This document shows, one piece after another, positions 1-64,000 of a stretch of DNA of 64,000 nt (position 1 is the stretch's first letter; every line of letters begins with the position of its first letter). Made by a program: the position numbers and the translations under genes. The notes beneath the pieces are model-generated. The model made no database searches and was not told the DNA's origin. It saw only the letters and a program-made list of their open reading frames with translations. Location: assembly GCF_003315415.1 (NCBI RefSeq), contig NZ_QNSB01000009.1, positions 62,001 to 126,000 of the forward strand, written 5' to 3'. This DNA is from Brevibacterium sanguinis (GTDB lineage: Bacteria; Actinomycetota; Actinomycetes; Actinomycetales; Brevibacteriaceae).

Positions 1-6
1 GTCGGA

Positions 7-1491
7 TCAGCTCTGGGCGATCCAGACGGTCATCGCCTCCTGGTAGGTGTCGAGCGATTCCGGTCCATTGTCCCGGCCCCAGAATCCCGATTGGCGCATC
101 CCGCCGAAGGGCGTCGCCACGGTGCCCTCACTGTAGCCGTTGATCGCCAGTGTGCCGACCCTGATCAGGTCTGTCCACCGCTTCACCTGTCCGATGTCCT
201 CGCACCAGACGGTCGACGCGAGTCCGTAGGGCTCGTCGTTGATCAGGCGTGCGGCCTCGTCCCGGGTCTCGACGCGGATGAGCTGGGTGACGGGACCGAA
301 GATCTCTCCGCAGCCGAGCTCGGAATCGGCGGGGACGCCTTCGAGGACGGTCACCGGACACCAGGTGCCGGCCTGGGGAACCTCCGGGGACTGATAGACG
401 ACGGTTGCGCCCTTGGTCACGGCTTCCTCGACCCAGGAGTTGATCCGCTGGTGGGCCCTGGCGTTGATGACCGGGCCGATGTCGGTGCCATCCTCCAGCG
501 GGTCGCCCACGGTGATCTCGGCAGCGGCTGCCGCGAGGGCGTCGCGGAACTCGGCGCAGCGGTCCTCGCCGCCGACGAAGATCACGCGGGAGGAGGCCGT
601 GCAGTTCTGTCCGCTGACACCGAAAGCGGCACCGGCGATGTCGGCGGCGATCGCCTCGTAATCCGAGGCATGCTCGTCGTCGATGATGTAGCCGGCGCGG
701 CCGCCGAGCTCGAGGGAGACCTTCTTGAGGTTCGACTTCGCCGAGTTCTCCAGCACCTTACGCCCGGATGGGCCGGAACCGGTGAACGTGATGACGTCGA
801 TGTCCGGGTGCATGCCGAGTGCCTGGCCGACGGTGGCTCCGACGCCGGTGACGACGTTGACGATCCCATCGGGGACGCCCGCCTCGGTGGCGAGCCGGGC
901 AAAGTACAGGGCGCTGAGGGTCGAGTCCTCCGAGGGCTTGATGACCATCGCGTTGCCTGCGGCCAGCGCGGGGCCGACCTTCCAGCCGAGCATCGCGATC
1001 GGGAAGTTCCACGGCAGCACTGCGGCGACCACGCCGATCGGGACCTTCTTCACCCAGCCGAATCCGGAGCTGTCCTGCAGATAGCGGCCCTCGTAGCTGC
1101 TGATGAGGTCGGCGTGGAAGCGGATGTTGGCGACGACGTCGGGGACGTCCTCGGCCACGCTTCCGGCGAACACCTTGCCCGCCTCGACGGCGTCGAGATA
1201 GGCGATGACCTCGGCGCGCTCGTCGACGAGGTCGGCCAACCGGCGGAGGATCGCTGCGCGCTGCTCTCCGTCACGGGCCCAGTCCCCGGTGGCGAACGCC
1301 GAGCGGGCGGCGGCGACGGCCGCATCGACCTGTGCGTCGGTGGCCTGGCTCAGGGTGCCCAGGGTCTCCCCTGTCGACGGGGAGACGATGTCGATCGGCT
1401 CACCCTCACCGGAGACGAAGCCGCCGTCCGAATAGATCCCCCGGTTGCCACCGAGCAGGTCCTCAAGTGCCTTCCTGCCGTTCTCAAACAT
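7..1491 (-). CDS. NAD(P)-dependent aldehyde dehydrogenase
   Basis: A 494-aa protein of full family length for the aldehyde dehydrogenase superfamily, which oxidises an aldehyde to a carboxylate with NAD(P)+. The motif order is visible: a PWNFP segment near residue 160, a cofactor-loop FTGSGPSG near 237, the general-base glutamate in LELGG near 261, and the catalytic cysteine in GQNCTASSR near 297. The C-terminal PFGGMRQSGFWGRDNG also fits. The ATG at 1491 overlaps the end of the upstream DapA-like gene by 8 bp, so the two are probably co-transcribed and translationally coupled. Pairing with a DapA-family enzyme suggests a catabolic pathway in which a keto acid is split or dehydrated and the resulting semialdehyde oxidised. 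The substrate cannot be read from sequence. Confidence 0.93.
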   Translation of the reverse strand: MFENGRKALEDLLGGNRGIYSDGGFVSGEGEPIDIVSPSTGETLGTLSQATDAQVDAAVAAARSAFATGDWARDGEQRAAILRRLADLVDERAEVIAYLDAVEAGKVFAGSVAEDVPDVVANIRFHADLISSYEGRYLQDSSGFGWVKKVPIGVVAAVLPWNFPIAMLGWKVGPALAAGNAMVIKPSEDSTLSALYFARLATEAGVPDGIVNVVTGVGATVGQALGMHPDIDVITFTGSGPSGRKVLENSAKSNLKKVSLELGGRAGYIIDDEHASDYEAIAADIAGAAFGVSGQNCTASSRVIFVGGEDRCAEFRDALAAAAAEITVGDPLEDGTDIGPVINARAHQRINSWVEEAVTKGATVVYQSPEVPQAGTWCPVTVLEGVPADSELGCGEIFGPVTQLIRVETRDEAARLINDEPYGLASTVWCEDIGQVKRWTDLIRVGTLAINGYSEGTVATPFGGMRQSGFWGRDNGPESLDTYQEAMTVWIAQS

Positions 1492-2386
1492 GAGCAGTGC
1501 TCCTCTCGAGTTCGTCGATCGCGGCGAGCAGGGTCTCGACCGCGTGCGTGTCGGCGGTGGGCAGCGGCAGACGGACAGGGCCCTGTTCGGAGCCGCGTCG
1601 GCTCAGTGCCTGCTTGATGAGGGAGATGAACGCGGAGCTGCCTTCGATCTGGCCGAGGGCTCCGCCGAGGCGGTTCCACAGGGACACGGCCTCGGACCAG
1701 TCCCCCGCCGCGGCGAGGTCCCACAGCCGCTGACAGGGTTCGGGGAGCAGCCACGCCGAGGCGGCTACCCAGCCGCTCGCGCCCTGGGTGAAGCCTTCGA
1801 GAGCGATCCCGTCGGCGCCGACGAACACCTCGACATCATCGCCGAGCGCCTCCCGCAGCTCACGGACCCGGGTGGCCTCTCCCGAGGTCTCCTTCACGCT
1901 CCAGAACGTGCCCGTGTCCCCCAGCTGGGCAAGGTCGGCCGGGAGCAGATCGGTGCCGGTGGAGTGCGGGTTGTTGTAGACCATGACCGGCAGTGGCGAG
2001 GTCGACATGACCTCACGCAGTGCGGCGATGACGGGGCCGGGCTCGAGGCCGCCGTAGAAGGGAGGAGTGATCATCACGGCGTCGGCGCCGAGGTCCTTGG
2101 CCTGGGCGATGAGGGATGACATCTCCGCGGGAGCGTAGGCCATGCAGCCGACGACGACAGTGGCACGTCCGGATGCCGCGGCGACGACCGCGCGGATCTG
2201 CTCCTCGCGCTCCTCGGCGCTGAGCGCCAGCGCCTCGCCGGTGGCGCCGAGGCAGAGGATCCCGCCGACACCGGCGGCGATGACGCGCTCGATCCCCGCG
2301 GCGAGCTCGTCGAGGTTCTGGCTGCCGTCGGTGCGGTACGGGGTGGTGGGCACGGCGAAGACTCCGCGCATGGTCTGATTCGTCAT
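1484..2386 (-). CDS. Dihydrodipicolinate synthase (DapA) family aldolase/dehydratase
   Basis: A 300-aa class I aldolase of the DapA/N-acetylneuraminate lyase superfamily. A glycine-rich LGATGEALALS stretch matches the keto-acid carboxylate site, VMVYNNP carries the conserved tyrosine, and SVKETSG carries the Schiff-base lysine. The ATG at 2386 follows GAAAGGACG at suitable spacing. A longer in-frame extension to 2440 is rejected because it lacks a ribosome site and family similarity. The partner is an aldehyde dehydrogenase, not lysine-biosynthesis genes, so a catabolic role (for example sugar-acid or hydroxyproline-type degradation) is more likely than true DapA; that is inference. A palindromic sequence at 2444-2457 upstream may be its operator. 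Confidence 0.88.
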   Translation of the reverse strand: MTNQTMRGVFAVPTTPYRTDGSQNLDELAAGIERVIAAGVGGILCLGATGEALALSAEEREEQIRAVVAAASGRATVVVGCMAYAPAEMSSLIAQAKDLGADAVMITPPFYGGLEPGPVIAALREVMSTSPLPVMVYNNPHSTGTDLLPADLAQLGDTGTFWSVKETSGEATRVRELREALGDDVEVFVGADGIALEGFTQGASGWVAASAWLLPEPCQRLWDLAAAGDWSEAVSLWNRLGGALGQIEGSSAFISLIKQALSRRGSEQGPVRLPLPTADTHAVETLLAAIDELERSTAHV

Positions 2387-2443
2387 CGAATCGTCCTTTC
2401 GGTGTGGGGACGCAAGGATTCCACTGACGAGCTTAGGCAAACA

Positions 2444-2457
2444 TGTGACATTTCACA
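2444..2457. promoter_or_regulatory. Perfect short palindrome upstream of the DapA-like/aldehyde dehydrogenase operon
   Basis: TGTGACATTTCACA is a dyad with arms TGTGA/TCACA and a 4-nt centre, about 58 bp before the start of the DapA-like gene. The position suits a regulator's operator near the promoter. The 4-nt spacing is shorter than the 6 nt of CRP/GlxR sites. No regulator gene is adjacent, so the binding protein is unknown. Confidence 0.4.
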
Positions 2458-2491
2458 AGGAGCCCGGCGGCACTGTTCGGATCCGGACACG

Positions 2492-2531
2492 TGACAAGGG
2501 CGGATCCCGTCTCCGGAATCCGCCCTTGTCA
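2492..2531 (-). terminator. Hairpin terminator downstream of the BI-1 gene
   Basis: Perfect 14-bp arms (TGACAAGGGCGGAT and its complement) enclose a 12-nt loop, 10 bp beyond the stop codon of the minus-strand BI-1 gene. No long U-tract follows, as is usual in GC-rich actinobacteria. Confidence 0.75.
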
Positions 2532-2540
2532 TCGTCGCTC

Positions 2541-3335
2541 CTACTCCCGGAAGTAGGAGATCAGGCGCAGGATCTCGACGTAGAGCCAGACCAGGGTGAC
2601 CATGAGCGAGAACGCGCACATCCAGGAGTACTTCTCCGGGATCCGGTGCTTGACGCCCTCTTCGATCATCTGGAAGTCGGCGATGAGGGTCATCGCGGCG
2701 AGCACCGTGGCGACGATGCCGATGATGACGCCCAGCGGCATCCCCATCACCTCGATGCTGCGCGCTCCCCCGGTGCCGGTGATCATGGCGACGCCGAAGT
2801 TGATGAGCGAGAAGACGGCGTATCCGCCCACGGCGATGGCCATGAACTTCATCATCTTCGAGCCGTAGCGGATGCCCTTGAACTTGAACAGGGCCAGCAT
2901 GACGCCGAAGACGCTGAGCGTCGCGAGCACGGCCTGCATGACGATCCCCGGGTAGAGGGATTCGAACATGCCGGAGATGCCGCCGAGGAACACACCTTCG
3001 AAGGCGGCGTAGCCGAGGATCAGGCCCTTGCTCGGCTCCTTCTTGAATGCGTTGACCAGTCCGAGGACCAGTGCGATGAGCATCGCGGGCAGCGCCAGGG
3101 CGGGAACGAACCAGCCGACCACGGCACCGGCGAGCAGGATGCCGAAGCAGATGCCCGTCTTGACCATGACGTCTTCGTACTGCATCGTCCGGTCCGCGAT
3201 CTGGGGGCCGGCGTTGCGGTTCTGGGCGGCAGGCTGGTTGAACAGGTTGTTGAGTTCCTGATCCGACATGACAGGCTGCGAACGACCCGCCTGGACTCCC
3301 TGGTTGAGAGCCCGATTGATCATGGGGTTACTCAC
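2541..3335 (-). CDS. Bax inhibitor-1/YccA family membrane protein
   Basis: A 264-aa protein with a hydrophilic N-terminus of about 70 residues followed by seven hydrophobic segments, the layout of actinobacterial BI-1 (UPF0005/TMBIM) proteins. Typical family stretches include YAAFEGVFLGGISGMF and the C-terminal YVEILRLISYFRE. It is an integral inner-membrane protein; family members are linked to ion leak or stress tolerance, and the exact role in bacteria is unsettled. The start is GTG at 3335 behind GAAAGGAATCGACC, a good ribosome site. It is a single-gene unit with its own hairpin terminator at 2492-2531. Confidence 0.9.
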   Translation of the reverse strand: MSNPMINRALNQGVQAGRSQPVMSDQELNNLFNQPAAQNRNAGPQIADRTMQYEDVMVKTGICFGILLAGAVVGWFVPALALPAMLIALVLGLVNAFKKEPSKGLILGYAAFEGVFLGGISGMFESLYPGIVMQAVLATLSVFGVMLALFKFKGIRYGSKMMKFMAIAVGGYAVFSLINFGVAMITGTGGARSIEVMGMPLGVIIGIVATVLAAMTLIADFQMIEEGVKHRIPEKYSWMCAFSLMVTLVWLYVEILRLISYFRE

Positions 3336-3472
3336 GGTCGATTCCTTTCGATCTGAGTAGATTCACTGTACCGCCCAGTCTAGTCGTATCAACTGGGTGA
3401 GAACTGCGAATCAGGGGAGGCCGATTCCTCATGCGTTCACCGAGGTCAACACGCGCAGGGAGCCCCGCATTC

Positions 3473-3522
3473 CCGCCTCGGCGCCGAGGCGGACCGACGC
3501 TCCGGCCGTTCGGCCGGAGCGT
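3473..3522 (-). terminator. Double hairpin terminator downstream of the AbgT gene
   Basis: Two hairpins stand side by side: a perfect 20-bp palindrome (CCGCCTCGGCGCCGAGGCGG, 3473-3492) and a stem with arms ACGCTCCGGCCG around TT (3497-3522). The second begins 10 bp after the AbgT stop codon on the minus strand. Confidence 0.75.
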
Positions 3523-3532
3523 CCGCGCACGA

Positions 3533-5116
3533 TCAGCCCAGCTGGTAGTGGGTGGCCGCCCCCGGACCCCAGGGGATGCCGATGGCCCACCAGATGAAGA
3601 ACAGCAGTCCCCAGAAGACGAACATCGCGAACGACAGCGGGATCGTGAACGACAGCAGCGTGCCGATGCCGGCATCCCTCTTGTACTTCTGGAGGAAGCC
3701 GAGCACGAGCACGAAGTAGGGGCTCATGGGCGAGATGATGTTCGTCGTCGAGTCCCCGATCCGGTAGAGCGCCTGGGTGGTCTCGGGAGAGATCGACAGG
3801 AGCATGAACATCGGGACGAGGACCGGTGCCATGAGCGTCCACAGTCCTGAACCGGACGTGAGGAACAGTGCTCCGATCGCGACGAGGACCCAGCCGCCCA
3901 GCAGGATGACGAAGGTCCCGGTGTTGAGCGATCCGAAGAACGCCGCTCCCTCGATGGCGAGGATCACTCCGAGGTTCGACATCTTGAATAGGGCGAGGAA
4001 CTGGCTGGCGGCGAAGAACAGGACGATGACGGGGACGAACGGAACGAGCCCCTTGGCCATCATCTCCGGAATGTCGGAGGTCTTGCGGATCGACCCGGTC
4101 GCGTACCCGTAGATGATGCCGAGGATGAAGAATCCGAAGCCGATGATCCCCGCGATCCCGGCCATGAGGCCGGACTCGGGTCCGAATGATCCCGCTTCGT
4201 CACGGAGGAACGAATCCTTCGGCCAGGCGAGGAAGAAGAGGAGTCCGGCACAGCCGACGAGGGCGACGCAGGCGATGGCGATTCCGCGCTTCTCGTGCGG
4301 GTCGAGCGCCAACCTGACGTCGAAGTCCTCCGGGTCGTCCTCGTCCACGGGGTCGAGTTCGATCTGGTCGGCACGTTTGGACAGGACGAGTTCGGTGACC
4401 AGGGTGACCGCGGCGGCGACGACGAACATCGACACGAAGTTGAAGTAGAAGTTCGCGACGGGAGTGACGACGTACTCGGGGTCGATGATCTGCGCGGCCG
4501 TGGTCGACAGGCCGCCGAGGATCGTGTCCAGGGAGTTGACCATGGGCGCAGCCGAGTAGCCTCCCGAGGTCGCGGCATAAGCGACGACGCAGCCGAGCAT
4601 CGGGTTGCGCCCGACCGCCTTGAACGCGAGTCCGCCCAACGGGATCATGATGAGGTAGGAGGCGTCGGAGGCGATCGACGAGGCGGTGCCCGCCAGGGCC
4701 ACGATGAACGTGATCCACTTCGGCGAGGCGCCGGCGATCGTGCCGCGCAGCATCGCGGGGATGAGTCCCGAATGCTCGGCGACGGCAACGCCGAGGAGGA
4801 CGATGAGGACGAGTCCCAGCGCCGGGAAGGTGACGAAGTTCTCGGTCGTGCCGGCGACGATCGCCCGCAGGGATTCGGTCGAGAGGAGATTCGTGACGGT
4901 GACGGTCTCCTCGGTGGCGGGATTGACCGCGCTGAGCCCCGTGGCGGAGAAGATCGCCGAGAGCACCATGACCACGACGGCCAGGGACAGGAAGAGCCAG
5001 AACGGATGGGGCAGCTTGTTGCCGGCCTTCTCGATGACGACGAGGAGGCGCATGAGCCAGCTGAGCTCGGACGGTCTCTTCTGCTTCTCATCGGTCACAG
5101 CGACATTGCTCGACAT
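3533..5116 (-). CDS. abgT: AbgT family transporter (p-aminobenzoyl-glutamate type)
   Basis: A 527-aa polytopic membrane protein with the length and layout of the AbgT family: a hydrophilic start, about 11 hydrophobic segments, and a charged cytoplasmic loop near residues 245-270. Recognisable stretches are GNKLPHPFWLF near residue 35, YAATSGGYSAAPMVNSLDTILGG in the middle, and RIGDSTTNIISPMSPYFVLVL towards the end. Family members import p-aminobenzoyl-glutamate or export sulfonamide-type antimetabolites; direction and substrate here are unknown. The ATG at 5116 follows AGGAGATCCC. It lies 179 bp downstream of ino1 on the same strand, with a hairpin between, so it is probably a separate transcript. 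Confidence 0.88.
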   Translation of the reverse strand: MSSNVAVTDEKQKRPSELSWLMRLLVVIEKAGNKLPHPFWLFLSLAVVVMVLSAIFSATGLSAVNPATEETVTVTNLLSTESLRAIVAGTTENFVTFPALGLVLIVLLGVAVAEHSGLIPAMLRGTIAGASPKWITFIVALAGTASSIASDASYLIMIPLGGLAFKAVGRNPMLGCVVAYAATSGGYSAAPMVNSLDTILGGLSTTAAQIIDPEYVVTPVANFYFNFVSMFVVAAAVTLVTELVLSKRADQIELDPVDEDDPEDFDVRLALDPHEKRGIAIACVALVGCAGLLFFLAWPKDSFLRDEAGSFGPESGLMAGIAGIIGFGFFILGIIYGYATGSIRKTSDIPEMMAKGLVPFVPVIVLFFAASQFLALFKMSNLGVILAIEGAAFFGSLNTGTFVILLGGWVLVAIGALFLTSGSGLWTLMAPVLVPMFMLLSISPETTQALYRIGDSTTNIISPMSPYFVLVLGFLQKYKRDAGIGTLLSFTIPLSFAMFVFWGLLFFIWWAIGIPWGPGAATHYQLG

Positions 5117-5170
5117 GGGATCTCCTGCTCATCGGGCACGATCAGGGCGACCGTGCGGGGCATGCACAAA

Positions 5171-5217
5171 GCGCCCAGAGTCCGGCGCCCGCGATGCGGG
5201 CTGCGAACTCTGAGCGC
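5171..5217 (-). terminator. Long hairpin between ino1 and the AbgT gene
   Basis: Arms GCGCTCAGAGT and ACTCTGGGCGC pair over 11 bp with one G-U, and an inner hairpin CCCGC/GCGGG sits in the loop. On the minus strand the stem is followed by TTTGT. It lies 78 bp after the ino1 stop and 54 bp before the AbgT start, so it could end the ino1 message or lie in the AbgT leader. Confidence 0.55.
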
Positions 5218-5295
5218 TCCATCCTGTCGAACCCCTGACCGTCGTCGCCAGTGAATTCCACATTCTGGAATCCCGGGCGGGTCAGCGACAGCTGA

Positions 5296-6381
5296 TCAGC
5301 GTTCGAGATCTCCCCTGATGAACGCCTCGACGGCGTCATGGGCGGAGTCGTCGTCGATCTGCTCGGGCGGTGACTTCATGAAGTACGAGGATGCGGAGAT
5401 GAGGGCACCGCCGACTCCCCGATCGAGGCCGATCTTGGCCGCACGGACTGCGTCGATGATGACGCCGGCCGAGTTCGGCGAGTCCCAGACCTCGAGCTTG
5501 TACTCGAGTGAGACCGGCGCATCGCCGAAGTTGCGGCCCTCGAGGCGGACGAAGGCCCACTTGCGGTCGTCGAGCCAGGCCACGTAGTCACTGGGCCCGA
5601 TGTGGACATCGCGCTCGGCGAGGTCGGCCGACGTGTTCGAGGTGACGGCCTGGGTCTTGGAGATCTTCTTCGACTCGAGGCGGGTCCGCTCGAGCATGTT
5701 CTTGAAGTCCATGTTGCCGCCGACGTTGAGCTGGTAGGTCCTGTCGAGGACGACTCCGCGGTCCTCGAAGAGCTTCGCCATCACGCGGTGGGTGATGGTC
5801 GCGCCGATCTGGCTCTTGATGTCATCACCGACGATCGGCACGCCCGCCGCGCGGAACTTCTCGTCCCATTCCTTGGTTCCCGCGATGAACACCGGCAGCG
5901 CGTTGACGAACGCGACCTTCGCGTCGATGGCGGCCTGGGCGTAGAACTCGGTCGCCTGCTGGGAGCCGACGGGGAGGTAGCAGACGAGGACATCGGCTCT
6001 CGCGTCACGCAGGGCCTGTGCGACGTCGACGGGCTCGATGTCGGATTCGACGATCATCTCCCGGTAGTAGTGGCCGAGGCCGTCGAGGGTCGGACCGCGC
6101 AGCACCTCGACGCCGGTCGGAGGCACCTCGGCGAGCTTGATCGTGTTGTTCTCGCTGGCCCCGATCGCCTCGGCGATGTCGGCACCGACCTTCTTTCCGT
6201 CCACATCGAATGCGGCGACGAATTCGATATCACCGACGTGATAGTCCCCGAATTCCACGTGCATGAGTCCCGGAACCTTGGTTCCTGGGGCTGCGTCCCG
6301 GTAGTACTCCACACCTTGGATAAGGGAAGAGGCGCAATTGCCCAGTCCGGCAATCGCGACTCGAATCGATTTCGTTCCCAC
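5296..6381 (-). CDS. ino1: myo-inositol-1-phosphate synthase (inositol-3-phosphate synthase)
   Basis: A 361-aa cytosolic NAD+-dependent enzyme that isomerises glucose 6-phosphate to inositol 3-phosphate, the entry to inositol lipids and mycothiol in actinobacteria. The N-terminal [18 protein letters not shown] is the Rossmann dinucleotide site. The central [15 protein letters not shown] and the later [11 protein letters not shown] are the conserved catalytic/tetramer regions, and the length matches actinobacterial Ino1. The start is GTG at 6381 behind AAGGAGAG. Neighbours do not form an inositol operon. The start region is relatively A/T-rich, and no classical operator stands out. Confidence 0.94.
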
Positions 6382-6509
6382 GTCTGTGAACTCTCCTTTG
6401 TCGTTTCAGGTCTCCCCGAGTGTCGGGTCCGCTCTCACTGCGGCCGAACCCGATCTGGCCCAGCATTTCATCTTAATGACCTCGTCAAACGGCGGGGCCG
6501 GTGCCCGGC

Positions 6510-6527
6510 CCGGGCAGTGCTGCCCGG
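6510..6527 (-). terminator. Hairpin downstream of prfC
   Basis: CCGGGCAG-TG-CTGCCCGG forms an 8-bp perfect stem 18 bp after the prfC stop codon; further GC-rich complementary bases flank it. Confidence 0.55.
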
Positions 6528-6544
6528 TCGGGCGGGTGTTCCGC

Positions 6545-8137
6545 TCAGCTGACGACGAGCGGCTCCAGAACCAGATCCGGATGGTTCTTCTGCACTCCCT
6601 GCAGCCGCCACCGATCGGAGAACAGCGCCAGCAGCTCACCGTCGGAGCGGCTGAGCACCTCGACCGAGCGTTCTCGCGCCAGAGTCGGAACGCATTCCGG
6701 GGTGGTGCGCCTGGCCAGGGAGAAGTTGAGCCGTTCGAGATTGCACGGGGCGTTGAACTCGTTCGTCATCCGATCCTCGGCGACTTCGAACTGCATCGGA
6801 CCGACGGCGCCGAGCACGGGCGCCTGGTCGCCGCGCAGATCGGAGCGCAGCACCTGGATCACGCCTTCGTGGTCGAGCTGCTCGATGCCGCGCCGGAACT
6901 GCTTGTACTTCGAGGAGTCCTTGGCGCGGATGACCATGAAGTGCTCGGGCGAGAAGGTGGGGATGCTCGGGAACTCGACCTTCTTGTCGAGATAGAGCGA
7001 ATCGCCGACTCGCAGGGCGCTGGCGTTGACGAGGCCGACGACGTCACCGGGGAACGCCTCGTCGACGACGTCCCGGTCGCGGCCGAAGACCTGCTGCGCG
7101 TACTTCGTGGCGAACGGTTTGCCGGTCGCCGCGTGGGTGAGGACCGAACCGCGTTCGAACACTCCTGAGCACACCCGGATGTAGGCGAGCCGGTCACGGT
7201 GGTTGGAGTCCATTCCGGCCTGGACCTTGAACACGAATCCGGAGAACGGGGCGGCGACGTCACGCGGGTTGCCGTCCTTGTCCTCGCGCGCCTCGGCGGC
7301 CGGTGCCAGGTCGACGAGCATGTCGAGCAGCTTGCGGATGCCGAAGTTGAGCACCGCCGAGGCGAACATCACGGGCGTGGACCTGCCCGCGAGGAATGTG
7401 TCCTGATCGTGGTTCTGTCCCTCCATGTCGAGGAGATCCGATTCGTCGACGGCGGTCTCCCAGGCCTCACCTTCGAGGTCGAGGGCCTGGGCGGGGGTGA
7501 AGGTCTCCTCCCCGGCGATCGTCGCGCCCCCGTCGGTGCGGGTGTACTTCGTGTAGTCGCCGGTGACCCGGTCGAGGACGCCGCGGAAGTCGCCGGAGTG
7601 GCCGACCGGCCAGGTCAGAGGTGTCGGCAGGAGACCGGTCCGGTTCTGGACCTCATCCATGAGCTCGAGCGCGTCGAGACCCGGACGGTCCCACTTGTTG
7701 ACGACGGTGATGATGGGGATGTTGCGGTGGGCGCAGACCTCGAAGAGCTTCATCGTCTGCGTCTCGAGGCCCTTGGCGGCGTCGATGAGCATGACGGCGC
7801 AGTCGACGGCGGAGAGCACCCGGTATGTGTCCTCCGAGAAGTCGGCGTGGCCGGGGGTGTCGACGAGGTTGAAAACGGTGTCCCGGTACTCGAACTGGAG
7901 AGCGGCCGAGGAGATCGAGATGCCGCGGTCCTGCTCCATCTGCATCCAGTCGGAGACGGTGGCGCGTCGACCGGCCTTCCCGTGAGTGGCTCCGGCCTGA
8001 CCGATCGCGCGGGCGTGCAGGGCGAGCGCCTCGGTGGTCGTCGACTTGCCCGCGTCGGGGTGCGAGATGACAGCGAACGTGCGGCGGCGCGCCGCCTCGG
8101 CTCGGATGTCCTTGTCAGAATGTTGGCCAGAAGTCAC
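6545..8137 (-). CDS. prfC: Peptide chain release factor 3
   Basis: A 530-aa translational GTPase that recycles RF1/RF2 from the ribosome after termination. G1 is HPDAGKSTTTEA, G3 is DTPGHADFSEDT, G4 is NKWDRP, and the C-terminal part carries the domain II/III stretches of RF3 such as GAVGPMQFEV. The length matches the family (about 530 aa). The start is placed at GTG 8137: a TAGGAT box at 8144-8149 stands exactly 6 nt before it and there is no Shine-Dalgarno, so the mRNA is probably leaderless. The TTG one codon upstream is too close to the box. Confidence 0.95.
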   Translation of the reverse strand: MTSGQHSDKDIRAEAARRRTFAVISHPDAGKSTTTEALALHARAIGQAGATHGKAGRRATVSDWMQMEQDRGISISSAALQFEYRDTVFNLVDTPGHADFSEDTYRVLSAVDCAVMLIDAAKGLETQTMKLFEVCAHRNIPIITVVNKWDRPGLDALELMDEVQNRTGLLPTPLTWPVGHSGDFRGVLDRVTGDYTKYTRTDGGATIAGEETFTPAQALDLEGEAWETAVDESDLLDMEGQNHDQDTFLAGRSTPVMFASAVLNFGIRKLLDMLVDLAPAAEAREDKDGNPRDVAAPFSGFVFKVQAGMDSNHRDRLAYIRVCSGVFERGSVLTHAATGKPFATKYAQQVFGRDRDVVDEAFPGDVVGLVNASALRVGDSLYLDKKVEFPSIPTFSPEHFMVIRAKDSSKYKQFRRGIEQLDHEGVIQVLRSDLRGDQAPVLGAVGPMQFEVAEDRMTNEFNAPCNLERLNFSLARRTTPECVPTLARERSVEVLSRSDGELLALFSDRWRLQGVQKNHPDLVLEPLVVS

Positions 8138-8260
8138 CAAACAATCCTACCGCCCTTCGCCGGAGCACTGTATGAGCGTTCAGTCACACAGGCTGCGCGG
8201 CGTGGACACGCTTCACGGCGTCCAGCGTCCTGCCGGATTTCGCGTCTAAGCTGATGGGCG

Positions 8261-8632
8261 ATGACTGAGGAATACGTCGAATACGCGGGCCGGTCGGAGC
8301 CGAGGGAGCGTTGGCTCAAGGCGCTGCCGCTGATCGCCGCGGCACTCATCGGGATCCCGTTCCTGGTGCTCGCGATCCGGTTCTCGCTGGACATCGCACA
8401 GGTCACCCGGTACGTCTTCGACCTCGGCACGTCAGCATGGGAAGCCACGGGGCTCGTGCTGCTCAGCCTGTCCGGAGGATTCTGCCTCATCGCCTATCTC
8501 GTCTGCCTGTTCGTCGGATCGCGCAGGCGGACATGGAAGTGGCGCATCTGGTGGGCGGTGGCCACGGTCGTCGTCGCCGCGATCCTGCCCGCCTGGTGGC
8601 TCTTCGCGGGTTTCTTCTCCGCCCCGGCCTGA
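8261..8632 (+). CDS. Small integral membrane protein of unknown function
   Basis: A 123-aa protein with three hydrophobic segments (about residues 22-43, 63-86 and 98-120) and a basic loop RRRTWKWR between the second and third. No family is recognised. The ATG at 8261 is preceded by TAAGCT with 8 nt between and no ribosome site, suggesting a leaderless message. It is divergent from prfC and ends before a hairpin at 8649-8689. Codon use is GC-rich and like its neighbours, so it appears to be a real native gene. Confidence 0.7.
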   Translation: MTEEYVEYAGRSEPRERWLKALPLIAAALIGIPFLVLAIRFSLDIAQVTRYVFDLGTSAWEATGLVLLSLSGGFCLIAYLVCLFVGSRRRTWKWRIWWAVATVVVAAILPAWWLFAGFFSAPA

Positions 8633-8648
8633 CGACTCGCGTCCGGGC

Positions 8649-8689
8649 GGTGGAGCCAACGGGCGGTTGGCCGCCTCGTTGGCACCACC
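8649..8689 (+). terminator. Hairpin downstream of the 8261 membrane protein gene
   Basis: An imperfect stem pairs GGTGGAGCCAACGGGCGG with CCGCCTCGTTGGCACCACC around TTGG. It starts 17 bp after the stop codon. Confidence 0.6.
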
Positions 8690-8758
8690 ATCTCGCGCCG
8701 GCCGCATGATCAGCCGTCCCCGTCACAGAACGCCCCGCACACAGCACGCCCTGCAGTC

Positions 8759-8831
8759 AGCCGCACGCCCAACCGCTAGCCGCACGCCCACCCGTTCGCT
8801 CGACAAAACTCCCTGCCAGCCACACAACCTC
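8759..8831. repeat. Degenerate intergenic repeats related to those at 33.5 kb
   Basis: Two 19-bp tandem units beginning AGCCGCACGCCCA lie at 8759-8777 and 8778-8796. A segment at 8792-8831 then matches the 40-bp unit found at 33534-33693, sharing CCGTTCGC, ACTCCCTGCCAG and CACACAACC in the same order. This supports a dispersed intergenic repeat family. No ORF with family similarity covers it. Confidence 0.6.
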
Positions 8832-8891
8832 CCGCCGCAACGGCGCAGATTGCGCCCAACTGTAGGGGTGATCCGGCCCGGCTGCGAATCC

Positions 8892-11800
8892 CTACAGCCC
8901 CGCGAGCGTCTTGGCGATCCGCTTCTCCGACACCGGATGGGCCGTGCCCAGGGAGTTCGCGTAGAGGCTCACGCGCAGCTCTTCGAGCGAGGTGAGGACC
9001 TCGCGCCACGTGCTCGGCAGGGACACGATGAGCTGTGCCCATTCGGCTCTGGCCAGCTCCGGGAACCGATTGCGGATCTTCTTGGCCACGTCGTCGCAGG
9101 CTCCGGTGACGCGGTCCATCAGCTGCCGGTCCCGAACCGGTGAGTTCTCCATCGCGTCGATCCGCAGCACCTGGGCCTGCACCCAGCGCGGCAGGTCTCT
9201 GACCATCTGCCCGGTCATCCCGGACACCGCCTCGGCCGAGACTCGGCTGCCGCGCCACTGCTGGACGTCGGCGAGGTTGGACAGGATCGCCAGGGATGAG
9301 GCCCTCGACACCTTCTTGTCGAGCTCCGTCGTCGCCTTCAGAGCTCTGATCAGGGATGGCAGCAGCGACGAGCAGTCGACGGGCAGCGCCGCCTGGACGG
9401 TCGTCTCCAGCCGGGCGAACTCCTCGGGCGTGGCGACCCACCCCGATTCAGCGGGACCGAGCTCCGCCTCGACGACGCTGCGGATGCCCGCTCGGATCAG
9501 GGCCGAGAGCAGCTCATCGGAGGACTTCTGATGACCCGCGAGGATGAGCTTCTCGTCCATCGTCAGCCCGTCCCGCAGGTACCCCCGCACCTGTGCCGTG
9601 CCCAGGCCGAGCAGAGTGATGAGCCCCTCCCGAGTCGCCGATCGTGACTGCGCCGGTGTGTCGAAGGCGACGAGGTCGACGCTGGAACCGCGGTCGGCAA
9701 GACCGGGGATGACGCCCGCCTCGGCGTCGTCGGGGTCGGCAAGCGTTCCGAAGGACCACGCCGTCAGGCCGGTGCGGGTCGAGAAGGCGGTCTGCTTCTG
9801 CCGGGCCTTGCGCACCTGCGGCTTCGCCTGCGCCGTCAGCTGACCGAGGTCCTCGCCGAGGCCGACGGTCTTCGTCCCGTCGACGACCCGGAACCGGATC
9901 CGCAGGTGAGCAGGGATGCGGTCGCGGTCGAAGTCCTCCGCGCGCACGGTGATCGGCACCAGATCGTTGAGGCCTCCCCCACCCGCGCGTTCGCTGAGGT
10001 GCGCGGCGAGGACCTCCGGCAGGCTGCCTTGATACGGGGTGAGGCTGGGCAGGATGTCGCGGGCGACGTCGGGTGCGGGCACGAAGTACCGGCGCTTGCT
10101 CTTCGGCAGGGACCGGATGTAGGCGGCGACGAGCTCCTCCCGCAGGCCCGGCACCTGCCACGAGAACTCGTCCGGGTCGACGAGGGGCACCGCGGCGGCG
10201 GGCAGCTCGACGGTCACCCCGTCCTCGCTGCTGCCGGGATCGAAGGAGTACCGCAGCTTCGCCTTCGTTCCGTCGGCCAGTTCCCATTCCATCGGGAAGT
10301 CATCGGCCACCGAGGCGGTGAGCTCCTCGCTGTCCTCGCTGAGCAGGATCGACGTCGTGAGATCGAGGATGTGCGGGTCCCGGCGCTTCTGCTTCTTCCA
10401 CCAGGACCGGAAATCCGCTGCCGAGGTGACTGCAGCGGGGATCCGCTCGTCGTAGAAGTCGTAGAGCGCGTCGTCCTGGTCGAGGACGCGCCGGTTGCGG
10501 GTGCGCGAGGCCAGCTCCTCGGCTTCCTCGATGACGGACTGGTTGTGCTCGAGGAACGGGAACCGCTCGTGCCAGTCGCGTTCGATGAGTCCCTTGCGGA
10601 TGAACATGTCGCGCGCACCCTCCCGGTCGAAGGTCCCGTATCCGACTCTGCGGTCGCTCACGAGGGTGACCCCGTAGAGGGAGATCTTCTCGTAGACCAT
10701 CGAGGCCCCGGCCTTCGTCGACCAGTGCGGTTCGGAGTACTGCCGGGTGACGAGGTCCCCTGCCGCGTCGACGACCCAGTCGGGGTCGATGGCGGCGACG
10801 GTGCGCGCCCACAGCCGGGAGGTCTCGACGAGCTCGGCGGCCATGACGAAGTCCGGGTTCTTCTTGAACAGGCCCGACCCGGGGAAGATCGCGAATCGGG
10901 TGCCGCGAGCGCCCTGGTAATCCTTCGTCCGCTCCGACCGGGAGCCGATCATCGACAGCAGACCGGTGAGCAGGGCGCGATGGATCGCGGCGGCGTGGGG
11001 ATCGAGGGTCATGTTCGCGCCCTTCATCCCGGGTCCCTCGGTCTGATCGCGGCCCTTCGTCGCGGTCTTCCTGGCCGCACTGAGCTCGGCGAAGCCGACC
11101 TTCCCCCGCGGTCCGGGTCCGGTCGGCAGCGCCGACCGCCCGTCGTCCGCCCCGCGGCCTTCATCTCCCCGCCGGCTGCGGTCCGTGCGCCCGCGCGCCG
11201 AGGCGCCGGACCCGTTCGCGGTGTCGCCTGGCTCGAGCGTGGCATCCTCACCGGAGTCCTGTCGCCAGCTGGGTCGCTCGACTCGGATTCCCGCCGAGCC
11301 GAGCAGGGACCGCAGCTGACCGACGAGGTCCTGCCATTCCCGGATGCGGACGAAGTTGAGGAACTCGCTCTTGCACAGTCGACGGAACTTCGAGCTCGTC
11401 AGGGACGCCTGAGCGTCGTCGAGGTAGTTCCACAGATTGAGGTAGGAGAGGAAGTCGCTGGCCGGGTGGGTGAAGCGGGCATGCTTCTCATCGGCGGCCG
11501 CCCGCACCTCGGTGGGGCGCTCGCGCGGGTCCTGGATGGACAGCGCGGCGACGATGACGGTGACGTCTCCCCCGCACCCCGCCTCGGCGCCGGCGATGAC
11601 CATCCGCGCCAAGCGCGGGTCGATGGGGAGCACCGACAGCTTCCGGCCGATCGGGGTGACCTCGATGCGGCCGGATCTGTTCGTCGTCAGGGCGCCGAGT
11701 TCGGCGAGCATCGTCCGCCCGTCGCGCACGGCCTTCGCCTCGGGAGGGGTGAGGAACGGGAACGACAGGATCTCCTCGTCACTCGAGGCGAAACCGAGCT

Positions 11801-13121
11801 CGGTCATCTGGAGGATGACACTGGCGAGGTTCGTGCGCAGGATCTCGGGATCGGTGTACTCCGGTCGCGACTCGAAGTCGGCTTCCGAATACAGGCGGAT
11901 GCAGATGCCGTCGCTGGTGCGACCCGACCGGCCCTTGCGCTGGTTCGCACTGGCCTGGGACACCCGTTCGATCGGCAGGCGCTGGACGCGGGTGCGGTTG
12001 GAGTAGCGGGAGATCCGCGCGGTGCCGACGTCGATGACGTACTTGATGCCGGGCACGGTCAGCGAGGTCTCGGCGACGTTGGTGGCGAGCACGATGCGCG
12101 GTCGCGAGTGCGGTCGGAACACCTTCTGCTGCTCTCCCGCGGACAGGCGGGCGAACAGGGGAACGACCTCCCAGTTGCTCAGTCTGGTCCGTCTGCGCAG
12201 GTGAGCCTCGAGGGCGTCGGCGGTGTCGCGAATCTCCCGTTCGCCGGAGAGGAAGACGAGGATGTCGCCGGGAGCTTCCCGGCTGAGCTCGTCGACGGCG
12301 GCGAGGATGCCCTCGGTCTGCTCCTCGACTCCGGTCTCGTAGTCCCCGGAGTCGCCCGGACCGTCGACGTCGTCGTCGGCTGCGTCCTCGATGAGCGGGC
12401 GGTAGCGGACCTCGACCGGGTAGGTGCGGCCTTCGACCCTGATGATCGGGGCGTCGTCGAAGTGGGCGGAGAAGGACTCGGGGTCGATCGTCGCCGAGGT
12501 GATGATGATCTTGAGGTCGGGCCGATGCCTGCGCACTTCCTTGAGATAGCCGAGGAGGAAGTCGATGTTGAGGCTGCGTTCGTGCGCCTCGTCGATGATG
12601 ATGACCTCGTAGTCGCGCAGGAGCTTGTCCCGCGACAGCTCCGAGAGGAGGATTCCGTCGGTCATCACCTTGACCCGGGTCGAGTCGGCGACCTGAGCGG
12701 TGAAGCGGACCTGGTAGCCGATGGTCGACCCGAGGTCCTCGCCGAGCTCGTCGGCGATGCGTTCGGCCACGGTGCGGGCCGCGATCCGCCGGGGCTGGGT
12801 GTGACCGATCATGCCCTCGACGCCCAGGCCCAGTTCGAGGCAGATCTTCGGCAGCTGGGTCGTCTTCCCCGAGCCGGTCTCGCCGGCGATGATGACGACC
12901 TGGTTCTCGGCGATCGCCGCGGCGATCTCGTCCCTGGCCGCACTGACGGGCAGCTCCGGCGGGTAGGTGACCTCGACTGTCGTCGCCTCGCGGGCGGCCC
13001 GCAGACGTGCGCGGCGGTCGCGGTGCTGGGCGCCGGTTCTCCTGGAGGTCTTGCGCCGAGGCGGTCGCCGGCTCTTCGTGCTCGAGTCCGTGGGCGAAGG
13101 TATGTGCTTGTCCTGTGACAT
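8892..13121 (-). CDS. hrpA: ATP-dependent RNA helicase HrpA
   Basis: A 1409-aa DEAH-box helicase. After a basic N-terminus come GETGSGKTTQLPK (Walker A, near residue 78), IIIDEAHERS, the TSAT motif, and QRKGRSGRTSDG (motif VI) near 390-400. HA2/OB regions and a long C-terminal DUF3418 part follow, the HrpA arrangement (family usually about 1300 aa). A charged, low-complexity linker near residues 620-690 with many R, G, D and S accounts for the extra length. The ATG at 13121 has TAAGCT 9 nt upstream. HrpA proteins act on RNA; in enterobacteria they have been linked to mRNA processing and rescue of stalled ribosomes. The gene is apparently monocistronic. Confidence 0.95.
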   Translation of the reverse strand: MSQDKHIPSPTDSSTKSRRPPRRKTSRRTGAQHRDRRARLRAAREATTVEVTYPPELPVSAARDEIAAAIAENQVVIIAGETGSGKTTQLPKICLELGLGVEGMIGHTQPRRIAARTVAERIADELGEDLGSTIGYQVRFTAQVADSTRVKVMTDGILLSELSRDKLLRDYEVIIIDEAHERSLNIDFLLGYLKEVRRHRPDLKIIITSATIDPESFSAHFDDAPIIRVEGRTYPVEVRYRPLIEDAADDDVDGPGDSGDYETGVEEQTEGILAAVDELSREAPGDILVFLSGEREIRDTADALEAHLRRRTRLSNWEVVPLFARLSAGEQQKVFRPHSRPRIVLATNVAETSLTVPGIKYVIDVGTARISRYSNRTRVQRLPIERVSQASANQRKGRSGRTSDGICIRLYSEADFESRPEYTDPEILRTNLASVILQMTELGFASSDEEILSFPFLTPPEAKAVRDGRTMLAELGALTTNRSGRIEVTPIGRKLSVLPIDPRLARMVIAGAEAGCGGDVTVIVAALSIQDPRERPTEVRAAADEKHARFTHPASDFLSYLNLWNYLDDAQASLTSSKFRRLCKSEFLNFVRIREWQDLVGQLRSLLGSAGIRVERPSWRQDSGEDATLEPGDTANGSGASARGRTDRSRRGDEGRGADDGRSALPTGPGPRGKVGFAELSAARKTATKGRDQTEGPGMKGANMTLDPHAAAIHRALLTGLLSMIGSRSERTKDYQGARGTRFAIFPGSGLFKKNPDFVMAAELVETSRLWARTVAAIDPDWVVDAAGDLVTRQYSEPHWSTKAGASMVYEKISLYGVTLVSDRRVGYGTFDREGARDMFIRKGLIERDWHERFPFLEHNQSVIEEAEELASRTRNRRVLDQDDALYDFYDERIPAAVTSAADFRSWWKKQKRRDPHILDLTTSILLSEDSEELTASVADDFPMEWELADGTKAKLRYSFDPGSSEDGVTVELPAAAVPLVDPDEFSWQVPGLREELVAAYIRSLPKSKRRYFVPAPDVARDILPSLTPYQGSLPEVLAAHLSERAGGGGLNDLVPITVRAEDFDRDRIPAHLRIRFRVVDGTKTVGLGEDLGQLTAQAKPQVRKARQKQTAFSTRTGLTAWSFGTLADPDDAEAGVIPGLADRGSSVDLVAFDTPAQSRSATREGLITLLGLGTAQVRGYLRDGLTMDEKLILAGHQKSSDELLSALIRAGIRSVVEAELGPAESGWVATPEEFARLETTVQAALPVDCSSLLPSLIRALKATTELDKKVSRASSLAILSNLADVQQWRGSRVSAEAVSGMTGQMVRDLPRWVQAQVLRIDAMENSPVRDRQLMDRVTGACDDVAKKIRNRFPELARAEWAQLIVSLPSTWREVLTSLEELRVSLYANSLGTAHPVSEKRIAKTLAGL

Positions 13122-13487
13122 CTCGACCCCAGCTTAGTCGCGTTGCACTCGGAAGGCAGCGCTGCCCCGGATCGTGGTCCATCCGTGCGCTATACCGAAT
13201 CTTCCCGAGAGGACATCTGCTGCATGTTCTCTCTGATGCCCGCGAGTTCGAACACATAGCGGACGGCGCATGTTGTTCGTCGTCGGTGCGTGACCTCGCG
13301 GCTGCAGAACAGAGAGACGTCGAGCGTCGAGCCTTCCAGTCGGGTCAACCTGCGCCGAACCGCTTTGGCGGTGAACGTCGCGATCGCGACTGTGTACCGC
13401 GTCTTCGCGGTCCTCGGACGGTCTTGTCGCATCGTCGGCTCACCACGATGGGAGACGAAAGCACCGCTGGGAGGCCCCGGATATCGT
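13122..13487. other. 366-bp gap without an assignable gene
   Basis: Between hrpA and the TfoX-like gene lies a stretch with visibly more A/T than its surroundings. Short ORFs exist on both strands but none shows a ribosome site, a leaderless box or a recognisable motif. It may be the remnant of a decayed gene or a long 3' region of the arsR operon. I see no clear repeat or hairpin. Confidence 0.4.
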
Positions 13488-13835
13488 TCATCGATGGACT
13501 CCCGTGACGAGGCGGTTGTAGTCCATCGCGATCTCGACCCATGTTGCCAATTGCTCGTCGTCGCTGATCGCGTCGGCTGCGACTTCGATCCACCCTGGTC
13601 CCATGTCGCGACCCGGCCCCATCTCCGCCTGGATCGCTCCTCGTCTAGTGAGGAGTTTGTCATGCCGGTCGCCGTCGACTCGCACGAGGAGGCCCCCGTC
13701 TTTGAGTGCGCTGACGATCATCTTCTCGTTGACCATCACGGACCTGCCACCGAACATCGACACCTCCCGCACCACGGGCTCGTCGACGAGCATGACACGG
13801 AGACGCTCGATGAGGACGTTCTGCTCGGGAGTCAT
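13488..13835 (-). CDS. TfoX/Sxy N-terminal domain protein
   Basis: A 115-aa protein matching the TfoX N-terminal domain: REVSMFGGRSVMVNEKMIVSAL near residue 25 and a later GWIEVAADAISDDEQLATWVEIAMDY helix region. In gamma-proteobacteria the two-domain TfoX/Sxy is a competence regulator; single-domain actinobacterial forms have no established function. It is the last gene of the arsR-SRPBCC-SnoaL-tfoX group, 15 bp after the SnoaL-like gene. Such small proteins often travel with ArsR-SRPBCC pairs. Confidence 0.8.
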   Translation of the reverse strand: MTPEQNVLIERLRVMLVDEPVVREVSMFGGRSVMVNEKMIVSALKDGGLLVRVDGDRHDKLLTRRGAIQAEMGPGRDMGPGWIEVAADAISDDEQLATWVEIAMDYNRLVTGVHR

Positions 13836-13850
13836 CGCCGGCCCTGCTTC

Positions 13851-14210
13851 TCAGCCCTGCTCGGGCGTACCGTAGGAGAGCCGGTCGAAGATCAGCACGC
13901 TCGACGCGATCTTCCCGTTCTCGACGGTGAAGTACTCGGCCGCCGGGGTCGTGGAGGTGCCGGCGGTCTGCGGGTAGTAGAACAGCGCCACCCGGTTCCC
14001 GTCGGCGAACTCGGCGATGTCGCTGATGCCGGTGAGCATCGGCGCGAATCCTCCGATGAACTCTCGGTAGGCTTCCTTGCCTTCCAGGTCGACGCCGGGG
14101 GCGCGGCAGGTGATCTCGTCGGAGACGAGGTTCATCGCGGTGTCGATATCGCCGCTCGTCCACGCCCGGTGGTACTGCTGCACGGTGTCGTATGCGGTGC
14201 TCTGAGTCAT
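13851..14210 (-). CDS. SnoaL-like / NTF2-fold protein
   Basis: A 119-aa single-domain protein of the NTF2-like superfamily. It begins with a helical YDTVQQYHRAWTSGDIDTAMNLV motif, typical of SnoaL-like or DUF4440-type proteins, followed by alternating strands such as NRVALFYYP and AAEYFTVENGKI. Its function may be enzymatic or ligand binding and cannot be specified. The ATG at 14210 follows AGGAGGACAAC, a strong ribosome site. It sits between the SRPBCC and TfoX-like genes in what looks like one operon under the ArsR regulator. Confidence 0.82.
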   Translation of the reverse strand: MTQSTAYDTVQQYHRAWTSGDIDTAMNLVSDEITCRAPGVDLEGKEAYREFIGGFAPMLTGISDIAEFADGNRVALFYYPQTAGTSTTPAAEYFTVENGKIASSVLIFDRLSYGTPEQG

Positions 14211-14254
14211 GTTGTCCTCCTATGTTGGTGCTGCGGAAACAGCGTCGGGTGTGT

Positions 14255-14689
14255 TCAGTCCGGGAGCGGGTGCCAGCCGTCCGGTCCGGCGTCACCGCCG
14301 GCTCCGACGACGGCGAGGCGGGGCAGGAAGTTCGCCCACCCGTCGGCGTGGCCCCGCACCTCGGTATCGGGCAAGTCGGAATGGCAGAGGTCGACGCGGG
14401 TACCGCCATCCACCCGCGTAAGCCGGAACTCGACGGTCGATGCCCCCGCCGGAAGATCGTCGCTCCCGAGAAAGCCCCACGACACGACCACACGGTGCGG
14501 CGGCTCGACGTGCAGGTACTCACCTCGCACGGGGTGCCCAGCGATATCGACGGCGAACTTCCCACCGGGAGTCGGATCGAGGTCGGCGTACTGTCCCATC
14601 CACGCAGTCATGCCCTCGTTCGTGGTCAGGTACTCGAACACCGTCTCGGGTGCGGCGGCGATGTCGATGGAGTCGCGGAACTCAGCCAT
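14255..14689 (-). CDS. SRPBCC (AHSA1-like) domain protein
   Basis: A 144-aa START/Bet v1-fold protein. The start FRDSIDIAAAPETVFEYLTTNEGMTAWMG and the middle GEYLHVEPPHRVVVSWGF are typical of Aha1-like SRPBCC proteins that bind a hydrophobic ligand. Its ATG overlaps the end of arsR by 8 bp, so expression is coupled. ArsR-SRPBCC pairs are very common in actinobacteria; the ligand is generally unknown. Confidence 0.88.
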   Translation of the reverse strand: MAEFRDSIDIAAAPETVFEYLTTNEGMTAWMGQYADLDPTPGGKFAVDIAGHPVRGEYLHVEPPHRVVVSWGFLGSDDLPAGASTVEFRLTRVDGGTRVDLCHSDLPDTEVRGHADGWANFLPRLAVVGAGGDAGPDGWHPLPD

Positions 14690-15017
14690 GATCCTTCACC
14701 TGCCGAGACTCGATCACGGACTTCAAGTCGGCCAGCTTCGTCGGCCAGAAATCGTCCAGGTATGAGCGCACCGCCGCCAGCCCGTCGGTGTCGACCGCGA
14801 ACAGATGCCGGGTTCCCTCCCTCGTGCTCGTTGCAAGGCCGGCCTTGCGAAGCACCCCCAGGTGATGAGAGGCCGTCTGCTGAGAGAGACCGAGCTCTTC
14901 AGCGATCACTCCCACAGGTTGCGGGGCAGATCGGATCACCCGTAGGATCGCCCGGCGGTTCCCGTCAGCCAACGCGCGCAACGCTAAGTCAAGGTTGGCT
15001 GCTGCCTCTGCGCCCAT
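14682..15017 (-). CDS. ArsR family winged-helix regulator
   Basis: A 111-aa regulator. The recognition region QPVGVIAEELGLSQQTASHHLGVLRKAGLATSTREG is a classic ArsR winged helix. No metal-binding cysteine cluster is seen, so it is probably not a metal sensor but one of the SRPBCC-linked class. The ATG at 15017 follows GAGGAGATGCG. It heads the operon to 13488 and likely autoregulates from the inverted repeat at 15035-15048, which covers its TAGACT -10 box. Confidence 0.9.
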   Translation of the reverse strand: MGAEAAANLDLALRALADGNRRAILRVIRSAPQPVGVIAEELGLSQQTASHHLGVLRKAGLATSTREGTRHLFAVDTDGLAAVRSYLDDFWPTKLADLKSVIESRQVKDHG

Positions 15018-15034
15018 CGCATCTCCTCACGTGA

Positions 15035-15048
15035 TCAGACCAGTCTAA
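15035..15048 (-). promoter_or_regulatory. Likely ArsR operator overlapping the -10 box
   Basis: TCAGACCAGTCTAA is a near-perfect dyad 17 bp upstream of the arsR start. On the minus strand it contains TAGACT (15042-15047), a plausible -10 element. The overlap suits autorepression. Confidence 0.5.
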
Positions 15049-15319
15049 CACAAACTCAGGCTTGTACTCATGGAGATTGGTCGAGGGCGATCCGTTTCAA
15101 CCGATCAGCGTCACGCCTGGCTGCCGCCGGTAGACCCGGCTGAAAACGAAGCAGTGTTTCTCCAGCCGGATGTCGGTCCTCCTTGCATGACCTCCCTAGT
15201 GAGGGCGTGGACTATTCCTGTGAGATCGATCGACTCCACCCGAGCAGGCCTCACCGGCCGCAATTGCGGACTTGCCAGCAGCTCCAGCGCCCAGCGGCAG
15301 CGGCACTTAGACTGTGGGA

Positions 15320-15838
15320 ATGGGACTGCCGACAGCGCAGCGGATCGTCTTCCGCGAGATGACTACTGCCGATCTCGATCTCGTCCATTCGCTGCTCGGC
15401 GATCCGCAAGTCATGGCCTTCTATCCCCGGCCGAAGACACTCGAGGAATGCGCTTTGTGGATTCGCCGCAACCGGGACAGCTACGCGGCTTTGGGATTCG
15501 GCCTGTGGATTCTCGAAGACCTCAGCGGTCGGTTCCTCGGTGAGTGCGGTCTGATTCTCCAGGACATCAATGGAGGGAAGGTCGAAGTCGGCTACCACCT
15601 GTCGCCCTCTGCTCAGGGTCGCGGATATGCCGCAGAGGCGGCCCGTGCCTGCATCGAGTTCGCACGCGAGAAGGACATCGGAGACCTCATCGCGATCATC
15701 GATCCGGCGAATGCGGCCTCTCGCGCGGTTGCGCTGAGCGCCGGGATGTCCTGGTGGCGAAACGAGATCGTGTTCGGCGGGCAGAAGGAGATCTACCGGA
15801 TCGTCCTGTCCGCGAGCGCGGTCAGCTTCGCGACGTAG
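15320..15838 (+). CDS. GNAT family N-acetyltransferase (RimJ/RimL-like)
   Basis: A 172-aa acetyltransferase of the ribosomal-protein/aminoacyl type (Acetyltransf_3). The family start RIVFREMTTADLDLVHSLLGDPQVMAFY and the acetyl-CoA loop LSPSAQGRGYAAEAARACIEFA are both present. The start is ATG 15320 because TAGACT (15308-15313) stands 6 nt upstream and there is no ribosome site; the GTG at 15314 would abut the box. Its last 46 bp overlap the convergent DinB-like gene. The acceptor substrate is unknown. Confidence 0.88.
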   Translation: MGLPTAQRIVFREMTTADLDLVHSLLGDPQVMAFYPRPKTLEECALWIRRNRDSYAALGFGLWILEDLSGRFLGECGLILQDINGGKVEVGYHLSPSAQGRGYAAEAARACIEFAREKDIGDLIAIIDPANAASRAVALSAGMSWWRNEIVFGGQKEIYRIVLSASAVSFAT

Positions 15839-16368
15839 GCATCCCAGTCCTGGTCGTCGGGGATGTTGGTGTTGTCGACCTTCATCCCGATCCGGCCGTC
15901 GATCCCCTCCCGCAGGATGTCGGCCTGCCCGAGGTGCCGGCTGAGCTCGACGAGGACGTGGACGATGGCGCGGTGCAGGGTGACCTCGTCCTGCGGCGGG
16001 GCCCAGTGCGGGACGCGTCCGCGCGCGTCGAGCGGAAGCGATTCGATAGTCTCGTCGGCGAAGGCCCACACCCGTCGGTAGAGATCGCAGACCGAGGCGG
16101 CGGATTCGTCCGCGGTCGCGTACCAGTCGGCCTGCGGGTCGGAGTCGAACACCTCGTCGGCGATCACCTCGGCGGGATTCGGCCAGGGTCTGCCGAAGGT
16201 GTCGCCGAGGTAGCCGATCTCCACCTGCGCCATGTGCTTGACGATCCCGAGGAGATTCATGCCCGTCGGGGTCCGTGGCAGCCGCAGCTCCCTCTCGCTG
16301 AGCCCGTCGAGCTTCCACAGCAGGGCTTCTCGGCTCGACTGCAGGTAATCGCGCAGGATCGTCTTCAT
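15793..16368 (-). CDS. DinB-like / DUF664 family protein
   Basis: A 191-aa four-helix-bundle protein of the DinB/DUF664 group. Conserved parts are PTGMNLLGIVKHMAQVEIGYLG (first metal-type histidine), DEVTLHRAIVHVLVELSRHLGQADILREGIDG (second histidine cluster) and a final W/Y-rich segment. In actinobacteria related proteins include mycothiol-dependent transferases, but many are unassigned. The start is ATG 16368: TAGGGT (16375-16380) is 6 nt upstream, giving a leaderless message. The 3' end overlaps the convergent GNAT gene by 46 bp. Confidence 0.85.
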   Translation of the reverse strand: MKTILRDYLQSSREALLWKLDGLSERELRLPRTPTGMNLLGIVKHMAQVEIGYLGDTFGRPWPNPAEVIADEVFDSDPQADWYATADESAASVCDLYRRVWAFADETIESLPLDARGRVPHWAPPQDEVTLHRAIVHVLVELSRHLGQADILREGIDGRIGMKVDNTNIPDDQDWDAYVAKLTALADRTIR

Positions 16369-16399
16369 GGTCACACCCTACCCTTGGCGAAGGCCCTGG

Positions 16400-17698
16400 T
16401 CAGCCGCCCCAGATCGGGGCGAGGCTCGTGTAGAGCTGGTGGACGCCGAGGACGATGAAGAGCAGGGCGGTGATGCCCAGGGCGATGTTGGTGTGCAGTC
16501 TGTTCGCCCATTCCTTCGGGACGCGCTTGCCGTTGAGCAGTCCGAGCAGCGTCAGTGCCAGGAAGGGCATGAACAGCGAACCGAGCACACCGTAGGCGAG
16601 GATGAGGCCGATCGGCTTGCCGAGCAGGAACAGGAGCATCGGCGGGAAGGTCAGCCACAGCAGGTAGAACTTGAAGTACTTCCCACCGGTGAGGGTGTCC
16701 GGATGCCCACCGGGCTTGTTCCGCATGTGGCCCCAGAAGTCGGCGAACATCAGCGAGACTCCGTTCCACACGCCGATGATCGACGAGAACGACGCGGCCC
16801 AGAAGCCGATGAGGAACCCGGTGCCGACGACCTCGCCGTAGCGGTCGTTGAGGACGTCGGAGAGATCGAGCAGACCCTCGTCCCCGCCGGAGATCGAGAC
16901 GCCGGCGGCGCGGACCACCTCGGCGCCGACGATGAGCATGGCGATGACGAAGATCCCGGTCATCACATAGGCCATCGAGTTGTCGATCCTCATCACGCGC
17001 ATCCACTTGGGCGTGTACCACCCCTTCTCGCGCAGCCAGTAGCCGTAGGCGGCCAGGGTGATCGTGCCGCCGACCCCGCCGGCGAGCGCGAGGGTGTAGA
17101 TGACCCCGCCCTCGGGGATCAGGGGGATGAGGCCCTTGAGCATGTCGGGGACGTTGGGCACGGCGATGACGGCGAGTCCGACGACGGTGACGAACATGAT
17201 GCCGACGAGGACCGCGGTGACCTTCTCGAAGAACGCGTAGCGTCCGAACCAGACCATGGCGAAGCCGGCCAGTCCCATGAGCACCGAGCAGATGGTGAGA
17301 TCGAGACTGGGGAAGAGGGCGACGACCGGCAGGGCGGCCGAGCTCATCGCCGTCGCGCCGTAGACGAATCCCCAGATGAGGATGTAGGGACCGAAGTACC
17401 ACGTCGTCCACCGCCCCAGTGACCGCCACCCTTCGAAGATCGTGCGCCCGGTGGCCAGGGTGTAGCGTCCGGCGCCCTCGACGAGGATGATCTTGAGGAT
17501 CACGCCGACGATGACCGCCCACAGCAGGGCATAGCCGTACTGGCTGCCGGCGACGAGCGTCGCCACCATATCGGCGGCTCCGACTCCCGTCGCGGCGACG
17601 ACCAGTCCGGGACCGATGATCTTCCATTTCGCCGGTCCGGGAGCGTCGAAGGCTTCCGGATCGATCGGTGCTTGTGAGTTCTTCGACATGTGAGCCAT
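16400..17698 (-). CDS. NRAMP-like divalent metal transporter with atypical TM1 motif
   Basis: A 432-aa polytopic membrane protein with about 11 hydrophobic segments and NRAMP family stretches: GPGLVVAATGVGAADMVAT in TM1, SQYGYALLWAVIVGVILKIILVEGAGRYTLATG in TM2, and AASFSSIIGVWNGVSLMFADF in the middle. The canonical TM1 metal motif DPGN is replaced by TGVGAAD, and no MPH-type TM6 motif is visible (AGGVGGTITLAAYGYW occupies that region). It therefore belongs to the divergent NRAMP-related group, and transport of Mn2+/Fe2+ should not be assumed. The ATG at 17698 has GGGAGGGG upstream; an ATG nine bases later is possible. It is divergent from the DUF202 pair. Confidence 0.85.
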   Translation of the reverse strand: MAHMSKNSQAPIDPEAFDAPGPAKWKIIGPGLVVAATGVGAADMVATLVAGSQYGYALLWAVIVGVILKIILVEGAGRYTLATGRTIFEGWRSLGRWTTWYFGPYILIWGFVYGATAMSSAALPVVALFPSLDLTICSVLMGLAGFAMVWFGRYAFFEKVTAVLVGIMFVTVVGLAVIAVPNVPDMLKGLIPLIPEGGVIYTLALAGGVGGTITLAAYGYWLREKGWYTPKWMRVMRIDNSMAYVMTGIFVIAMLIVGAEVVRAAGVSISGGDEGLLDLSDVLNDRYGEVVGTGFLIGFWAASFSSIIGVWNGVSLMFADFWGHMRNKPGGHPDTLTGGKYFKFYLLWLTFPPMLLFLLGKPIGLILAYGVLGSLFMPFLALTLLGLLNGKRVPKEWANRLHTNIALGITALLFIVLGVHQLYTSLAPIWGG

Positions 17699-17768
17699 TC
17701 CATCACAGCCCCTCCCGCGAGCGCATGGTCGCTCGGACTCCACCGTGGCGACAGGCTATCCTCGAGGG

Positions 17769-18149
17769 GTGACTGACGACGATTCCCGCAGCAGGATCGC
17801 CAGACGGATGTTCCCCGACGGCGAGGACCCCGATCCTCGCTTCACGCTCGCCAACGAGCGCACGTTCCTGTCCTGGATCCGCACCGCCCTCGCCTTCATC
17901 GGCGGGGGCATCGCGGTCGAGGCATTCACCTCGGCGATCTTCGCACCGACCCTGCGGGCGAGCCTGTCGATCGTCCTCATGAGCATCGGGTTCGTCCTGG
18001 CGGCGGGCGCCGCGGTGCGCTGGTTCCGGATCGAGACCGCGATGCGGCGCGGTCGCTCGCTGCCGCTGCCGCTCATCATCCCGATCGTCAGCCTCGCCTC
18101 GGCGCTGGGGGCGGGCCTCCTCGTCCTCGTCTTCGCCGGTTTCCTGTGA
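17769..18149 (+). CDS. DUF202 (YidH-like) membrane protein, first of pair
   Basis: A 126-aa protein with the DUF202 signature RFTLANERTFLSWIRTALAFIGGGIAVE followed by two further hydrophobic segments (three in all). Function is unknown; the family is small and inner-membrane. The GTG at 17769 lies 6 nt after TATCCT (17757-17762) with no ribosome site, so a leaderless start is preferred over the GTG at 17745. The stop overlaps the start of a second DUF202-type gene by 4 bp, as is common for this family in actinobacteria. Confidence 0.85.
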   Translation: MTDDDSRSRIARRMFPDGEDPDPRFTLANERTFLSWIRTALAFIGGGIAVEAFTSAIFAPTLRASLSIVLMSIGFVLAAGAAVRWFRIETAMRRGRSLPLPLIIPIVSLASALGAGLLVLVFAGFL

Positions 18150-18490
18150 CCTCGTCACCCGCGTCCCGTCCCCACGAGGATCCGGGACTGCAGCCGGAGC
18201 GGACCACGCAGTCCTGGCTGCGCACGAGTCTGACGCTCATCGTCGTCAGTCTGCTCTTCATCCGGTGGATCCACATCTTCCACGCCTCCGCGATCGCGAT
18301 CTTCGTCCTCTGCCTCGCACTGGCGATCGCCGCCATCGCCCTGCAGGTGCGCCGCTATCGCCTCGGCGTCCACTCGATCCGGGTCGAACGCGGACGACCG
18401 ACTCCCCTGGCGGTCCTGTTCCTCACCGCCTCCGTGTGCCTCATCGCCGCCCTCGGCGTCGCCACCGTCCTCGAGGTCACCGTCGGATGA
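18146..18490 (+). CDS. DUF202-like membrane protein, second of pair
   Basis: A 114-aa protein with QPERTTQSWLRTSLTLIVVSLLFIRW, a diverged DUF202 signature, and three hydrophobic segments. It is translationally coupled to the preceding gene through a 4-bp GTGA overlap, so the two products probably act together in the membrane. Function is unknown. Confidence 0.82.
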   Translation: MTSSPASRPHEDPGLQPERTTQSWLRTSLTLIVVSLLFIRWIHIFHASAIAIFVLCLALAIAAIALQVRRYRLGVHSIRVERGRPTPLAVLFLTASVCLIAALGVATVLEVTVG

Positions 18491-18593
18491 GCGACGGATC
18501 CCCCGAGTCCTGCCGTTGACATCGGGGCACGCATGCCCGACGACACCTCCCCGAGGGCCGCGGCGATGGGTGCCCTTCCCTACACTGGTGGGT

Positions 18594-18914
18594 ATGAAGG
18601 ATGCTCGTGAAGTCTCAACCGCCCAGATCGTCGCCCTCGGACTAGTCGGCGGATACCTCACCGCTCGCGAGACAGGGATCCGGCCCCTCGGCGGAGTCGT
18701 GCTCGCCGCCGCCGGCGCCTACGCCACCAGGACCTGGGCCGTGAAGAAGGGGTGGCCTGCGACCACCGCGCTGACCCTGGGCTACCTCGGCGGATTCGGC
18801 CTCTCCCACCCACTGGCCAAGAGGATCGGGGCCTGGCCGTCCGTGCTCTCGGTCACCGCGGCCGTCTCGGCGGCCGCGCACTTCGCCGTCGACGCCGCGC
18901 CTTCCGACGGCTGA
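18594..18914 (+). CDS. Small membrane protein, unknown function, leaderless
   Basis: A 106-aa protein rich in Gly/Ala with about three hydrophobic segments (near residues 10-22, 30-45 and 82-100) and a conserved-looking GYLGGFGLSHPLAKRIGAWPS stretch. No family is assigned. TACACT (18581-18586) lies exactly 7 nt before the ATG, so the transcript should begin at or next to the start codon. It probably forms its own unit between the DUF202 pair and the AEC transporter. Confidence 0.72.
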   Translation: MKDAREVSTAQIVALGLVGGYLTARETGIRPLGGVVLAAAGAYATRTWAVKKGWPATTALTLGYLGGFGLSHPLAKRIGAWPSVLSVTAAVSAAAHFAVDAAPSDG

Positions 18915-19000
18915 GCTCTCCGGTCTCCGTCGCCAGACCAGTGACTCCTCCCGAGAACATCGAGTACCCGCCTCGCGGAAGCGGGGTGGATCGGTAGCCC

Positions 19001-19927
19001 ATGCTCGCCGTCTTCGAAGGCTTCGCCGTCATCGCAGGAGTGATCCTCACCGGGTTCCTGCTCGGGCGAAGCGAGGTCCTCGGCCCCACCGGGCAGCAGG
19101 TCATCGCCAAACTCGTCTTCTACGCCGGCACCCCGGCGCTGCTCTACGTCACGGTGGCGGGCACTGACCTCGGGCTCATCTTCAACACCGCGCTGTTCGC
19201 CACCGGCGGCTCGGCCGTCATCGTCGGCGTCCTGCTCTTCGCGCTCACTCGCTGGATCCGCCGCCGCGGCACGGGAGAGGCGCTGTTCTCGGCATGGGCG
19301 GTCAGCTACGTCAACATCGGCAACCTCGGCATCCCGATCGCCGCCTATGTGCTCGGAGACATCGGCTATGTCGCGCCGGTGCTGCTGTTCCAGCTCCTCG
19401 TCCTCGCCCCGATCGGCATGGCCGTGCTCGATTCGACCGGGACGAAGAAGCACGACCGGCGCTGGTACTCGGCGGTGCTCCAGGTCCTGCGCAACCCCAT
19501 CGTGCTCGGCGCCGGGGCGGGCGTGGCCGCCTCGGCGACGGGCTTCGAACTCCCCCGCTTCGTCTTCGAACCGATCGACATGATCGGCGCCACGGCGGTG
19601 CCCGGGGCGCTCCTCGCCTTCGGGATCTCCCTCAAGGACGGCTGGTCGCTGCCGGTCGCGGGAACGAGGAAACAGCTGTCCTTCATCACGGTAGCCAAGC
19701 TCTTCCTCCAGCCTCTCATCGCCTGGGTCATCGGCGGGCCACTGCTCGGGTACACCGGCGTCGACCTGCTGGCCATCGTCGTCACCTCCGCCCTGCCGAC
19801 GGCGCAGAACGTCTACATCTACTCGATGCAGTACAAGCAGTCCGAAGCGCTCATGCGCGATGCCGTCTTCATCACCACCGTCCTCGCGGTGCCCACGCTC
19901 GTCATCATCGCGGCCCTGCTCGGTTAG
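19001..19927 (+). CDS. AEC (auxin efflux carrier) family transporter
   Basis: A 308-aa membrane protein with ten hydrophobic segments in two groups. Family features are YAGTPALLYVTVA early, SYVNIGNLGIPIAAYVLG in the middle, and SALPTAQNVYIYSMQY near residue 265, the conserved Asn-containing segment of AEC carriers. Bacterial members export or exchange organic acids such as malate or malonate; the substrate here is not predictable. The start codon region has no strong ribosome site. Confidence 0.88.
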   Translation: MLAVFEGFAVIAGVILTGFLLGRSEVLGPTGQQVIAKLVFYAGTPALLYVTVAGTDLGLIFNTALFATGGSAVIVGVLLFALTRWIRRRGTGEALFSAWAVSYVNIGNLGIPIAAYVLGDIGYVAPVLLFQLLVLAPIGMAVLDSTGTKKHDRRWYSAVLQVLRNPIVLGAGAGVAASATGFELPRFVFEPIDMIGATAVPGALLAFGISLKDGWSLPVAGTRKQLSFITVAKLFLQPLIAWVIGGPLLGYTGVDLLAIVVTSALPTAQNVYIYSMQYKQSEALMRDAVFITTVLAVPTLVIIAALLG

Positions 19928-20083
19928 CGCTCCTCCGGCCACCGGCGCTGCGCTGATCACGGGACCTGCGCGCCACTGCCGACGTCCTCACGCGGGCACC
20001 GGCCCTTCGGCGGTCGGTGCGATCCTCGGCCTCCCTGGCGTGTCATCCCCTGGTCGCCCGACACCGTCGATGACAATGGGACT

Positions 20084-21172
20084 GTGGCTGCAGACGAGAA
20101 GAACGAGACCGAAGACCTCCTGAGCAGGCGGATGAGTTCAGGCTCCACGAGCGCTGCCGGAAAGCACTCCGAACCTCCGCTCGAAGCGGCGAACGACCCC
20201 TCGACCGACACCGAGGCGTTCGATCCGATCACCGACGACATCGTCCGCGAGGAGCCACGACCCACCACCGGATCCACCTCGGCGGTGCGGGTCGCCCCCG
20301 CCTACCCCGCGCACTCCACCGACACCGGTCCGACCCGGGAGGTGGCGACGGGATCGACCCGCACCGTGCCGGCGGGCGCCTCGGTGATGAGCGAAGAGGA
20401 CTGGGCCGCGGTCACCCGAGCGGCCACCGGCACGGACCGCAACGACCCCGAGGTCCCCGAGAGGCGCCGCAGCCCGCTCGACGTCATCGGGATCATCTGG
20501 ATCGCCCTGGCGACACCGTTCATCCTGCTCGCCCTGGCCGTGCGCTTCGTCGCCTCCGGACTGTTCCTCAAGTTCGAGTACTTCCGTCCCGGGTTCCCGG
20601 CCGACGAGTTCGGGTTCAGCGCCTCCGACCGGGAGCACTACGGCACGTACGTCATCGACTACCTCCACAATCTCGATTCCCGCCGCTACCTCGCCGACGT
20701 CATCCTGCCCAACGGGGAGCCGGTGTTCATCTCGGACGAGCTCTCCCACATGGCCGATGTCAAGGGCCTCATCTCCCTGCTCTACCTCATCGCCTTCATC
20801 GGCGTCATCGGAGTCATCATCTTCGCGCTCATCCTCTCCCGTCGGAACGGGCCGGGGATCCACCTCGGCGTGCGCCTGGGATCGATCCTCACGATCGTCG
20901 CGCTGGCCGCGACGGCGGTGCTCGCGTTCCTCGGCTGGGACACCTTCTTCCGCGGCTTCCACCGCATCTTCTTCGCGGACGGGACCTGGGAGTTCTACCT
21001 CGACGATTCGCTCATCAGACTGTTCCCGCCCCAGTTCTGGGTCGATGCGGGGATCGCCGTCGGCGGGATCGTCGTCCTCCTCGCGATCGTCCTCTTCTGC
21101 TTCAGCTTCGCCGGTCACAAGCAGCGCAGGGCACTGCGCCGGGCCGCCAAGGACAGCGCCAAGGCCAGCTGA
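20084..21172 (+). CDS. DUF1461 (TIGR01906) integral membrane protein
   Basis: A 362-aa protein. A Ser/Thr/Glu-rich, presumably disordered N-terminus of about 125 residues is followed by a TM at about 135-155, an extracytoplasmic domain with SDELSHMADVKGL, three more TMs, and the family stretch RGFHRIFFADGTWEFY...LIRLFPPQFW before the last TM. These are the hallmarks of the DUF1461/TIGR01906 membrane family, of unknown function. The GTG at 20084 stands 6 nt after GACAAT (20072-20077), another probable leaderless start. A hairpin terminator follows at 21186-21218. Confidence 0.85.
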   Translation: MAADEKNETEDLLSRRMSSGSTSAAGKHSEPPLEAANDPSTDTEAFDPITDDIVREEPRPTTGSTSAVRVAPAYPAHSTDTGPTREVATGSTRTVPAGASVMSEEDWAAVTRAATGTDRNDPEVPERRRSPLDVIGIIWIALATPFILLALAVRFVASGLFLKFEYFRPGFPADEFGFSASDREHYGTYVIDYLHNLDSRRYLADVILPNGEPVFISDELSHMADVKGLISLLYLIAFIGVIGVIIFALILSRRNGPGIHLGVRLGSILTIVALAATAVLAFLGWDTFFRGFHRIFFADGTWEFYLDDSLIRLFPPQFWVDAGIAVGGIVVLLAIVLFCFSFAGHKQRRALRRAAKDSAKAS

Positions 21173-21185
21173 GCCACCACGAACC

Positions 21186-21218
21186 CGGCCGGGTGGCCTT
21201 TCCCCTTCCACCCGGCCG
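21186..21218 (+). terminator. Hairpin terminator downstream of the DUF1461 gene
   Basis: Perfect 11-bp arms CGGCCGGGTGG/CCACCCGGCCG around an 11-nt pyrimidine-rich loop, 14 bp after the stop codon. Confidence 0.7.
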
Positions 21219-21383
21219 AATCCCTGCCTCGGTGCCCTCTCTGCACCATCCTTCGCGCGGGGAGCAGCCGCACTGCATTCCGGCTGGTCAACCTGTGAAA
21301 TGCATGGAACGCCTTGAGCCCCAGAAGTCAGACCGGTAGCGTCGAAAACGTCCGCGATGTCGATCTCTTCGAAGGAGCCGCAC

Positions 21384-22289
21384 ATGTCCACGCATGACAC
21401 CGATCAACTGACCTTCCAGAATCCGGTGACCCGGTTCCCGGACATCACTCCACCGAAGCAGGATCAGCCCGAGCCGGGCCTCGACAAGGAGCTGATCCCG
21501 CAGACCGATCGCGGCCAGAACTCGTACCGCGGGACCGGCCGGCTCAAGGGCCGCAAAGCGCTCATCACCGGTGCCGACTCCGGGATCGGCGCCGCGGTGG
21601 CCATCGCCTTCGCCCGGGAGGGAGCCGACGTCGCGCTCTCCTACCTCCCCGCCGAGCAGTCCGATGCGGAGGAGATCCGCGACTACGTCGAGGAGACCGG
21701 CCAGCGCGCCTTCCTCTACCCAGGTGACCTGTCCGATCCGCAGTACTGCCGGGATCTCGTCGACGCCACCGTCAAGGAGTTCGGCGGACTCGACGCCCTC
21801 GTCAACAACGCGGGCCGGCAGATCGCCGTCGAGGCGATCGAGGACCTCAGCGACGAGCAGTGGGCCAAGACCTACCATACGAACATCTTCGGCATGTTCC
21901 ACGTCACCAAGGCCGCCGTTCCCGTCATGCCCGAGGGGTCGACGATCGTCAATACCACGTCCATCCAGGCCTACCAGCCCTCGACACACCTCATCGACTA
22001 CGCGTCGACGAAGGCGGCGATCAACAACTTCACCAAGGGGCTTGCCCAGCAGCTCGCACCCCGCGGCATCCGGGTGAACGCCGTGGCACCGGGACCGATC
22101 TGGACTCCCCTCCAGGTCTCCGACGGTCAGCCCAAGGAGGCGCTGCCGAAGTTCGGCAAGAACACGCCGCTCGGGCGGGCCGGCCAGCCCACAGAGCTGG
22201 CACCGGCCTACGTCTTCCTGACGTCGCCGGAATCGAGCTACGTCCTCGGCGAGACACTCAATGTCAACGGCGGAACGCCCGCACCGTGA
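21384..22289 (+). CDS. SDR family oxidoreductase (YghA/YhdF-like)
   Basis: A 301-aa short-chain dehydrogenase of the long-N-terminus group often annotated as general stress or glucose-1-dehydrogenase-like. After about 45 variable residues come LKGRKALITGADSGIGAAVA (NADP-binding), VNNAGRQ, the catalytic serine in NTTSIQAY, and the YASTK motif, ending with GETLNVNGGTPAP. The ATG at 21384 follows AAGGAG; an earlier in-frame ATG at 21357 has no ribosome site. It leads a stress-flavoured neighbourhood (acidic protein, ChaB, PPK2). The substrate is unknown. Confidence 0.9.
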   Translation: MSTHDTDQLTFQNPVTRFPDITPPKQDQPEPGLDKELIPQTDRGQNSYRGTGRLKGRKALITGADSGIGAAVAIAFAREGADVALSYLPAEQSDAEEIRDYVEETGQRAFLYPGDLSDPQYCRDLVDATVKEFGGLDALVNNAGRQIAVEAIEDLSDEQWAKTYHTNIFGMFHVTKAAVPVMPEGSTIVNTTSIQAYQPSTHLIDYASTKAAINNFTKGLAQQLAPRGIRVNAVAPGPIWTPLQVSDGQPKEALPKFGKNTPLGRAGQPTELAPAYVFLTSPESSYVLGETLNVNGGTPAP

Positions 22290-22440
22290 GCGCGTCATCA
22301 GTGCTTCCGCTCGGCAGACGCGTGTGCGAGAATGGCCGCACCCCGACTCCTGGTCATTCAGGGGCCGGGGGCCATCCGCACGAAAGTCGAGGTGGAGCGC
22401 AGCGGACGAGCTGGCCGAACAATGATCGGAAGGAAGTCCC

Positions 22441-22722
22441 ATGAGCAACGAGAAGAAACTGCGGGATGCCGCCCAGGGCCTCGATGAGTCGTTGGAGCCG
22501 GTCGCCGGCACCTCCGACATGGAATCAGGCGCCGATGCGGGCTATCAGGAGGACGACTCCGAGGAGCGCCTCCAGCAGGTCGCCGACGAACAGGGTGTGA
22601 CCCTCATCGAGAACGCCGACGGTTCGCACACGGCGATCGACGAATCGAAGGCCGACGATGCCGACCTCGCGGCCGGTGACACGCGCTCCGACGAGACCCC
22701 GCCCTCGGAGCCTCCGGACTGA
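22441..22722 (+). CDS. Small acidic hydrophilic protein
   Basis: A 93-aa, very acidic protein without hydrophobic segments. It is rich in D, E and A, begins MSNEKKLRDAAQGLDESLEP and ends SDETPPSEPPD. No domain is recognised; composition suggests a disordered, soluble, possibly stress-related protein. GGAAGGAAG precedes the ATG, so it is likely translated. It stands alone between the SDR gene and an imperfect hairpin at 22733-22775. Confidence 0.7.
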   Translation: MSNEKKLRDAAQGLDESLEPVAGTSDMESGADAGYQEDDSEERLQQVADEQGVTLIENADGSHTAIDESKADDADLAAGDTRSDETPPSEPPD

Positions 22723-22732
22723 TCGACGGGTC

Positions 22733-22775
22733 CCGGCTCCTCACCGTCCGATCGTCGGACCGTGAGGAACCGGGA
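22733..22775 (+). terminator. Imperfect hairpin downstream of the small acidic protein gene
   Basis: TCCTCACCGTCCGA pairs with TCGGACCGTGAGGA (one mismatch) around TCG, with further CCGG/CCGG pairing outside. It lies just after the stop codon. Confidence 0.55.
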
Positions 22776-22809
22776 GGAGCATTCAGGAGTTCTGTGCCTC
22801 GGTGGTGAA

Positions 22810-22826
22810 GCGCCCTGCCGGGGCGC
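22810..22826 (-). terminator. Short hairpin at the 3' end of the ChaB gene
   Basis: GCGCCC-TGCCG-GGGCGC forms a 6-bp GC stem 9 bp past the ChaB stop codon, in the short convergent gap. Confidence 0.45.
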
Positions 22827-22834
22827 AGTCGTGT

Positions 22835-23257
22835 CTAGCTGCCCTTCGAGGACTTCGTTCGGCGCGCGTTCTCCTTCTGCAGCGCCTCGACCAGTTCGTC
22901 CTTCGACATCGTCGAGCGACCGGCGATGTCGAGCTCCTTCGCCAGTTCGTAGAGATGCTCCTTCGACGCATTGGCGTCGACTCCCCCAGCAGTCGGCCTC
23001 TCGGTCGACTTGCCTCCCTCGCTCTGGGCGTCCGAGGGGCCCGCCTCCTCCTTCGGGCGCCAGGCGTCGCCGACCTTCTCATGCGTGTGCTTGAGCGCCT
23101 GGTATCCGACGCGGTACGCGCGCTCCTCGTCCCCGTACTCCTCGAGGGCGGAGTCGTGTGCCTTCGCGAACGTGCGCTGGGCCTTCTCGTCCGACCTCTG
23201 CAGGGTCGACGGGAGCTCGGACTTCTTCGGCTTCCCGCTCTTCGATGTCTTCGGCAT
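22835..23257 (-). CDS. ChaB family protein with C-terminal Rho-N/SAP-like helix pair
   Basis: A 140-aa protein. Residues 10-65 match the ChaB domain: ELPSTLQRSDEKAQRTFAKAHDSALEEYGDEERAYRVGYQALK, with a KHTHEKVGDAW end. A charged linker leads to residues 100-140, SKEHLYELAKELDIAGRSTMSKDELVEALQ, a Rho N-terminal or SAP-like motif that often binds nucleic acid. The E. coli namesake was linked to the ChaA cation antiporter, but the function of ChaB is not settled. The start is ATG 23257 behind GAGGTGAGAACC. It is convergent with the acidic-protein gene and downstream of PPK2 on the same strand. Confidence 0.85.
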   Translation of the reverse strand: MPKTSKSGKPKKSELPSTLQRSDEKAQRTFAKAHDSALEEYGDEERAYRVGYQALKHTHEKVGDAWRPKEEAGPSDAQSEGGKSTERPTAGGVDANASKEHLYELAKELDIAGRSTMSKDELVEALQKENARRTKSSKGS

Positions 23258-23329
23258 GGTTCTCACCTCTCGGTCGGCGCATCCTCGGTTCTCCGCACGC
23301 TACCGCTCACACCCCGTCATGCCAAGGGC

Positions 23330-23398
23330 CCCGTGCAGGTCGGACGGTCGAGGGCCCCGTCCGATTCGAACGGCCGAGGGGCCTGTCCGAGGTGCCGG
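23330..23398. repeat. Two diverged tandem units between PPK2 and ChaB genes
   Basis: GGTCGAGGGCCCCGTCCGA and CGGCCGAGGGGCCTGTCCGA repeat about 27 bp apart. The units are GC-rich and partly self-complementary, so they could also act as a terminator after PPK2. Confidence 0.4.
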
Positions 23399-23402
23399 GG
23401 AA

Positions 23403-24305
23403 TCAGTCGTCGACGGCGTCGCGGCCCCGGCGCACGATGAGGGGATCGGGTGCGTAGACGACCTCGGGATCCTTGCCCTCATAGTCGAACTGGTTGAGGA
23501 AGTAGCGCATGGCGTTGAGGCGGGCGCGCTTCTTGTCGTTGCTCTTGACCGTGATCCACGGGGCGTGATCGGTGTCGGTGCGGCGGAACGTCTCCTCCTT
23601 CGCCGCGGTGTAGTCCTCCCATCTGTCCAGGGACTCGAGGTCCATCGGTGAGAGCTTCCACTGCCGCACGGGGTCGATCTGCCGGATCGCGAAGCGGGTC
23701 CGCTGCTCACGCTGGGTGACGGAGAACCAGAACTTGGTCACGTGGATGCCGGAGTCGATGAGCATCTTCTCGAACACCGGCGCCTGCTCCATGAAGGTCT
23801 CGTACTCGTCGTCCGTGCAGAAGCCCATGACCCGTTCGACGTTGGCCCGGTTGTACCACGAGCGGTCGAACATGACGATCTCGCCGTTCGTCGGCAGATG
23901 CTGGACGTAGCGCTGGAAGTACCACTGCCCGGCCTCACGGTCGGAGGGCTTGTTGAGGGCGACAACCTTCGCCGCGCGAGGGTTGAGATGCTCGGTGAAT
24001 CGTTTGATCGTCCCGCCCTTGCCGGCGGCGTCGCGGCCTTCGAAGACGACGACGTGCTTGAGGTCGTGGTCCTGACCCCAGTATTGGAACTTGAGCAGCT
24101 CGACCTGCAGATGGTACTTCTCGACCTCGTACTCCTCCCGCTCCATGAGCTCGGGGTAGGGATAGCCTTCACGCCAGGTCTCGACGGCACGGCCGAGGGG
24201 GTCGATGAGCCGCGGATCAGGAGTGTGACCGTCGTCGACCCGGTAGCCTTCGAGGCGAAGCTTGTCGATGTACTCTCGCAGGTTCTCGTTCGGCAGACTG
24301 GTCAC
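23403..24305 (-). CDS. ppk2: Polyphosphate kinase 2 family protein
   Basis: A 300-aa single-domain PPK2. Walker A is FEGRDAAGKGGTIKRFTEHLNPR, the lid/Walker B region has FDRSWYNRANVERVMGF, and a later PVRQWKLSPMDLESLDRW matches the family. One-domain enzymes of this size transfer phosphate between polyphosphate and nucleoside di- or monophosphates in the cytosol; the preferred nucleotide is not evident. The start is GTG 24305 behind GAGGAGGG with 5-nt spacing, rather than the ATG six codons upstream. The neighbourhood (SDR, ChaB) looks stress-related. Confidence 0.93.
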   Translation of the reverse strand: MTSLPNENLREYIDKLRLEGYRVDDGHTPDPRLIDPLGRAVETWREGYPYPELMEREEYEVEKYHLQVELLKFQYWGQDHDLKHVVVFEGRDAAGKGGTIKRFTEHLNPRAAKVVALNKPSDREAGQWYFQRYVQHLPTNGEIVMFDRSWYNRANVERVMGFCTDDEYETFMEQAPVFEKMLIDSGIHVTKFWFSVTQREQRTRFAIRQIDPVRQWKLSPMDLESLDRWEDYTAAKEETFRRTDTDHAPWITVKSNDKKRARLNAMRYFLNQFDYEGKDPEVVYAPDPLIVRRGRDAVDD

Positions 24306-24393
24306 AAGTGCCCTCCTCGACATCGACTTCCACTGCAGCGCCGTCTCGGGTGAGGGCGCGCGCCTTCGGCACGGTACTGCTCCAAGGTGAATG

Positions 24394-25605
24394 TCAGGTT
24401 ATCCGATCGAGATCCCTCTTCGGAATGATCGTCAGGCTCAGCAGCGGGGCAAGGGCGACGGCGGCGAAGGCCAGCGGGTATCCCCACAGGGTGATGAGTG
24501 CTCCGAGGCCCGGGCCGAGTGCCGCGGACATGACGAACTGGCCGGTGTTCTGGGCGCCGAGGGCCTTTCCCGCCCACCGGCCTCCGGCGGCTTCGGCCAC
24601 CGAGGCGAAGGCGAGCCCGTTGTCGGCCACCGAGATCGTCGCCGCGAGGATGAACACGATTCCCGCGACGAGCGGCATGGGCTCGAGGGAGACGAGGGCG
24701 ACGCCGCTGACGAGGATGACAGCGAGCACCGCGACGATGCGCATGAGCCCGACCCGGGAGTCCACCCTGTCGGAGATGCCGCCGACGACCATCCGGCCCA
24801 GCGCTCCGACGAGCTGGGAGGCGGCCACAACGCCGCCGGCGAGTCCCGCGTCGAGGCTCTGGGTGCTGATCAGCCAGATGAGGCCGTAGGTCGAGAACGC
24901 GAACTGCGGGATGACGAGGAGCGCGGAGGCCGCGTGGATCCTCCACAGGAAGGAGTCGCTGCGGTAGGGATTCTGCGCCGCGGCGACCGGCCCGGCGGAT
25001 TCGGTCTCCGCGGGAACCACCTCGGCGTGAGGGGGATTGCGGATGACGACCACGCACACGAGCGCCATGACTCCGTTGACGGCGACGATGAACCACAGGT
25101 ACCCGGCAAGACCGTGGTCCGCGGCGATGGGCGGGACGGCCAGTGCCGCCACGCTCGTGCCCAGTGGCGGTGCCATCTGCCGGATGCCCATGGCGAGTCC
25201 GCGCCGGTGACGGGGGAACCACCCCATGATCATGCGTCCGCTCGCCGAGTTCACCGAGGCGGCCGCCGCGCCCGAGGCGGCGATGAGCACCGTCATCCAC
25301 AGCGGGGAGCCGACGAGCGGCAGGGCGAGACGCGTCGACAGGGCCGTGAGCGTGATGCCGAGGATGATTGCGAGACGTTCACCGAAGCGATCGGCGAAGG
25401 CGCCCCAGGCGATGAGGGTGAGGATAAGCCCGTAGCTCGGCGCGACCGCGATGGTGCCCGCCTGCGTCAGCGAATATCCGAGCTCGGTGCTCAGGTGGGG
25501 GATGAGGAACGCGGGACCGGTGATCGCGACCGTCGCCGCCATCTGCGCGACCACGCTGATGACGAGGATGACCCACGCTTGTGCACGGGGCGCATTCTCG
25601 GTCAT
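24394..25605 (-). CDS. Major facilitator superfamily transporter
   Basis: A 403-aa protein with 12 hydrophobic segments and a central charged loop near residue 200. Loop 2-3 has GAFADRFGERLAIILG, the MFS motif A, and the second half repeats it as GGISDRVDSRVGLMRI. No family-specific substrate motif is recognised. The ATG at 25605 is 6 nt after TAACCT (25612-25617) with no Shine-Dalgarno, so it is leaderless. It is followed by PPK2 on the same strand but with 88 bp between, probably separate. Confidence 0.88.
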   Translation of the reverse strand: MTENAPRAQAWVILVISVVAQMAATVAITGPAFLIPHLSTELGYSLTQAGTIAVAPSYGLILTLIAWGAFADRFGERLAIILGITLTALSTRLALPLVGSPLWMTVLIAASGAAAASVNSASGRMIMGWFPRHRRGLAMGIRQMAPPLGTSVAALAVPPIAADHGLAGYLWFIVAVNGVMALVCVVVIRNPPHAEVVPAETESAGPVAAAQNPYRSDSFLWRIHAASALLVIPQFAFSTYGLIWLISTQSLDAGLAGGVVAASQLVGALGRMVVGGISDRVDSRVGLMRIVAVLAVILVSGVALVSLEPMPLVAGIVFILAATISVADNGLAFASVAEAAGGRWAGKALGAQNTGQFVMSAALGPGLGALITLWGYPLAFAAVALAPLLSLTIIPKRDLDRIT

Positions 25606-25704
25606 ACCTCGAGGTTAGACGGGTCCGGTTGCCTGCGGGGGCCATGTCTCGGATCGCGGCGGGAGCTCCGGCCGGTATACAGTGTCCTCGGTGCTTCGGT
25701 GCCG

Positions 25705-25782
25705 CCCCCCTATAGCCCAATCGGCAGAGGCAGTCGACTTAAAATCGATTCAGTGTGGGTTCGAGTCCCACTGGGGGGACCA
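25705..25782 (+). tRNA. tRNA with anticodon UAA (leucine by codon) but short variable arm
   Basis: A cloverleaf can be drawn. The anticodon stem is GTCGA/TCGAT around CTTAAAA (anticodon TAA), followed by a five-base variable loop TCAGT. The T arm is GTGGG-TTCGAGT-CCCAC, and the acceptor consists of C/G runs with discriminator A and an encoded CCA. By anticodon it reads UUA, so leucine. Canonical leucine tRNAs are type II with a long variable arm; this one is type I. The acceptor pairs six C:G pairs, then needs a bulged T or a T-T mismatch at position 7, and the D stem has only three good pairs. The gene is clear, the charging identity is not. Confidence 0.8.
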
Positions 25783-25860
25783 GGAGACGGACCATGCTGT
25801 GCCGGGATCACTGCCGTGCTCGGTTGGCCGCGCCCGCTTCCCCTCGGGCATGATGTCCCT

Positions 25861-26352
25861 ATGACTTCGATGCTCCTCTCACCCGGGAATCCGCCGCAGC
25901 CTGTGACCGGCGCAGACGATCCGAGGGTGGGCGCGACCGCCGGTCCGGCGATGGTCGTATCCACCGAGGGCTCGCTGCCCTCGGAAACCTGTCCGGAAGG
26001 ATCGCTCTCGGTCACCGACCTCGATGCGATCTCCACCCTGAGCGCAAGGCCCCTGGCCTATCGGGAGGCCGGCCGGCCGTGGCATGTCATCGGCTATGAG
26101 GCTGCCGATCACTGGTCCGCCCTCTCCCCCGACCTGCGCAAGCGCCTGCTCACCGATCGGACCGCGGTCCTCGACGTCGAGGACTTCAAGGCGACGACGG
26201 GCGGCGCGAGCGCATCGATGATCACGCAGAGCTGGGTCTACTCCGGCCGTCCGCGTCGGTACCGGATCGCCGGTGAGCTGCGGGAGCTCACCGAGGTGCT
26301 CGCCGCGATCGGCTCTCATCAGGACCGCTGTCGCGCTCACGGCTGTCGGTGA
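25861..26352 (+). CDS. Hypothetical protein downstream of the UAA tRNA
   Basis: A 163-aa soluble protein; no family recognised. A Pro/Gly-rich first half is followed by RPLAYREAGRPWHVIGYEAADHWSALSPDLRKRLLTDRTAVLDVEDFK and a basic C-terminus. CATGAT (25849-25854) stands 6 nt before the ATG, the leaderless pattern seen elsewhere in the window. Its last 65 bp overlap the convergent HxlR gene, so one of the two 3' ends may be extended beyond its original length. Base composition and codon use look native. Confidence 0.6.
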   Translation: MTSMLLSPGNPPQPVTGADDPRVGATAGPAMVVSTEGSLPSETCPEGSLSVTDLDAISTLSARPLAYREAGRPWHVIGYEAADHWSALSPDLRKRLLTDRTAVLDVEDFKATTGGASASMITQSWVYSGRPRRYRIAGELRELTEVLAAIGSHQDRCRAHGCR

Positions 26353-26683
26353 TCGCCGAGGCATTGAGTTCGGCCCACCGGCGAAGCGTGGAGACGGGTT
26401 CGCGCAGAGACCGTCCGAGGTCCGTCAACCGGTATTCGACGCGTGGCGGCACCTCGGCGTGTGCCTCTCGGGTGATGAGCCCGTCGGCGGCGAGCGATCG
26501 CAGAGTCGAGGTGAGCACTTTGGGTGTGATGCCCCCGATCGCCTGGCGGATCTCGTTGAAGCGCAGTGGTCCCGACTCGAGGATGTCGATGATGAGCACG
26601 GTCCACTTGTCCCCGATCCGGTCGAGGATCACCCGAGTCGGACAGTCCGGGTCGAAGGCGTTGCCTTCCCAGCTGATTCCCAT
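26288..26683 (-). CDS. HxlR family transcriptional regulator
   Basis: A 131-aa winged-helix protein. CPTRVILDRIGDKWTVLIIDILESGPLRFNEIRQAIGGITPKVLTSTLRSLAADGLITR is the full HxlR signature, with a single cysteine (Cys14) at the position used for redox sensing in some family members. It is divergent from the NAD(P)H-binding oxidoreductase at 26772, the usual arrangement for HxlR pairs that respond to electrophiles or quinones. GGAG precedes the ATG at 26683. The 33-bp palindrome at 26699-26731 is the likely shared operator. Confidence 0.92.
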   Translation of the reverse strand: MGISWEGNAFDPDCPTRVILDRIGDKWTVLIIDILESGPLRFNEIRQAIGGITPKVLTSTLRSLAADGLITREAHAEVPPRVEYRLTDLGRSLREPVSTLRRWAELNASAITDSRERDSGPDESRSRRAPR

Positions 26684-26698
26684 CGAACGACTCCATTA

Positions 26699-26731
26699 GT
26701 ATCTTTGAGGTACGTGATATCTCAAGGATAC
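26699..26731. promoter_or_regulatory. Probable HxlR operator, 33-bp imperfect palindrome
   Basis: Arms of 16 bp, GTATCTTTGAGGTACG and GATATCTCAAGGATAC, are 12 of 16 complementary around one central T. It fills the divergent gap between the HxlR regulator and its oxidoreductase and overlaps the probable promoter region of both. The A/T-rich patch stands out from its GC-rich surroundings. Confidence 0.65.
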
Positions 26732-26771
26732 CGTCGAGGCGTCACCACCACCAACGACGTAAGGACTCACC

Positions 26772-27377
26772 ATGAGAATCGCACTCTTCGGAGCATCGGG
26801 AATGGTCGGCTCACGCGTGGCGAAGGAAGCCACTGATCGCGGACTCGAGGTCACCGCGATCACTCGCTCGGGCACGGAGGTTCCCGGTGCGAGCCGGACC
26901 ATCCAGGGCGACATGGGCGACGCCGCATTCGCCGCTGCGGTCGTCACCGACCACGACATCATCGTCTCAACGACCGGCCCGAGCCGCACCGGAGGCGACC
27001 ACGGCGAATGGCTCGACGCTGTCAGGACCATCGCAGCCGCGAGCGGTGACAAGCGGATCTTCGTCGTCGGCGGCGCAGGGTCTCTCCTCGTCGACGGCGT
27101 CATGCTCAAGGACTCACTCGACTTTCCGGAGATGTACAGGGCCGAGGCCGAGACCGGTGCGCGTGCCCTGGAGATCCTGCGCTCCGGCGACTACTCGCCC
27201 TGGACGCTCATCTCTCCGGCCCCGGTCATCGCCCCGGGCGAGCGCACCGGCACGTTCACCCTCGGCCTCGATTCGCCGGTCGGCGACACGATCTCGGCGG
27301 AGGACTTCGCGATCGCCATGGTCGATGAGATCGAGAACCCGCGGCACGTCGACGCCCGCTTCACCGTCGCGAACTGA
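26772..27377 (+). CDS. NAD(P)H-binding atypical SDR (YwnB-like)
   Basis: A 201-aa single-domain Rossmann protein. MRIALFGASGMVGSRVAKEA is the nucleotide-binding loop, VVGGAGSLLV sits near residue 98, and YRAEAETGARALEILR supplies the helix that replaces the YxxxK motif in this atypical group. Such proteins are commonly induced through HxlR-type sensors and reduce or bind small electrophiles, which is inferred from the neighbour. The ATG at 26772 follows AAGGACTCACC. Confidence 0.88.
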   Translation: MRIALFGASGMVGSRVAKEATDRGLEVTAITRSGTEVPGASRTIQGDMGDAAFAAAVVTDHDIIVSTTGPSRTGGDHGEWLDAVRTIAAASGDKRIFVVGGAGSLLVDGVMLKDSLDFPEMYRAEAETGARALEILRSGDYSPWTLISPAPVIAPGERTGTFTLGLDSPVGDTISAEDFAIAMVDEIENPRHVDARFTVAN

Positions 27378-27437
27378 CTTCCTCCTCGCCGAGGTGGCGG
27401 CCAGGCATCCGCCCGACAGTCACCTCGGCGCCCGTGG

Positions 27438-28301
27438 TCAGTGCAGCGCATAGTCGCTCGAGGAGATCTCGAAGCCGTGGCCCCCGTTCGTGCACACGAC
27501 TCCGCGCTCCTCATCGGTCGTGCAGGTGATTCCCCGGACGATGAGGATCTGGCCGTAGCCGAGCACCTCCGTCTCGGCTCCCCACTCTCCCGTGTCCGAG
27601 AGCAGGCTGTAGACGGGGTCGCCGTAGGCGGTGAACCGAGCCGGGCCCGAGTCTGCGAGCTCGATCGCGGTCGGCTGCTGCTGAGCGCCCATATAGTCGA
27701 CCGTCGGAAGGTCGTCGGGAAAGCTGTGGTTGTCGCAGCCGACGCGGTCCTCGATGAAGCCGCACTGATGCTTCCGGGTCTCCGTCGTGAAGTAGACGTC
27801 TCCGCCCGATCCCATCCCGTTGCCGAGGTAGTCCCACGGTGCGACATGGTAGCCGGCGGGCACGTCGACCGAGGCAGGGCGGACGAAGAACTTCTGCCCC
27901 GCCTTCTCGCAGACGATGGTGAGCGAGTAGTCGGTGATCTCGGTGTCCATCGGGAACAGGCACGACCAGCCGAGCACGTCGGTGCCGTGTCCCTCGACAT
28001 GCAGGGAGTCGTCGTCGCGGCCCTGCGCCATCGCCTCCAGTGCCCTGATCGCCTCGGCGCACTCGGTCCCGGGAGTGCCCTGGTACACCTTCGACTCGAA
28101 CTCGGCGGGGGCCTGCCCGCAGTGTCCGGCCGGCAGGGCATCCCGCTCGACGAGGTCCTCGCCCTGACGGGAAGCGGCTCCGGTCCCGGCCGGCGGATCC
28201 GCGGGAGTCGTCTGCGTGGCGAGAGGCTGCCAGGGCGGAGCGCTGCAGCCGGCCATGAGGAGGGCCAGCGCCCCCAGGATGATCACTGCACGTGTCCTCA
28301 T
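27438..28301 (-). CDS. Probable lipoprotein of unknown function
   Basis: A 287-aa secreted protein. A signal peptide with lipobox LLMAGC (cysteine near residue 19) is followed by a Pro/Thr-rich linker and a globular domain with eight or more cysteines, probably disulfide-bonded outside the membrane. Stretches include DVYFTTETRKHQCGFIEDRVGCDNHSF. No family is named. The ATG at 28301 is 6 nt after TAGCCT (28308-28313), a leaderless start. It lies downstream of ndh but separated by the ndh terminator. Confidence 0.78.
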   Translation of the reverse strand: MRTRAVIILGALALLMAGCSAPPWQPLATQTTPADPPAGTGAASRQGEDLVERDALPAGHCGQAPAEFESKVYQGTPGTECAEAIRALEAMAQGRDDDSLHVEGHGTDVLGWSCLFPMDTEITDYSLTIVCEKAGQKFFVRPASVDVPAGYHVAPWDYLGNGMGSGGDVYFTTETRKHQCGFIEDRVGCDNHSFPDDLPTVDYMGAQQQPTAIELADSGPARFTAYGDPVYSLLSDTGEWGAETEVLGYGQILIVRGITCTTDEERGVVCTNGGHGFEISSSDYALH

Positions 28302-28372
28302 CCACCCAGGCTACCGTGCGTCGTCCGCGGTGAGGGCGGTCAGCGGCGTCTGTCGGGTCCGGGCACGACAGA

Positions 28373-28412
28373 CGCCGAGGCGGTGCCGCGGGTCAGCGGC
28401 ACCGCCTCGGCG
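28373..28412 (-). terminator. Strong hairpin terminator downstream of ndh
   Basis: Perfect 16-17-bp arms (CGCCGAGGCGGTGCCGC and complement) around GGGTCA, about 40 bp after the ndh stop codon. Confidence 0.8.
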
Positions 28413-28452
28413 GGTCAGTCATCAGTTCGAGCTCACGAACCTGCGCAGCGGA

Positions 28453-29832
28453 TCAGGCGTTGGCAGGTTCCTTCTTCTTCTGCGGTGCCGGCTTCGAGTT
28501 CGCGGCTTCGACGAAGTTCTTCCGCGGAACGTCGAGGTCGACGAGCGGGAGGTTGTCGCGACCGAGTACGGCGTTGAGGATCCAGTTGCCGAACACCTTG
28601 ACCTTGCGGTCGATGCTCGGGATCGCGTAGCCGTGGTAGGCGCGGTGCATGAGCCAGGCGAGGAATCCGCGGGCTTCGAAATCACCCATCTGCGAGACGC
28701 CCTTGTACAGTCCCAGACCGGCGACGGAGCCGATGGTCTTGTGGAAGTACTGCTTGAACTCGGTCTCTCCGCGCAGAGCGGCGAGGACGTTGGCGGCCAG
28801 GACGGGGGCCTGACGCACGACGTGCTGAGCGTTCGGAACGCAGTAGCCGCCGACGCCTCCGCCGGACAGGTCGGGAACGGCGGCGTTGTCGCCGGCGGCC
28901 CAAGCGCCCTCGACGACTCCATCCTCGCCCTCGACCCGGAGATCGGCGCGCACGGTCACGCGACCGCGTTCGTCGATCGGCAGGTCCGAGTCGATGAGGA
29001 GCGGGTTGGCCTTGACGCCGGCCGACCACACGATGGTGTCGGCGTCGAACTCCTCGCCGCTGGAGAGCTTGACGCGCTTGTCCGTGCAGTCCTTGAGGAA
29101 GGTCTCGAGGTAGACGTCGATGCCTCGTTCGCGCATGTGCTCGACGACCCAGCGGGCCTGCGCCTCGCCGACCTCGGGCATGACGCGATCCATCGCCTCG
29201 ACGAGCACGAAGCGGACGTCGGCGTCGGTGAGGGTCTCGTACTGGGCCACGGCCGAGCGGACGACGTCCTCGAGTTCGGTGAGGGCCTCGATGCCCGCGA
29301 ATCCGCCGCCGACGAAGACGAAGGTGAGAGCCTTGCGGCGCTCGTCGTCGTCCTCCATCAGCGAGGCGTCCGCGACGCGCGAGAGGAGGTGGTCGCGCAG
29401 GGCGACGGCTTCCTCGATGCGCTTGAGGCCGATCGCGTTCTCCTTGAGGCCGGGGATCGGCAGCACGCGGGCGACGGAGCCCGCGGCGAGGACGATGTGG
29501 TCGTAGTCGAGTTCGAACGCTTCGTCGTTCTCGGGCTCGACGACGACGTACTTGTCGGCGTGGTTGATCGAGGTGACCTTGGCGGTGATGACCTCGGCGC
29601 CGGGCAGATTGCGGCGCAGCGGCACGACGGCGTGACGCGGTTCGATCGAGCCCGCAGCCACCTCGGGGAGGAAGGGCTGGTACGTCATGTAGGGATTGGG
29701 ATCGACGACCGTCACGGTGGCTTCACCGCGGCCGAGATTCTTCAGCAGATTCTGTGCGGTGACCAGACCGAGGTAGCCGCCGCCGACGACAAGGATTCGT
29801 GGACGCAGTTTCGAGTTTCTGATGAGTGCCAT
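28453..29832 (-). CDS. ndh: Type II NADH dehydrogenase
   Basis: A 459-aa FAD flavoprotein that passes electrons from NADH to the quinone pool without proton pumping. VVGGGYLGLVTAQNLL (residues 16-31) binds FAD, FVFVGGGFAGIEALTEL (near 170) binds NADH, and GVWAAGDNAAVP is the second FAD motif. A C-terminal amphipathic region before the lysine-rich, Pro/Lys tail would attach it to the membrane. TAGGAT (29839-29844) lies 6 nt before the ATG, so the mRNA is leaderless. A Rex/CRP-like dyad at 29851-29866 covers the -10/-35 region, suggesting control by NADH/NAD+ ratio or cAMP. Confidence 0.94.
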   Translation of the reverse strand: MALIRNSKLRPRILVVGGGYLGLVTAQNLLKNLGRGEATVTVVDPNPYMTYQPFLPEVAAGSIEPRHAVVPLRRNLPGAEVITAKVTSINHADKYVVVEPENDEAFELDYDHIVLAAGSVARVLPIPGLKENAIGLKRIEEAVALRDHLLSRVADASLMEDDDERRKALTFVFVGGGFAGIEALTELEDVVRSAVAQYETLTDADVRFVLVEAMDRVMPEVGEAQARWVVEHMRERGIDVYLETFLKDCTDKRVKLSSGEEFDADTIVWSAGVKANPLLIDSDLPIDERGRVTVRADLRVEGEDGVVEGAWAAGDNAAVPDLSGGGVGGYCVPNAQHVVRQAPVLAANVLAALRGETEFKQYFHKTIGSVAGLGLYKGVSQMGDFEARGFLAWLMHRAYHGYAIPSIDRKVKVFGNWILNAVLGRDNLPLVDLDVPRKNFVEAANSKPAPQKKKEPANA

Positions 29833-29850
29833 GAGCCCATCCTAGAGCCT

Positions 29851-29866
29851 TGTGAAAACATTCACG
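29851..29866. promoter_or_regulatory. Rex- or CRP-like operator in the ndh promoter
   Basis: TGTGAAAACATTCACG, preceded by T, matches the Rex pattern TTGTGAA-N4-TTCACAA at 13 of 14 arm positions. It also fits the CRP/GlxR pattern TGTGA-N6-TCACA with one mismatch. It lies 7 bp upstream of the ndh -10 box, a repressing position. Confidence 0.6.
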
Positions 29867-29911
29867 AATTCGGGGCGCCAGCCCAGATCAGGCCCGCAAT
29901 CGGGCGAAATC

Positions 29912-31204
29912 TCAGCGGCGTCGGCGACGGTGCGACAGGCCCGCTGCGACCAGCAGGACCAGGGCTGCGAAGCCGCCGACGGCGAGGACGGAATAGCCGA
30001 GGATCGGCGTCGACTGGGAGGACACGACGTCCTTCGGGGCGACCGCCTTCGGGCTGCTCTCCTCGTCGGGAGCCGCGGTTCCGGTCTCCGATGCGTCCGC
30101 TGAGCCCCGCCTGTGCATCTTCACCCAATCGGCGAGCGCATCGGCGGCGCTCGGCACCGACTTCGGCACATCCGCCTCGATCGCGGCGACGGGGTCGAGC
30201 CGGCCCCAGCCGACGATCGGGTCGGGCTTGTCGGCGGTGCTCCGCCCCTTGTGGCCCTCGACCGGCTTCGCGGTGGTGAGCAGCTTGGCGGTCACCTCGT
30301 CGGCACTGAGGTCGGGGTTCTCGGCCCGCATGAGCGCGGCCACCCCGGAGACCACCGGGGAGGCGAAGGAGCAGCCCTGACCCTCGGCGTAGCCGCCCGA
30401 GTAGTACGGGATGGGAATGTCCGCGGCCGGGCCCATGAGGTCGACGGCGGTTCCCGGAGCGGTCGATTCGCCGAGCACCCTGCCGTCCTTGCCCAGTCCT
30501 CCCACGCCGACGACGCCGGGCACGGTCGAGGGCGACCAGGCCTGCGTCGCCCCCTGGGAGGCATTTCCCACGCAGGCGATGACGACGACGTCCTTCTCGT
30601 ACGCGTAGGCGAAGGCCTCGTCCCAGCTCTGCGGCCAGGCGGGATCGTCCCAGCCGAGGGACATGTTGACGACCTTCGCCCCGGAGTCCACGGCCCATCT
30701 CAGGGCCTTGGCGGCCTGGTCCCTCGTCGAACCGGAGTCCTTGGGCCGGTCCGGTCCCAGCCACATCGAGGCGGAGAGGATCTCGGCGTCGGGCGCGACT
30801 CCCGTGGGGCCGGCTCCCCCACCCTGCCCGGCGATGACTCCGGCGACCGCGGTCCCGTGATGGATCGTGTCCTGACCGCCGATCGGGGTCGTGCCGTCCT
30901 TGCCCAGGCCGCTGAAGTCCTTGGACTCCCCGACGACGTCCTTGAGGTTCTCGTGGTCGGCGTTGACGCCGGAGTCGATGACGGCGACCTTGACGCCGTC
31001 GCCGGTGGACGTCTCCCACAGCTTGTCGATGCCGTAGTCCTTGATGAACCACTGGCCCGGCCCGGCCTTCGGCGCGGCCGCGACCGACTGCGCGGGCCCC
31101 ATGACGAGTCCGAGCACGAGAAGGGAGACGCAGGCGAGTCTCGCCGCCGCCTGTGCGCGGTGAGTCGAGGATCGGGCGCTGCGGACGACCGGGACCGAGA
31201 TCAT
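29912..31204 (-). CDS. Mycosin-like S8 (subtilisin family) serine protease, membrane anchored
   Basis: A 430-aa secreted protease. The signal peptide covers residues 1-44. The catalytic triad is Asp77 in VAVIDSGVN, His116 in HHGTAVAGVIAG, and the serine in GCSFASPVVSGVAALM. A Pro/Ser-rich linker precedes a single C-terminal TM and an arginine-rich end (HRRRRR). This is the layout of MycP proteases that belong to type VII secretion systems, but no ESX component is nearby. The start is ATG 31204 (GGAGCCGCTG upstream), 13 bp after ppx; an upstream extension overlapping ppx is rejected. Confidence 0.88.
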   Translation of the reverse strand: MISVPVVRSARSSTHRAQAAARLACVSLLVLGLVMGPAQSVAAAPKAGPGQWFIKDYGIDKLWETSTGDGVKVAVIDSGVNADHENLKDVVGESKDFSGLGKDGTTPIGGQDTIHHGTAVAGVIAGQGGGAGPTGVAPDAEILSASMWLGPDRPKDSGSTRDQAAKALRWAVDSGAKVVNMSLGWDDPAWPQSWDEAFAYAYEKDVVVIACVGNASQGATQAWSPSTVPGVVGVGGLGKDGRVLGESTAPGTAVDLMGPAADIPIPYYSGGYAEGQGCSFASPVVSGVAALMRAENPDLSADEVTAKLLTTAKPVEGHKGRSTADKPDPIVGWGRLDPVAAIEADVPKSVPSAADALADWVKMHRRGSADASETGTAAPDEESSPKAVAPKDVVSSQSTPILGYSVLAVGGFAALVLLVAAGLSHRRRRR

Positions 31205-31217
31205 CAGCGGCTCCGCA

Positions 31218-32165
31218 TCACTGGGGCGGCCGCGTGAGGTCGAGGGCGATGCCGTCGAGGATGTCGGTCTCCGAGACCGTGATGTCGAGCTCCGCACCCG
31301 TCGACACGACCGCGGCATCGATCCGGCGGGCGACCCGGGAGAAGAGGAGTCCTCCGGCGCCGATGACGTCGACGCGGCCCGGGTGCATGTACGGCAGTGC
31401 GGCCCGGGCCTCGCGGTCCATGCTCAGCAGCTCGTCGGCCTGGCGCTCGATGTCGCCGACGTTCAGATGCGCGCCGTGGATCCGCTCCCGCTGGTAGCTG
31501 TCGAGTCCGAGGATCCCCGCGGTCAGGGTGGTCACGGTTCCGGCGACGCCGATGAAGGTCCGGGGAGCGGAGAAGTCGAGGATCGTCGCGGCCTGATCGA
31601 GGTGTTCTTCGATGTCGGCGACTGCGGCCGCGATCTGCTCGGAGTCGGGGCGGTCGGTCGCCATGTGCCTCTCGGTCAGTCGCACCGAGCCGATGTCCAT
31701 GCTCACCGCGGATTCGACGCCGCTCGTGCCGAGGACGAGTTCGGTCGAACCGCCGCCGAGGTCCATGACCATGAATGGTCCGGAGTCCATGCCGCGGCCG
31801 ACGGTGGCGCCGAGGAACGACAGCTGCGCCTCCTCGTCTCCGGTGATGACATCGGGCACGACCCCGAGTATCCGGAAGATTCCGGCGAAGAACTCGTCGC
31901 GGTTCTGTGCGTCCCGGCTGGCGGAGGTGGCGACGAAACGAAGCTTCTCGGGCGAGAACTCGGCGGCCGCCTCGGCGAACTCCTGGGCTGCCGCGAACGT
32001 GCGCTCCAGCGCCTCGGGCGCGAACTCACCGGTCGCGTCGACACCCTGGCCGAGCCGGACGATGCGCGTCTCCCGGCGCAGCTCGTGCAGGTTCCCGTCC
32101 TCGTCGACGTCGGCGATGAGCAGGCGCAGGGAGTTGGTCCCGCAGTCGAATGCAGCTACACGCAT
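31218..32165 (-). CDS. ppx: Ppx/GppA family exopolyphosphatase
   Basis: A 315-aa ASKHA-fold phosphatase of the short, single-module actinobacterial type. AFDCGTNSLRLLIADV is phosphate loop 1 and VMDLGGGSTELVLG is phosphate loop 2. The substrates are polyphosphate or (p)ppGpp-type nucleotides. It ends the ftsB-DUF501-ppx group that is conserved next to eno in actinobacteria. The ATG at 32165 is preceded by AGGACCAATCC. Confidence 0.9.
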   Translation of the reverse strand: MRVAAFDCGTNSLRLLIADVDEDGNLHELRRETRIVRLGQGVDATGEFAPEALERTFAAAQEFAEAAAEFSPEKLRFVATSASRDAQNRDEFFAGIFRILGVVPDVITGDEEAQLSFLGATVGRGMDSGPFMVMDLGGGSTELVLGTSGVESAVSMDIGSVRLTERHMATDRPDSEQIAAAVADIEEHLDQAATILDFSAPRTFIGVAGTVTTLTAGILGLDSYQRERIHGAHLNVGDIERQADELLSMDREARAALPYMHPGRVDVIGAGGLLFSRVARRIDAAVVSTGAELDITVSETDILDGIALDLTRPPQ

Positions 32166-32219
32166 GGATTGGTCCTGTTTCTCGAATCGGTCCTACGGCT
32201 CGTCGGTCGTGTTCCCAGC

Positions 32220-32783
32220 CTACTCGCTGGCCTCGTTCGCCGAGGTGGTGGTCCCGTCCGGGTCCTCGTCGGCCTCGGCACGGGTGACGGCGGGGGTGGG
32301 CACGTCGGTCATCAGGGAGATCGCCCGGTCGCCGATGGGGTTGACCCCTGGTCCGGCGGCCAGCGCGTGTCCGACGAGGGCGTGCAGGCATTTGACCCGC
32401 GTCGGCATCCCTCCGGCGGAGAAGTCATCGATCTCCTTCACCTCGGCGATTCCGGCCCGCGACCCGATCGCCGACCGCGTGGCCAGATACTCCTCGTGGG
32501 CCTTCCGGTAGGATGCGGCGAGCTCGTCATCGGTCGTGAGCTCGGCCGTCCATTCGGCCATGATCCCTGCCGCTTCCAGGCGCGAGCACTCGGCGACGAA
32601 CGCGGGATGGGTGAGGTAGAACGTCGTGGGGAACGGGGTCCCATCCTCGAGGCGCGGAGCAGTGGCGACGACGAGGGGCTCGCCGGAGGTGCTGCGGGCG
32701 GCGATCCCGACGACCCCGCGGGGAATGCGCCCCAACTGCTCTCGGAGAGTGGCGAAATCCGCCTCGGTGCACTCTGTGATCAT
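32220..32783 (-). CDS. DUF501 domain protein
   Basis: A 187-aa protein with the conserved DUF501 core: a LREQLGRIPRGVVGIAARS start, VVATAPRLEDGTPFPTTFYLTHP in the middle, and a later GMPTRVKCLHALVGHALAAGPGVNPIGD. The CLHALVAH-type motif with Cys and His suggests a metal or catalytic site, but no function is established. The start codon shares one base with the ftsB stop (TGATG), so it is translationally coupled, as in most actinobacteria. Confidence 0.9.
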   Translation of the reverse strand: MITECTEADFATLREQLGRIPRGVVGIAARSTSGEPLVVATAPRLEDGTPFPTTFYLTHPAFVAECSRLEAAGIMAEWTAELTTDDELAASYRKAHEEYLATRSAIGSRAGIAEVKEIDDFSAGGMPTRVKCLHALVGHALAAGPGVNPIGDRAISLMTDVPTPAVTRAEADEDPDGTTTSANEASE

Positions 32784-33337
32784 CAGCCCTTCTCCACGGT
32801 ATTGCCGACCTCGTGTATCGACTCCAGCAACTCAAGGTACCAGGCCTGCTTGCCCCCGGTTCGCTCCGCCTCCTTCTCGTCCTCCGATCGGGGCTCGCGA
32901 TTGGTGACGATGACGGCGTTCTTGCCCTTCTCGACGTAGTACTGCTCTTCCCTGGCCTTGCGCGCGATGTAGGTGGGGTCCTTGAGCTGCTCGTTCTTCT
33001 CCTCCAGAGCCTCGACTTCCGATCGAGTGGAATCGATCTCATTGTTGAGCGCGGCGATCTGCTGGGCCTGCTTGAGCGCGGAATTGATCGAGGGCAGGAA
33101 CATGACGAGGACGAGCGCGATGACGACGAGGAAGATGCCCGTGCGCCAGGACACCCGGCGTCGGTCGCTCGGGGCGTGAGCCTCCACCACCGGAGCAGGG
33201 CGTCGCCGAGGTGCGGCTCTGCCCGGAGCCGATCGCGGTGCGCTGTTCTTGGGCTTGCTCGGGACCATGTCTCTTTCCGCTGCAGCCGAGGATTGGGAAG
33301 GCGGCGGCAGCACTTCCAAGTGTGCCGTGTTCGCCAT
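32783..33337 (-). CDS. ftsB: FtsB/DivIC-type septum formation initiator
   Basis: A 184-aa bitopic protein (161 aa if the ATG at 33268 is used). A basic, Pro/Ala-rich cytoplasmic N-terminus leads to one TM (TGIFLVVIALVLVMFLPSI) and a coiled coil (ALKQAQQIAALNNEIDSTRSEVEALEEKNEQLKDPTYIARKAREE), ending in a conserved tail. It joins FtsL and FtsQ in the divisome. Neither start is ideal: the first has no ribosome site and the second has GGAAAGAG only 2 nt away. Its order with eno, DUF501 and ppx is typical, but eno is displaced here by the repeat/nuclease insert. Confidence 0.88.
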   Translation of the reverse strand: MANTAHLEVLPPPSQSSAAAERDMVPSKPKNSAPRSAPGRAAPRRRPAPVVEAHAPSDRRRVSWRTGIFLVVIALVLVMFLPSINSALKQAQQIAALNNEIDSTRSEVEALEEKNEQLKDPTYIARKAREEQYYVEKGKNAVIVTNREPRSEDEKEAERTGGKQAWYLELLESIHEVGNTVEKG

Positions 33338-33711
33338 CCCGGTGCGAGGATTTCCGTGTCATGGCGTGTTCGGTCCCGCCATCCGAAATGCCGCGTCCGC
33401 AAAGAGGTGCGGGGCCGCTCGCGACGGTCCATCTCACACTCCGCACCCCGAGCTGCACAACGCCCCGAGCCGGCGGCAGGGCGTGCGGCGCAGGCGACCA
33501 TCCCGCACCCCGCACCGGCGGCCGCACAACCTCTCGTTCGCCGCGCACTCCCTGCCAGTAGCTGCACACCACCCCGTTCGCCGCACACTGCCTACCTGTA
33601 GCTACACACCACCCCGTTCGCCGCACACTGCCTACCTGTAGCTACACACCACCCTGATCGCCGCGCGCTCCCTCCCGGCAGCCGCACACCATCCCCGTCC
33701 TAGGAGGAGGA
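33338..33711. other. Intergenic stretch upstream of ftsB, mostly repeat-derived
   Basis: No gene is supported. The first 90 bp hold the ftsB leader. From about 33435 the sequence consists of increasingly clear repeat units, rich in CCGCAC and GCACAAC words. They run into four exact-period 40-bp units at 33534-33693, and a ribosome site follows at 33701-33711. Confidence 0.6.
33534..33693. repeat. Four tandem 40-bp units
   Basis: Units at 33534-33573, 33574-33613, 33614-33653 and 33654-33693 keep an exact 40-bp period. Units 2 and 3 are identical; 1 and 4 are diverged. Each unit reads roughly CCGTTCGCCGCACACTGCC, then a GTAGCTACACACCACC part. The related segment at 8792-8831 and the oppositely oriented words at 34950-35070 show that the family is dispersed. 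Confidence 0.9.
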
Positions 33712-33822
33712 ATGGCGCTGACGGTGGGGTATGCGAACGCGCCGCTCGCGGTACCACTCACTGCGCCGGCCATCGACGCCACGTCCGAGCGCTTTATCCA
33801 CAGAGTTATCAACAGGTTTTAA
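33712..33822 (+). CDS. Possible 36-aa small ORF ahead of the nuclease gene
   Basis: The ATG at 33712 follows TAGGAGGAGGA, one of the strongest ribosome sites in the window, and opens a 36-codon frame ending in TAA at 33820-33822. The peptide begins MALTVGYANAPLAVPL and ends RFIHRVINRF. Its last third is encoded by the two DnaA-box-like sequences. It ends 28 bp before the start of the AbiEi/DUF559 gene, so it could be a leader peptide or a small partner. No family is recognised and coding status is unproven. Confidence 0.4.
   Translation: MALTVGYANAPLAVPLTAPAIDATSERFIHRVINRF
33794..33814. promoter_or_regulatory. Two DnaA-box-like sequences
   Basis: TTATCCACA (33794-33802) is a perfect E. coli-type DnaA box and TTATCAACA (33806-33814) is a one-mismatch copy, 3 bp apart in the same orientation. 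No dnaA, dnaN or A/T-rich unwinding region accompanies them, so this is not a recognisable oriC. They could titrate DnaA, place the downstream gene under DnaA control, or be coincidental. Confidence 0.45.
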
Positions 33823-33850
33823 CAACGTGGTTGACGAAAGTCTCTGTTTG

Positions 33851-34897
33851 ATGGAGTTTGTTGTCATGTACAGAATTCTCACCACGCAGGACCTCACGCG
33901 ACTCGGATTCACCTCCGAGGAGATCCGGCGCGCCCGCCGATGCTGCCTCCTCCGACTCTCTCGAGGTGTGTACGTCGCTCGCCACGTCTGCACCATCCAC
34001 AGTCACCGGCCCTTGTGGGCGAGCATCGAGGAGAACGCTCATGACGAGTTCACCCGGTACGGTGACATCCGCGATCAGACCGAAGCGCTGCATGCCGCCG
34101 TCATGGCACGATGCGAACTGAAGTTCCGCCGACGCCAGGATTCCGCAGGCGATCACAGATCATCCGGATATGCCGCGGCTCCTGGACAGCGCAGCGAGGA
34201 GAAGCCTGAGATCTTCTCACACGTGTCGGCCGCGCTCATTCACGGGCTGCCCATCGCCTACCCGGTCACTCACCAGGTCGAGGTGTTCCGTCCAGGCGTC
34301 GACCGGCGGTTCAAGAGCATCCATGTGCGCAGCAGCACGGTGCCGAAGAAGCACCAGGTCCGCGTGATGGGGGCTCGGGTGACGACCTTGGAGCGGACGC
34401 TCATCGATGTCGCGCGCAGCTACAGCCTCGATATCTCGGTCGCAATGCTCGACAGCGCTTTGCATCGCAATCTCACGACGCTGGACCGGATCACCACGAC
34501 CTTGTCGGAATGTGCGGAGAAGAGGAACACCAAGAGGGTTCGTCTCGCCCTCGACCTGGCCGATGGCAGGCGCGAATCCCCCGCCGAGTCGATCGCGGCG
34601 GTCAGGTTCTATCAGCACGGCCTCAGCGGACTCGATCCGCAGGTGGTCCTCGGATCCGAGTCATTCAGCGTCCGCGTCGACTTCTGTCACCGCAGTGCTC
34701 GGTTGATCGTCGAGGTCGATGGAATCGGCAAACTGTACCTCGGTTCCGGCGTACCCCGTGAGGAACTCGAGAAGGAGCGCCGACGCGAGCATTGGCTCCG
34801 CGAACACGGCTACCGCGTCATCCGCATCACCTGGAAGGAGCTCTTCCAGGAGCGCAAGTTCCAGGAGATCAAGCAGGTTCTCATGCGCGCGGCGTGA
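33851..34897 (+). CDS. AbiEi-like regulator fused to a DUF559-type nuclease domain
   Basis: A 348-aa protein (343 aa from the next ATG at 33866). The N-terminus (ILTTQDLTRLGFTSEEIRRARR...RLSRGVYV) resembles the winged helix of AbiEi antitoxins of type IV systems, and the middle (HVSAALIHGLPI...VTTLERTLIDVARSY) fits AbiEi-like proteins. The C-terminus, RVDFCHRSARLIVEVDGIGKLYLG then REHWLREHGYRVIRITWKEL, is a DUF559/Vsr-like PD-(D/E)xK domain with Asp, Glu, Asp and Lys in place. No AbiEii-type toxin is adjacent. Codon use is less GC-extreme than in neighbouring core genes. It is flanked by facing repeats, suggesting acquisition between ftsB and eno. A role in defence or DNA repair is conjecture. 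Confidence 0.8.
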   Translation: MEFVVMYRILTTQDLTRLGFTSEEIRRARRCCLLRLSRGVYVARHVCTIHSHRPLWASIEENAHDEFTRYGDIRDQTEALHAAVMARCELKFRRRQDSAGDHRSSGYAAAPGQRSEEKPEIFSHVSAALIHGLPIAYPVTHQVEVFRPGVDRRFKSIHVRSSTVPKKHQVRVMGARVTTLERTLIDVARSYSLDISVAMLDSALHRNLTTLDRITTTLSECAEKRNTKRVRLALDLADGRRESPAESIAAVRFYQHGLSGLDPQVVLGSESFSVRVDFCHRSARLIVEVDGIGKLYLGSGVPREELEKERRREHWLREHGYRVIRITWKELFQERKFQEIKQVLMRAA

Positions 34898-35072
34898 ACA
34901 CTCGGCACCCTCAGGCAAAAAACTTCGCGCTGCACGGAGGCGCATTGCGGCCAGCTGTCGGACGTGGAGAGCCTGCCGTAAGCAGTGCGGCCGAATGTAG
35001 GACTTGCCGTGCCGCGCGTGGGCAGTGCGCTGCATAGGGCCTGCGGCGCACGGTGGGCAGTGCGGCAGTATG
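34898..35072. repeat. Degenerate repeats downstream of the nuclease gene
   Basis: From about 34950 to 35070 units of roughly 25-36 bp recur with words such as GTGGGCAGTGCG and GCAGTGCGGC. These are the complement of the CCGCAC-ACTGCC words in the 33.5 kb array, so the two sets face each other across the AbiEi/DUF559 gene. No gene is supported here. Confidence 0.55.
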
Positions 35073-35152
35073 CGCCGAGGCGGGGGCGAGGCGAGCACTG
35101 CGGCTCGTCCCACCCCCGCCTCGGCGAGGTTCCGATCCCCGCCTCAGCGGGG
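35073..35152 (-). terminator. Two hairpins downstream of enolase
   Basis: A 14-bp stem (CGCCGAGGCGGGGG with its complement, 35073-35086/35113-35126) and a smaller CCCCGC-CTCA-GCGGGG (35137-35152) follow the eno stop codon, the nearer one after 15 bp. Confidence 0.65.
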
Positions 35153-35167
35153 TTCGGGTCGTTCGGC

Positions 35168-36583
<1,416 letters not shown>

Positions 36584-36609
<26 letters not shown>

Positions 36610-37471
36610 GGCGCAGCCGGGCCGGCGTCTCCGGATCCATCCCCTGGTCGAGCAGGTAGCCCTCGACTCCCCGATCGCCGTAGGCCTCGGTGATGCGATC
36701 GAGCGTCGCCGCGAGGAGCTCCGGGGGTGCCGCCGTCGCCGTGGTGGCGAGATCGCCCGAGATGCCGGCATCGGCGAAGTCCCGCATGATCGCCTCGAGG
36801 AAGGCCCCGGACAGGTGCTGCTGAGTGACCGAGTACTCGGCGAGGATGTCCTCCCGGTCGACTCCGAGAAGCTCGTGGATGAAGGCCGCGACCACTCCGG
36901 TGCGGTCCTTGCCGGCCGAGCAGTGGAAGACGACACCGGATTCGGCGTGTTCGGCGATGGTGTCGACCGCGAGCGCCAGCCGCGGCCCGAAGTGCGAGAT
37001 CATCAGGGTGTAGATCTTCTCCAGCGACCGGTCGGTGAGGTCCATGCCGGTGACCTTCGCGGCCTTCTCCATCTCCTCCCGGCTCGGGCGCTTCGCGGGG
37101 AAGAACTGGTCCTCGAAGACCGGCAGCTCGATGTACTCGACGTCGAGCCCGTCGAGCGCATCGGGGAGCTTCGCCCGCTCGCCGATGTCGCGCAGGTCGA
37201 CGACCGTGCCGATGCCGAGCCGTGCGATCTGCGCGCGCGACCTGTCGGTGAGCTGGGCGAGCCCGTCCGCCCGGAACACCGCTCCGGTGGCCACGGACAG
37301 TCCCCGCGCCGAGGCGATCGGTGCGTCGGTCTCCCCCGCTGAGCTCAGGCGGAAGTCGTCCGAGCCGTCGAGGCTCGCGAGCACCGCGGCCTTCGCCGGG
37401 GTCGAGATCGGCGCTCCCCCGATGTCGCGGAAGTTGAACGTTCCTTCGATGTCGATGCGGTCGAGACTCAT
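36584..37471 (-). CDS. MptpB-like tyrosine/dual-specificity phosphatase
   Basis: A 295-aa phosphatase. The active-site loop VVFHCSAGKDRTGVVAAFI (near residues 176-194) is the HCxxGKxR form of MptpB-like enzymes, which accept phosphotyrosine, phosphoserine and phosphoinositides. The start FNFRDIGGAPIS and the DLRDIGERAKLPDAL segment are typical too. There is no signal peptide in the sequence, although the family relative in mycobacteria is secreted. Its ATG overlaps the mazG stop by 4 bp, placing it in the mfd-mazG-ptp operon. The physiological substrate is unknown. Confidence 0.9.
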
Positions 37472-37944
37472 CCCGCGGCGTCCTTCCGTTGCTTCTCCAG
37501 AGACTTGATGCGACTGTACTCGGCCTCGACGGCGGCGAGCGGAGCCATCGTCGAGTCGTCGGCTCCCTCCCCGAACGCGAACGGGTGCCTGCGGACGAGC
37601 TTCTCCTCGAGCCGGTCGACGATGAGCTGCAGCGTCCGACCGTAGGGGGTGCCGCCTGCCGCGCTGTCGTTCGTCCCACCGTCGACACTGTCGCCGCTCT
37701 CGTCGAGCAGGGCCGAGTGGAACAGCACCTGGTAGAAGACGTCGCCGAGTTCCTCGATGACCGCATCGCGGTGCCTCGCGGTCGGTTCCGCCCGGTAGTC
37801 CTCAAGCGCCTCGATGAGCTCCTCGGTCTCCTCGCGGGCGAACTTCTCGAGGCTCTCGTGGTCCTGCGCACTCGACCACGGGCAGCGCCTGCGCAGGGTC
37901 GCCATCGCCTCGACCACGCGGTCGAATCCGGCCGCGCCCGTCAT
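37468..37944 (-). CDS. mazG: MazG-type nucleoside triphosphate pyrophosphohydrolase
   Basis: A 158-aa single-domain MazG. CPWSSAQDHESLEKFAREETEELIEALED supplies the first EExxE metal motif and DAVIEELGDVFYQVLFHS the ExxD motif. It hydrolyses NTPs to NMP and pyrophosphate, clearing abnormal nucleotides. E. coli MazG has two such domains; actinobacterial ones often have a diverged second half, here reduced to about 60 residues. The start overlaps the mfd stop by 4 bp. Confidence 0.9.
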   Translation of the reverse strand: MTGAAGFDRVVEAMATLRRRCPWSSAQDHESLEKFAREETEELIEALEDYRAEPTARHRDAVIEELGDVFYQVLFHSALLDESGDSVDGGTNDSAAGGTPYGRTLQLIVDRLEEKLVRRHPFAFGEGADDSTMAPLAAVEAEYSRIKSLEKQRKDAAG

Positions 37945-40900
37945 CCGCTCACCTCGGCGGGTTCGGCCTTGACGACGGGAACGATGGCGTCGAGGAACTG
38001 GTGGGCCCAGCGCAGGACATCCGAGTCGGTCATCTCCTTGGCCCCGAACCCGTCACCTGCCAGCGGCTTCGGCACGAGCACGGAGCGGATCGTCGGCTTG
38101 AGCAGGGACTTCGGGTACAGCCGCTTGAGGCGCACGACCTGCGAGTCGGCCAGTTCGAGCGGCCCGAACCGGATGAAATTGCCCTGCATGACGATGTCGC
38201 TGACGCCGGAGGCCTTCGCCCGGATGCGCAGTCGGGCGACATCGGCGAGGACGCCGACGGGTCCGGGATAGGGCCCGTAGCGGTCGACGAGTTCGTCGAG
38301 GACCTCGCGCAGCTCCTCCTCGTTCGCCGCGGCCGCGAGCTTCCGGTACGCCTCGAGTCGCAGCCGTTCGTGGTCGACGTATTCGGCGGGCAGGTGCGCG
38401 TCGACGGGGAGCTCGATGCGCATCTCTGCTTCGGGCTCGGTGGCCTCTCCGCGGAAGTTCGCGACCGCCTCCCCGACGAGGCGCACGTAGAGGTCGAACC
38501 CGACTCCTTCGATGTGCCCCGACTGCTGACCGCCGAGGAGGTTGCCGGCTCCGCGGATCTCGAGGTCCTTCATCGCCACCTGCATTCCGGCGCCGAGCTC
38601 CGTGTGCGCGGCCAGGGTCGTCAGCCGGTCGTGGGCGGTCTCCGTCAGCTGGGTGTCACGCGGGTAGAGGAAGTAGGCGTAGGCGCGTTCGCGACCGCGG
38701 CCCACCCGTCCGCGCAGCTGGTGCAGCTGGGAGAGCCCGAACCTGTCGGCCTGGTCGATGATCAGCGTGTTCGCGTTCGCGATGTCGATTCCCGTCTCGA
38801 CGATCGTCGTGCACACGAGGACGTCGTACTTCTTCTCCCAGAAGTCGACGATGACCTGTTCGAGTCGCTGCTCGTTCATCTTCCCGTGGGCGATCGCGAT
38901 CCGCGCCTCGGGGACGAGCTCGGCGATGTGACCGGCGATCGACTCGATGTCCCTGACCTTGTTGTGGATATAGAAGACCTGCCCCTCACGCATGAGCTCA
39001 CGGCGGATCGCGGCCTTGATCTGCTTGTCATCGTACTTGCCGACATAGGTGAGCACCGGGTGGCGCTCCTCGGGCGGGGTCGCCAGGGTCGACATCTCGC
39101 GGATGCCGGTCACCGCCATCTCGAGGGTGCGCGGGATCGGCGTCGCCGACATCGCGAGGACGTCGACGTTCGTGCGCATGGCCTTGAGCGTCTCCTTGTG
39201 CTCGACGCCGAAGCGCTGCTCCTCGTCGATGATGACGAGGCCGAGGTCCTTGAAGCGGACCTCTCCGCTGAGGAGGCGATGGGTGCCGATGACGAGGTCG
39301 AGCTTGCCCGCGGCGAGGTCCTCGACGACTTTCTCGGACTCCTGCTTGGTCTGGAACCGGGAGAGGGCCCCGACCGTGACGGGGAATCCGGAATAGCGCT
39401 CGGCGAAGGTCTCGAAGTGCTGCTGGACGAGGAGGGTCGTGGGCACGAGGACGGCGACCTGCTTGCCGTCCTGGATCGCCTTGAATGCCGCGCGCACCGC
39501 GATCTCGGTCTTGCCGTAGCCGACGTCACCACAGATCAGACGGTCCATCGGAACCGTCTTCTCCATGTCGGCCTTGACCTCGTCGATGGTCGTGAGCTGG
39601 TCGTTCGTCTCGACGTAGTGGAAGGCGTCCTCGAGCTCCCGCTGCCAGGGGGTGTCGGGGCTGAAGGCATGGCCCTGTGTGGCCTGCCGCGCCGAGTAGA
39701 GGCGGACGAGCTCCCCGGCGATCTCCTTGACCGCCTTCCGCGCCTTCGCCTTCGTCGACTGCCAGTCGGCGCCGCCCATCTTGTTGAGGCTCGGGTTCTC
39801 CCCGCCGACGTACCTGCTCACCTGGTCGAGGGAGTCGCTGGGCACGTAGAGCCGGTCGCCGGGCTGGCCGCGCTTGGCCGGGGCGTACTCGATGATGAGG
39901 TATTCGCGGGTGTGCTTGTTCGGACCCTTGCCGCTCGTGCGCTGCGTCATCTCGACGAACCGGCCCACCCCGTGCTGCTCGTGGACGACGAAGTCGCCGG
40001 GCGTGAGGTTGAGCGGATCGACCTGGTTGCGCTTGCGGCGGGTCGGCAGTCGGCGCATGTCCCGCGTCGAGGTGGCCGCCGCCCGTCCGAGCACGTCGGC
40101 TTCGGTGAGCACCGCGAGCTTGAGGTCGTCGAAGACGAAGCCGCCGAAGGGAGCCGCCGTCGTCACCGTGACGACGGCCTCGGCGAGGTCGGTGGGATCG
40201 TCGACGAAGGTCGCCGGCAGCCCCGCTTCCGAGAACACCTCGACCATGCGCAGTCCCGGGCCCTGGCCCTCGGTGAGGACGAGGATGCGCCACCTGTCGT
40301 GGATGAGGCCTCTGACGTCGGCGAGGATGGCCTCGACGTCGCCGGCATAGCCGCGAGGGGCGCGGGCGGGGACGGCGAAGACGTTGTCGGTGGCGGTGAC
40401 GAGGTCCTCGTCCGTCGAGAATCCTCCGAGCTCCCACCATGCGAGGCCGATGAGCAGGGCGCCCTCGCGCATCTCATCGACGGTGCGGAAGGTCGCCGCG
40501 GAGAGGTCGATGGGCGACTCGCCTCCTGCGGCGGCCCCGGACCAGGCGGCCTCGAGGAACTCGTTCGTCGTCACGACGAGGTCGGCGGCCCGCGCCTGGA
40601 CCCGTTCGGGCTCCGTGATGACGATCTTCGTGCCGGCGGGCAGGAGCGCGATGAGCGGCTCCATCCCGTCGGCGAGCACGGCCGACAGCGACTCCATTCC
40701 CTCGACCGCGACCCCGCCGGCGATCTTCTCGAGCATGTCGGCGGCGGACGGCAGTGCCGGGGCCAGCTCGGCGGCCCGTCGGCGGACGGAGTCGGTGAGG
40801 AGGAGTTCACGACACGGCGGGGCGACGAGGCTGAGCGGTGCCGCATCCGCCTCGGCGGGGATGGAGCGCTGGTCGGAGACGGCGAACTCCCGGATCTCGT

Positions 40901-41525
40901 CGACCTCGTCGCCGAAGAACTCGATGCGCAGGGCGTGGTCGGCCGTCGGCGGGAAGACGTCGACGATTCCGCCGCGCACGGCGTACTCGCCGCGGCGGGA
41001 GACCATGTCGACACGGGAGTAGGCGAGCTCCGTCAGTCTCTGGGCGAGGTCGTCGATGCCGTACTCGTCACCGCGGGCCAGTTCGATCGGCTCGATCTCC
41101 CCGAGGCCCTTGACCAGGGGCTGGAGGAAGGCGCGGACCGGGGCGATGATGAGCGCGAGCTCCTGGCCGGGCCTGGGATGCGTGAGCCGGCGGAGGATCG
41201 ACAGCCGCTGGCCGACGGTGTCGGAGCGCGGCGAGAGCCGCTCGTGCGGCAGGGTCTCCCAGCTGGGGAAGACCGCGATGGACTCCGCGGGGATCCAGTC
41301 GGCCATCGAGCGCGCGAGATCCTCGGCCTCGCGGGTCGTGGCGGTGACGATGAGCTGGGGCGCCGACGTCCCCGACCCCGAGGTCTCGACCGTCCTGCGC
41401 AGGATCGAGGGCCACAGACCCCTGATCGCATCGATCGTCCCCCCGGTCGTCCCCGGGTCGGAGAACGCCTCGACGAGGTCGTTGATGGTCGGGTTCTGCC
41501 GTGTGAGATCGAGTCCGTTGAGCAC
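37941..41525 (-). CDS. mfd: Transcription-repair coupling factor
   Basis: A 1194-aa ATP-dependent translocase that removes stalled RNA polymerase and recruits UvrA. The UvrB-like N-terminus has FPSWETLPHERLSPRSDTVGQRL. The RNA-polymerase interaction domain follows near residue 500 (DFVVHEQHGVGRFVEMT). Helicase motifs GDVGYGKTEIAVRAAF, IIDEEQRFGVEHKE and QLRGRVGRG lie in the second half, with a C-terminal TRCF domain. The GTG at 41525 is 6 nt after TAGACT (41532-41537): a leaderless start; the GTG one codon upstream is less likely. It heads the mfd-mazG-ptp operon. Confidence 0.97.
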   Translation of the reverse strand: MLNGLDLTRQNPTINDLVEAFSDPGTTGGTIDAIRGLWPSILRRTVETSGSGTSAPQLIVTATTREAEDLARSMADWIPAESIAVFPSWETLPHERLSPRSDTVGQRLSILRRLTHPRPGQELALIIAPVRAFLQPLVKGLGEIEPIELARGDEYGIDDLAQRLTELAYSRVDMVSRRGEYAVRGGIVDVFPPTADHALRIEFFGDEVDEIREFAVSDQRSIPAEADAAPLSLVAPPCRELLLTDSVRRRAAELAPALPSAADMLEKIAGGVAVEGMESLSAVLADGMEPLIALLPAGTKIVITEPERVQARAADLVVTTNEFLEAAWSGAAAGGESPIDLSAATFRTVDEMREGALLIGLAWWELGGFSTDEDLVTATDNVFAVPARAPRGYAGDVEAILADVRGLIHDRWRILVLTEGQGPGLRMVEVFSEAGLPATFVDDPTDLAEAVVTVTTAAPFGGFVFDDLKLAVLTEADVLGRAAATSTRDMRRLPTRRKRNQVDPLNLTPGDFVVHEQHGVGRFVEMTQRTSGKGPNKHTREYLIIEYAPAKRGQPGDRLYVPSDSLDQVSRYVGGENPSLNKMGGADWQSTKAKARKAVKEIAGELVRLYSARQATQGHAFSPDTPWQRELEDAFHYVETNDQLTTIDEVKADMEKTVPMDRLICGDVGYGKTEIAVRAAFKAIQDGKQVAVLVPTTLLVQQHFETFAERYSGFPVTVGALSRFQTKQESEKVVEDLAAGKLDLVIGTHRLLSGEVRFKDLGLVIIDEEQRFGVEHKETLKAMRTNVDVLAMSATPIPRTLEMAVTGIREMSTLATPPEERHPVLTYVGKYDDKQIKAAIRRELMREGQVFYIHNKVRDIESIAGHIAELVPEARIAIAHGKMNEQRLEQVIVDFWEKKYDVLVCTTIVETGIDIANANTLIIDQADRFGLSQLHQLRGRVGRGRERAYAYFLYPRDTQLTETAHDRLTTLAAHTELGAGMQVAMKDLEIRGAGNLLGGQQSGHIEGVGFDLYVRLVGEAVANFRGEATEPEAEMRIELPVDAHLPAEYVDHERLRLEAYRKLAAAANEEELREVLDELVDRYGPYPGPVGVLADVARLRIRAKASGVSDIVMQGNFIRFGPLELADSQVVRLKRLYPKSLLKPTIRSVLVPKPLAGDGFGAKEMTDSDVLRWAHQFLDAIVPVVKAEPAEVSG

Positions 41526-41692
41526 CACACAAGTCTAGAACACGGCACTGACGCGGGAAGGCGGCGACCGCGCTCAGGTCACGGCGACCGCCGAGAGTCT
41601 CGATCCGATAACACGTCTAACGGATCGGAAACGATTGCCTCCGACCCGCTGTCGTTCGGGGTTCTCCAAACTTCATCGAGGACAATCGGAGT

Positions 41693-42391
41693 ATGAGATC
41701 CCATCAGTCCCCGCAATTCTCCGCCGCTGAGACACGGTACCTGTTCGGCACTGATTCCGCACCCCGACCCTCATCGCAGGTCGGAGCGCAGAACGCCGGC
41801 CTGCGCAGCGTGCTCGACGGTGACCACGGGCTGTCGCGGTTCGTTCCCGTCTTCGTGCTCCTCGCGATCATGTGGGTCGTCGAGATCGTCGACACACTCC
41901 TGCCCGTCGACTTCGATCTCTTCGGACTCGAGTCGTGGAACCCGCTGTCCCTCTACGGTCTCGTCACCTCGCCGCTGCTCCACTCGGGTTTCAACCATCT
42001 CACGGCCAATACGTTCCCGTTCCTCGTCCTCGGAATCTTCATCGCGATGGAGGGGTCGCGCAGATTCTGGACCGTCTCCGCGATCACCGCGCTCGTGTCC
42101 GGACTCGGCGCCTGGCTGACGACCCTGCCCGGCCACCACATCGTCGGCGCCTCGGGCATCGTCTTCGGCTTCTTCGGCTACCTCGCCATGCGCACGTGGT
42201 ACGTCGACGATCTGCTCCGGAAGATCATCTACTTCGCGATCGGACTCTTCGTCTTCGTCACCTACGGAGCCGCGATGGTGTTCGGCATGCTCCCGCAGGC
42301 CAACGGCGTCTCATGGCAGGGCCACCTGTTCGGGTTCATCGGCGGCCTCGTCGCCGCACGCCTCGTCCACCGTCGAGCGCGCCAGTCCTGA
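41693..42391 (+). CDS. Rhomboid family intramembrane serine protease
   Basis: A 232-aa protein with a cytoplasmic N-terminus of about 60 residues and six TMs. The nucleophile is in HHIVGASGIVFGFFGYLAMR (GxSG) and the partner histidine in WQGHLFGFIGG; HSGFNHLTANTFPF is the conserved TM2 region. It cleaves membrane-spanning substrates, none identified. GACAAT (41681-41686) stands 6 nt before the ATG, a leaderless pattern. It is divergent from mfd. The last codons and stop are repeated twice more downstream. Confidence 0.9.
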   Translation: MRSHQSPQFSAAETRYLFGTDSAPRPSSQVGAQNAGLRSVLDGDHGLSRFVPVFVLLAIMWVVEIVDTLLPVDFDLFGLESWNPLSLYGLVTSPLLHSGFNHLTANTFPFLVLGIFIAMEGSRRFWTVSAITALVSGLGAWLTTLPGHHIVGASGIVFGFFGYLAMRTWYVDDLLRKIIYFAIGLFVFVTYGAAMVFGMLPQANGVSWQGHLFGFIGGLVAARLVHRRARQS

Positions 42392-42431
42392 ACTGCCGCC
42401 AGTCCTGAACCGCAGCCAGTCCTGAACCGCC
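42381..42431. repeat. Three 17-bp units containing the rhomboid stop codon
   Basis: GCCAGTCCTGAACYGCM occurs at 42381-42397, 42398-42414 and 42415-42431. The first copy encodes the last residues and the TGA stop of the rhomboid gene, and a partial fourth unit enters the terminator stem. Confidence 0.85.
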
Positions 42432-42467
42432 GCTGAACCGCCGGGTCCCGGACCCGGCGGTTCAGCG
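42431..42467. terminator. Bidirectional hairpin between rhomboid and pth
   Basis: Perfect 18-bp arms (CGCTGAACCGCCGGGTCC and complement) around a single central C. The right arm contains the pth stop codon, so it can serve both convergent genes. Confidence 0.8.
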
Positions 42468-43061
42468 CGAGTGGTACCTCTGCTGGACGGTGAGCAGGCC
42501 CTCGGCGATGCACAGCTCCACCGCGTCGGCCAAGTCGGAGACGAAGATGGGCAGGACCGTGCGCTCGTCCTTGGAGAAGGGCCGGAGGACGTAGTCGGCC
42601 GTCTCCTGTCGTCCGGGCGGCCGTCCGACGCCCGCGCGGATGCGCACGTAGTCGCGGGTGCCCAGCACCGAGGAGATGGAGCGCAGGCCGTTGTGCCCGC
42701 CCTCTCCCCCGCCGAGCTTCGCCCTGATCGTGTCGAACGGCAGGTCGACGTCGTCGTGGACGACGATGGTCCTCTCGACCGGGATCGAGTGGAAGTCCAT
42801 GAGTCGGCGCAGGGGACCGCCGGAGTCGTTCATGTACCCGGTCGAGACGGCGAGCACGACTCGCGGTCCGGGCAGGCCGGGAACCGCGCCGGAGCCGAGG
42901 CGACCGGTGCCCACGCGGGCGCGCTGCCTGCTTCGGCCCAGTCCCGCGCCGATCCGTCCTGCGAGCTCGGCGACGACCATCTGCCCGATGTTGTGCCGGG
43001 TGGATTCGTACTCACGCCCCGGGTTGCCGAGACCGTAGACCAGCCATGCGTCGTTCGCCAT
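42462..43061 (-). CDS. pth: Peptidyl-tRNA hydrolase
   Basis: A 199-aa cytosolic esterase that recycles peptidyl-tRNA. LVYGLGNPGREYESTRHNIGQMVV holds the catalytic histidine and Asn, VLAVSTGYMNDSGG the substrate loop, and VHDDVDLPFDTIRAKLGGGEGGHNGLRSI the catalytic Asp and second conserved region. The ATG at 43061 follows GAGGAGCG. It lies downstream of rplY on the same strand, but a strong hairpin stands between. Confidence 0.95.
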   Translation of the reverse strand: MANDAWLVYGLGNPGREYESTRHNIGQMVVAELAGRIGAGLGRSRQRARVGTGRLGSGAVPGLPGPRVVLAVSTGYMNDSGGPLRRLMDFHSIPVERTIVVHDDVDLPFDTIRAKLGGGEGGHNGLRSISSVLGTRDYVRIRAGVGRPPGRQETADYVLRPFSKDERTVLPIFVSDLADAVELCIAEGLLTVQQRYHSR

Positions 43062-43087
43062 CGCTCCTCACTCGCTTCCGCTCACGA

Positions 43088-43119
43088 ACGGCGGGCCATG
43101 TTCGCACATGGCCCGCCGT
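43088..43119 (-). terminator. Hairpin terminator between rplY and pth
   Basis: Perfect 14-bp arms ACGGCGGGCCATGT/ACATGGCCCGCCGT around TCGC, 40 bp after the rplY stop codon. Confidence 0.75.
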
Positions 43120-43159
43120 CACGGTTCTCACCGCGCCGAGGCGACTCGGCGCCGGTGGA

Positions 43160-43756
43160 TCACTCGGATTCGGACTCTTCGCCCTCGGTCTCCGCGCCCT
43201 CTTCGGGCTCTTCGCGGGTCGGCTCGGCGACGTTGACGACGAGGAGCTCCGGGTCGGAGACGAGCTCGACGCCCGAGGGCAGCTCGATCTCCTTGGCGAG
43301 GACGTGCTCGCCGACGGTGCGCCCGGCGACCGAGGCCTCAATGACCTCGGGCAGCTTGGTGGCGTCGGCCTTGATGACGATGGTCGACTCCTCCTGCGAG
43401 ATCATGGTGCCCGGAGCAGGTTCGCCGACGACGTGGATCGGGACGTCGACCTCGATGAGCTCGCCGCGCTTGACGACGATGAGGTCGAGGTGCTCGATCT
43501 CCCGGCGCACGGGCTCGATCTGGACGTCGCGGGCGATCGCGAGGACGTTCTTCGACCCGTCGGTGCTCTTGATCTCGAGCAGCGCGTTGGCGTGCTTGAG
43601 GGCCAGCATGGTGGCGTGGCCCTCGAGCGAGATGTGGACGGGTTCGCCGCCGTGGCCGTAGACGACCGCGGGGATGCGACCGGCGCGGCGGATCTTGCGG
43701 GCCGCGCCCTTGCCGAATTCGTTCCGGGGTTCGGCGGTGAGTGTGAAGTCAGCCAT
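43160..43756 (-). CDS. rplY: 50S ribosomal protein L25 (Ctc form)
   Basis: A 198-aa long-form bL25. Residues 1-95 are the 5S-rRNA-binding domain (RNEFGKGAARKIRRAGRIPAVVYG, HLDLIVVKRGE); residues 96-180 form the C-terminal TL5 domain. An acidic tail rich in E and S ends the protein. The ATG at 43756 follows AAGGAGAG. In many actinobacteria rplY sits between prs and pth as here, but an alpha/beta hydrolase gene is inserted upstream. Confidence 0.95.
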   Translation of the reverse strand: MADFTLTAEPRNEFGKGAARKIRRAGRIPAVVYGHGGEPVHISLEGHATMLALKHANALLEIKSTDGSKNVLAIARDVQIEPVRREIEHLDLIVVKRGELIEVDVPIHVVGEPAPGTMISQEESTIVIKADATKLPEVIEASVAGRTVGEHVLAKEIELPSGVELVSDPELLVVNVAEPTREEPEEGAETEGEESESE

Positions 43757-43959
43757 TTTCTCTCCTTGGTGTGCTCATTGGACGCACCACGGCGAAACAG
43801 CCGCAATCCTCACTCCGCATGCGCACAGGGGGGCATTCGCGAAGGTGGATCCGGACCGCGTCGATAACGGAGACGACAGTCTCCCTCGCCGAGGCAACCA
43901 CACCAGTCTAATCGACCCCGCCCCACAGTCCAATTCCGTGCGCCTCGAGTGGCGCCGCC

Positions 43960-44943
43960 TCACTCCGCGGGCGGGAGGGTCCCGAGAACCGCCTCGGCGC
44001 ACGCGTCGATGCCGACCGGGCTGAGCAGGATGTCGTAGTGGTTGGTTCCCGGAACCTCGACGATGTCCATCCGCGGCCAGGTCCTCCGGTAGGTCTCGAG
44101 GAGGCTCGGCGGGTAGATCCCCGGTTCGGAGGCGAGGAGGTCCCGTTCGGCGACGAGGAACGTCACGTCCTCCTGCCGCTCGGCCATCACCCGCTCAAGT
44201 GCGTCCCGGTAGTCGGCACCGGTGTACATGTCCGCCGAGTCGGCCTGCATCGCCTCGACGGGCGTCGAGGGCTGGAACCGGTGGTCGTCCTTCGCGGCGA
44301 GATCGTAGACGAAGCTCTCGGCCGCCACGGGATCGAGTCCTTCGACGAAGGCCGGGTGCGCCGCGAAATAGGCGAGATAGTCCTCGACGGTGTCGAACTC
44401 CATGCTCAGCCGCTCGGCCGCGGGCCCGAGCACGGCGGCGATGAGGTCGTCGGTGTCGAGGTCGACGTCGTTGAGGTCGTCGAGCGGGTGGATCGACCGG
44501 CCGGCGGAGTCCTCGGCGTCGGGAATCGGCAGCGGCAGGCCCCCGTCGATGAGCACGGGGCCGCGGAACCGGTCGCCGGCATCGTCGGCGGCGGCCAGCG
44601 TCATCGCGACGAACCCGCCCATCGAATGGCCGACGAGCGTCACCGGTCCGGGGTCGGCGAACTCCTCGACCGCCCGGCGCACGTCCTCGGCGTGGACCCG
44701 CATCCCGTAGGGGCCGGCGAGGTGGTGGGAGTCGGCGCGTCCGCGCAGGTCGGGACCGATCACCCGGATGCCCGGCAGGGCGGCGACCAGCCCCGCGAAG
44801 AACAGGTGGTTGGAGGTGATGCCGTGGATGACGCAGACGGTGGGAACCCGCCCCGGCTCGGTGGGACCCGGCTCCCAGACACCGACGCTGAGGTCGCCTC
44901 CGGGCACGGCCAGCTTGTAGCGGTTGTAATCGTGGGACGACAT
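43960..44943 (-). CDS. Alpha/beta hydrolase
   Basis: A 327-aa alpha/beta-hydrolase. The oxyanion region CVIHGITSNHLFFAGL, nucleophile elbow LVGHSMGGFVAMTL (serine near residue 117), acid in VAERDLLASEPG, and the final histidine in PGTNHYDIL form a complete set. The substrate is unknown. The start is ATG 44943 with GAAGGGAACAGG upstream; the long upstream extension is rejected because it runs back through the prs terminator. It lies between prs and rplY, breaking the usual core order. Confidence 0.88.
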   Translation of the reverse strand: MSSHDYNRYKLAVPGGDLSVGVWEPGPTEPGRVPTVCVIHGITSNHLFFAGLVAALPGIRVIGPDLRGRADSHHLAGPYGMRVHAEDVRRAVEEFADPGPVTLVGHSMGGFVAMTLAAADDAGDRFRGPVLIDGGLPLPIPDAEDSAGRSIHPLDDLNDVDLDTDDLIAAVLGPAAERLSMEFDTVEDYLAYFAAHPAFVEGLDPVAAESFVYDLAAKDDHRFQPSTPVEAMQADSADMYTGADYRDALERVMAERQEDVTFLVAERDLLASEPGIYPPSLLETYRRTWPRMDIVEVPGTNHYDILLSPVGIDACAEAVLGTLPPAE

Positions 44944-44996
44944 CCTGTTCCCTTCGCTCGCGTGCCTCCAGTGTAGGTCCAACCCCTGACACGACA

Positions 44997-45026
44997 ACGG
45001 ACCCCGAGCCGCTGCTCGGGGTCCGT
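44997..45026 (-). terminator. Hairpin terminator downstream of prs
   Basis: Perfect 13-bp arms ACGGACCCCGAGC/GCTCGGGGTCCGT around CGCT, 18 bp after the prs stop codon. Confidence 0.8.
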
Positions 45027-45044
45027 GCGGAGGGCGGGTGTCGC

Positions 45045-46016
45045 TCAGACGTCGAAGAGGCTGGTCACCGAGCCGTCCTCGAAGACCTCGTGGACGGCGC
45101 GCGCGATGAGCGGGGCGATCGACAGCACGGTGAGCTTGTCGAAGGTCTTGTCGTCGGGCAGCGGCAGCGTGTTCGTGACGATGACCTCCTCGGCCACGGA
45201 GTTCGACAGCCTCTCGACGGCCGGTCCGGAGAACACGGCGTGCGTCGAGACGATGACGACGTTGTTCGCCCCGGCGGCCATGCAGGCGTCCGCGGCCTGG
45301 ACGATCGTGCCGCCGGTGTCGATCATGTCGTCGACGAGGATGCACGTACGACCCTCGACCTCGCCGACGACGCGGTTGGCCTTGGTCTCGTTGGCGCGCG
45401 TGATGTCGCGGGTCTTGTGGATGAATGCCAGCGGCACCCCGCCCAGCGACGCCGACCAGTTCTCGGCCACCTTGATGCGCCCGGCGTCCGGGGACACGAC
45501 GGCGAGGTCGCCGGGGTACTTGTCCTTGACGTAGCCGGCGAGGATCGGCATGGCGATGAGGTGATCGACGGGGCCGTCGAAGTAGCCCTGGATCTGCGCG
45601 GTGTGCAGGTCGACGGTGATGATCCGGTCCGCGCCGGCGGTCTTGTACATGTCAGCGACGAGGCGGGCGGAGATGGGCTCGCGTCCGCGGTGCTTCTTGT
45701 CCTGCCGCGCGTACGGGAAGAACGGGGCGATGACGGTGATCCGCTTGGCCGAGGCGCGCTTGAGGGCGTCGACCATGATCAGCTGCTCCATCAGCCACTC
45801 GTTGATCGGCGAGCAGTGGGACTGGAGGACGAAGACGTCGCAGCCGCGCACTGATTCGGAGAACCGGACGTAGATCTCGCCGTTGGCGAAGTTGTAGATG
45901 TCGGTGGGGAGCAGTTCGGTCCCCAGATTCTCCGCGACCTGCTCGGCGAGCTCGGGATTCGCGCGCCCGCTGACCAGGACGAGCTTCTTCTCGCCCGCCG
46001 TCGTTATCTCATTCAC
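45045..46016 (-). CDS. prs: Ribose-phosphate pyrophosphokinase
   Basis: A 323-aa PRPP synthase. FVLQSHCSPINEWLMEQL near residue 68, the VDLHTAQIQGYFDGPVDHL flag/metal region near 140, and CILVDDMIDTGGTIVQAA (PRPP-binding loop) near 233 are all present. The start is GTG 46016, overlapping the glmU stop by 8 bp, with AAGGGG upstream; the two are surely co-transcribed. It supplies PRPP for nucleotides, His, Trp and NAD. Confidence 0.96.
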   Translation of the reverse strand: MNEITTAGEKKLVLVSGRANPELAEQVAENLGTELLPTDIYNFANGEIYVRFSESVRGCDVFVLQSHCSPINEWLMEQLIMVDALKRASAKRITVIAPFFPYARQDKKHRGREPISARLVADMYKTAGADRIITVDLHTAQIQGYFDGPVDHLIAMPILAGYVKDKYPGDLAVVSPDAGRIKVAENWSASLGGVPLAFIHKTRDITRANETKANRVVGEVEGRTCILVDDMIDTGGTIVQAADACMAAGANNVVIVSTHAVFSGPAVERLSNSVAEEVIVTNTLPLPDDKTFDKLTVLSIAPLIARAVHEVFEDGSVTSLFDV

Positions 46017-47466
46017 TTGCCGGTTCCCCTTCGGATGCGGCCGCGGCCGCCTGCGCTGCAGGCGTGCCGGGGCGATTGGCTTCGACCCACCCCTCCAGGT
46101 TGCGCTGCGGGGCCACGGTGATGGCGAGCGCTCCTGCAGGGACATCCTTGCGCACCACGGTGCCCGCACCCGAGTAGGCGCCGTCGCCCACCGTCACCGG
46201 GGCGACGTACATGTTGTCCGACCCCAGGCGTGCGTGTCTGCCGATGACGGTGCGGTGCTTGCTCACGCCGTCGTAGTTGACGAACACCGAGGCGGCTCCG
46301 ATGTTCGTGCCCTCCCCGATCTCGGCATCGCCGACGTAGGACAGGTGGGGGACCTTGGCTCCGGTGCCGATGTCCGCGTTCTTCGTCTCGACGAACGTGC
46401 CGATCTTCCCGTCCTCGCCGAGGCGGGTGCCGGGACGCAGGTACGCGAACGGCCCGACCGAGGCTCCGGGACCGACGACGGCGAGCTCCGCGTGGGTGCG
46501 CACGACCTGGGCGCCTGCGCCCACCTCGGTGTCCTTGAGCGTCGAGTCGGGGCCGATGACGGCGTGGGCATGGACGTCGGTGGCGCCGAGGAGCTGGACG
46601 CCGGGCAGGATCGTCACGTCCTCGGACAGGGAGACGTCGACGTCGATCCAGGTGGTCTCCGGGTCGATGACGCTGACGCCGGCGCGCATCCACTTCTCGA
46701 CGATGCGGCGGTTGAGCTCCTTGCCCAGCTTCGCCAGCTGGACCCGGTCGTTGGCGCCCTCGACCTGCCACAGGTCGTCCGTGGCGGTGGCGGCGACGGC
46801 CAGCCCTTCCTGCCGGGAGAAGCCGATGACGTCGGTGAGGTACTTCTCCCCCTGGACGTTGTCGGTCGTCAGCGAGGCCAGCCCCTGCCTCAGCGCGGCG
46901 GCGTCGAAGGCGTAGATGCCGGAGTTGATCTCCCGGATCGCCCGTTCCTCGTCGGTGGCGTCTTTGTGCTCGACGATGCGCAGCAGGGAGCCCGCGGCGT
47001 CGCGGACGATGCGCCCGTAGCCGGTCGGGTCGTCCACCTCGGCGGAGAGGACGGTGACGGCGTTGTGGGAGCTCTCGTGGATCTCGACGAGGCCGGCGAT
47101 CGTCTCGGCGGTGAGCAGGGGGACGTCGCCGTAGGTGACGACGACGGTGCCGGAGAGGTCCTCGGGCAGCTGGCTGAGCGCGCACTCCGTCGCCCGACCG
47201 GTGCCGGGGACCTCGTCCTGGTCGGCGATGAGCACGGTCTGCGTGGAGGTCTCCGGCAGGGACTGCAGGTGCGCGACGAGCTGGTCGCGTTCGTGCCGGA
47301 CGACGACGACGAGGTGCTCGGGCCGGGTGCCGGAGGCGGCGGCGATGGCGTGGTGGAGGAGGGACCGGCCGCCGATGGGGTGCATGACCTTCGGCAGAGT
47401 CGATCTCATCCGCGTGCCCTGGCCCGCGGCCAGGACGATCACGGCACTGGGTCGGGTCTGTGACAT
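46009..47466 (-). CDS. glmU: Bifunctional UDP-GlcNAc pyrophosphorylase / GlcN-1-P acetyltransferase
   Basis: A 485-aa enzyme making UDP-GlcNAc for the wall. The N-terminal VIVLAAGQGTRMRSTLPKVMHPIGG is the uridylyltransferase signature; the second half shows left-handed beta-helix hexapeptides, with catalytic-type YVGDAEIGEGTNIGAASVFVNYDG. A C-terminal Ala/Glu-rich tail is extra. The start is ATG 47466 behind GGGGGAACAAG. A nominal extension runs through the tRNA-Gln gene and is not real. It forms an operon with prs. Confidence 0.96.
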   Translation of the reverse strand: MSQTRPSAVIVLAAGQGTRMRSTLPKVMHPIGGRSLLHHAIAAASGTRPEHLVVVVRHERDQLVAHLQSLPETSTQTVLIADQDEVPGTGRATECALSQLPEDLSGTVVVTYGDVPLLTAETIAGLVEIHESSHNAVTVLSAEVDDPTGYGRIVRDAAGSLLRIVEHKDATDEERAIREINSGIYAFDAAALRQGLASLTTDNVQGEKYLTDVIGFSRQEGLAVAATATDDLWQVEGANDRVQLAKLGKELNRRIVEKWMRAGVSVIDPETTWIDVDVSLSEDVTILPGVQLLGATDVHAHAVIGPDSTLKDTEVGAGAQVVRTHAELAVVGPGASVGPFAYLRPGTRLGEDGKIGTFVETKNADIGTGAKVPHLSYVGDAEIGEGTNIGAASVFVNYDGVSKHRTVIGRHARLGSDNMYVAPVTVGDGAYSGAGTVVRKDVPAGALAITVAPQRNLEGWVEANRPGTPAAQAAAAASEGEPASE

Positions 47467-47497
47467 TCTTGTTCCCCCGCAAGTCGGATTGGGCAAG

Positions 47498-47569
47498 CTC
47501 CGCCCATAGGATTCGAACCTATACTGCACGGCTCCAAAGGCCGGCGTGCTGCCATTACACCAGGGCGGA
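47498..47569 (-). tRNA. tRNA-Gln (UUG anticodon)
   Basis: The 72-nt minus-strand sequence folds as a standard type I tRNA. The acceptor TCCGCCC/GGGCGGA is a perfect 7-bp stem with discriminator G. The anticodon loop is CTTTGGA with anticodon TTG, and the T arm has GGTTCGAATCC. CCA is not encoded. It stands 31 bp upstream of glmU on the same strand, a common arrangement in actinobacteria. Confidence 0.95.
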
Positions 47570-47631
47570 ACAGCGTGCACCATGAAGGGCCCGCGCTCAC
47601 GAGAATCCATCATGCCACTACGATGAACGGT

Positions 47632-48051
47632 ATGGAAATTCTGCGCGAGATACTACTGTCCCTCCACCTGATCGGCATGGCGATCATCGTGGGCGGCTAT
47701 TTCACGGTCATCCGCTCCCCTCGGGTCCTGCCGGGAATGCTCCACGCATCGTACCTGCAGCTGGTCACCGGACTGCTCCTCGTGGGCATCGCCGAGATGG
47801 GCGATGACGAGGTCAACCACATGAAGGTCGGCATCAAGCTCGTCGTCGCGATCCTCGTCACCGTCTTCGCCTTCATCGGCAACCGGAGGCAGAAGGCCGT
47901 CGCGTCTCCCGACGCAGCCGCCGGTGCGGCTCTCGGGTCGGCGGGCGCAGCCGGTGCGACGACCGCGGTCGTCGCCAACCCCTCGGCGACGATGGCGCAC
48001 CTCACCTTCGCGTTCGCGATCGTCAACGTCCTCGTGGCCGTGTTCGTCTGA
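47632..48051 (+). CDS. Conserved-looking small membrane protein
   Basis: A 139-aa protein with four hydrophobic segments: HLIGMAIIVGGYFTV, a LVTGLLLVGIA region, KLVVAILVTVFAFIGN, and a C-terminal FAFAIVNVLVAVFV. An Ala/Gly-rich loop with SPDAAAGAALGSAGAAGATT lies before the last. Function is unknown; similar proteins often stand near glmU/tRNA-Gln in actinobacteria (from memory). TACGAT (47619-47624) is exactly 7 nt before the ATG, a leaderless start. A very long hairpin follows. Confidence 0.75.
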   Translation: MEILREILLSLHLIGMAIIVGGYFTVIRSPRVLPGMLHASYLQLVTGLLLVGIAEMGDDEVNHMKVGIKLVVAILVTVFAFIGNRRQKAVASPDAAAGAALGSAGAAGATTAVVANPSATMAHLTFAFAIVNVLVAVFV

Positions 48052-48073
48052 GCGGCTCCTCCCTTCCGGCACC

Positions 48074-48115
48074 ACGGCGGCCCCGTCTCCCTCGCGAGGG
48101 AGACGGGGCCGCCGT
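48074..48115 (+). terminator. Very strong hairpin terminator
   Basis: A perfect 42-bp palindrome with 21-bp arms (starting ACGGCGGCCCCGTCTCCCTC), 22 bp after the stop of the 47632 gene. Confidence 0.85.
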
Positions 48116-48202
48116 CATGGTGCCACGGGAGTGCGTGAGCTGCCTCGGGTGGACTCGGCGGGTGCGCTCGTGTCCGACCCGGACGGTATCGTTGTTCCGG
48201 AC

Positions 48203-50740
48203 ATGATCTATGCAGCTGATAACTCCTCAGACACCGGTGCCGGAGCGGATTCGGTCCTCACCGAGCTCCTGTCCGGACTCAATCCGCGCCAGCGGGAGGC
48301 GGTGACCCACACGGGCTCGGCCCTCCTCATCGTCGCGGGCGCCGGTTCGGGCAAGACGACCGTGCTCACCCGCCGCATCGCCTACGCCCTGGCGACCGGT
48401 CGCGCCCATCCCGGCGAGGTCCTCGCGATCACGTTCACGAACAAGGCGGCCAAGGAGATGGCCGAGCGCATCGGCTCGCTCATCGGGCCGGCGTCGAGGG
48501 CGATGTGGGTCTCGACGTTCCACTCCTCGTGCGTGCGGATCCTGCGCCGCGAGGCCAAGGTGCTGGAGAGGAACTCGAACTTCACGATCTACGACGCCCA
48601 GGACGCGCAGCGGCTGGTCGCGCAGATCCTCAAGGAGCTCGGTCTCGACTCGAAGAAGTACGCTCCGCGCGCCATCCTCCACCGGATCTCCAATCTCAAG
48701 AACGAGCTGCAGACGCCGGACGACTTCACCCCGCGGGCGAACAATCCCGCCGACGAGGTCCTCGCCGACGTGTTCCGCCGCTACACCTCCCGGCTCCGCC
48801 TGGCCAACGCCTTCGACTTCGACGACCTCATCTCCGAGACGGTCCATCTGTTCGGGGCCTTCCCGGAGATCGCCGACTCCTACCGTCGCCGCTTCCGCCA
48901 CATCCTCGTCGACGAGTACCAGGACACCAACCCCGCGCAGTACGCGCTCATCCGCGCGCTGGCCGGGGACGGCTCCGGTGGGCCGGACGGCGCCGAGCTC
49001 ACCGTCGTCGGCGACGCCGACCAGTCGATCTACGCGTTCCGCGGGGCGACGGTGCGCAACATCGTCGAGTTCGAGAAGGACTTCCCCACCGCCGAGGTGG
49101 TCCTGCTCGAGCAGAACTACCGCTCGACCCAGAACATCCTCGACGCCGCGAACGCCGTCATCGCCAACAACCAGGACCGCAAGGAGAAGCGCCTGTGGAC
49201 GTCCGCGGGCACCGGTGAGCCGATCGTCGGCTGGGTGGCCGAGAACGAGCAGGCCGAGGCCCGGTTCATCGTCGACCGCATCGACAAGCTCATCGACGAC
49301 GAGCACTACACGTACGGGGACTTCGCGGTGTTCTACCGCACGAACGCGCAGTCGCGGGCGATCGAGGACGCGCTCGTGCGCTCCGGCATCCCCTACAAGG
49401 TCGTCGGCGGGACCCGCTTCTACGAGCGCAAGGAGATCAAGGACGCCCTGGCCTACCTGCGGGTGGTGGCGAACCCGGACGATGACGTCAATCTGAGGCG
49501 CATCCTCAACGTGCCCAAGCGCTCGATCGGCGACCGCACCGAGGGCATCATCGCCGACTTCGCCGATCGTGAGGGCATCAGCTTCTCCGCAGCGCTCGCT
49601 CGTCTCGACGAGATCGACCTGCTCAGCCCGCGGGCGAAGACCTCGGTGCGCAGGTTTCACGAACTGCTGCGCGATCTCGCCGCGACCGCCGAGGCGGCGC
49701 CGGTCTCCCGGGTCATCGAGGCGATCCTCGAACAGAGCGGGTACCTCGAGTCCCTGCAGAAGAGCACGGACCCGCAGGACGAGTCGCGGGTCGACAACCT
49801 CGCCGAACTCGTCGCCGTGGCCGAGGACTTCGACGCGACGCGGGCCTCCGCGGCCGACGCCGAGTCGACGGACGTCCGTGACGGCGAGTCCGCCCCGGGA
49901 GCAGAACCCGAGGAGGCCGGGATGCCCGCCCCATCCGATCAGCCGGGCACCGGCGCCGAGGCGACCGCCGCCGAGGAGTCCGGAACCGAGGACGCGGCCC
50001 CCGGGGCCATCGATCGGTTCCTCGAGCAGGTGGCCCTGGCCTCGGACACCGATCAGATCCCCGACGCGGACCTCGGCCAGGTGACGCTGATGACCCTGCA
50101 CACCGCGAAGGGACTGGAGTTCCCCGTGGTCTTCCTCACCGGGCTCGAGGACGGCAGCTTCCCGCACGCCCGCGCATTCGAGTCCCCCAGCGAGCTGTCC
50201 GAGGAACGAAGGCTCGCCTACGTCGGCCTCACCCGGGCGAGACAGCGACTGCTCGTCTCCCGGGCGGAGACCCGCAGCATGTGGGGGCAGCCCCAGTACA
50301 ATCCGCCGAGCCGGTTCCTCTCCGAGATCCCCGAGGCCCTCATCACCTGGGAGAACACGGGATCCTTCGCCGGCGGATTCGGCGCCTCCGGCTCCTCCTT
50401 CGGCGCAGGGGGCTATGGTTCGGGCGGAGGTGCGGGCTTCGGCTCCGGTGGCTTCGGCGCAGGGGCCGGCCGCTCTCGCTCCGCAGGCTCCTCGCGCTCG
50501 TCGGGACGGTCGGGTGCGAGCTCCTCGTCGCCGGGGGCCGGATTCCCCAACCGCATCCGCCCCAACCGGGAGGCCATCTCCGTCGAGGTGGGAGAGAAGG
50601 TCTCCCACGAGTCCTTCGGCCTGGGCACCGTCACCGAGGTCAACGGGGTCGGGGACAAGGCGGTCGCCGTCGTCGACTTCGGTTCGCTGGGCACGAAGCG
50701 GCTGCTGCTGCGCTACGCCCCGGTCGAGAAGCTGGGCTGA
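48203..50740 (+). CDS. pcrA: UvrD/PcrA-type ATP-dependent DNA helicase
   Basis: An 845-aa superfamily I 3'-5' helicase. GLNPRQREAVTH and AGAGSGKTTVLTRRI (Walker A) lie in the first 60 residues; VDEYQDTNPAQY, DADQSIYAFRGA and LEQNYRSTQNIL follow, and the last motifs include MTLHTAKGLEFPVVFLTGLEDG and AYVGLTRARQRLLVSR. Two insertions are low-complexity: an acidic stretch near residues 545-605 and a Gly/Ser-rich stretch near 720-780 before a C-terminal tudor-like region (VGEKVSHESFGLGTVTEV) that binds RNA polymerase in PcrA. The ATG at 48203 is the first good start after the long hairpin. Confidence 0.94.
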   Translation: MIYAADNSSDTGAGADSVLTELLSGLNPRQREAVTHTGSALLIVAGAGSGKTTVLTRRIAYALATGRAHPGEVLAITFTNKAAKEMAERIGSLIGPASRAMWVSTFHSSCVRILRREAKVLERNSNFTIYDAQDAQRLVAQILKELGLDSKKYAPRAILHRISNLKNELQTPDDFTPRANNPADEVLADVFRRYTSRLRLANAFDFDDLISETVHLFGAFPEIADSYRRRFRHILVDEYQDTNPAQYALIRALAGDGSGGPDGAELTVVGDADQSIYAFRGATVRNIVEFEKDFPTAEVVLLEQNYRSTQNILDAANAVIANNQDRKEKRLWTSAGTGEPIVGWVAENEQAEARFIVDRIDKLIDDEHYTYGDFAVFYRTNAQSRAIEDALVRSGIPYKVVGGTRFYERKEIKDALAYLRVVANPDDDVNLRRILNVPKRSIGDRTEGIIADFADREGISFSAALARLDEIDLLSPRAKTSVRRFHELLRDLAATAEAAPVSRVIEAILEQSGYLESLQKSTDPQDESRVDNLAELVAVAEDFDATRASAADAESTDVRDGESAPGAEPEEAGMPAPSDQPGTGAEATAAEESGTEDAAPGAIDRFLEQVALASDTDQIPDADLGQVTLMTLHTAKGLEFPVVFLTGLEDGSFPHARAFESPSELSEERRLAYVGLTRARQRLLVSRAETRSMWGQPQYNPPSRFLSEIPEALITWENTGSFAGGFGASGSSFGAGGYGSGGGAGFGSGGFGAGAGRSRSAGSSRSSGRSGASSSSPGAGFPNRIRPNREAISVEVGEKVSHESFGLGTVTEVNGVGDKAVAVVDFGSLGTKRLLLRYAPVEKLG

Positions 50741-50764
50741 CCCCGGACGACGGGTGAATCGCGA

Positions 50765-50798
50765 AGCGCCGGGGTGAATGGTGATTCACCCCGGCGCT
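50765..50798 (+). terminator. Hairpin terminator downstream of the helicase
   Basis: Perfect 15-bp arms AGCGCCGGGGTGAAT/ATTCACCCCGGCGCT around GGTG, 24 bp after the stop codon. It may also serve the convergent small gene at 50830. Confidence 0.8.
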
Positions 50799-50829
50799 CC
50801 TCCATGCCGGACGCGGCATGGATGAGAGA

Positions 50830-51012
50830 TCACTCGGTGCCGACGTGACCGTCGGCCGCCTCTCGACCCTGGTCGATCTGGTCGCCGAACCTGCCTCCGG
50901 AGAGGTCGTTGCCGAAGTCAGCAGCCCGATCGAGTCCCTGATCGCTGATCTGCTCTGCCTGATCGCTGCTCAAGGCGTCCTTGGCCTGATTGATCAGATC
51001 GTCGAATCCCAT
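50830..51012 (-). CDS. Small Rv0909-like protein (putative antitoxin family)
   Basis: A 60-aa hydrophilic protein, MGFDDLINQAKDALSSDQAE followed by ISDQGLDRAADFGNDLSGGRFGDQIDQG. This matches the short Rv0909-like actinobacterial family, annotated as antitoxins because the mycobacterial member pairs with Rv0910. Here no SRPBCC-type Rv0910 partner is adjacent, so the toxin-antitoxin label is doubtful. The ATG at 51012 follows AAGGGAGACAGC. A longer in-frame form to 51066 lacks a ribosome site. Confidence 0.8.
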   Translation of the reverse strand: MGFDDLINQAKDALSSDQAEQISDQGLDRAADFGNDLSGGRFGDQIDQGREAADGHVGTE

Positions 51013-51139
51013 GCTGTCTCCCTTCGTCGGACAAGGGTTCTCGGCGAACCCGCTGACAGACTCCACCCTGCCACGGCCCCGAGCCTCGCGTCACCCGTCC
51101 CGGGCATCTCTCAGAGATCACACAGGGTCCCCGTCGCTC

Positions 51140-52096
51140 TCAGCCGAGCAGGTCGTCGACCTCTCGGAGCACAGCGTCGACGGTCACGGCGAGCAGCGCC
51201 GGATCAGGGGTCTGGGCGAAGGTGTCCCCGCGGCGGGCCCGGGCGTCGGTGAGCACCCGATGCGGGCCCGGCGGCGGTCCCCAGTGCTCCGGGGCGGCCG
51301 GCCCGAACAGGACCACGGACGGCCGGGCGAAGGCGCTGGCCAGGTGCGCGGCCCCGGTGTCCGCGGACACCACGAGATCGGCGCCGGCGATGACGGCGAG
51401 GAACTCCGGCAGGGACATCTCGCCCGCCACCACTCGGACGGCTCGGGCGCGGAGGTGCTCGGCAGGAAGGAGCGACGCGACCCTCTCGGCGCGCCCGCGC
51501 TCTCCCGCACTGCCGGTGAGCAGCACCCTGAGCCCGCGAGCGACGAGGCTGCGGACCACCTCGGCGAATCTCTCCACCGGCCAGTGACGACTCGGGTGGA
51601 ACGCGCCGACGTGGACGACGGCGGAACCGGGGCCGGCGCCGAACACCGAGACGTCGAGCGCCGGCGGGTCGAGGCGGTAGTCGGAGACCTCCGCGGGCAG
51701 TCCGTGGGCGGTGACCATGCGCACCCAGCGCCGCCGTTCATGGATGTCGTCACACCACTCGGGTCCGTCCCATCCGGGTGCGGCGTGCCCGAGGCGCAGC
51801 GGTGCACCCAGTTCCTCGAGCCTGCCCCTGCTGTCCGGGCCGTTGCTGTGGAGGTTGACGACGACGTCGATGCTGCCGGCGGGCACGTCGAGGGGGTCGT
51901 CGAGGCCCGTCGGTGTGGGCACGAGGGAGTCGATCCCCCCGATGAGCTCGGCGACGGGTCGCAGCCATGGGGCGCAGGCGAGGAGGAGCCGATGCTCCGG
52001 GAAGCCGCGTGCCACGCCCCTGAGCGCCGGCACGGCGACGAGCAGGTCGCCGAGCTTGAGCGCGCGCAGCGCGAGCACGGTCGGGGGCGACGTCAT
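51140..52096 (-). CDS. Glycosyltransferase family 9 protein (heptosyltransferase-like), second of pair
   Basis: A 318-aa GT9 protein. VLALRALKLGDLLVAVPALRG is the N-terminal family motif, VVHVGAFHPSRHWPVERFAEVV the donor-site start, and LVVSADTGAAHLASAFARPSVVLFGPAAPEHW the C-terminal signature. In gram-negative bacteria this family adds ADP-heptose to LPS; this cell should have no LPS, so the acceptor may be a wall or surface glycan. Its ATG overlaps the upstream GT9 stop by 4 bp. Confidence 0.88.
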   Translation of the reverse strand: MTSPPTVLALRALKLGDLLVAVPALRGVARGFPEHRLLLACAPWLRPVAELIGGIDSLVPTPTGLDDPLDVPAGSIDVVVNLHSNGPDSRGRLEELGAPLRLGHAAPGWDGPEWCDDIHERRRWVRMVTAHGLPAEVSDYRLDPPALDVSVFGAGPGSAVVHVGAFHPSRHWPVERFAEVVRSLVARGLRVLLTGSAGERGRAERVASLLPAEHLRARAVRVVAGEMSLPEFLAVIAGADLVVSADTGAAHLASAFARPSVVLFGPAAPEHWGPPPGPHRVLTDARARRGDTFAQTPDPALLAVTVDAVLREVDDLLG

Positions 52097-53196
52097 GGAC
52101 CGACGACGAGGGAGCGCACATCGTCCCAGACGGCGTCCGGGCCGATGTCGGCGATGAACGAGGGGTCGTGGGCGCACCGGTCCGCGGTCCAGCCGACCTG
52201 GGTGACGTCGACTCCACATTCGGGGCAGCGAGTGACCCAGGACAGGTGGCTCCGGTGCCGGCTGCGTCCGAAGGGTCCGGCATTGATGTGGTTGCCCACC
52301 CAGAACAGGCCCACCGTGGCGGTGCCGACGGCGGACGCCAGATGCCTGGGTCCACTGTCGTTGCCGAGCACGACGTCGCTGACGGCGAGCACCCCGAGGA
52401 GCTCGGAGAGGCTGAGGCGACCGGCCAGCGACGAGATCGCCGCCGGCCCGGTCCCCGGCGCGCGCCCCTCGGCCTGTTCGACGATCCCGACGGCGGCCGC
52501 GGCGTCCTCGTCGTCGCCGACGACGAGGACCTGCCAGCCCTCGGCCACCGCCCGGGCGGCCACGTCGGCGAACCGGCCGACGGGCCACCGGCGACGCGGG
52601 TCGGTCGCGCCCGGGTGGATCGTCAGTAGCGCCGGTGCCTGCCCGTCCCTGAGGCCGAGAGCCGTGGCGCGCTCCTCGGCGGTGACCGCCAGCTGCGGAT
52701 CGAGGCGACGGGCCCCGGCCCCGGCGAGGCCGACGACCTCCAGCGCCCGGAGCATCTCGTGCTGATAGTAGCGGTAGGTGAGGTTCCGCTCGAGCGCCGC
52801 GGCGTCCTCCGTGCGGGTGCCCACAGTGTGGCGTGCGCCGAGGCCGAGCAGGAAGGGGTTGGAGAACCGTCCTCCCCCGTGCACCTGCACACCGAGGTCG
52901 AACCGGCGCGCGCGCATCGTGGTGCGGAACTCCTCGAGCGCCTCGGGGTCCTCAGGTCCCGGCCGGACGCCCTCGGAGCAGGGCAGGACGACGACGTCGT
53001 CGACGGGACCCGGCCGGTCGGCGAGGAGCGCACGGTGCGAGGGGCTGCCGAGGAGGGTGATCGCGGCCCCCGGGTACGCGGCGGCGAGCGCGTCGATGGC
53101 CGGCATCGCGAACATCAGGTCGCCGAGTCCGCCTCCGCGCAGGACCGCGATGCGCTCGATCGAGGAGAACTTCTCACCGGCTGTTCCAATGAACAC
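52093..53196 (-). CDS. Glycosyltransferase family 9 protein with Cys-rich tail, first of pair
   Basis: A 367-aa GT9 protein. IAVLRGGGLGDLMFAMPAIDALAAAYPGA opens it, LLTIHPGATDPRRRWPVGRFADVAA is the donor motif, and VVLGNDSGPRHLASAVGTATVGLFW the C-terminal signature. The final 45 residues hold WVTRCPECGVDVTQVG...DRCAHD, a CxxC plus Cys/His set that could bind zinc, unusual for enterobacterial heptosyltransferases. It is coupled to the next GT9 gene by a 4-bp overlap. Confidence 0.88.
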   Translation of the reverse strand: MFIGTAGEKFSSIERIAVLRGGGLGDLMFAMPAIDALAAAYPGAAITLLGSPSHRALLADRPGPVDDVVVLPCSEGVRPGPEDPEALEEFRTTMRARRFDLGVQVHGGGRFSNPFLLGLGARHTVGTRTEDAAALERNLTYRYYQHEMLRALEVVGLAGAGARRLDPQLAVTAEERATALGLRDGQAPALLTIHPGATDPRRRWPVGRFADVAARAVAEGWQVLVVGDDEDAAAAVGIVEQAEGRAPGTGPAAISSLAGRLSLSELLGVLAVSDVVLGNDSGPRHLASAVGTATVGLFWVGNHINAGPFGRSRHRSHLSWVTRCPECGVDVTQVGWTADRCAHDPSFIADIGPDAVWDDVRSLVVGP

Positions 53197-53498
53197 TGCT
53201 GTCCCCTCCCCTGGATCCCGCGACCGTCCGGGACTCCCGGTGTGTCGGCCGCCACCTCTCGGTGCTCACTGTATCCGCAAGGCCGACTGCCGCCCAAGTG
53301 CGCTCCCACCCGGCCCGGGCGCGGCGGGGCCACCGCTGCGGGTCCGACCGTCGCCTCGCCCTGGTCCGACCGCCGCCTCGCCCTGGTGCGACCGTCCGCT
53401 CGCGGCTGCACTCCATCGACAAGCCGCGCGCACCTGGGTACCGTGAAGCATAGGACCAGGCGGGCATCCAGCCCTCCGTCTTCAGCTGAGGAGCACCC
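53197..53498. other. Divergent promoter gap with repeats
   Basis: The 302 bp between the GT9 pair and the epimerase fusion contain the 22-bp tandem repeats at 53341-53407. A moderately A/T-rich stretch near 53440-53455 could hold the promoter of the plus-strand cluster. No gene is supported. Confidence 0.5.
53341..53407. repeat. Three tandem 22-23-bp units
   Basis: GGTCCGACCGTCGCCTCGCC (+CT) at 53341-53362, a one-mismatch copy at 53363-53384 and a diverged third copy at 53385-53407 lie in the divergent gap. Confidence 0.85.
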
Positions 53499-55361
53499 AT
53501 GCGCGTTGCCGTCGTCGGAGCCACCGGGAACACGGGCACCGCGGTGCTCACGGCCCTCCTCGATCGTCGCGAGGTCACCGAGGTCCTCGGGATCGCCCGG
53601 CGCATGCCGGACGTCACCGTGGCCCCCTACTCCGACTGCGAGTGGACGTCGGTGGACATCGCGGCGGCCAGCTCCGAGGAGCAGGCGCTCGAGGAGCTGC
53701 GCGAGGCCTTCCGCGACGTCGACGCCGTCGTCCACCTCGCCTGGCTCATCCAGCCGAACACGCACCGTGAGCTGCTGCGCCGGGTCAACGTCGACGGGAC
53801 GATGCGGGTGGCTCGGGCTGCGGCGGACGCCGGGGTCTCCCACCTCGTCGTCGCCTCCTCGTGGGCCGCGTACTCACCGGATTCGAGCGAGGACCGCCGG
53901 GACGAATCGTGGCCGGTGGGAGGAATCGCCTCCTCGCACTACAGCGTCGACAAGGCCGCCCAGGAACAGGTCCTCGACGAGTTCGCCGCCGCCCATCCCG
54001 AGGTCCTCGTCACCCGGCTGCGCCCGGCCCTCGTGTTCCAGGCCGATGCCGCCCATCAGATCCAGCGGTACTTCCTCGGCCGCTGGATCCCGATGCAGAC
54101 CCTCGGTGCCCTCGCACCCCCGGTCCTGCCCGTGCCCAAGGGGCTGCGCGGGGTCCAGGCGGTGACCGCCGAGGACCTCGCCGCCGCGTATGCCTCGGCT
54201 GTCGTCAACCGGGTCCCCGGGGCGTTCAACATCTGCGCCGACGACATCCTCGGCCCCCGGGAGCTCGCCGACATCGTCGACCATGGCCGCTTCGTCGAGC
54301 TGCCACCGCGCCTGGTCCGCGCCTTCGTCTTCGGGGCGCACAAGGCCAGACTGCTCGCGGCGGACGAGGGCTGGCTCGACATGGCACTGTCGGTTCCCCG
54401 GATGGACAATGCCGCCGCGAAGCGGGAGCTCGGCTGGACTCCCCGCACCTCGGCCGCCGACGCCCTGCGGATCCTCCTCTCGGGGATGATCGCCGGATCG
54501 GGCACGGCCTCGGTCCCGCTGCGCCCCCGCGACCCCGACACCGGGCATCTGTCCACCGTCGAGGAGCCGGTGGCCGTGGGCGCCGCCGCACGCCGGGGCG
54601 GTCCGAACGTCTCCGACACCGTCAGCGTCGACCTCCTCAACCTCTATCTGTCCGACCACCTCACCGGGGCCACCGCCGGGGTGGAGCGGATCGAGCGGAT
54701 GGCGGCCGAGTACGTGGACACGCCCGTCTTCGCCACCCTCTCCCAGATCGCCGAGGAGATCCGTCTCGAGCGCTCGTTCCTCCGGAATCTCATCCACGAT
54801 CTCGGCATGAAGCAGATGCCCTACCGGCAGGCGCTGTCCTGGGTCGGCGAGCGGCTCGGCCGGCTGAAGAGCAACGGCAGGGTCGTCGAGCGCTCCCCGA
54901 TGTCCCTCGTGCTCGAGGCCGAGCTCATGCGCAGCGCCGTGATGGGCAAGCGCGGAGGCTGGCTGACCCTCGAGACGAACGCCGAGCTCCTGGGCCTCGA
55001 CCCCCAGGTCTTCGGCGATCTGGCCGAGCGGGCACTGGCGCAGGCCGACGCCCTCGAGGACGTCCACGCCTATGCCCGCGCCCGCGCCTTCCGCAACGAT
55101 CGTGAGACCTTCACCCCACAGACCCCCGATCACGCCCGTGATCAGGCTGCAGAAGAGCACAGTGAGGAGTCCGCCATGACAGAGAACCCCGAGGGCACCG
55201 GTCCCGACGCCGACGACGTCGAGACCGTTCCGGAGACGGCGCCGGAGCGGGAGGCCGAGCGCCCGGGCACCACGGCCGATCGCAAGGCCCACGACGACGC
55301 GCTCGCCGACGAATGGGGCGACGAGTCCTTCCCGAGCAGCGACCCGCCCGGCCACTACTGA
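53499..55361 (+). CDS. NAD-dependent epimerase/dehydratase fused to a helical domain and an acidic tail
   Basis: A 620-aa three-part protein. Residues 1-335 are an extended SDR: MRVAVVGATGNTGTAVL binds NAD and Tyr148/Lys152 (SVDK after HY) is the YxxxK pair. Residues about 378-525 (VSVDLLNLYLSDHLTGATAGVERIERMAAEY and on) are all-helical and resemble ferritin-like domains. Residues 560-620 are a Glu/Asp-rich segment ending DEWGDESFPSSDPPGHY, a tail seen in small stress proteins. GTGAGGAGTCCGCC before the in-frame ATG at 55176 could start a separate 61-aa product. GAGGAG precedes the ATG at 53499. It leads the redox cluster. Confidence 0.82.
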   Translation: MRVAVVGATGNTGTAVLTALLDRREVTEVLGIARRMPDVTVAPYSDCEWTSVDIAAASSEEQALEELREAFRDVDAVVHLAWLIQPNTHRELLRRVNVDGTMRVARAAADAGVSHLVVASSWAAYSPDSSEDRRDESWPVGGIASSHYSVDKAAQEQVLDEFAAAHPEVLVTRLRPALVFQADAAHQIQRYFLGRWIPMQTLGALAPPVLPVPKGLRGVQAVTAEDLAAAYASAVVNRVPGAFNICADDILGPRELADIVDHGRFVELPPRLVRAFVFGAHKARLLAADEGWLDMALSVPRMDNAAAKRELGWTPRTSAADALRILLSGMIAGSGTASVPLRPRDPDTGHLSTVEEPVAVGAAARRGGPNVSDTVSVDLLNLYLSDHLTGATAGVERIERMAAEYVDTPVFATLSQIAEEIRLERSFLRNLIHDLGMKQMPYRQALSWVGERLGRLKSNGRVVERSPMSLVLEAELMRSAVMGKRGGWLTLETNAELLGLDPQVFGDLAERALAQADALEDVHAYARARAFRNDRETFTPQTPDHARDQAAEEHSEESAMTENPEGTGPDADDVETVPETAPEREAERPGTTADRKAHDDALADEWGDESFPSSDPPGHY

Positions 55362-55459
55362 GGCCCGCCCGGCCCGCATCCGTTTGTCAAGCCCCCTTGT
55401 GCAGCGTCCGGGCGCTGTGAAGGATGGGAGCAGCACCGACACCTGCAGGAGGCCAAGAC

Positions 55460-56638
55460 ATGCGAGCTCTGACCTGGCAAGGCAAACGCGACGTCAGCGT
55501 GGAGACGGTGATGGATCCGGTCCTCCGTGAGCCCACGGACGTCATCATCGAAGTCACCTCGACGGCGATCTGCGGCTCCGACCTCCACCTCTACGAGGTG
55601 CTCGGACCGTTCATGGACAAGGGCGACATCCTCGGTCACGAGCCGATGGGCGTCGTCGTCGAGGCAGGCGCCGAATCGGGACGCGCGGTCGGAGACCGGG
55701 TCGTCGTCCCCTTCGGGATCGCATGCGGGCGCTGCTGGATGTGCACGCGGGGACTGACCTCGCAGTGCGAGACCACCCAGGTGCGCGAACACGGAAGCGG
55801 AGCAGCGCTGTTCGGCTACTCCCGCCTCTACGGCTCCGTGCCCGGCGGACAGGCCGAGCTGCTGCGCGTCCCGCACGCGGACTTCGGCGCGGTCGAGGTC
55901 GGCACCGAGCTGCCCGATCACCGCTACCTCTTCCTCAGCGACGTCATCCCCACCGCATGGCAGGCCGTCGACTACGCCGGCGTCGGCCTCGGCGACACCG
56001 TGGCCGTGTACGGACTCGGCCCCATCGGGCAGATGGCCGCCCGCATCGCCGCCCACCTCGGCGCGAGGGTCTACGGGATCGATCCGGTGCCCGAGCGCCG
56101 GGAGATGGCGGCGCGCCACCACGCCCGCGTCTTCGACACCGACGACGACACGCACGAGGCGATCCGCGAGGACACGGCCGGGCGCGGCCCCGACGCCGTC
56201 ATCGACGCCGTCGGGATGGAAGCCCACGGCTCCCCGCTCGCCCAGGCCGCCCACCAGGCGGTGAGCCTCCTGCCCGATGCGATCGGCCGGAAGATGATGG
56301 AGGCCGGCGGCGTCGACCGGCTCTCCGCCCTGCACTCGGCGATCGACCTCGTCCGCCGCGGCGGGACCGTGTCCGTCACCGGGGTCTACGGCGGGGAGGC
56401 GAGCCCGCTGCCGATGCTCACCCTCTTCGACAAGCAGATCCAGCTGCGCATGGGCCAATGCAACGTCCACCGGTGGATCGACGAGCTGCTGCCCCTCGTC
56501 GAGGATCCGACCGACCCGCTCGGCACGGACGATCTCGTCACCCACCGGCTGCCGCTCAGCGCCGCCCCCGATGCCTACGAGTCGTTCCAGAAGAAGACCG
56601 ACGGCTGCATCAAGGTCGTCCTGGACCCCGCCTCATGA
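55460..56638 (+). CDS. Zinc-dependent medium-chain dehydrogenase (formaldehyde dehydrogenase-like)
   Basis: A 392-aa MDR enzyme. AICGSDLHLYEV holds the catalytic-zinc cysteine, DILGHEPMGVVVE the GHE motif, and CGRCWMCTRGLTSQC the four structural-zinc cysteines. VYGLGPIGQMAARIAAHLG is the NAD-binding loop. The length and long insertion resemble glutathione-independent formaldehyde or threonine-type dehydrogenases; the substrate is open. The ATG at 55460 follows CAGGAGGCC. The stop overlaps the next start by 4 bp (ATGA). Confidence 0.88.
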   Translation: MRALTWQGKRDVSVETVMDPVLREPTDVIIEVTSTAICGSDLHLYEVLGPFMDKGDILGHEPMGVVVEAGAESGRAVGDRVVVPFGIACGRCWMCTRGLTSQCETTQVREHGSGAALFGYSRLYGSVPGGQAELLRVPHADFGAVEVGTELPDHRYLFLSDVIPTAWQAVDYAGVGLGDTVAVYGLGPIGQMAARIAAHLGARVYGIDPVPERREMAARHHARVFDTDDDTHEAIREDTAGRGPDAVIDAVGMEAHGSPLAQAAHQAVSLLPDAIGRKMMEAGGVDRLSALHSAIDLVRRGGTVSVTGVYGGEASPLPMLTLFDKQIQLRMGQCNVHRWIDELLPLVEDPTDPLGTDDLVTHRLPLSAAPDAYESFQKKTDGCIKVVLDPAS

Positions 56639-58053
56639 GCGCCCCGGTCTGGTCCGAGGGGACGGGGCCACGGCCCGAGACGGCCGCTCGGCTCCCCGTC
56701 GGCGACCATGTCGACGTCGTCGTCGTGGGGGCCGGCCTGACGGGCCTCTTCACTGCGCGCACCCTCGCCGAGGCGGGTCGGACGGTGGTCGTCGTCGAAG
56801 CCCGCTCCGTCGGCTCCTGCGCCAGCGGGGCGTCCACGGGCAAGGCGAGCCTGCTCCAGGCCGCCCGGCACTCCCTCATCGCGGACTCGCTGAGCCTCGG
56901 CGTCGCCCGTGAGCATCTGCGCGCGCATGCCCACGGGCTCGAGGAGATCCTCTCCCTGTCGGCATCCCGGCGCTTCGGGCTCGAGCGGGCCAGCGCCTTC
57001 ACCGTCGCCGGCACCTCGGCGGGAGTCGAGCAGGTGCGCCGCGAGCACGAGGTCTGCCGGGAGCTCGGCCTGCCGGTGACCCTCCACGAGTCCCTCGACG
57101 CCCCCTACCCGGTGCACGCGGCCCTCGAGCTTCCCGATCAGGTCCAGCTCGATCCCCTCGCCCTCCTCGGCGAGCTCGTCGCAGCCGTCGCCGAGGCCGG
57201 TGGGCGGATCGTCGAAGGGTGCCGGGTGACGGGGCTCGACGACGACGGCGACCTCGTCTCCGTGGAGACGAGCATGGGGGATCTGAGCGCCGACCACGTC
57301 GTTCTCGCCACCGCCAGTCCGATCCTCGACCATGTCCCGACGACGACGACGCTCGTCCCCCACCGCTCGTACCTGTGCGCCTTCGACGTGCCGGATCAGC
57401 CGCTGACCGGCATGCACATCTCGGTCGACTCCCCGAGCCGATCCCTGCGCACCGCCGTGGTCGACGGACGGAGGCGCCTGCTCGTCGGCGGCAGCGGACA
57501 CCGCACGGGCGAGGCCCGCAGCACCCGCCGCCTCGTCGACGACCTCGAGGCCTGGACCACGGAGCACTTCCCCGGCGCCCGCCTCACCCATGCCTGGTCG
57601 GCCCAGGACCACCATCCGGTCGGACTGGTCCCCCTGGTCACCACGTTCGGCGGCGAATCCGGTCGGGTCCACTTCGCCGGCGGCTACAGCAAATGGGGAG
57701 TCACCGGCGCCCCGGCCGCCGCGCGGCACCTGACCGATCGTCTCCTCGGCCGTCCCGAGACCGTGTCCTTCGGCACCCCCTCGACGTGGGGCCGGGCGAA
57801 GAACGCGCTGAGGTCGCAGGCGAAGGCCCCCGCGATGATGGCGGGCAGCCTCGTCCGCGACGGGCTCACAGGCGAGGCGAGGGTCGACGGTGAGGACGTC
57901 AGGGTCAGCCTCGTCTGCCCCCACGCCGGCGGGATCTGCACCTGGAACGATGCCGAGAGCACGTGGGACTGCCCGCTCCACGGGTCCCGCTTCGGTCCCG
58001 CCGGCACCATCCTCGAGGGCCCCGCCACCACCGACCTCGACCGGCTCCGCTGA
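56635..58053 (+). CDS. FAD-dependent oxidoreductase with C-terminal Rieske domain
   Basis: A 472-aa fusion. Residues 28-370 are a DAO-type flavoprotein (VDVVVVGAGLTGLFTARTLAEAGRTVVVVEA; later HFAGGYSKWGVTGAPAAARHL). Residues about 425-472 are a Rieske [2Fe-2S] domain with CPHAGGICTWN and CPLHGSRFGPAG, both Cys-x-His and Cys-x2-His pairs present. This arrangement is known from a group of oxidoreductases of uncertain substrate found in stress gene clusters. It is coupled to the dehydrogenase upstream by ATGA overlap. Confidence 0.9.
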   Translation: MSAPVWSEGTGPRPETAARLPVGDHVDVVVVGAGLTGLFTARTLAEAGRTVVVVEARSVGSCASGASTGKASLLQAARHSLIADSLSLGVAREHLRAHAHGLEEILSLSASRRFGLERASAFTVAGTSAGVEQVRREHEVCRELGLPVTLHESLDAPYPVHAALELPDQVQLDPLALLGELVAAVAEAGGRIVEGCRVTGLDDDGDLVSVETSMGDLSADHVVLATASPILDHVPTTTTLVPHRSYLCAFDVPDQPLTGMHISVDSPSRSLRTAVVDGRRRLLVGGSGHRTGEARSTRRLVDDLEAWTTEHFPGARLTHAWSAQDHHPVGLVPLVTTFGGESGRVHFAGGYSKWGVTGAPAAARHLTDRLLGRPETVSFGTPSTWGRAKNALRSQAKAPAMMAGSLVRDGLTGEARVDGEDVRVSLVCPHAGGICTWNDAESTWDCPLHGSRFGPAGTILEGPATTDLDRLR

Positions 58054-58086
58054 GCGCGGAGCCGTCATCGACGAACAGGAGGAGAG

Positions 58087-59880
58087 ATGACAGACACCGA
58101 CAGGCAGACCGCCGATCTCATCGTCGACCGACTCCGCGACTGGGACGTCGAACGCGTCTACGGATACGCGGGAGACGGGAACAACCCCCTCCTCGGGGCG
58201 CTGCGGCGCTCCGCGGCCGCTCCCCGATTCATCAGCGCCCGGCATGAGGAGGGCGCGGCGTTCATGGCCGTCGGCGAGGCGAAGTACACCGGACGCGTCG
58301 GCGTCGTCACCTCGACGCAGGGCCCCGGCGCCGTGCATCTCCTCAACCCCCTCTACGACGCGAAGCTCGACAGCGCCCCCGTCGTCGCCCTCGTCGCCCA
58401 GCAGCACACGAGCGTCCTCGGCTCCGACTACCAGCAGGAGATCGACCTCCAGACCCTCTTCCACGACGTCGCCTCCCCGTTCGTCCAGCTCGTCTCCTCC
58501 CCCGAGCAGCTGCCGATGGTCCTCGACCGGGCGTTCCGCTCGGCCCTGGCCACCGCCCAGCCCGCGGTGCTCATCCTCCCCCACGACGTCCAGCAGGCCC
58601 CGGCGCCCGAGCACGGCCAGGCCCATGGCGAGGTCGTCACCTCCCCGCGCTGGTCCACCGGACGGGTCCTTCCCCGCGACGAGGACCTCGCCGAGGCGGC
58701 GGCGACGATCGAGGCGGGAGAGAAGGTCGCCCTCCTCGTCGGCCGCGGCGCCAAGCACGCCGGCGCCGAGGTCCTCGCCCTGGCCGAGCACCTCGGCGCC
58801 GGGATCACCACGAGTCTGCTCGGCAAGCCGTTCGTCGACGAAGGCCACGCGCTGGCCGCCGGGACGATGGGGCACCTGGGCACGAGCGCCTCGGCGCAGA
58901 TCCTCCAGGGCTGCGACACGCTCGTCATCATCGGATCCAACGATCCGTGGACCGAGTTCTACCCCGCCCCTGGGTCGGCGCGGGTGGTCCAGATCGACAT
59001 CGACCCGGCGATGCTCGGCAATCGCCATCCCGTCGACGTCGGCGTCGTCGGTGAGGCCGGCCCGACGATCGAGGCCCTGCTCGAGCGGCTGTCCCCGCGT
59101 CCCGACTCCCCCTGGCGGACCGAGGTCGAGCACCGGGTCCGCGCCTGGCACGAGATCGCCGCGGAGCGGGCGTACATCCCCGCCGAGCCGCTCAACCCGG
59201 AACTCGTCGTCCGGCGCTTCGCCGAGCGGGTCGGGGCGGACTGGCAGGTCGCGATCGACGTCGGCAGCGCCGTCTACCACTATGTGCGGCAGATGCGGCT
59301 GCCCACCACCGTCCCCGCCCACCTGTCGAGCACTCTGGCGAGCATGGGCTGTGCGATCCCCTTCGGGGTCGCGGCCAAGGAGAGTTCGCCCCGGCGTCCG
59401 GTCGCCGTGCTCGCCGGCGACGGTGCGATGGAGATGCTCGGCAACACCGAGCTGGTCACCGTCGCCGAGCGCTGGCCGCAGTGGGACGACCCCCGCTTCG
59501 TCATCCTCGTCCTCTGCAACCGGGACCTGTCCGAGGTGACGTGGGAGCAGCGGGAGATGGAGGCGCAGCCGCGCTTCGCGCCGTCCCAGGACGTCCCCGG
59601 GTTCGACTTCGCCGGCTACGCGCGGCTCCTCGGGCTCCACGGGGTCAGCGTCGCGGATCCGGATTCCGTCGAGGCGGCGCTCGACGAGGCGTTCGCGGCC
59701 GACAGGCCGGTCCTCATCGAGGCGGTCACCGACCCCGACGTGCCGCTGCTGCCGCCGTTCCCCCACGGCCGGCAGAAGCTCGAAGCGATGCGCACCGGAA
59801 TCGAGGCCGAGGGCGAACCGGGCGCCCATGCCCTCGAGCTCCTGGCGGCCTATGCCCGGATCGAGGAGGAGCGGCAGTGA
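58087..59880 (+). CDS. Thiamine-diphosphate-dependent enzyme, pyruvate oxidase-like
   Basis: A 597-aa ThDP enzyme with the three-domain order of the acetolactate synthase/pyruvate oxidase group. VYGYAGDGNNPLLGALR and RHEEGAAFMAVGEAKYTG carry the catalytic glutamate, and VLAGDGAMEMLGNTELVTVAERWPQW the ThDP-Mg motif. It resembles quinone-dependent pyruvate dehydrogenase (PoxB), but no clear C-terminal membrane helix is seen, so decarboxylase or other activity is possible. AGGAGGAGAG precedes the ATG. The stop codon directly abuts that of the convergent DUF3017 gene. Confidence 0.88.
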   Translation: MTDTDRQTADLIVDRLRDWDVERVYGYAGDGNNPLLGALRRSAAAPRFISARHEEGAAFMAVGEAKYTGRVGVVTSTQGPGAVHLLNPLYDAKLDSAPVVALVAQQHTSVLGSDYQQEIDLQTLFHDVASPFVQLVSSPEQLPMVLDRAFRSALATAQPAVLILPHDVQQAPAPEHGQAHGEVVTSPRWSTGRVLPRDEDLAEAAATIEAGEKVALLVGRGAKHAGAEVLALAEHLGAGITTSLLGKPFVDEGHALAAGTMGHLGTSASAQILQGCDTLVIIGSNDPWTEFYPAPGSARVVQIDIDPAMLGNRHPVDVGVVGEAGPTIEALLERLSPRPDSPWRTEVEHRVRAWHEIAAERAYIPAEPLNPELVVRRFAERVGADWQVAIDVGSAVYHYVRQMRLPTTVPAHLSSTLASMGCAIPFGVAAKESSPRRPVAVLAGDGAMEMLGNTELVTVAERWPQWDDPRFVILVLCNRDLSEVTWEQREMEAQPRFAPSQDVPGFDFAGYARLLGLHGVSVADPDSVEAALDEAFAADRPVLIEAVTDPDVPLLPPFPHGRQKLEAMRTGIEAEGEPGAHALELLAAYARIEEERQ

Positions 59881-60237
59881 TCAGCGGGTCTCCGGGACGA
59901 CGAGGGACACGACGACGAGGAGGCCCGCGAAGATGAGCATCGTCGCGACGTCGACCCCGCGGGAGCGGTTGACCCAGTAGTCGCGCCAGGGCGCGGGCAT
60001 CGCGCGGATGACGGCGAGGACGGCGGGCACGAGCGCGAGCACGAGGGCGCCGAGGCGGAACTCGATGAAGGTGCACACCGCGGCGATGACGACGCCGAGG
60101 AGGCAGAAGAGCAGGACCCAGTCCTTGGGCAGCGGGTTCGAGTAGCGCCGCTTCCAGTAGATCCAGCGCTTGGCCAGTGGACCTCGCCCGCGCCGGGCAT
60201 GGCGCGGGGAGGTCGGCTGCCGCTCAGTGGAAGAAAT
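59881..60237 (-). CDS. DUF3017 membrane protein with non-standard start
   Basis: Up to 118 aa with three hydrophobic segments: [37 protein letters not shown] and [18 protein letters not shown], separated by a conserved-type [16 protein letters not shown]. Length, topology and position after purH match actinobacterial DUF3017. No ATG/GTG/TTG occurs at the right place: the first (GTG 60078) would delete TM1. The best site is ATT at 60237, behind GGGGAG with 5-nt spacing and overlapping purH by 14 bp; CTG at 60177 is an alternative. Confidence 0.7.
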
Positions 60238-61807
60238 GGCGGCTCCCCGTCAGGTACAGGGTCACTCCCGCCGCCTCGGCGGCGGCGATGACCTCGTCGT
60301 CGCGGATCGAGCCGCCCGGCTGGACGACAGCCGTGACGCCTGCGTCGATGAGGATCTGCAGTCCGTCGGCGAAGGGGAAGAACGCGTCGGAGGCGGCCAC
60401 CGCGCCCGCCGTCCGCTCGGTCCCGGCACGTTCGACCGCGAGCCGGGCCGAATCGACGCGGTTGACCTGCCCCATGCCCACGCCCACCGAGGCGCTGTCC
60501 CGGGCGATGAGGATCGCGTTGGACTTCACCGCGCGGCAGGCCCGCCAGGCGAAGTCGAGATCGGCGAGCACCTCGGGCGCGGCCGGTCGGCCCGCGGCCA
60601 GGGTCCAGTTCTCCGGCGAGTCCCCGGCGGCCTGCAGGCGATCGCGATCCTGGACGAGGAATCCGCCGGTGATCGGGGTGAGGTCCCGGGCGGGGACGTC
60701 GATCTCTCCGAGCTCGAGCAGGCGCAGGTTCTTCTTCGCCGAGAGGATCTCCAGGGCCTCGGCGGAGAAGGCGGGCGCGGCGAGACACTCGGTGAAGATC
60801 GGGGCGATCGACTCCGCGAGCTCGGCGTCGACCTCGCGGTTGGTCGCGATGACCCCGCCGTAGGCCGAGAGCGGATCGCACTCGTGGGCGGCTCGGTGGG
60901 CCGCCGCTGCGGTGTCCGCGACGGCGATCCCGCAGGGGTTGGCGTGCTTGATGATCGCCACGGCCGGGCGGTCGAAGTCGTAGGCGGCGCGGATCGCCGC
61001 ATCCGTGTCCGTGTAGTTGTTGTACGACATCGCCTTGCCGCCGAGCAGTCGCGCCCCGGCGATTCCCCGGGTGCCGTCGGCGTACACCGCCGCGGCCTGG
61101 TGCGGATTCTCCCCGTAGCGGAGGTCGGCGATCTTCTCCCCGGTCAGTCCCGCGAAGTCGGGGCCGCGGAGGGCCTCCGCGGCGGGCTGACCGGCCTCGG
61201 TCGGCGCGTCGACCGCGAGCTCGGCGGCGAACCAGGAGGCCACGGCCGTGTCGTAGGCGGCGGTGTGGGCGAATGCCCGGGCGGCGAACCGGCGCCGTGC
61301 CTCGAGGTCGAAGCCCTCTCCGGTGGCGGCGGCGAGGACCGCGTCGTAGTCGGCCGGATCGGTGATCACGGTGACGCTGGGGTGGTTCTTCGCCGCCGCG
61401 CGCACCATGGAGGGCCCGCCGATGTCGATCTGCTCGACGCAGTCGTCGAAGCCGGCACCGGAGGCCACGGTCTCGGAGAACGGGTAGAGGTTGACGACGA
61501 CGAGGTCGAAGGGCGCGATCTCGAGCTCGTCGAGCTGGTCGAGGTGCGCGGGTTTGCGCGTGTCGGCGAGGATTCCGGCGTGGACGCGCGGGTGCAGGGT
61601 CTTCACCCGCCCCTCGAGGCACTCGGGGAAGCCGGTGAGCTCCTCGACCTTCGTCACCTGGGCGCCGGCCTCGGCGATCACCGCCGCCGTCGACCCGGTC
61701 GACACGATCTCGACTCCCGCCGCATGCAGGCCGCGGGCAAGCTCGGCCAATCCGGTCTTGTCGTAGACGCTGACGAGCGCTCTCTTGATCGCGCGGGTTC
61801 CGGACAC
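60224..61807 (-). CDS. purH: Bifunctional AICAR transformylase / IMP cyclohydrolase
   Basis: A 527-aa enzyme for the last two steps of IMP synthesis. The N-terminal [19 protein letters not shown] and the [28 protein letters not shown] region form the cyclohydrolase. The AICAR transformylase half has [10 protein letters not shown] and [24 protein letters not shown]. The start is GTG 61807 behind AAGGAGG. A GTG at 61867, coupled to purN, would add a 20-residue PQPNP-repeat leader encoded by an 18-bp duplication and is judged less likely. Confidence 0.95.
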
Positions 61808-61821
61808 GGGTCCTCCTTGGG

Positions 61822-61857
61822 GGTTCGGCTGGGGTTGCGGGTTCGGCTGGGGCTGCG
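61822..61857. repeat. Two 18-bp tandem units upstream of purH
   Basis: GGTTCGGCTGGGGTTGCG at 61822-61839 and a one-mismatch copy at 61840-61857 lie in the purN-purH gap. Confidence 0.85.
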
Positions 61858-61863
61858 GGAGGC

Positions 61864-62514
61864 TCACCGGTCACCCGCCGAGGTGACATAGCCCCTGACC
61901 TGTCGACCGTCGATCTCGAGGTCGTGATCGGCGAGGTGGGTGAGCAGGGCGACGAGTTCCGCGCGTTCGCGGGTCTTGATCCGCTCGTGCACCGACTCCT
62001 CCGTGTCGTCGTCGGCGACGGGGACGGCGAACTGGGTGATGATCGGTCCCGTGTCGACTCCGGTGTCGACGAGGTGGATCGTGCCCCCGGTGATCCTCAC
62101 TCCGTGGGCGAGCGCGTCGCGGACGCCGTGCGCGCCCGGGAAGGCGGGCAGGAGCGCGGGGTGGGTGTTGATGATCCGGTCCGGGAAGGCGGCGATGAAC
62201 TCGGGACCGAGGATGCGCATGAATCCTGCCGAGACCACCCAGTCGGGAGCGTACGAGGCGACGGTCTCGCGCAGGCGGCGGTTCCACTCCTCACGATCGG
62301 CGCAGTCGCGGGGGCTGACGACGAAGTCGGGGATCCCGGCCGCCCGGGCCCTTTCGAGCACGCCCGCGCCGGGGCCGTCGGATCCGATCGCGGCGATCTC
62401 GACTCCGGCGGCGTTCCCGCCTCGGCGGGAGTCGACCTCACCGGAACCGGCGAAGGCATCGATCACTGCCTGGGTCAGGGTACCGGAGCCGGAGGCGAGG
62501 AGAACGATGCGCAC
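61864..62514 (-). CDS. purN: Phosphoribosylglycinamide formyltransferase
   Basis: A 216-aa GAR transformylase using 10-formyl-tetrahydrofolate. [21 protein letters not shown] is the N-terminal phosphate site. [38 protein letters not shown] contains the catalytic Asn/His, and [15 protein letters not shown] follows with the catalytic Asp. Both catalytic and folate residues appear intact. The start is placed at GTG 62514 because TAGAAT (62522-62527) is 7 nt upstream; the ATG at 62523 lies inside that box. It is the first gene of purN-purH-DUF3017. Confidence 0.94.
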
Positions 62515-62594
62515 GCGCCCCATTCTACAAGGGCCGCGCGCGTGCCCGGCGGGCGGCGGGAGCCTTCGCAGGCCGTCTGTGAGAAACTGGCTGG

Positions 62595-63047
62595 GTGACG
62601 ACACCGAACAGCACTGACGACAAGTCCGCACCGACGCCCGACGAGGAGATCCAGGCCGCGCCCGCCCGGCACGGGCTCATCCTCGTCCTGCTCGTCCTCG
62701 CCTCAGTCCTGACGTTCACGTATCCGCTGCCCTTCAAGCTCGCCGCGATCGGCTTCGCCATCGCGGCGGTGGTGTGGTCCGTCCGCTACATCAGGGCGGT
62801 GGTCAGGGCGAGGCAGCGGCGCAACATGTCCCTGGGCATCCTCGGCGGGCTCCTCAGCGTCTACCTCATCTTCTCTGCGCTGTCGTCGGTCGTGCTGTGG
62901 CCGGTGCAGTCCGCCTACGAGGAGTGCCTGCGCGATGCGATCACCCAGCAGGCCCAGCTGTCCTGCTCGAGCGAGTACCAGTCCGGCCTGAGCAGCTGGT
63001 TCAAGCAGGTCACGGGTCAGGACCTCGAACTCCCCGGAGCGAGCTGA
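62595..63047 (+). CDS. Small membrane protein of unknown function
   Basis: A 150-aa protein with three hydrophobic segments (about residues 26-42, 45-63 and 76-98), a basic loop RQRRNMS, and an extracytoplasmic C-terminus with two cysteines (EECL, LSCSSEY) that could form a disulfide. No family is assigned. GAAACT stands 6 nt before the GTG at 62595, so it is possibly leaderless. It is divergent from purN and convergent with the PerM-like gene. Confidence 0.72.
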   Translation: MTTPNSTDDKSAPTPDEEIQAAPARHGLILVLLVLASVLTFTYPLPFKLAAIGFAIAAVVWSVRYIRAVVRARQRRNMSLGILGGLLSVYLIFSALSSVVLWPVQSAYEECLRDAITQQAQLSCSSEYQSGLSSWFKQVTGQDLELPGAS

Positions 63048-63069
63048 GGCGCAGCCGTGCCCGCCCCGC

Positions 63070-64000
63070 TCACTCCTCGGTTCCCTCCTGGAGCTGGGAG
63101 AGCCTGGTCAGCAGCAGTCCGGCGGCGATCCCCGCCGCCGTCCACGCGGTGACGACGAGCGCCGAGGTGAGCGCCGGAGGCCCGAACTCGGAGAGTCCCA
63201 GCGGCCCCAGTGCGCCGCGGGAGAACAGGGCGCTCAGCTGCAGGACCGCGAACACGAGGAGCGCCGCGAGTCCCGCTCCGGTCCATGAGGCCTCGAGCAC
63301 GGCGCGTGCGTGGGTCCGACCGAGGATGACCGACAGCAGACCGACGAGGACGAGCAGCACCGGGGCGAATCTCGTCCAGTCCGGATAGTCACCGGTGAGG
63401 AGCTGGAGGACCGGGACGTCGGGAACCGGTGCGATCGCCGTCGAGAAGACGGAGCTCAGCCCGCCCGCACCCAGGCTGACGCCGGTGCCGACACTGAACG
63501 ACAGGGCGCCGAGGAGGATGCCGGGGGCGAACAGGATCTGCACCGCGAGAAGGCCGATGCCCGCCGACAGCGGCGAGCTGTAGGCGTCCATCGATTCGGC
63601 CATGTCATCCCACCGCAGTGCCGCCGCGAGGCCGACGACGATCACGGATGCGCCGAGCAGCCCCCACAGGAGCCTCTTCGCGAGGTCGAGCGCGCTCGTC
63701 AGCGTCTCGGGAGCGAGATCGCCGAGCACCGGGATCCCCTCCGCGCCCCGGGCGAGCAGCCACCCGGCCAGCGCCGCGGAGACGAGGAGCATCACGAGCC
63801 GGAGGACCCCGAACGGGGTGGCCGCCGCTTCTCCCGCGAGCAGCGCCGCGACGAGGAGCGGGCCCGAGTAGGCGACGACGAACGTCGCGACGGCGAGGAG
63901 GGCGCTCCTCGTCCCCTCCTGCTCCGCCAGGTCGTCCTCGGCGTCGTCCTCGCCGCAGGTCTCGACCAGCCGCCGCGACCCGAGGGCCACCAGGATCCAC
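63070..64000 (-). CDS. DUF6350/PerM-like polytopic membrane protein, 5' end missing
   Basis: At least 309 residues before the stop; the open frame continues past the window edge. About nine hydrophobic segments alternate with short loops, with one acidic loop near the start (CGEDDAEDDLAEQEGTR). Stretches such as YSSPLSAGIGLLAVQILFAPGILLGALSFSVGTGVSLG, and the position upstream of purN-purH, match the actinobacterial DUF6350 family (cell division protein PerM in mycobacteria). The identity rests on position and character, so it is moderately certain. Confidence 0.7.
   Translation of the reverse strand, partial: WILVALGSRRLVETCGEDDAEDDLAEQEGTRSALLAVATFVVAYSGPLLVAALLAGEAAATPFGVLRLVMLLVSAALAGWLLARGAEGIPVLGDLAPETLTSALDLAKRLLWGLLGASVIVVGLAAALRWDDMAESMDAYSSPLSAGIGLLAVQILFAPGILLGALSFSVGTGVSLGAGGLSSVFSTAIAPVPDVPVLQLLTGDYPDWTRFAPVLLVLVGLLSVILGRTHARAVLEASWTGAGLAALLVFAVLQLSALFSRGALGPLGLSEFGPPALTSALVVTAWTAAGIAAGLLLTRLSQLQEGTEE

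Follow-up and report, generated by a model that had tools for sequence, protein, structure and literature searches.

A short-chain dehydrogenase with a ferritin-like domain in Brevibacterium that has probably taken up a small acidic gene together with its start signal

The window, a stretch of 64,000 nucleotides from a Brevibacterium sanguinis genome (23 contigs, 3.77 Mb in total), contains on its plus strand at 53499-55361 a single open frame that encodes 620 amino acids and ends in TGA. An extended-type SDR (NAD-dependent epimerase/dehydratase) domain occupies residues 1-345 (53499-54533), a helical domain with a ferritin-like fold (hereafter HEL) residues 372-530 (54612-55088), and an acidic tail of 61 amino acids residues 560-620 (55176-55361). 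HEL and tail are connected by a linker (residues 533-559; 55095-55175), probably a former intergenic spacer that is now translated, in which a Shine-Dalgarno-like GAGGAG can be read directly at 55164-55169, 6 bases 5' of the ATG at 55176 with which the tail begins. The tail is a member of a small-protein family and possibly also a separate product; the conserved core of that family in an alignment of 15 tails corresponds here to DEWGDESFPSSDPP (55308-55349). A scan of the window protein matched no Pfam or NCBIfam family in HEL or in the tail. The first-pass annotation of this DNA had described epimerase, ferritin-like and acidic parts in one frame and a ribosome site with an ATG ahead of the tail, and both descriptions were borne out, the former by the reading frame, the Pfam match and the fold model, the latter by the GAGGAG sequence.

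An N-terminal glycine motif and a YxxxK motif are the marks of extended SDRs, and both were found: G7, G10, G13, Y148 and K152 were invariant in the 21 sequences aligned. The Pfam family Epimerase (PF01370) matched residues 3-246 with an E-value of 9.4e-20 and 71.5 bits, against a cut-off of 20.9. The window protein thus shares with this family the Rossmann glycine motif, the YxxxK motif and an above-cut-off score, but it has in addition a ferritin-like domain and a tail, and it reaches no NCBIfam equivalog cut-off (the best being HpnA, with 41.8 bits vs 367.65). A sequence search with the SDR part against solved structures yielded nothing at E <= 1e-10.

The predicted model of HEL (185 residues, mean pLDDT 81) consists of five long helices. 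Alignment with VIA-align gave the best Z-score, 15.2, to 3hiu, followed by YciE/YciF, Dps and bacterioferritin chains (e.g. 14.7 to YciE, 3ogh, and 13.8 to YciF, 2gs4), scores to be read with the caution that unrelated helical bundles can reach a Z of 13-14. With Foldseek the best E-value was only 0.028 and none was below 0.001. The top rows of both searches were nearly all ferritin-like, with the four-helix bundle present, and the structure prediction proposed in the first-pass annotation for the helical part returned a ferritin-like helix bundle. A search of the HEL profile against the sequences of solved structures gave chance matches only (best E 0.55). Diiron ferritin-like proteins carry as their hallmark a conserved Glu and two ExxH pairs. 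Among 49 HEL sequences D386, H387, D/E424, E451, E473, E475, K484, Q515 and D/E520 were conserved, as were R455 and K457, and no ExxH pair was; H523, invariant in 21 fused proteins, was not conserved after the separate HEL proteins had been added. Lacking these pairs, HEL is ruled out as a classical diiron ferritin, and on the basis of the model we take it to have a ferritin-like fold that lacks the classical iron site. It has the helix-bundle fold in common with YciE/YciF and other small ferritin-like stress proteins, but differs from YciE/YciF in its low identity (11-14%), the Foldseek E-value of 0.028, the lack of a conserved ExxH pair and the lack of a Pfam match. The Anabaena protein 3fse, in which a DJ-1/PfpI domain is joined to a ferritin-like domain, offers a parallel in that a ferritin-like domain is attached to an unrelated enzyme-type domain, although the partner there is not an SDR and the match was found in Foldseek row 3 at an E-value of only 0.034.

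The SDR-HEL combination was present in 16 of the 57 Brevibacterium genomes. It was also found in Nesterenkonia, Enteractinococcus, Leucobacter and a Corynebacterium MAG among the named relatives and, in a sample of 396 genomes of the order, of which 112 gave a match (mostly to SDR alone), in one frame in 16 genomes from five other families outside the genus. All of these 16 genes end at a stop codon, and no tail motif was found within 600 bases of it. A broken relative of the SDR gene, split across two frames and without HEL, was seen in G005 (L021) and is apparently a decayed copy. At the level of the class, 58 of 296 genomes matched HEL, mostly as separate genes of about 170 aa, and at least two of the 58 were fusions (the window's own and that of G306). 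In 3 of the 28 HEL loci read (L103, L114 and L124) a free-standing HEL gene immediately precedes a free-standing SDR gene, which supports the idea that SDR and HEL work together; lone, adjacent and fused forms of the two were thus all seen. The gene order HEL-SDR in these three loci is the reverse of the domain order in the fused protein. The spread over genera and families rules out that SDR and HEL were fused recently. As judged from these sequences, SDR-HEL is an old two-part enzyme, to which the tail alone was added later.

The tail contains 18 D/E and 4 K/R in its 61 residues, and the region from residue 533 to 620 is predicted to be disordered (pLDDT < 50). It follows the pattern of a short acidic protein ending in DEWxxESFPxSDPPxHY, as defined by the alignment of 15 rows; we refer to this unnamed family by a label of our own, the ESFPASDPP small acidic protein family. 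Neither the window tail nor three separate members from Actinomycetes matched a Pfam or NCBIfam model, and the tail peptide retrieved nothing at E <= 10 among the sequences of solved structures. Relatives of the tail were detected at E <= 0.01 in 42 of the 57 genus genomes, mostly as separate open reading frames. These separate genes encode 47-72 aa and have their own ATG; in most of them the protein starts with MT or MS and a ribosome site precedes the start. The window genome itself has a second, separate tail gene, which encodes 72 aa and has GGAGG ahead of the ATG (match G000:C4:44227-44394; L002, ending near 1650), whereas the only copy found in G007 is the fused one.

Among the 16 SDR-HEL genes of the genus, 11 stop before a tail. 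The tail is in frame and has an internal Met in four Brevibacterium genomes (the window, G051, G050 and G007), the proteins of which form one clade (support 97/92) with a tailless Leucobacter protein as sister, in a tree of 21 SDR-HEL proteins from which L015 (nearly identical to L014), L084, L088 and the order sample L136-L151 were left out. No tail was found in the 9.7-kb locus of that Leucobacter. A divergent protein of the same genus on a long branch, that of G032, has a fused related tail ending in DEWGRESFPASDAPAFP, without an internal Met, and a single origin of this fusion and the other four was not clearly rejected (p_AU 0.057). The first-pass annotation had suggested a recent fusion of neighbouring genes through loss of stop codons. 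A comparison of relatives, which it had recommended, revealed the tail as a separate small gene elsewhere and HEL as often separate; the suggestion fails for the SDR/HEL join, given its occurrence in 16 of 57 genus genomes and in other families, and it holds for the tail, which is fused in one well-supported clade. A three-part protein spread across genera without the internal site, the case named as counting against it, was not found, the tail lacking the internal Met being that of G032, within the genus.

The neighbouring genes suggest where the tail gene came from. Downstream in the window, all on the plus strand, lie as operon neighbours genes for a zinc alcohol dehydrogenase (ADH; 55460-56638; PF08240 and PF00107), for an FAD-dependent oxidoreductase with a C-terminal Rieske-like CPH...CPLH motif read from the open reading frame (56635-58053) and for a TPP-dependent pyruvate-oxidase-like (PoxB-like) enzyme (58087-59880; PF02776, PF00205 and PF02775), giving the order SDR-HEL-tail, ADH, FAD/Rieske-like, PoxB-like. 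The ADH gene adjoins SDR, SDR-HEL or tail genes in L009, L095, L103, L134 and L135, and a PoxB-like gene follows it in L095. The FAD/Rieske-like gene, which sits between the ADH and PoxB-like genes in the window, is kept as a neighbour in L078 and L079. The Corynebacterium MAG locus L095 reads tail - CinA - ADH - PoxB; in G010 and G029 a CinA-type gene overlaps the SDR-HEL stop (GTGA) and is followed by ADH; and in L089, from another Corynebacterium MAG, SDR-HEL is followed after a gap of 37 nt by a small acidic open reading frame and then by CinA (CinA assigned by Pfam in G010, L089 and L095). The small frame of L089 is weakly tail-like, with 46 of 2000 shuffles scoring as high, and lies in another frame, so that it supports the position more than the descent. 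Together these gene orders place the tail gene just downstream of SDR-HEL, where loss of the stop codon would fuse both. As the Leucobacter, the nearest unfused relative, has no adjoining tail gene, the state before the fusion is deduced from the distant Corynebacterium MAGs. Elsewhere tail genes were found next to trehalose genes and genes for PRC-barrel, DUF2934, hemerythrin and SDR proteins, and these surroundings, taken with the ADH, FAD/Rieske-like and PoxB-like genes of the window, suggest general stress operons.

Whether the tail is also made on its own depends on the internal start. The site at ATG 55176 has a calculated strength of -9.3 kcal/mol and is the strongest among the 13 internal in-frame ATGs. 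When synonymous codons were shuffled, 36% of 2000 draws contained a site as strong, when codons were shuffled 255 of 3838 internal ATGs had one, and strength as such is ruled out as proof of a second start, since chance yields as much. In all four fusions of the clade, however, an internal ATG with a strong site is kept at the same place (-9.3 in the window, -11.6, -10.3 and -10.3 kcal/mol in the others), ranking 1, 1, 2 and 1 of 13, 10, 11 and 15 internal ATGs, and its position is where the separate tail genes start elsewhere. The four genomes are related and do not represent four independent trials; nevertheless the conservation and the coincidence with the start of the separate genes lift the internal site above the evidence from the window alone. 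An in-frame internal start with a ribosome site that is kept, the sign of a gene within a gene, was thus seen in four of four clade fusions and was absent from G032. The linker evolves as coding sequence. Differences between the four genomes by codon position are 0.25/0.21/0.47, and changes in length are of whole codons only, without a frame-breaking indel, which makes it very likely that the linker is translated. As to the two products proposed in the first-pass annotation, the internal start kept in all four fusions sustains the idea, which is also compatible with a fusion of the tail; the small product itself stays putative, and on these sequences we consider it probable that it is made. 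A similar arrangement is described for the rpn genes (PMC10327210), where one frame with an internal start gives a long and a short C-terminal protein, Rpn being a nuclease with an antitoxin tail. It differs from the present case in that here the short part belongs to a family of free-standing genes and the small product is putative.

The explanation that we favour, and consider rather more probable than all others taken together, is loss of the stop codon between SDR-HEL and an adjoining small acidic gene, with two products. In one Brevibacterium lineage the SDR-HEL enzyme would have swallowed the next gene of its operon, encoding a protein of the ESFPASDPP family; with the stop presumably gone, ribosomes would read across the former spacer and on into the small gene and produce the protein of 620 aa, while some would still start at ATG 55176 and produce the protein of 61 aa alone. 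The most serious competitor, clearly less probable yet well worth considering, is that there is one product, the tail being a plain C-terminal extension and the ATG and its site unused, either as leftovers or as a by-product of Glu-Glu codons. The GAG-GAG codons can indeed account for the site, as the synonymous shuffles indicate, coding constraint acts on the linker, the fused tail of G032 does without an internal Met, and the separate second tail gene of the window genome means that no free product is needed here. Such an extension does not explain why the four fused genes all keep the ATG and a strong site although the intervening residues vary, and it fits poorly with G007, where the second, separate copy was not found.

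An ancestral tail, present in the first SDR-HEL proteins and repeatedly lost since, appears improbable. It would accommodate G032, which ends in a related tail on its separate long branch, and the p_AU value leaves room for one origin of all five, but a tail is missing from 11 of the 16 genus members, from 16 of the 16 genes read in the order sample and from the named relatives in other genera, and with tailless members so numerous many losses would be needed. An artefact of assembly or sequencing, i.e. a lost stop or a frameshift that unites what in the cell are two distinct genes, is the least credible of all: MAGs account for two of the other three genomes with the fusion, yet the join is common to four distinct genomes, the proteins of the other three are 17-33% different from that of the window, and the linkers vary by whole codons only.

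The picture of function is provisional and is predicted from the neighbours and the fold only. The SDR may perform NAD(P)-linked redox chemistry in a general-stress operon together with the ADH and PoxB-like enzymes, HEL may serve as a dimerising or sensing module rather than as an iron store, and the disordered tail could act as a docking tag linking the enzyme to a partner that is also bound by the free small protein.

A search of 296 class genomes with the tail profile provided an unexpected lead. Its main match was a mid-protein site in sequences 900-1000 residues long, in which the aconitase motif TSCTNTSN is present. Searched as a DNA pattern, SFPASDPP or SFPASDAP occurred in 46 of 197 class genomes (reversed control: 0), and 27 of the 30 loci read encode aconitase. 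Because loci picked with such a pattern necessarily contain the motif, a second sample of aconitase was drawn independently of it, consisting of 40 aconitase-A rows from 40 genomes of Actinomycetes (further rows and the shorter proteins of the family, 30 loci, were not included). In 31 of these at least 6 of the 9 residues of ESFPASD[PA]P were found in the loop between GPKRPQDR and SCTNTSN, and the remaining 9 had at most 4 of 9 and short loops (47-62 vs 70-106 residues); only 1 of 40 shuffled loops reached 6 motif residues (loci L274-L313 for the sample of 40, and also L158-L186 and L189-L218). The main aconitase of Brevibacterium had no such loop in the six genomes read. Second aconitase-family proteins of G007 (L234) and G004 (L235) carry SFPASDP.

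The motif was also encountered on plasmids of Paracoccaceae, where in 6 of 9 loci read (L132, L220, L239, L240, L241 and L243) a tail-type gene, encoding a small protein ending in ESFPASDPP, lies about 10-18 nt after a classical SDR gene. These six are close relatives and do not count as independent cases. The loci come from 19 plasmid records with a tail match, 12 of which were opened, 9 of those being Paracoccaceae, and with single E-values of 0.2 to 7 the matches rest on the recurring motif and not on significance. Another copy of the motif (L131) forms the end of a DUF2934 protein. In open-licence PMC text FPASDPP had no occurrence and SFPASD only unrelated ones; the matches listed for short linear motifs or disorder in aconitase included nothing relevant by title and start of abstract, and those for SDR fusions in Brevibacterium, judged from the listing, were all unrelated. 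ESFPASDPP may, although this is less likely than not, be an undescribed portable docking motif for a partner shared by all its carriers, which would be an Fe-S or stress factor. The carriers would be the small acidic stress proteins that end in it, the SDR-HEL enzyme with its fused tail, the proteins encoded after SDR genes in Alphaproteobacteria, and aconitase A of most Actinomycetes, where the motif lies in an inserted loop just ahead of the iron-sulphur cysteine motif.

In conclusion, the SDR-HEL join is ordinary, being a conserved domain fusion, and the tail appears to be a gene taken in without loss of its start signal. The locus presents a fusion in which the swallowed gene retains its start signal and for which the separate, adjacent and fused arrangements are all found in living relatives. 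It also brings to light two protein families for which Pfam and NCBIfam have no model, namely a ferritin-like partner of SDR and a small acidic tail, the motif of which recurs in aconitase, a spread that is an unexpected lead. If the docking reading is true, the fused gene would supply the tag both attached and free. The motif being common to an enzyme of central metabolism and to stress proteins, a search for one binding partner becomes directly possible.
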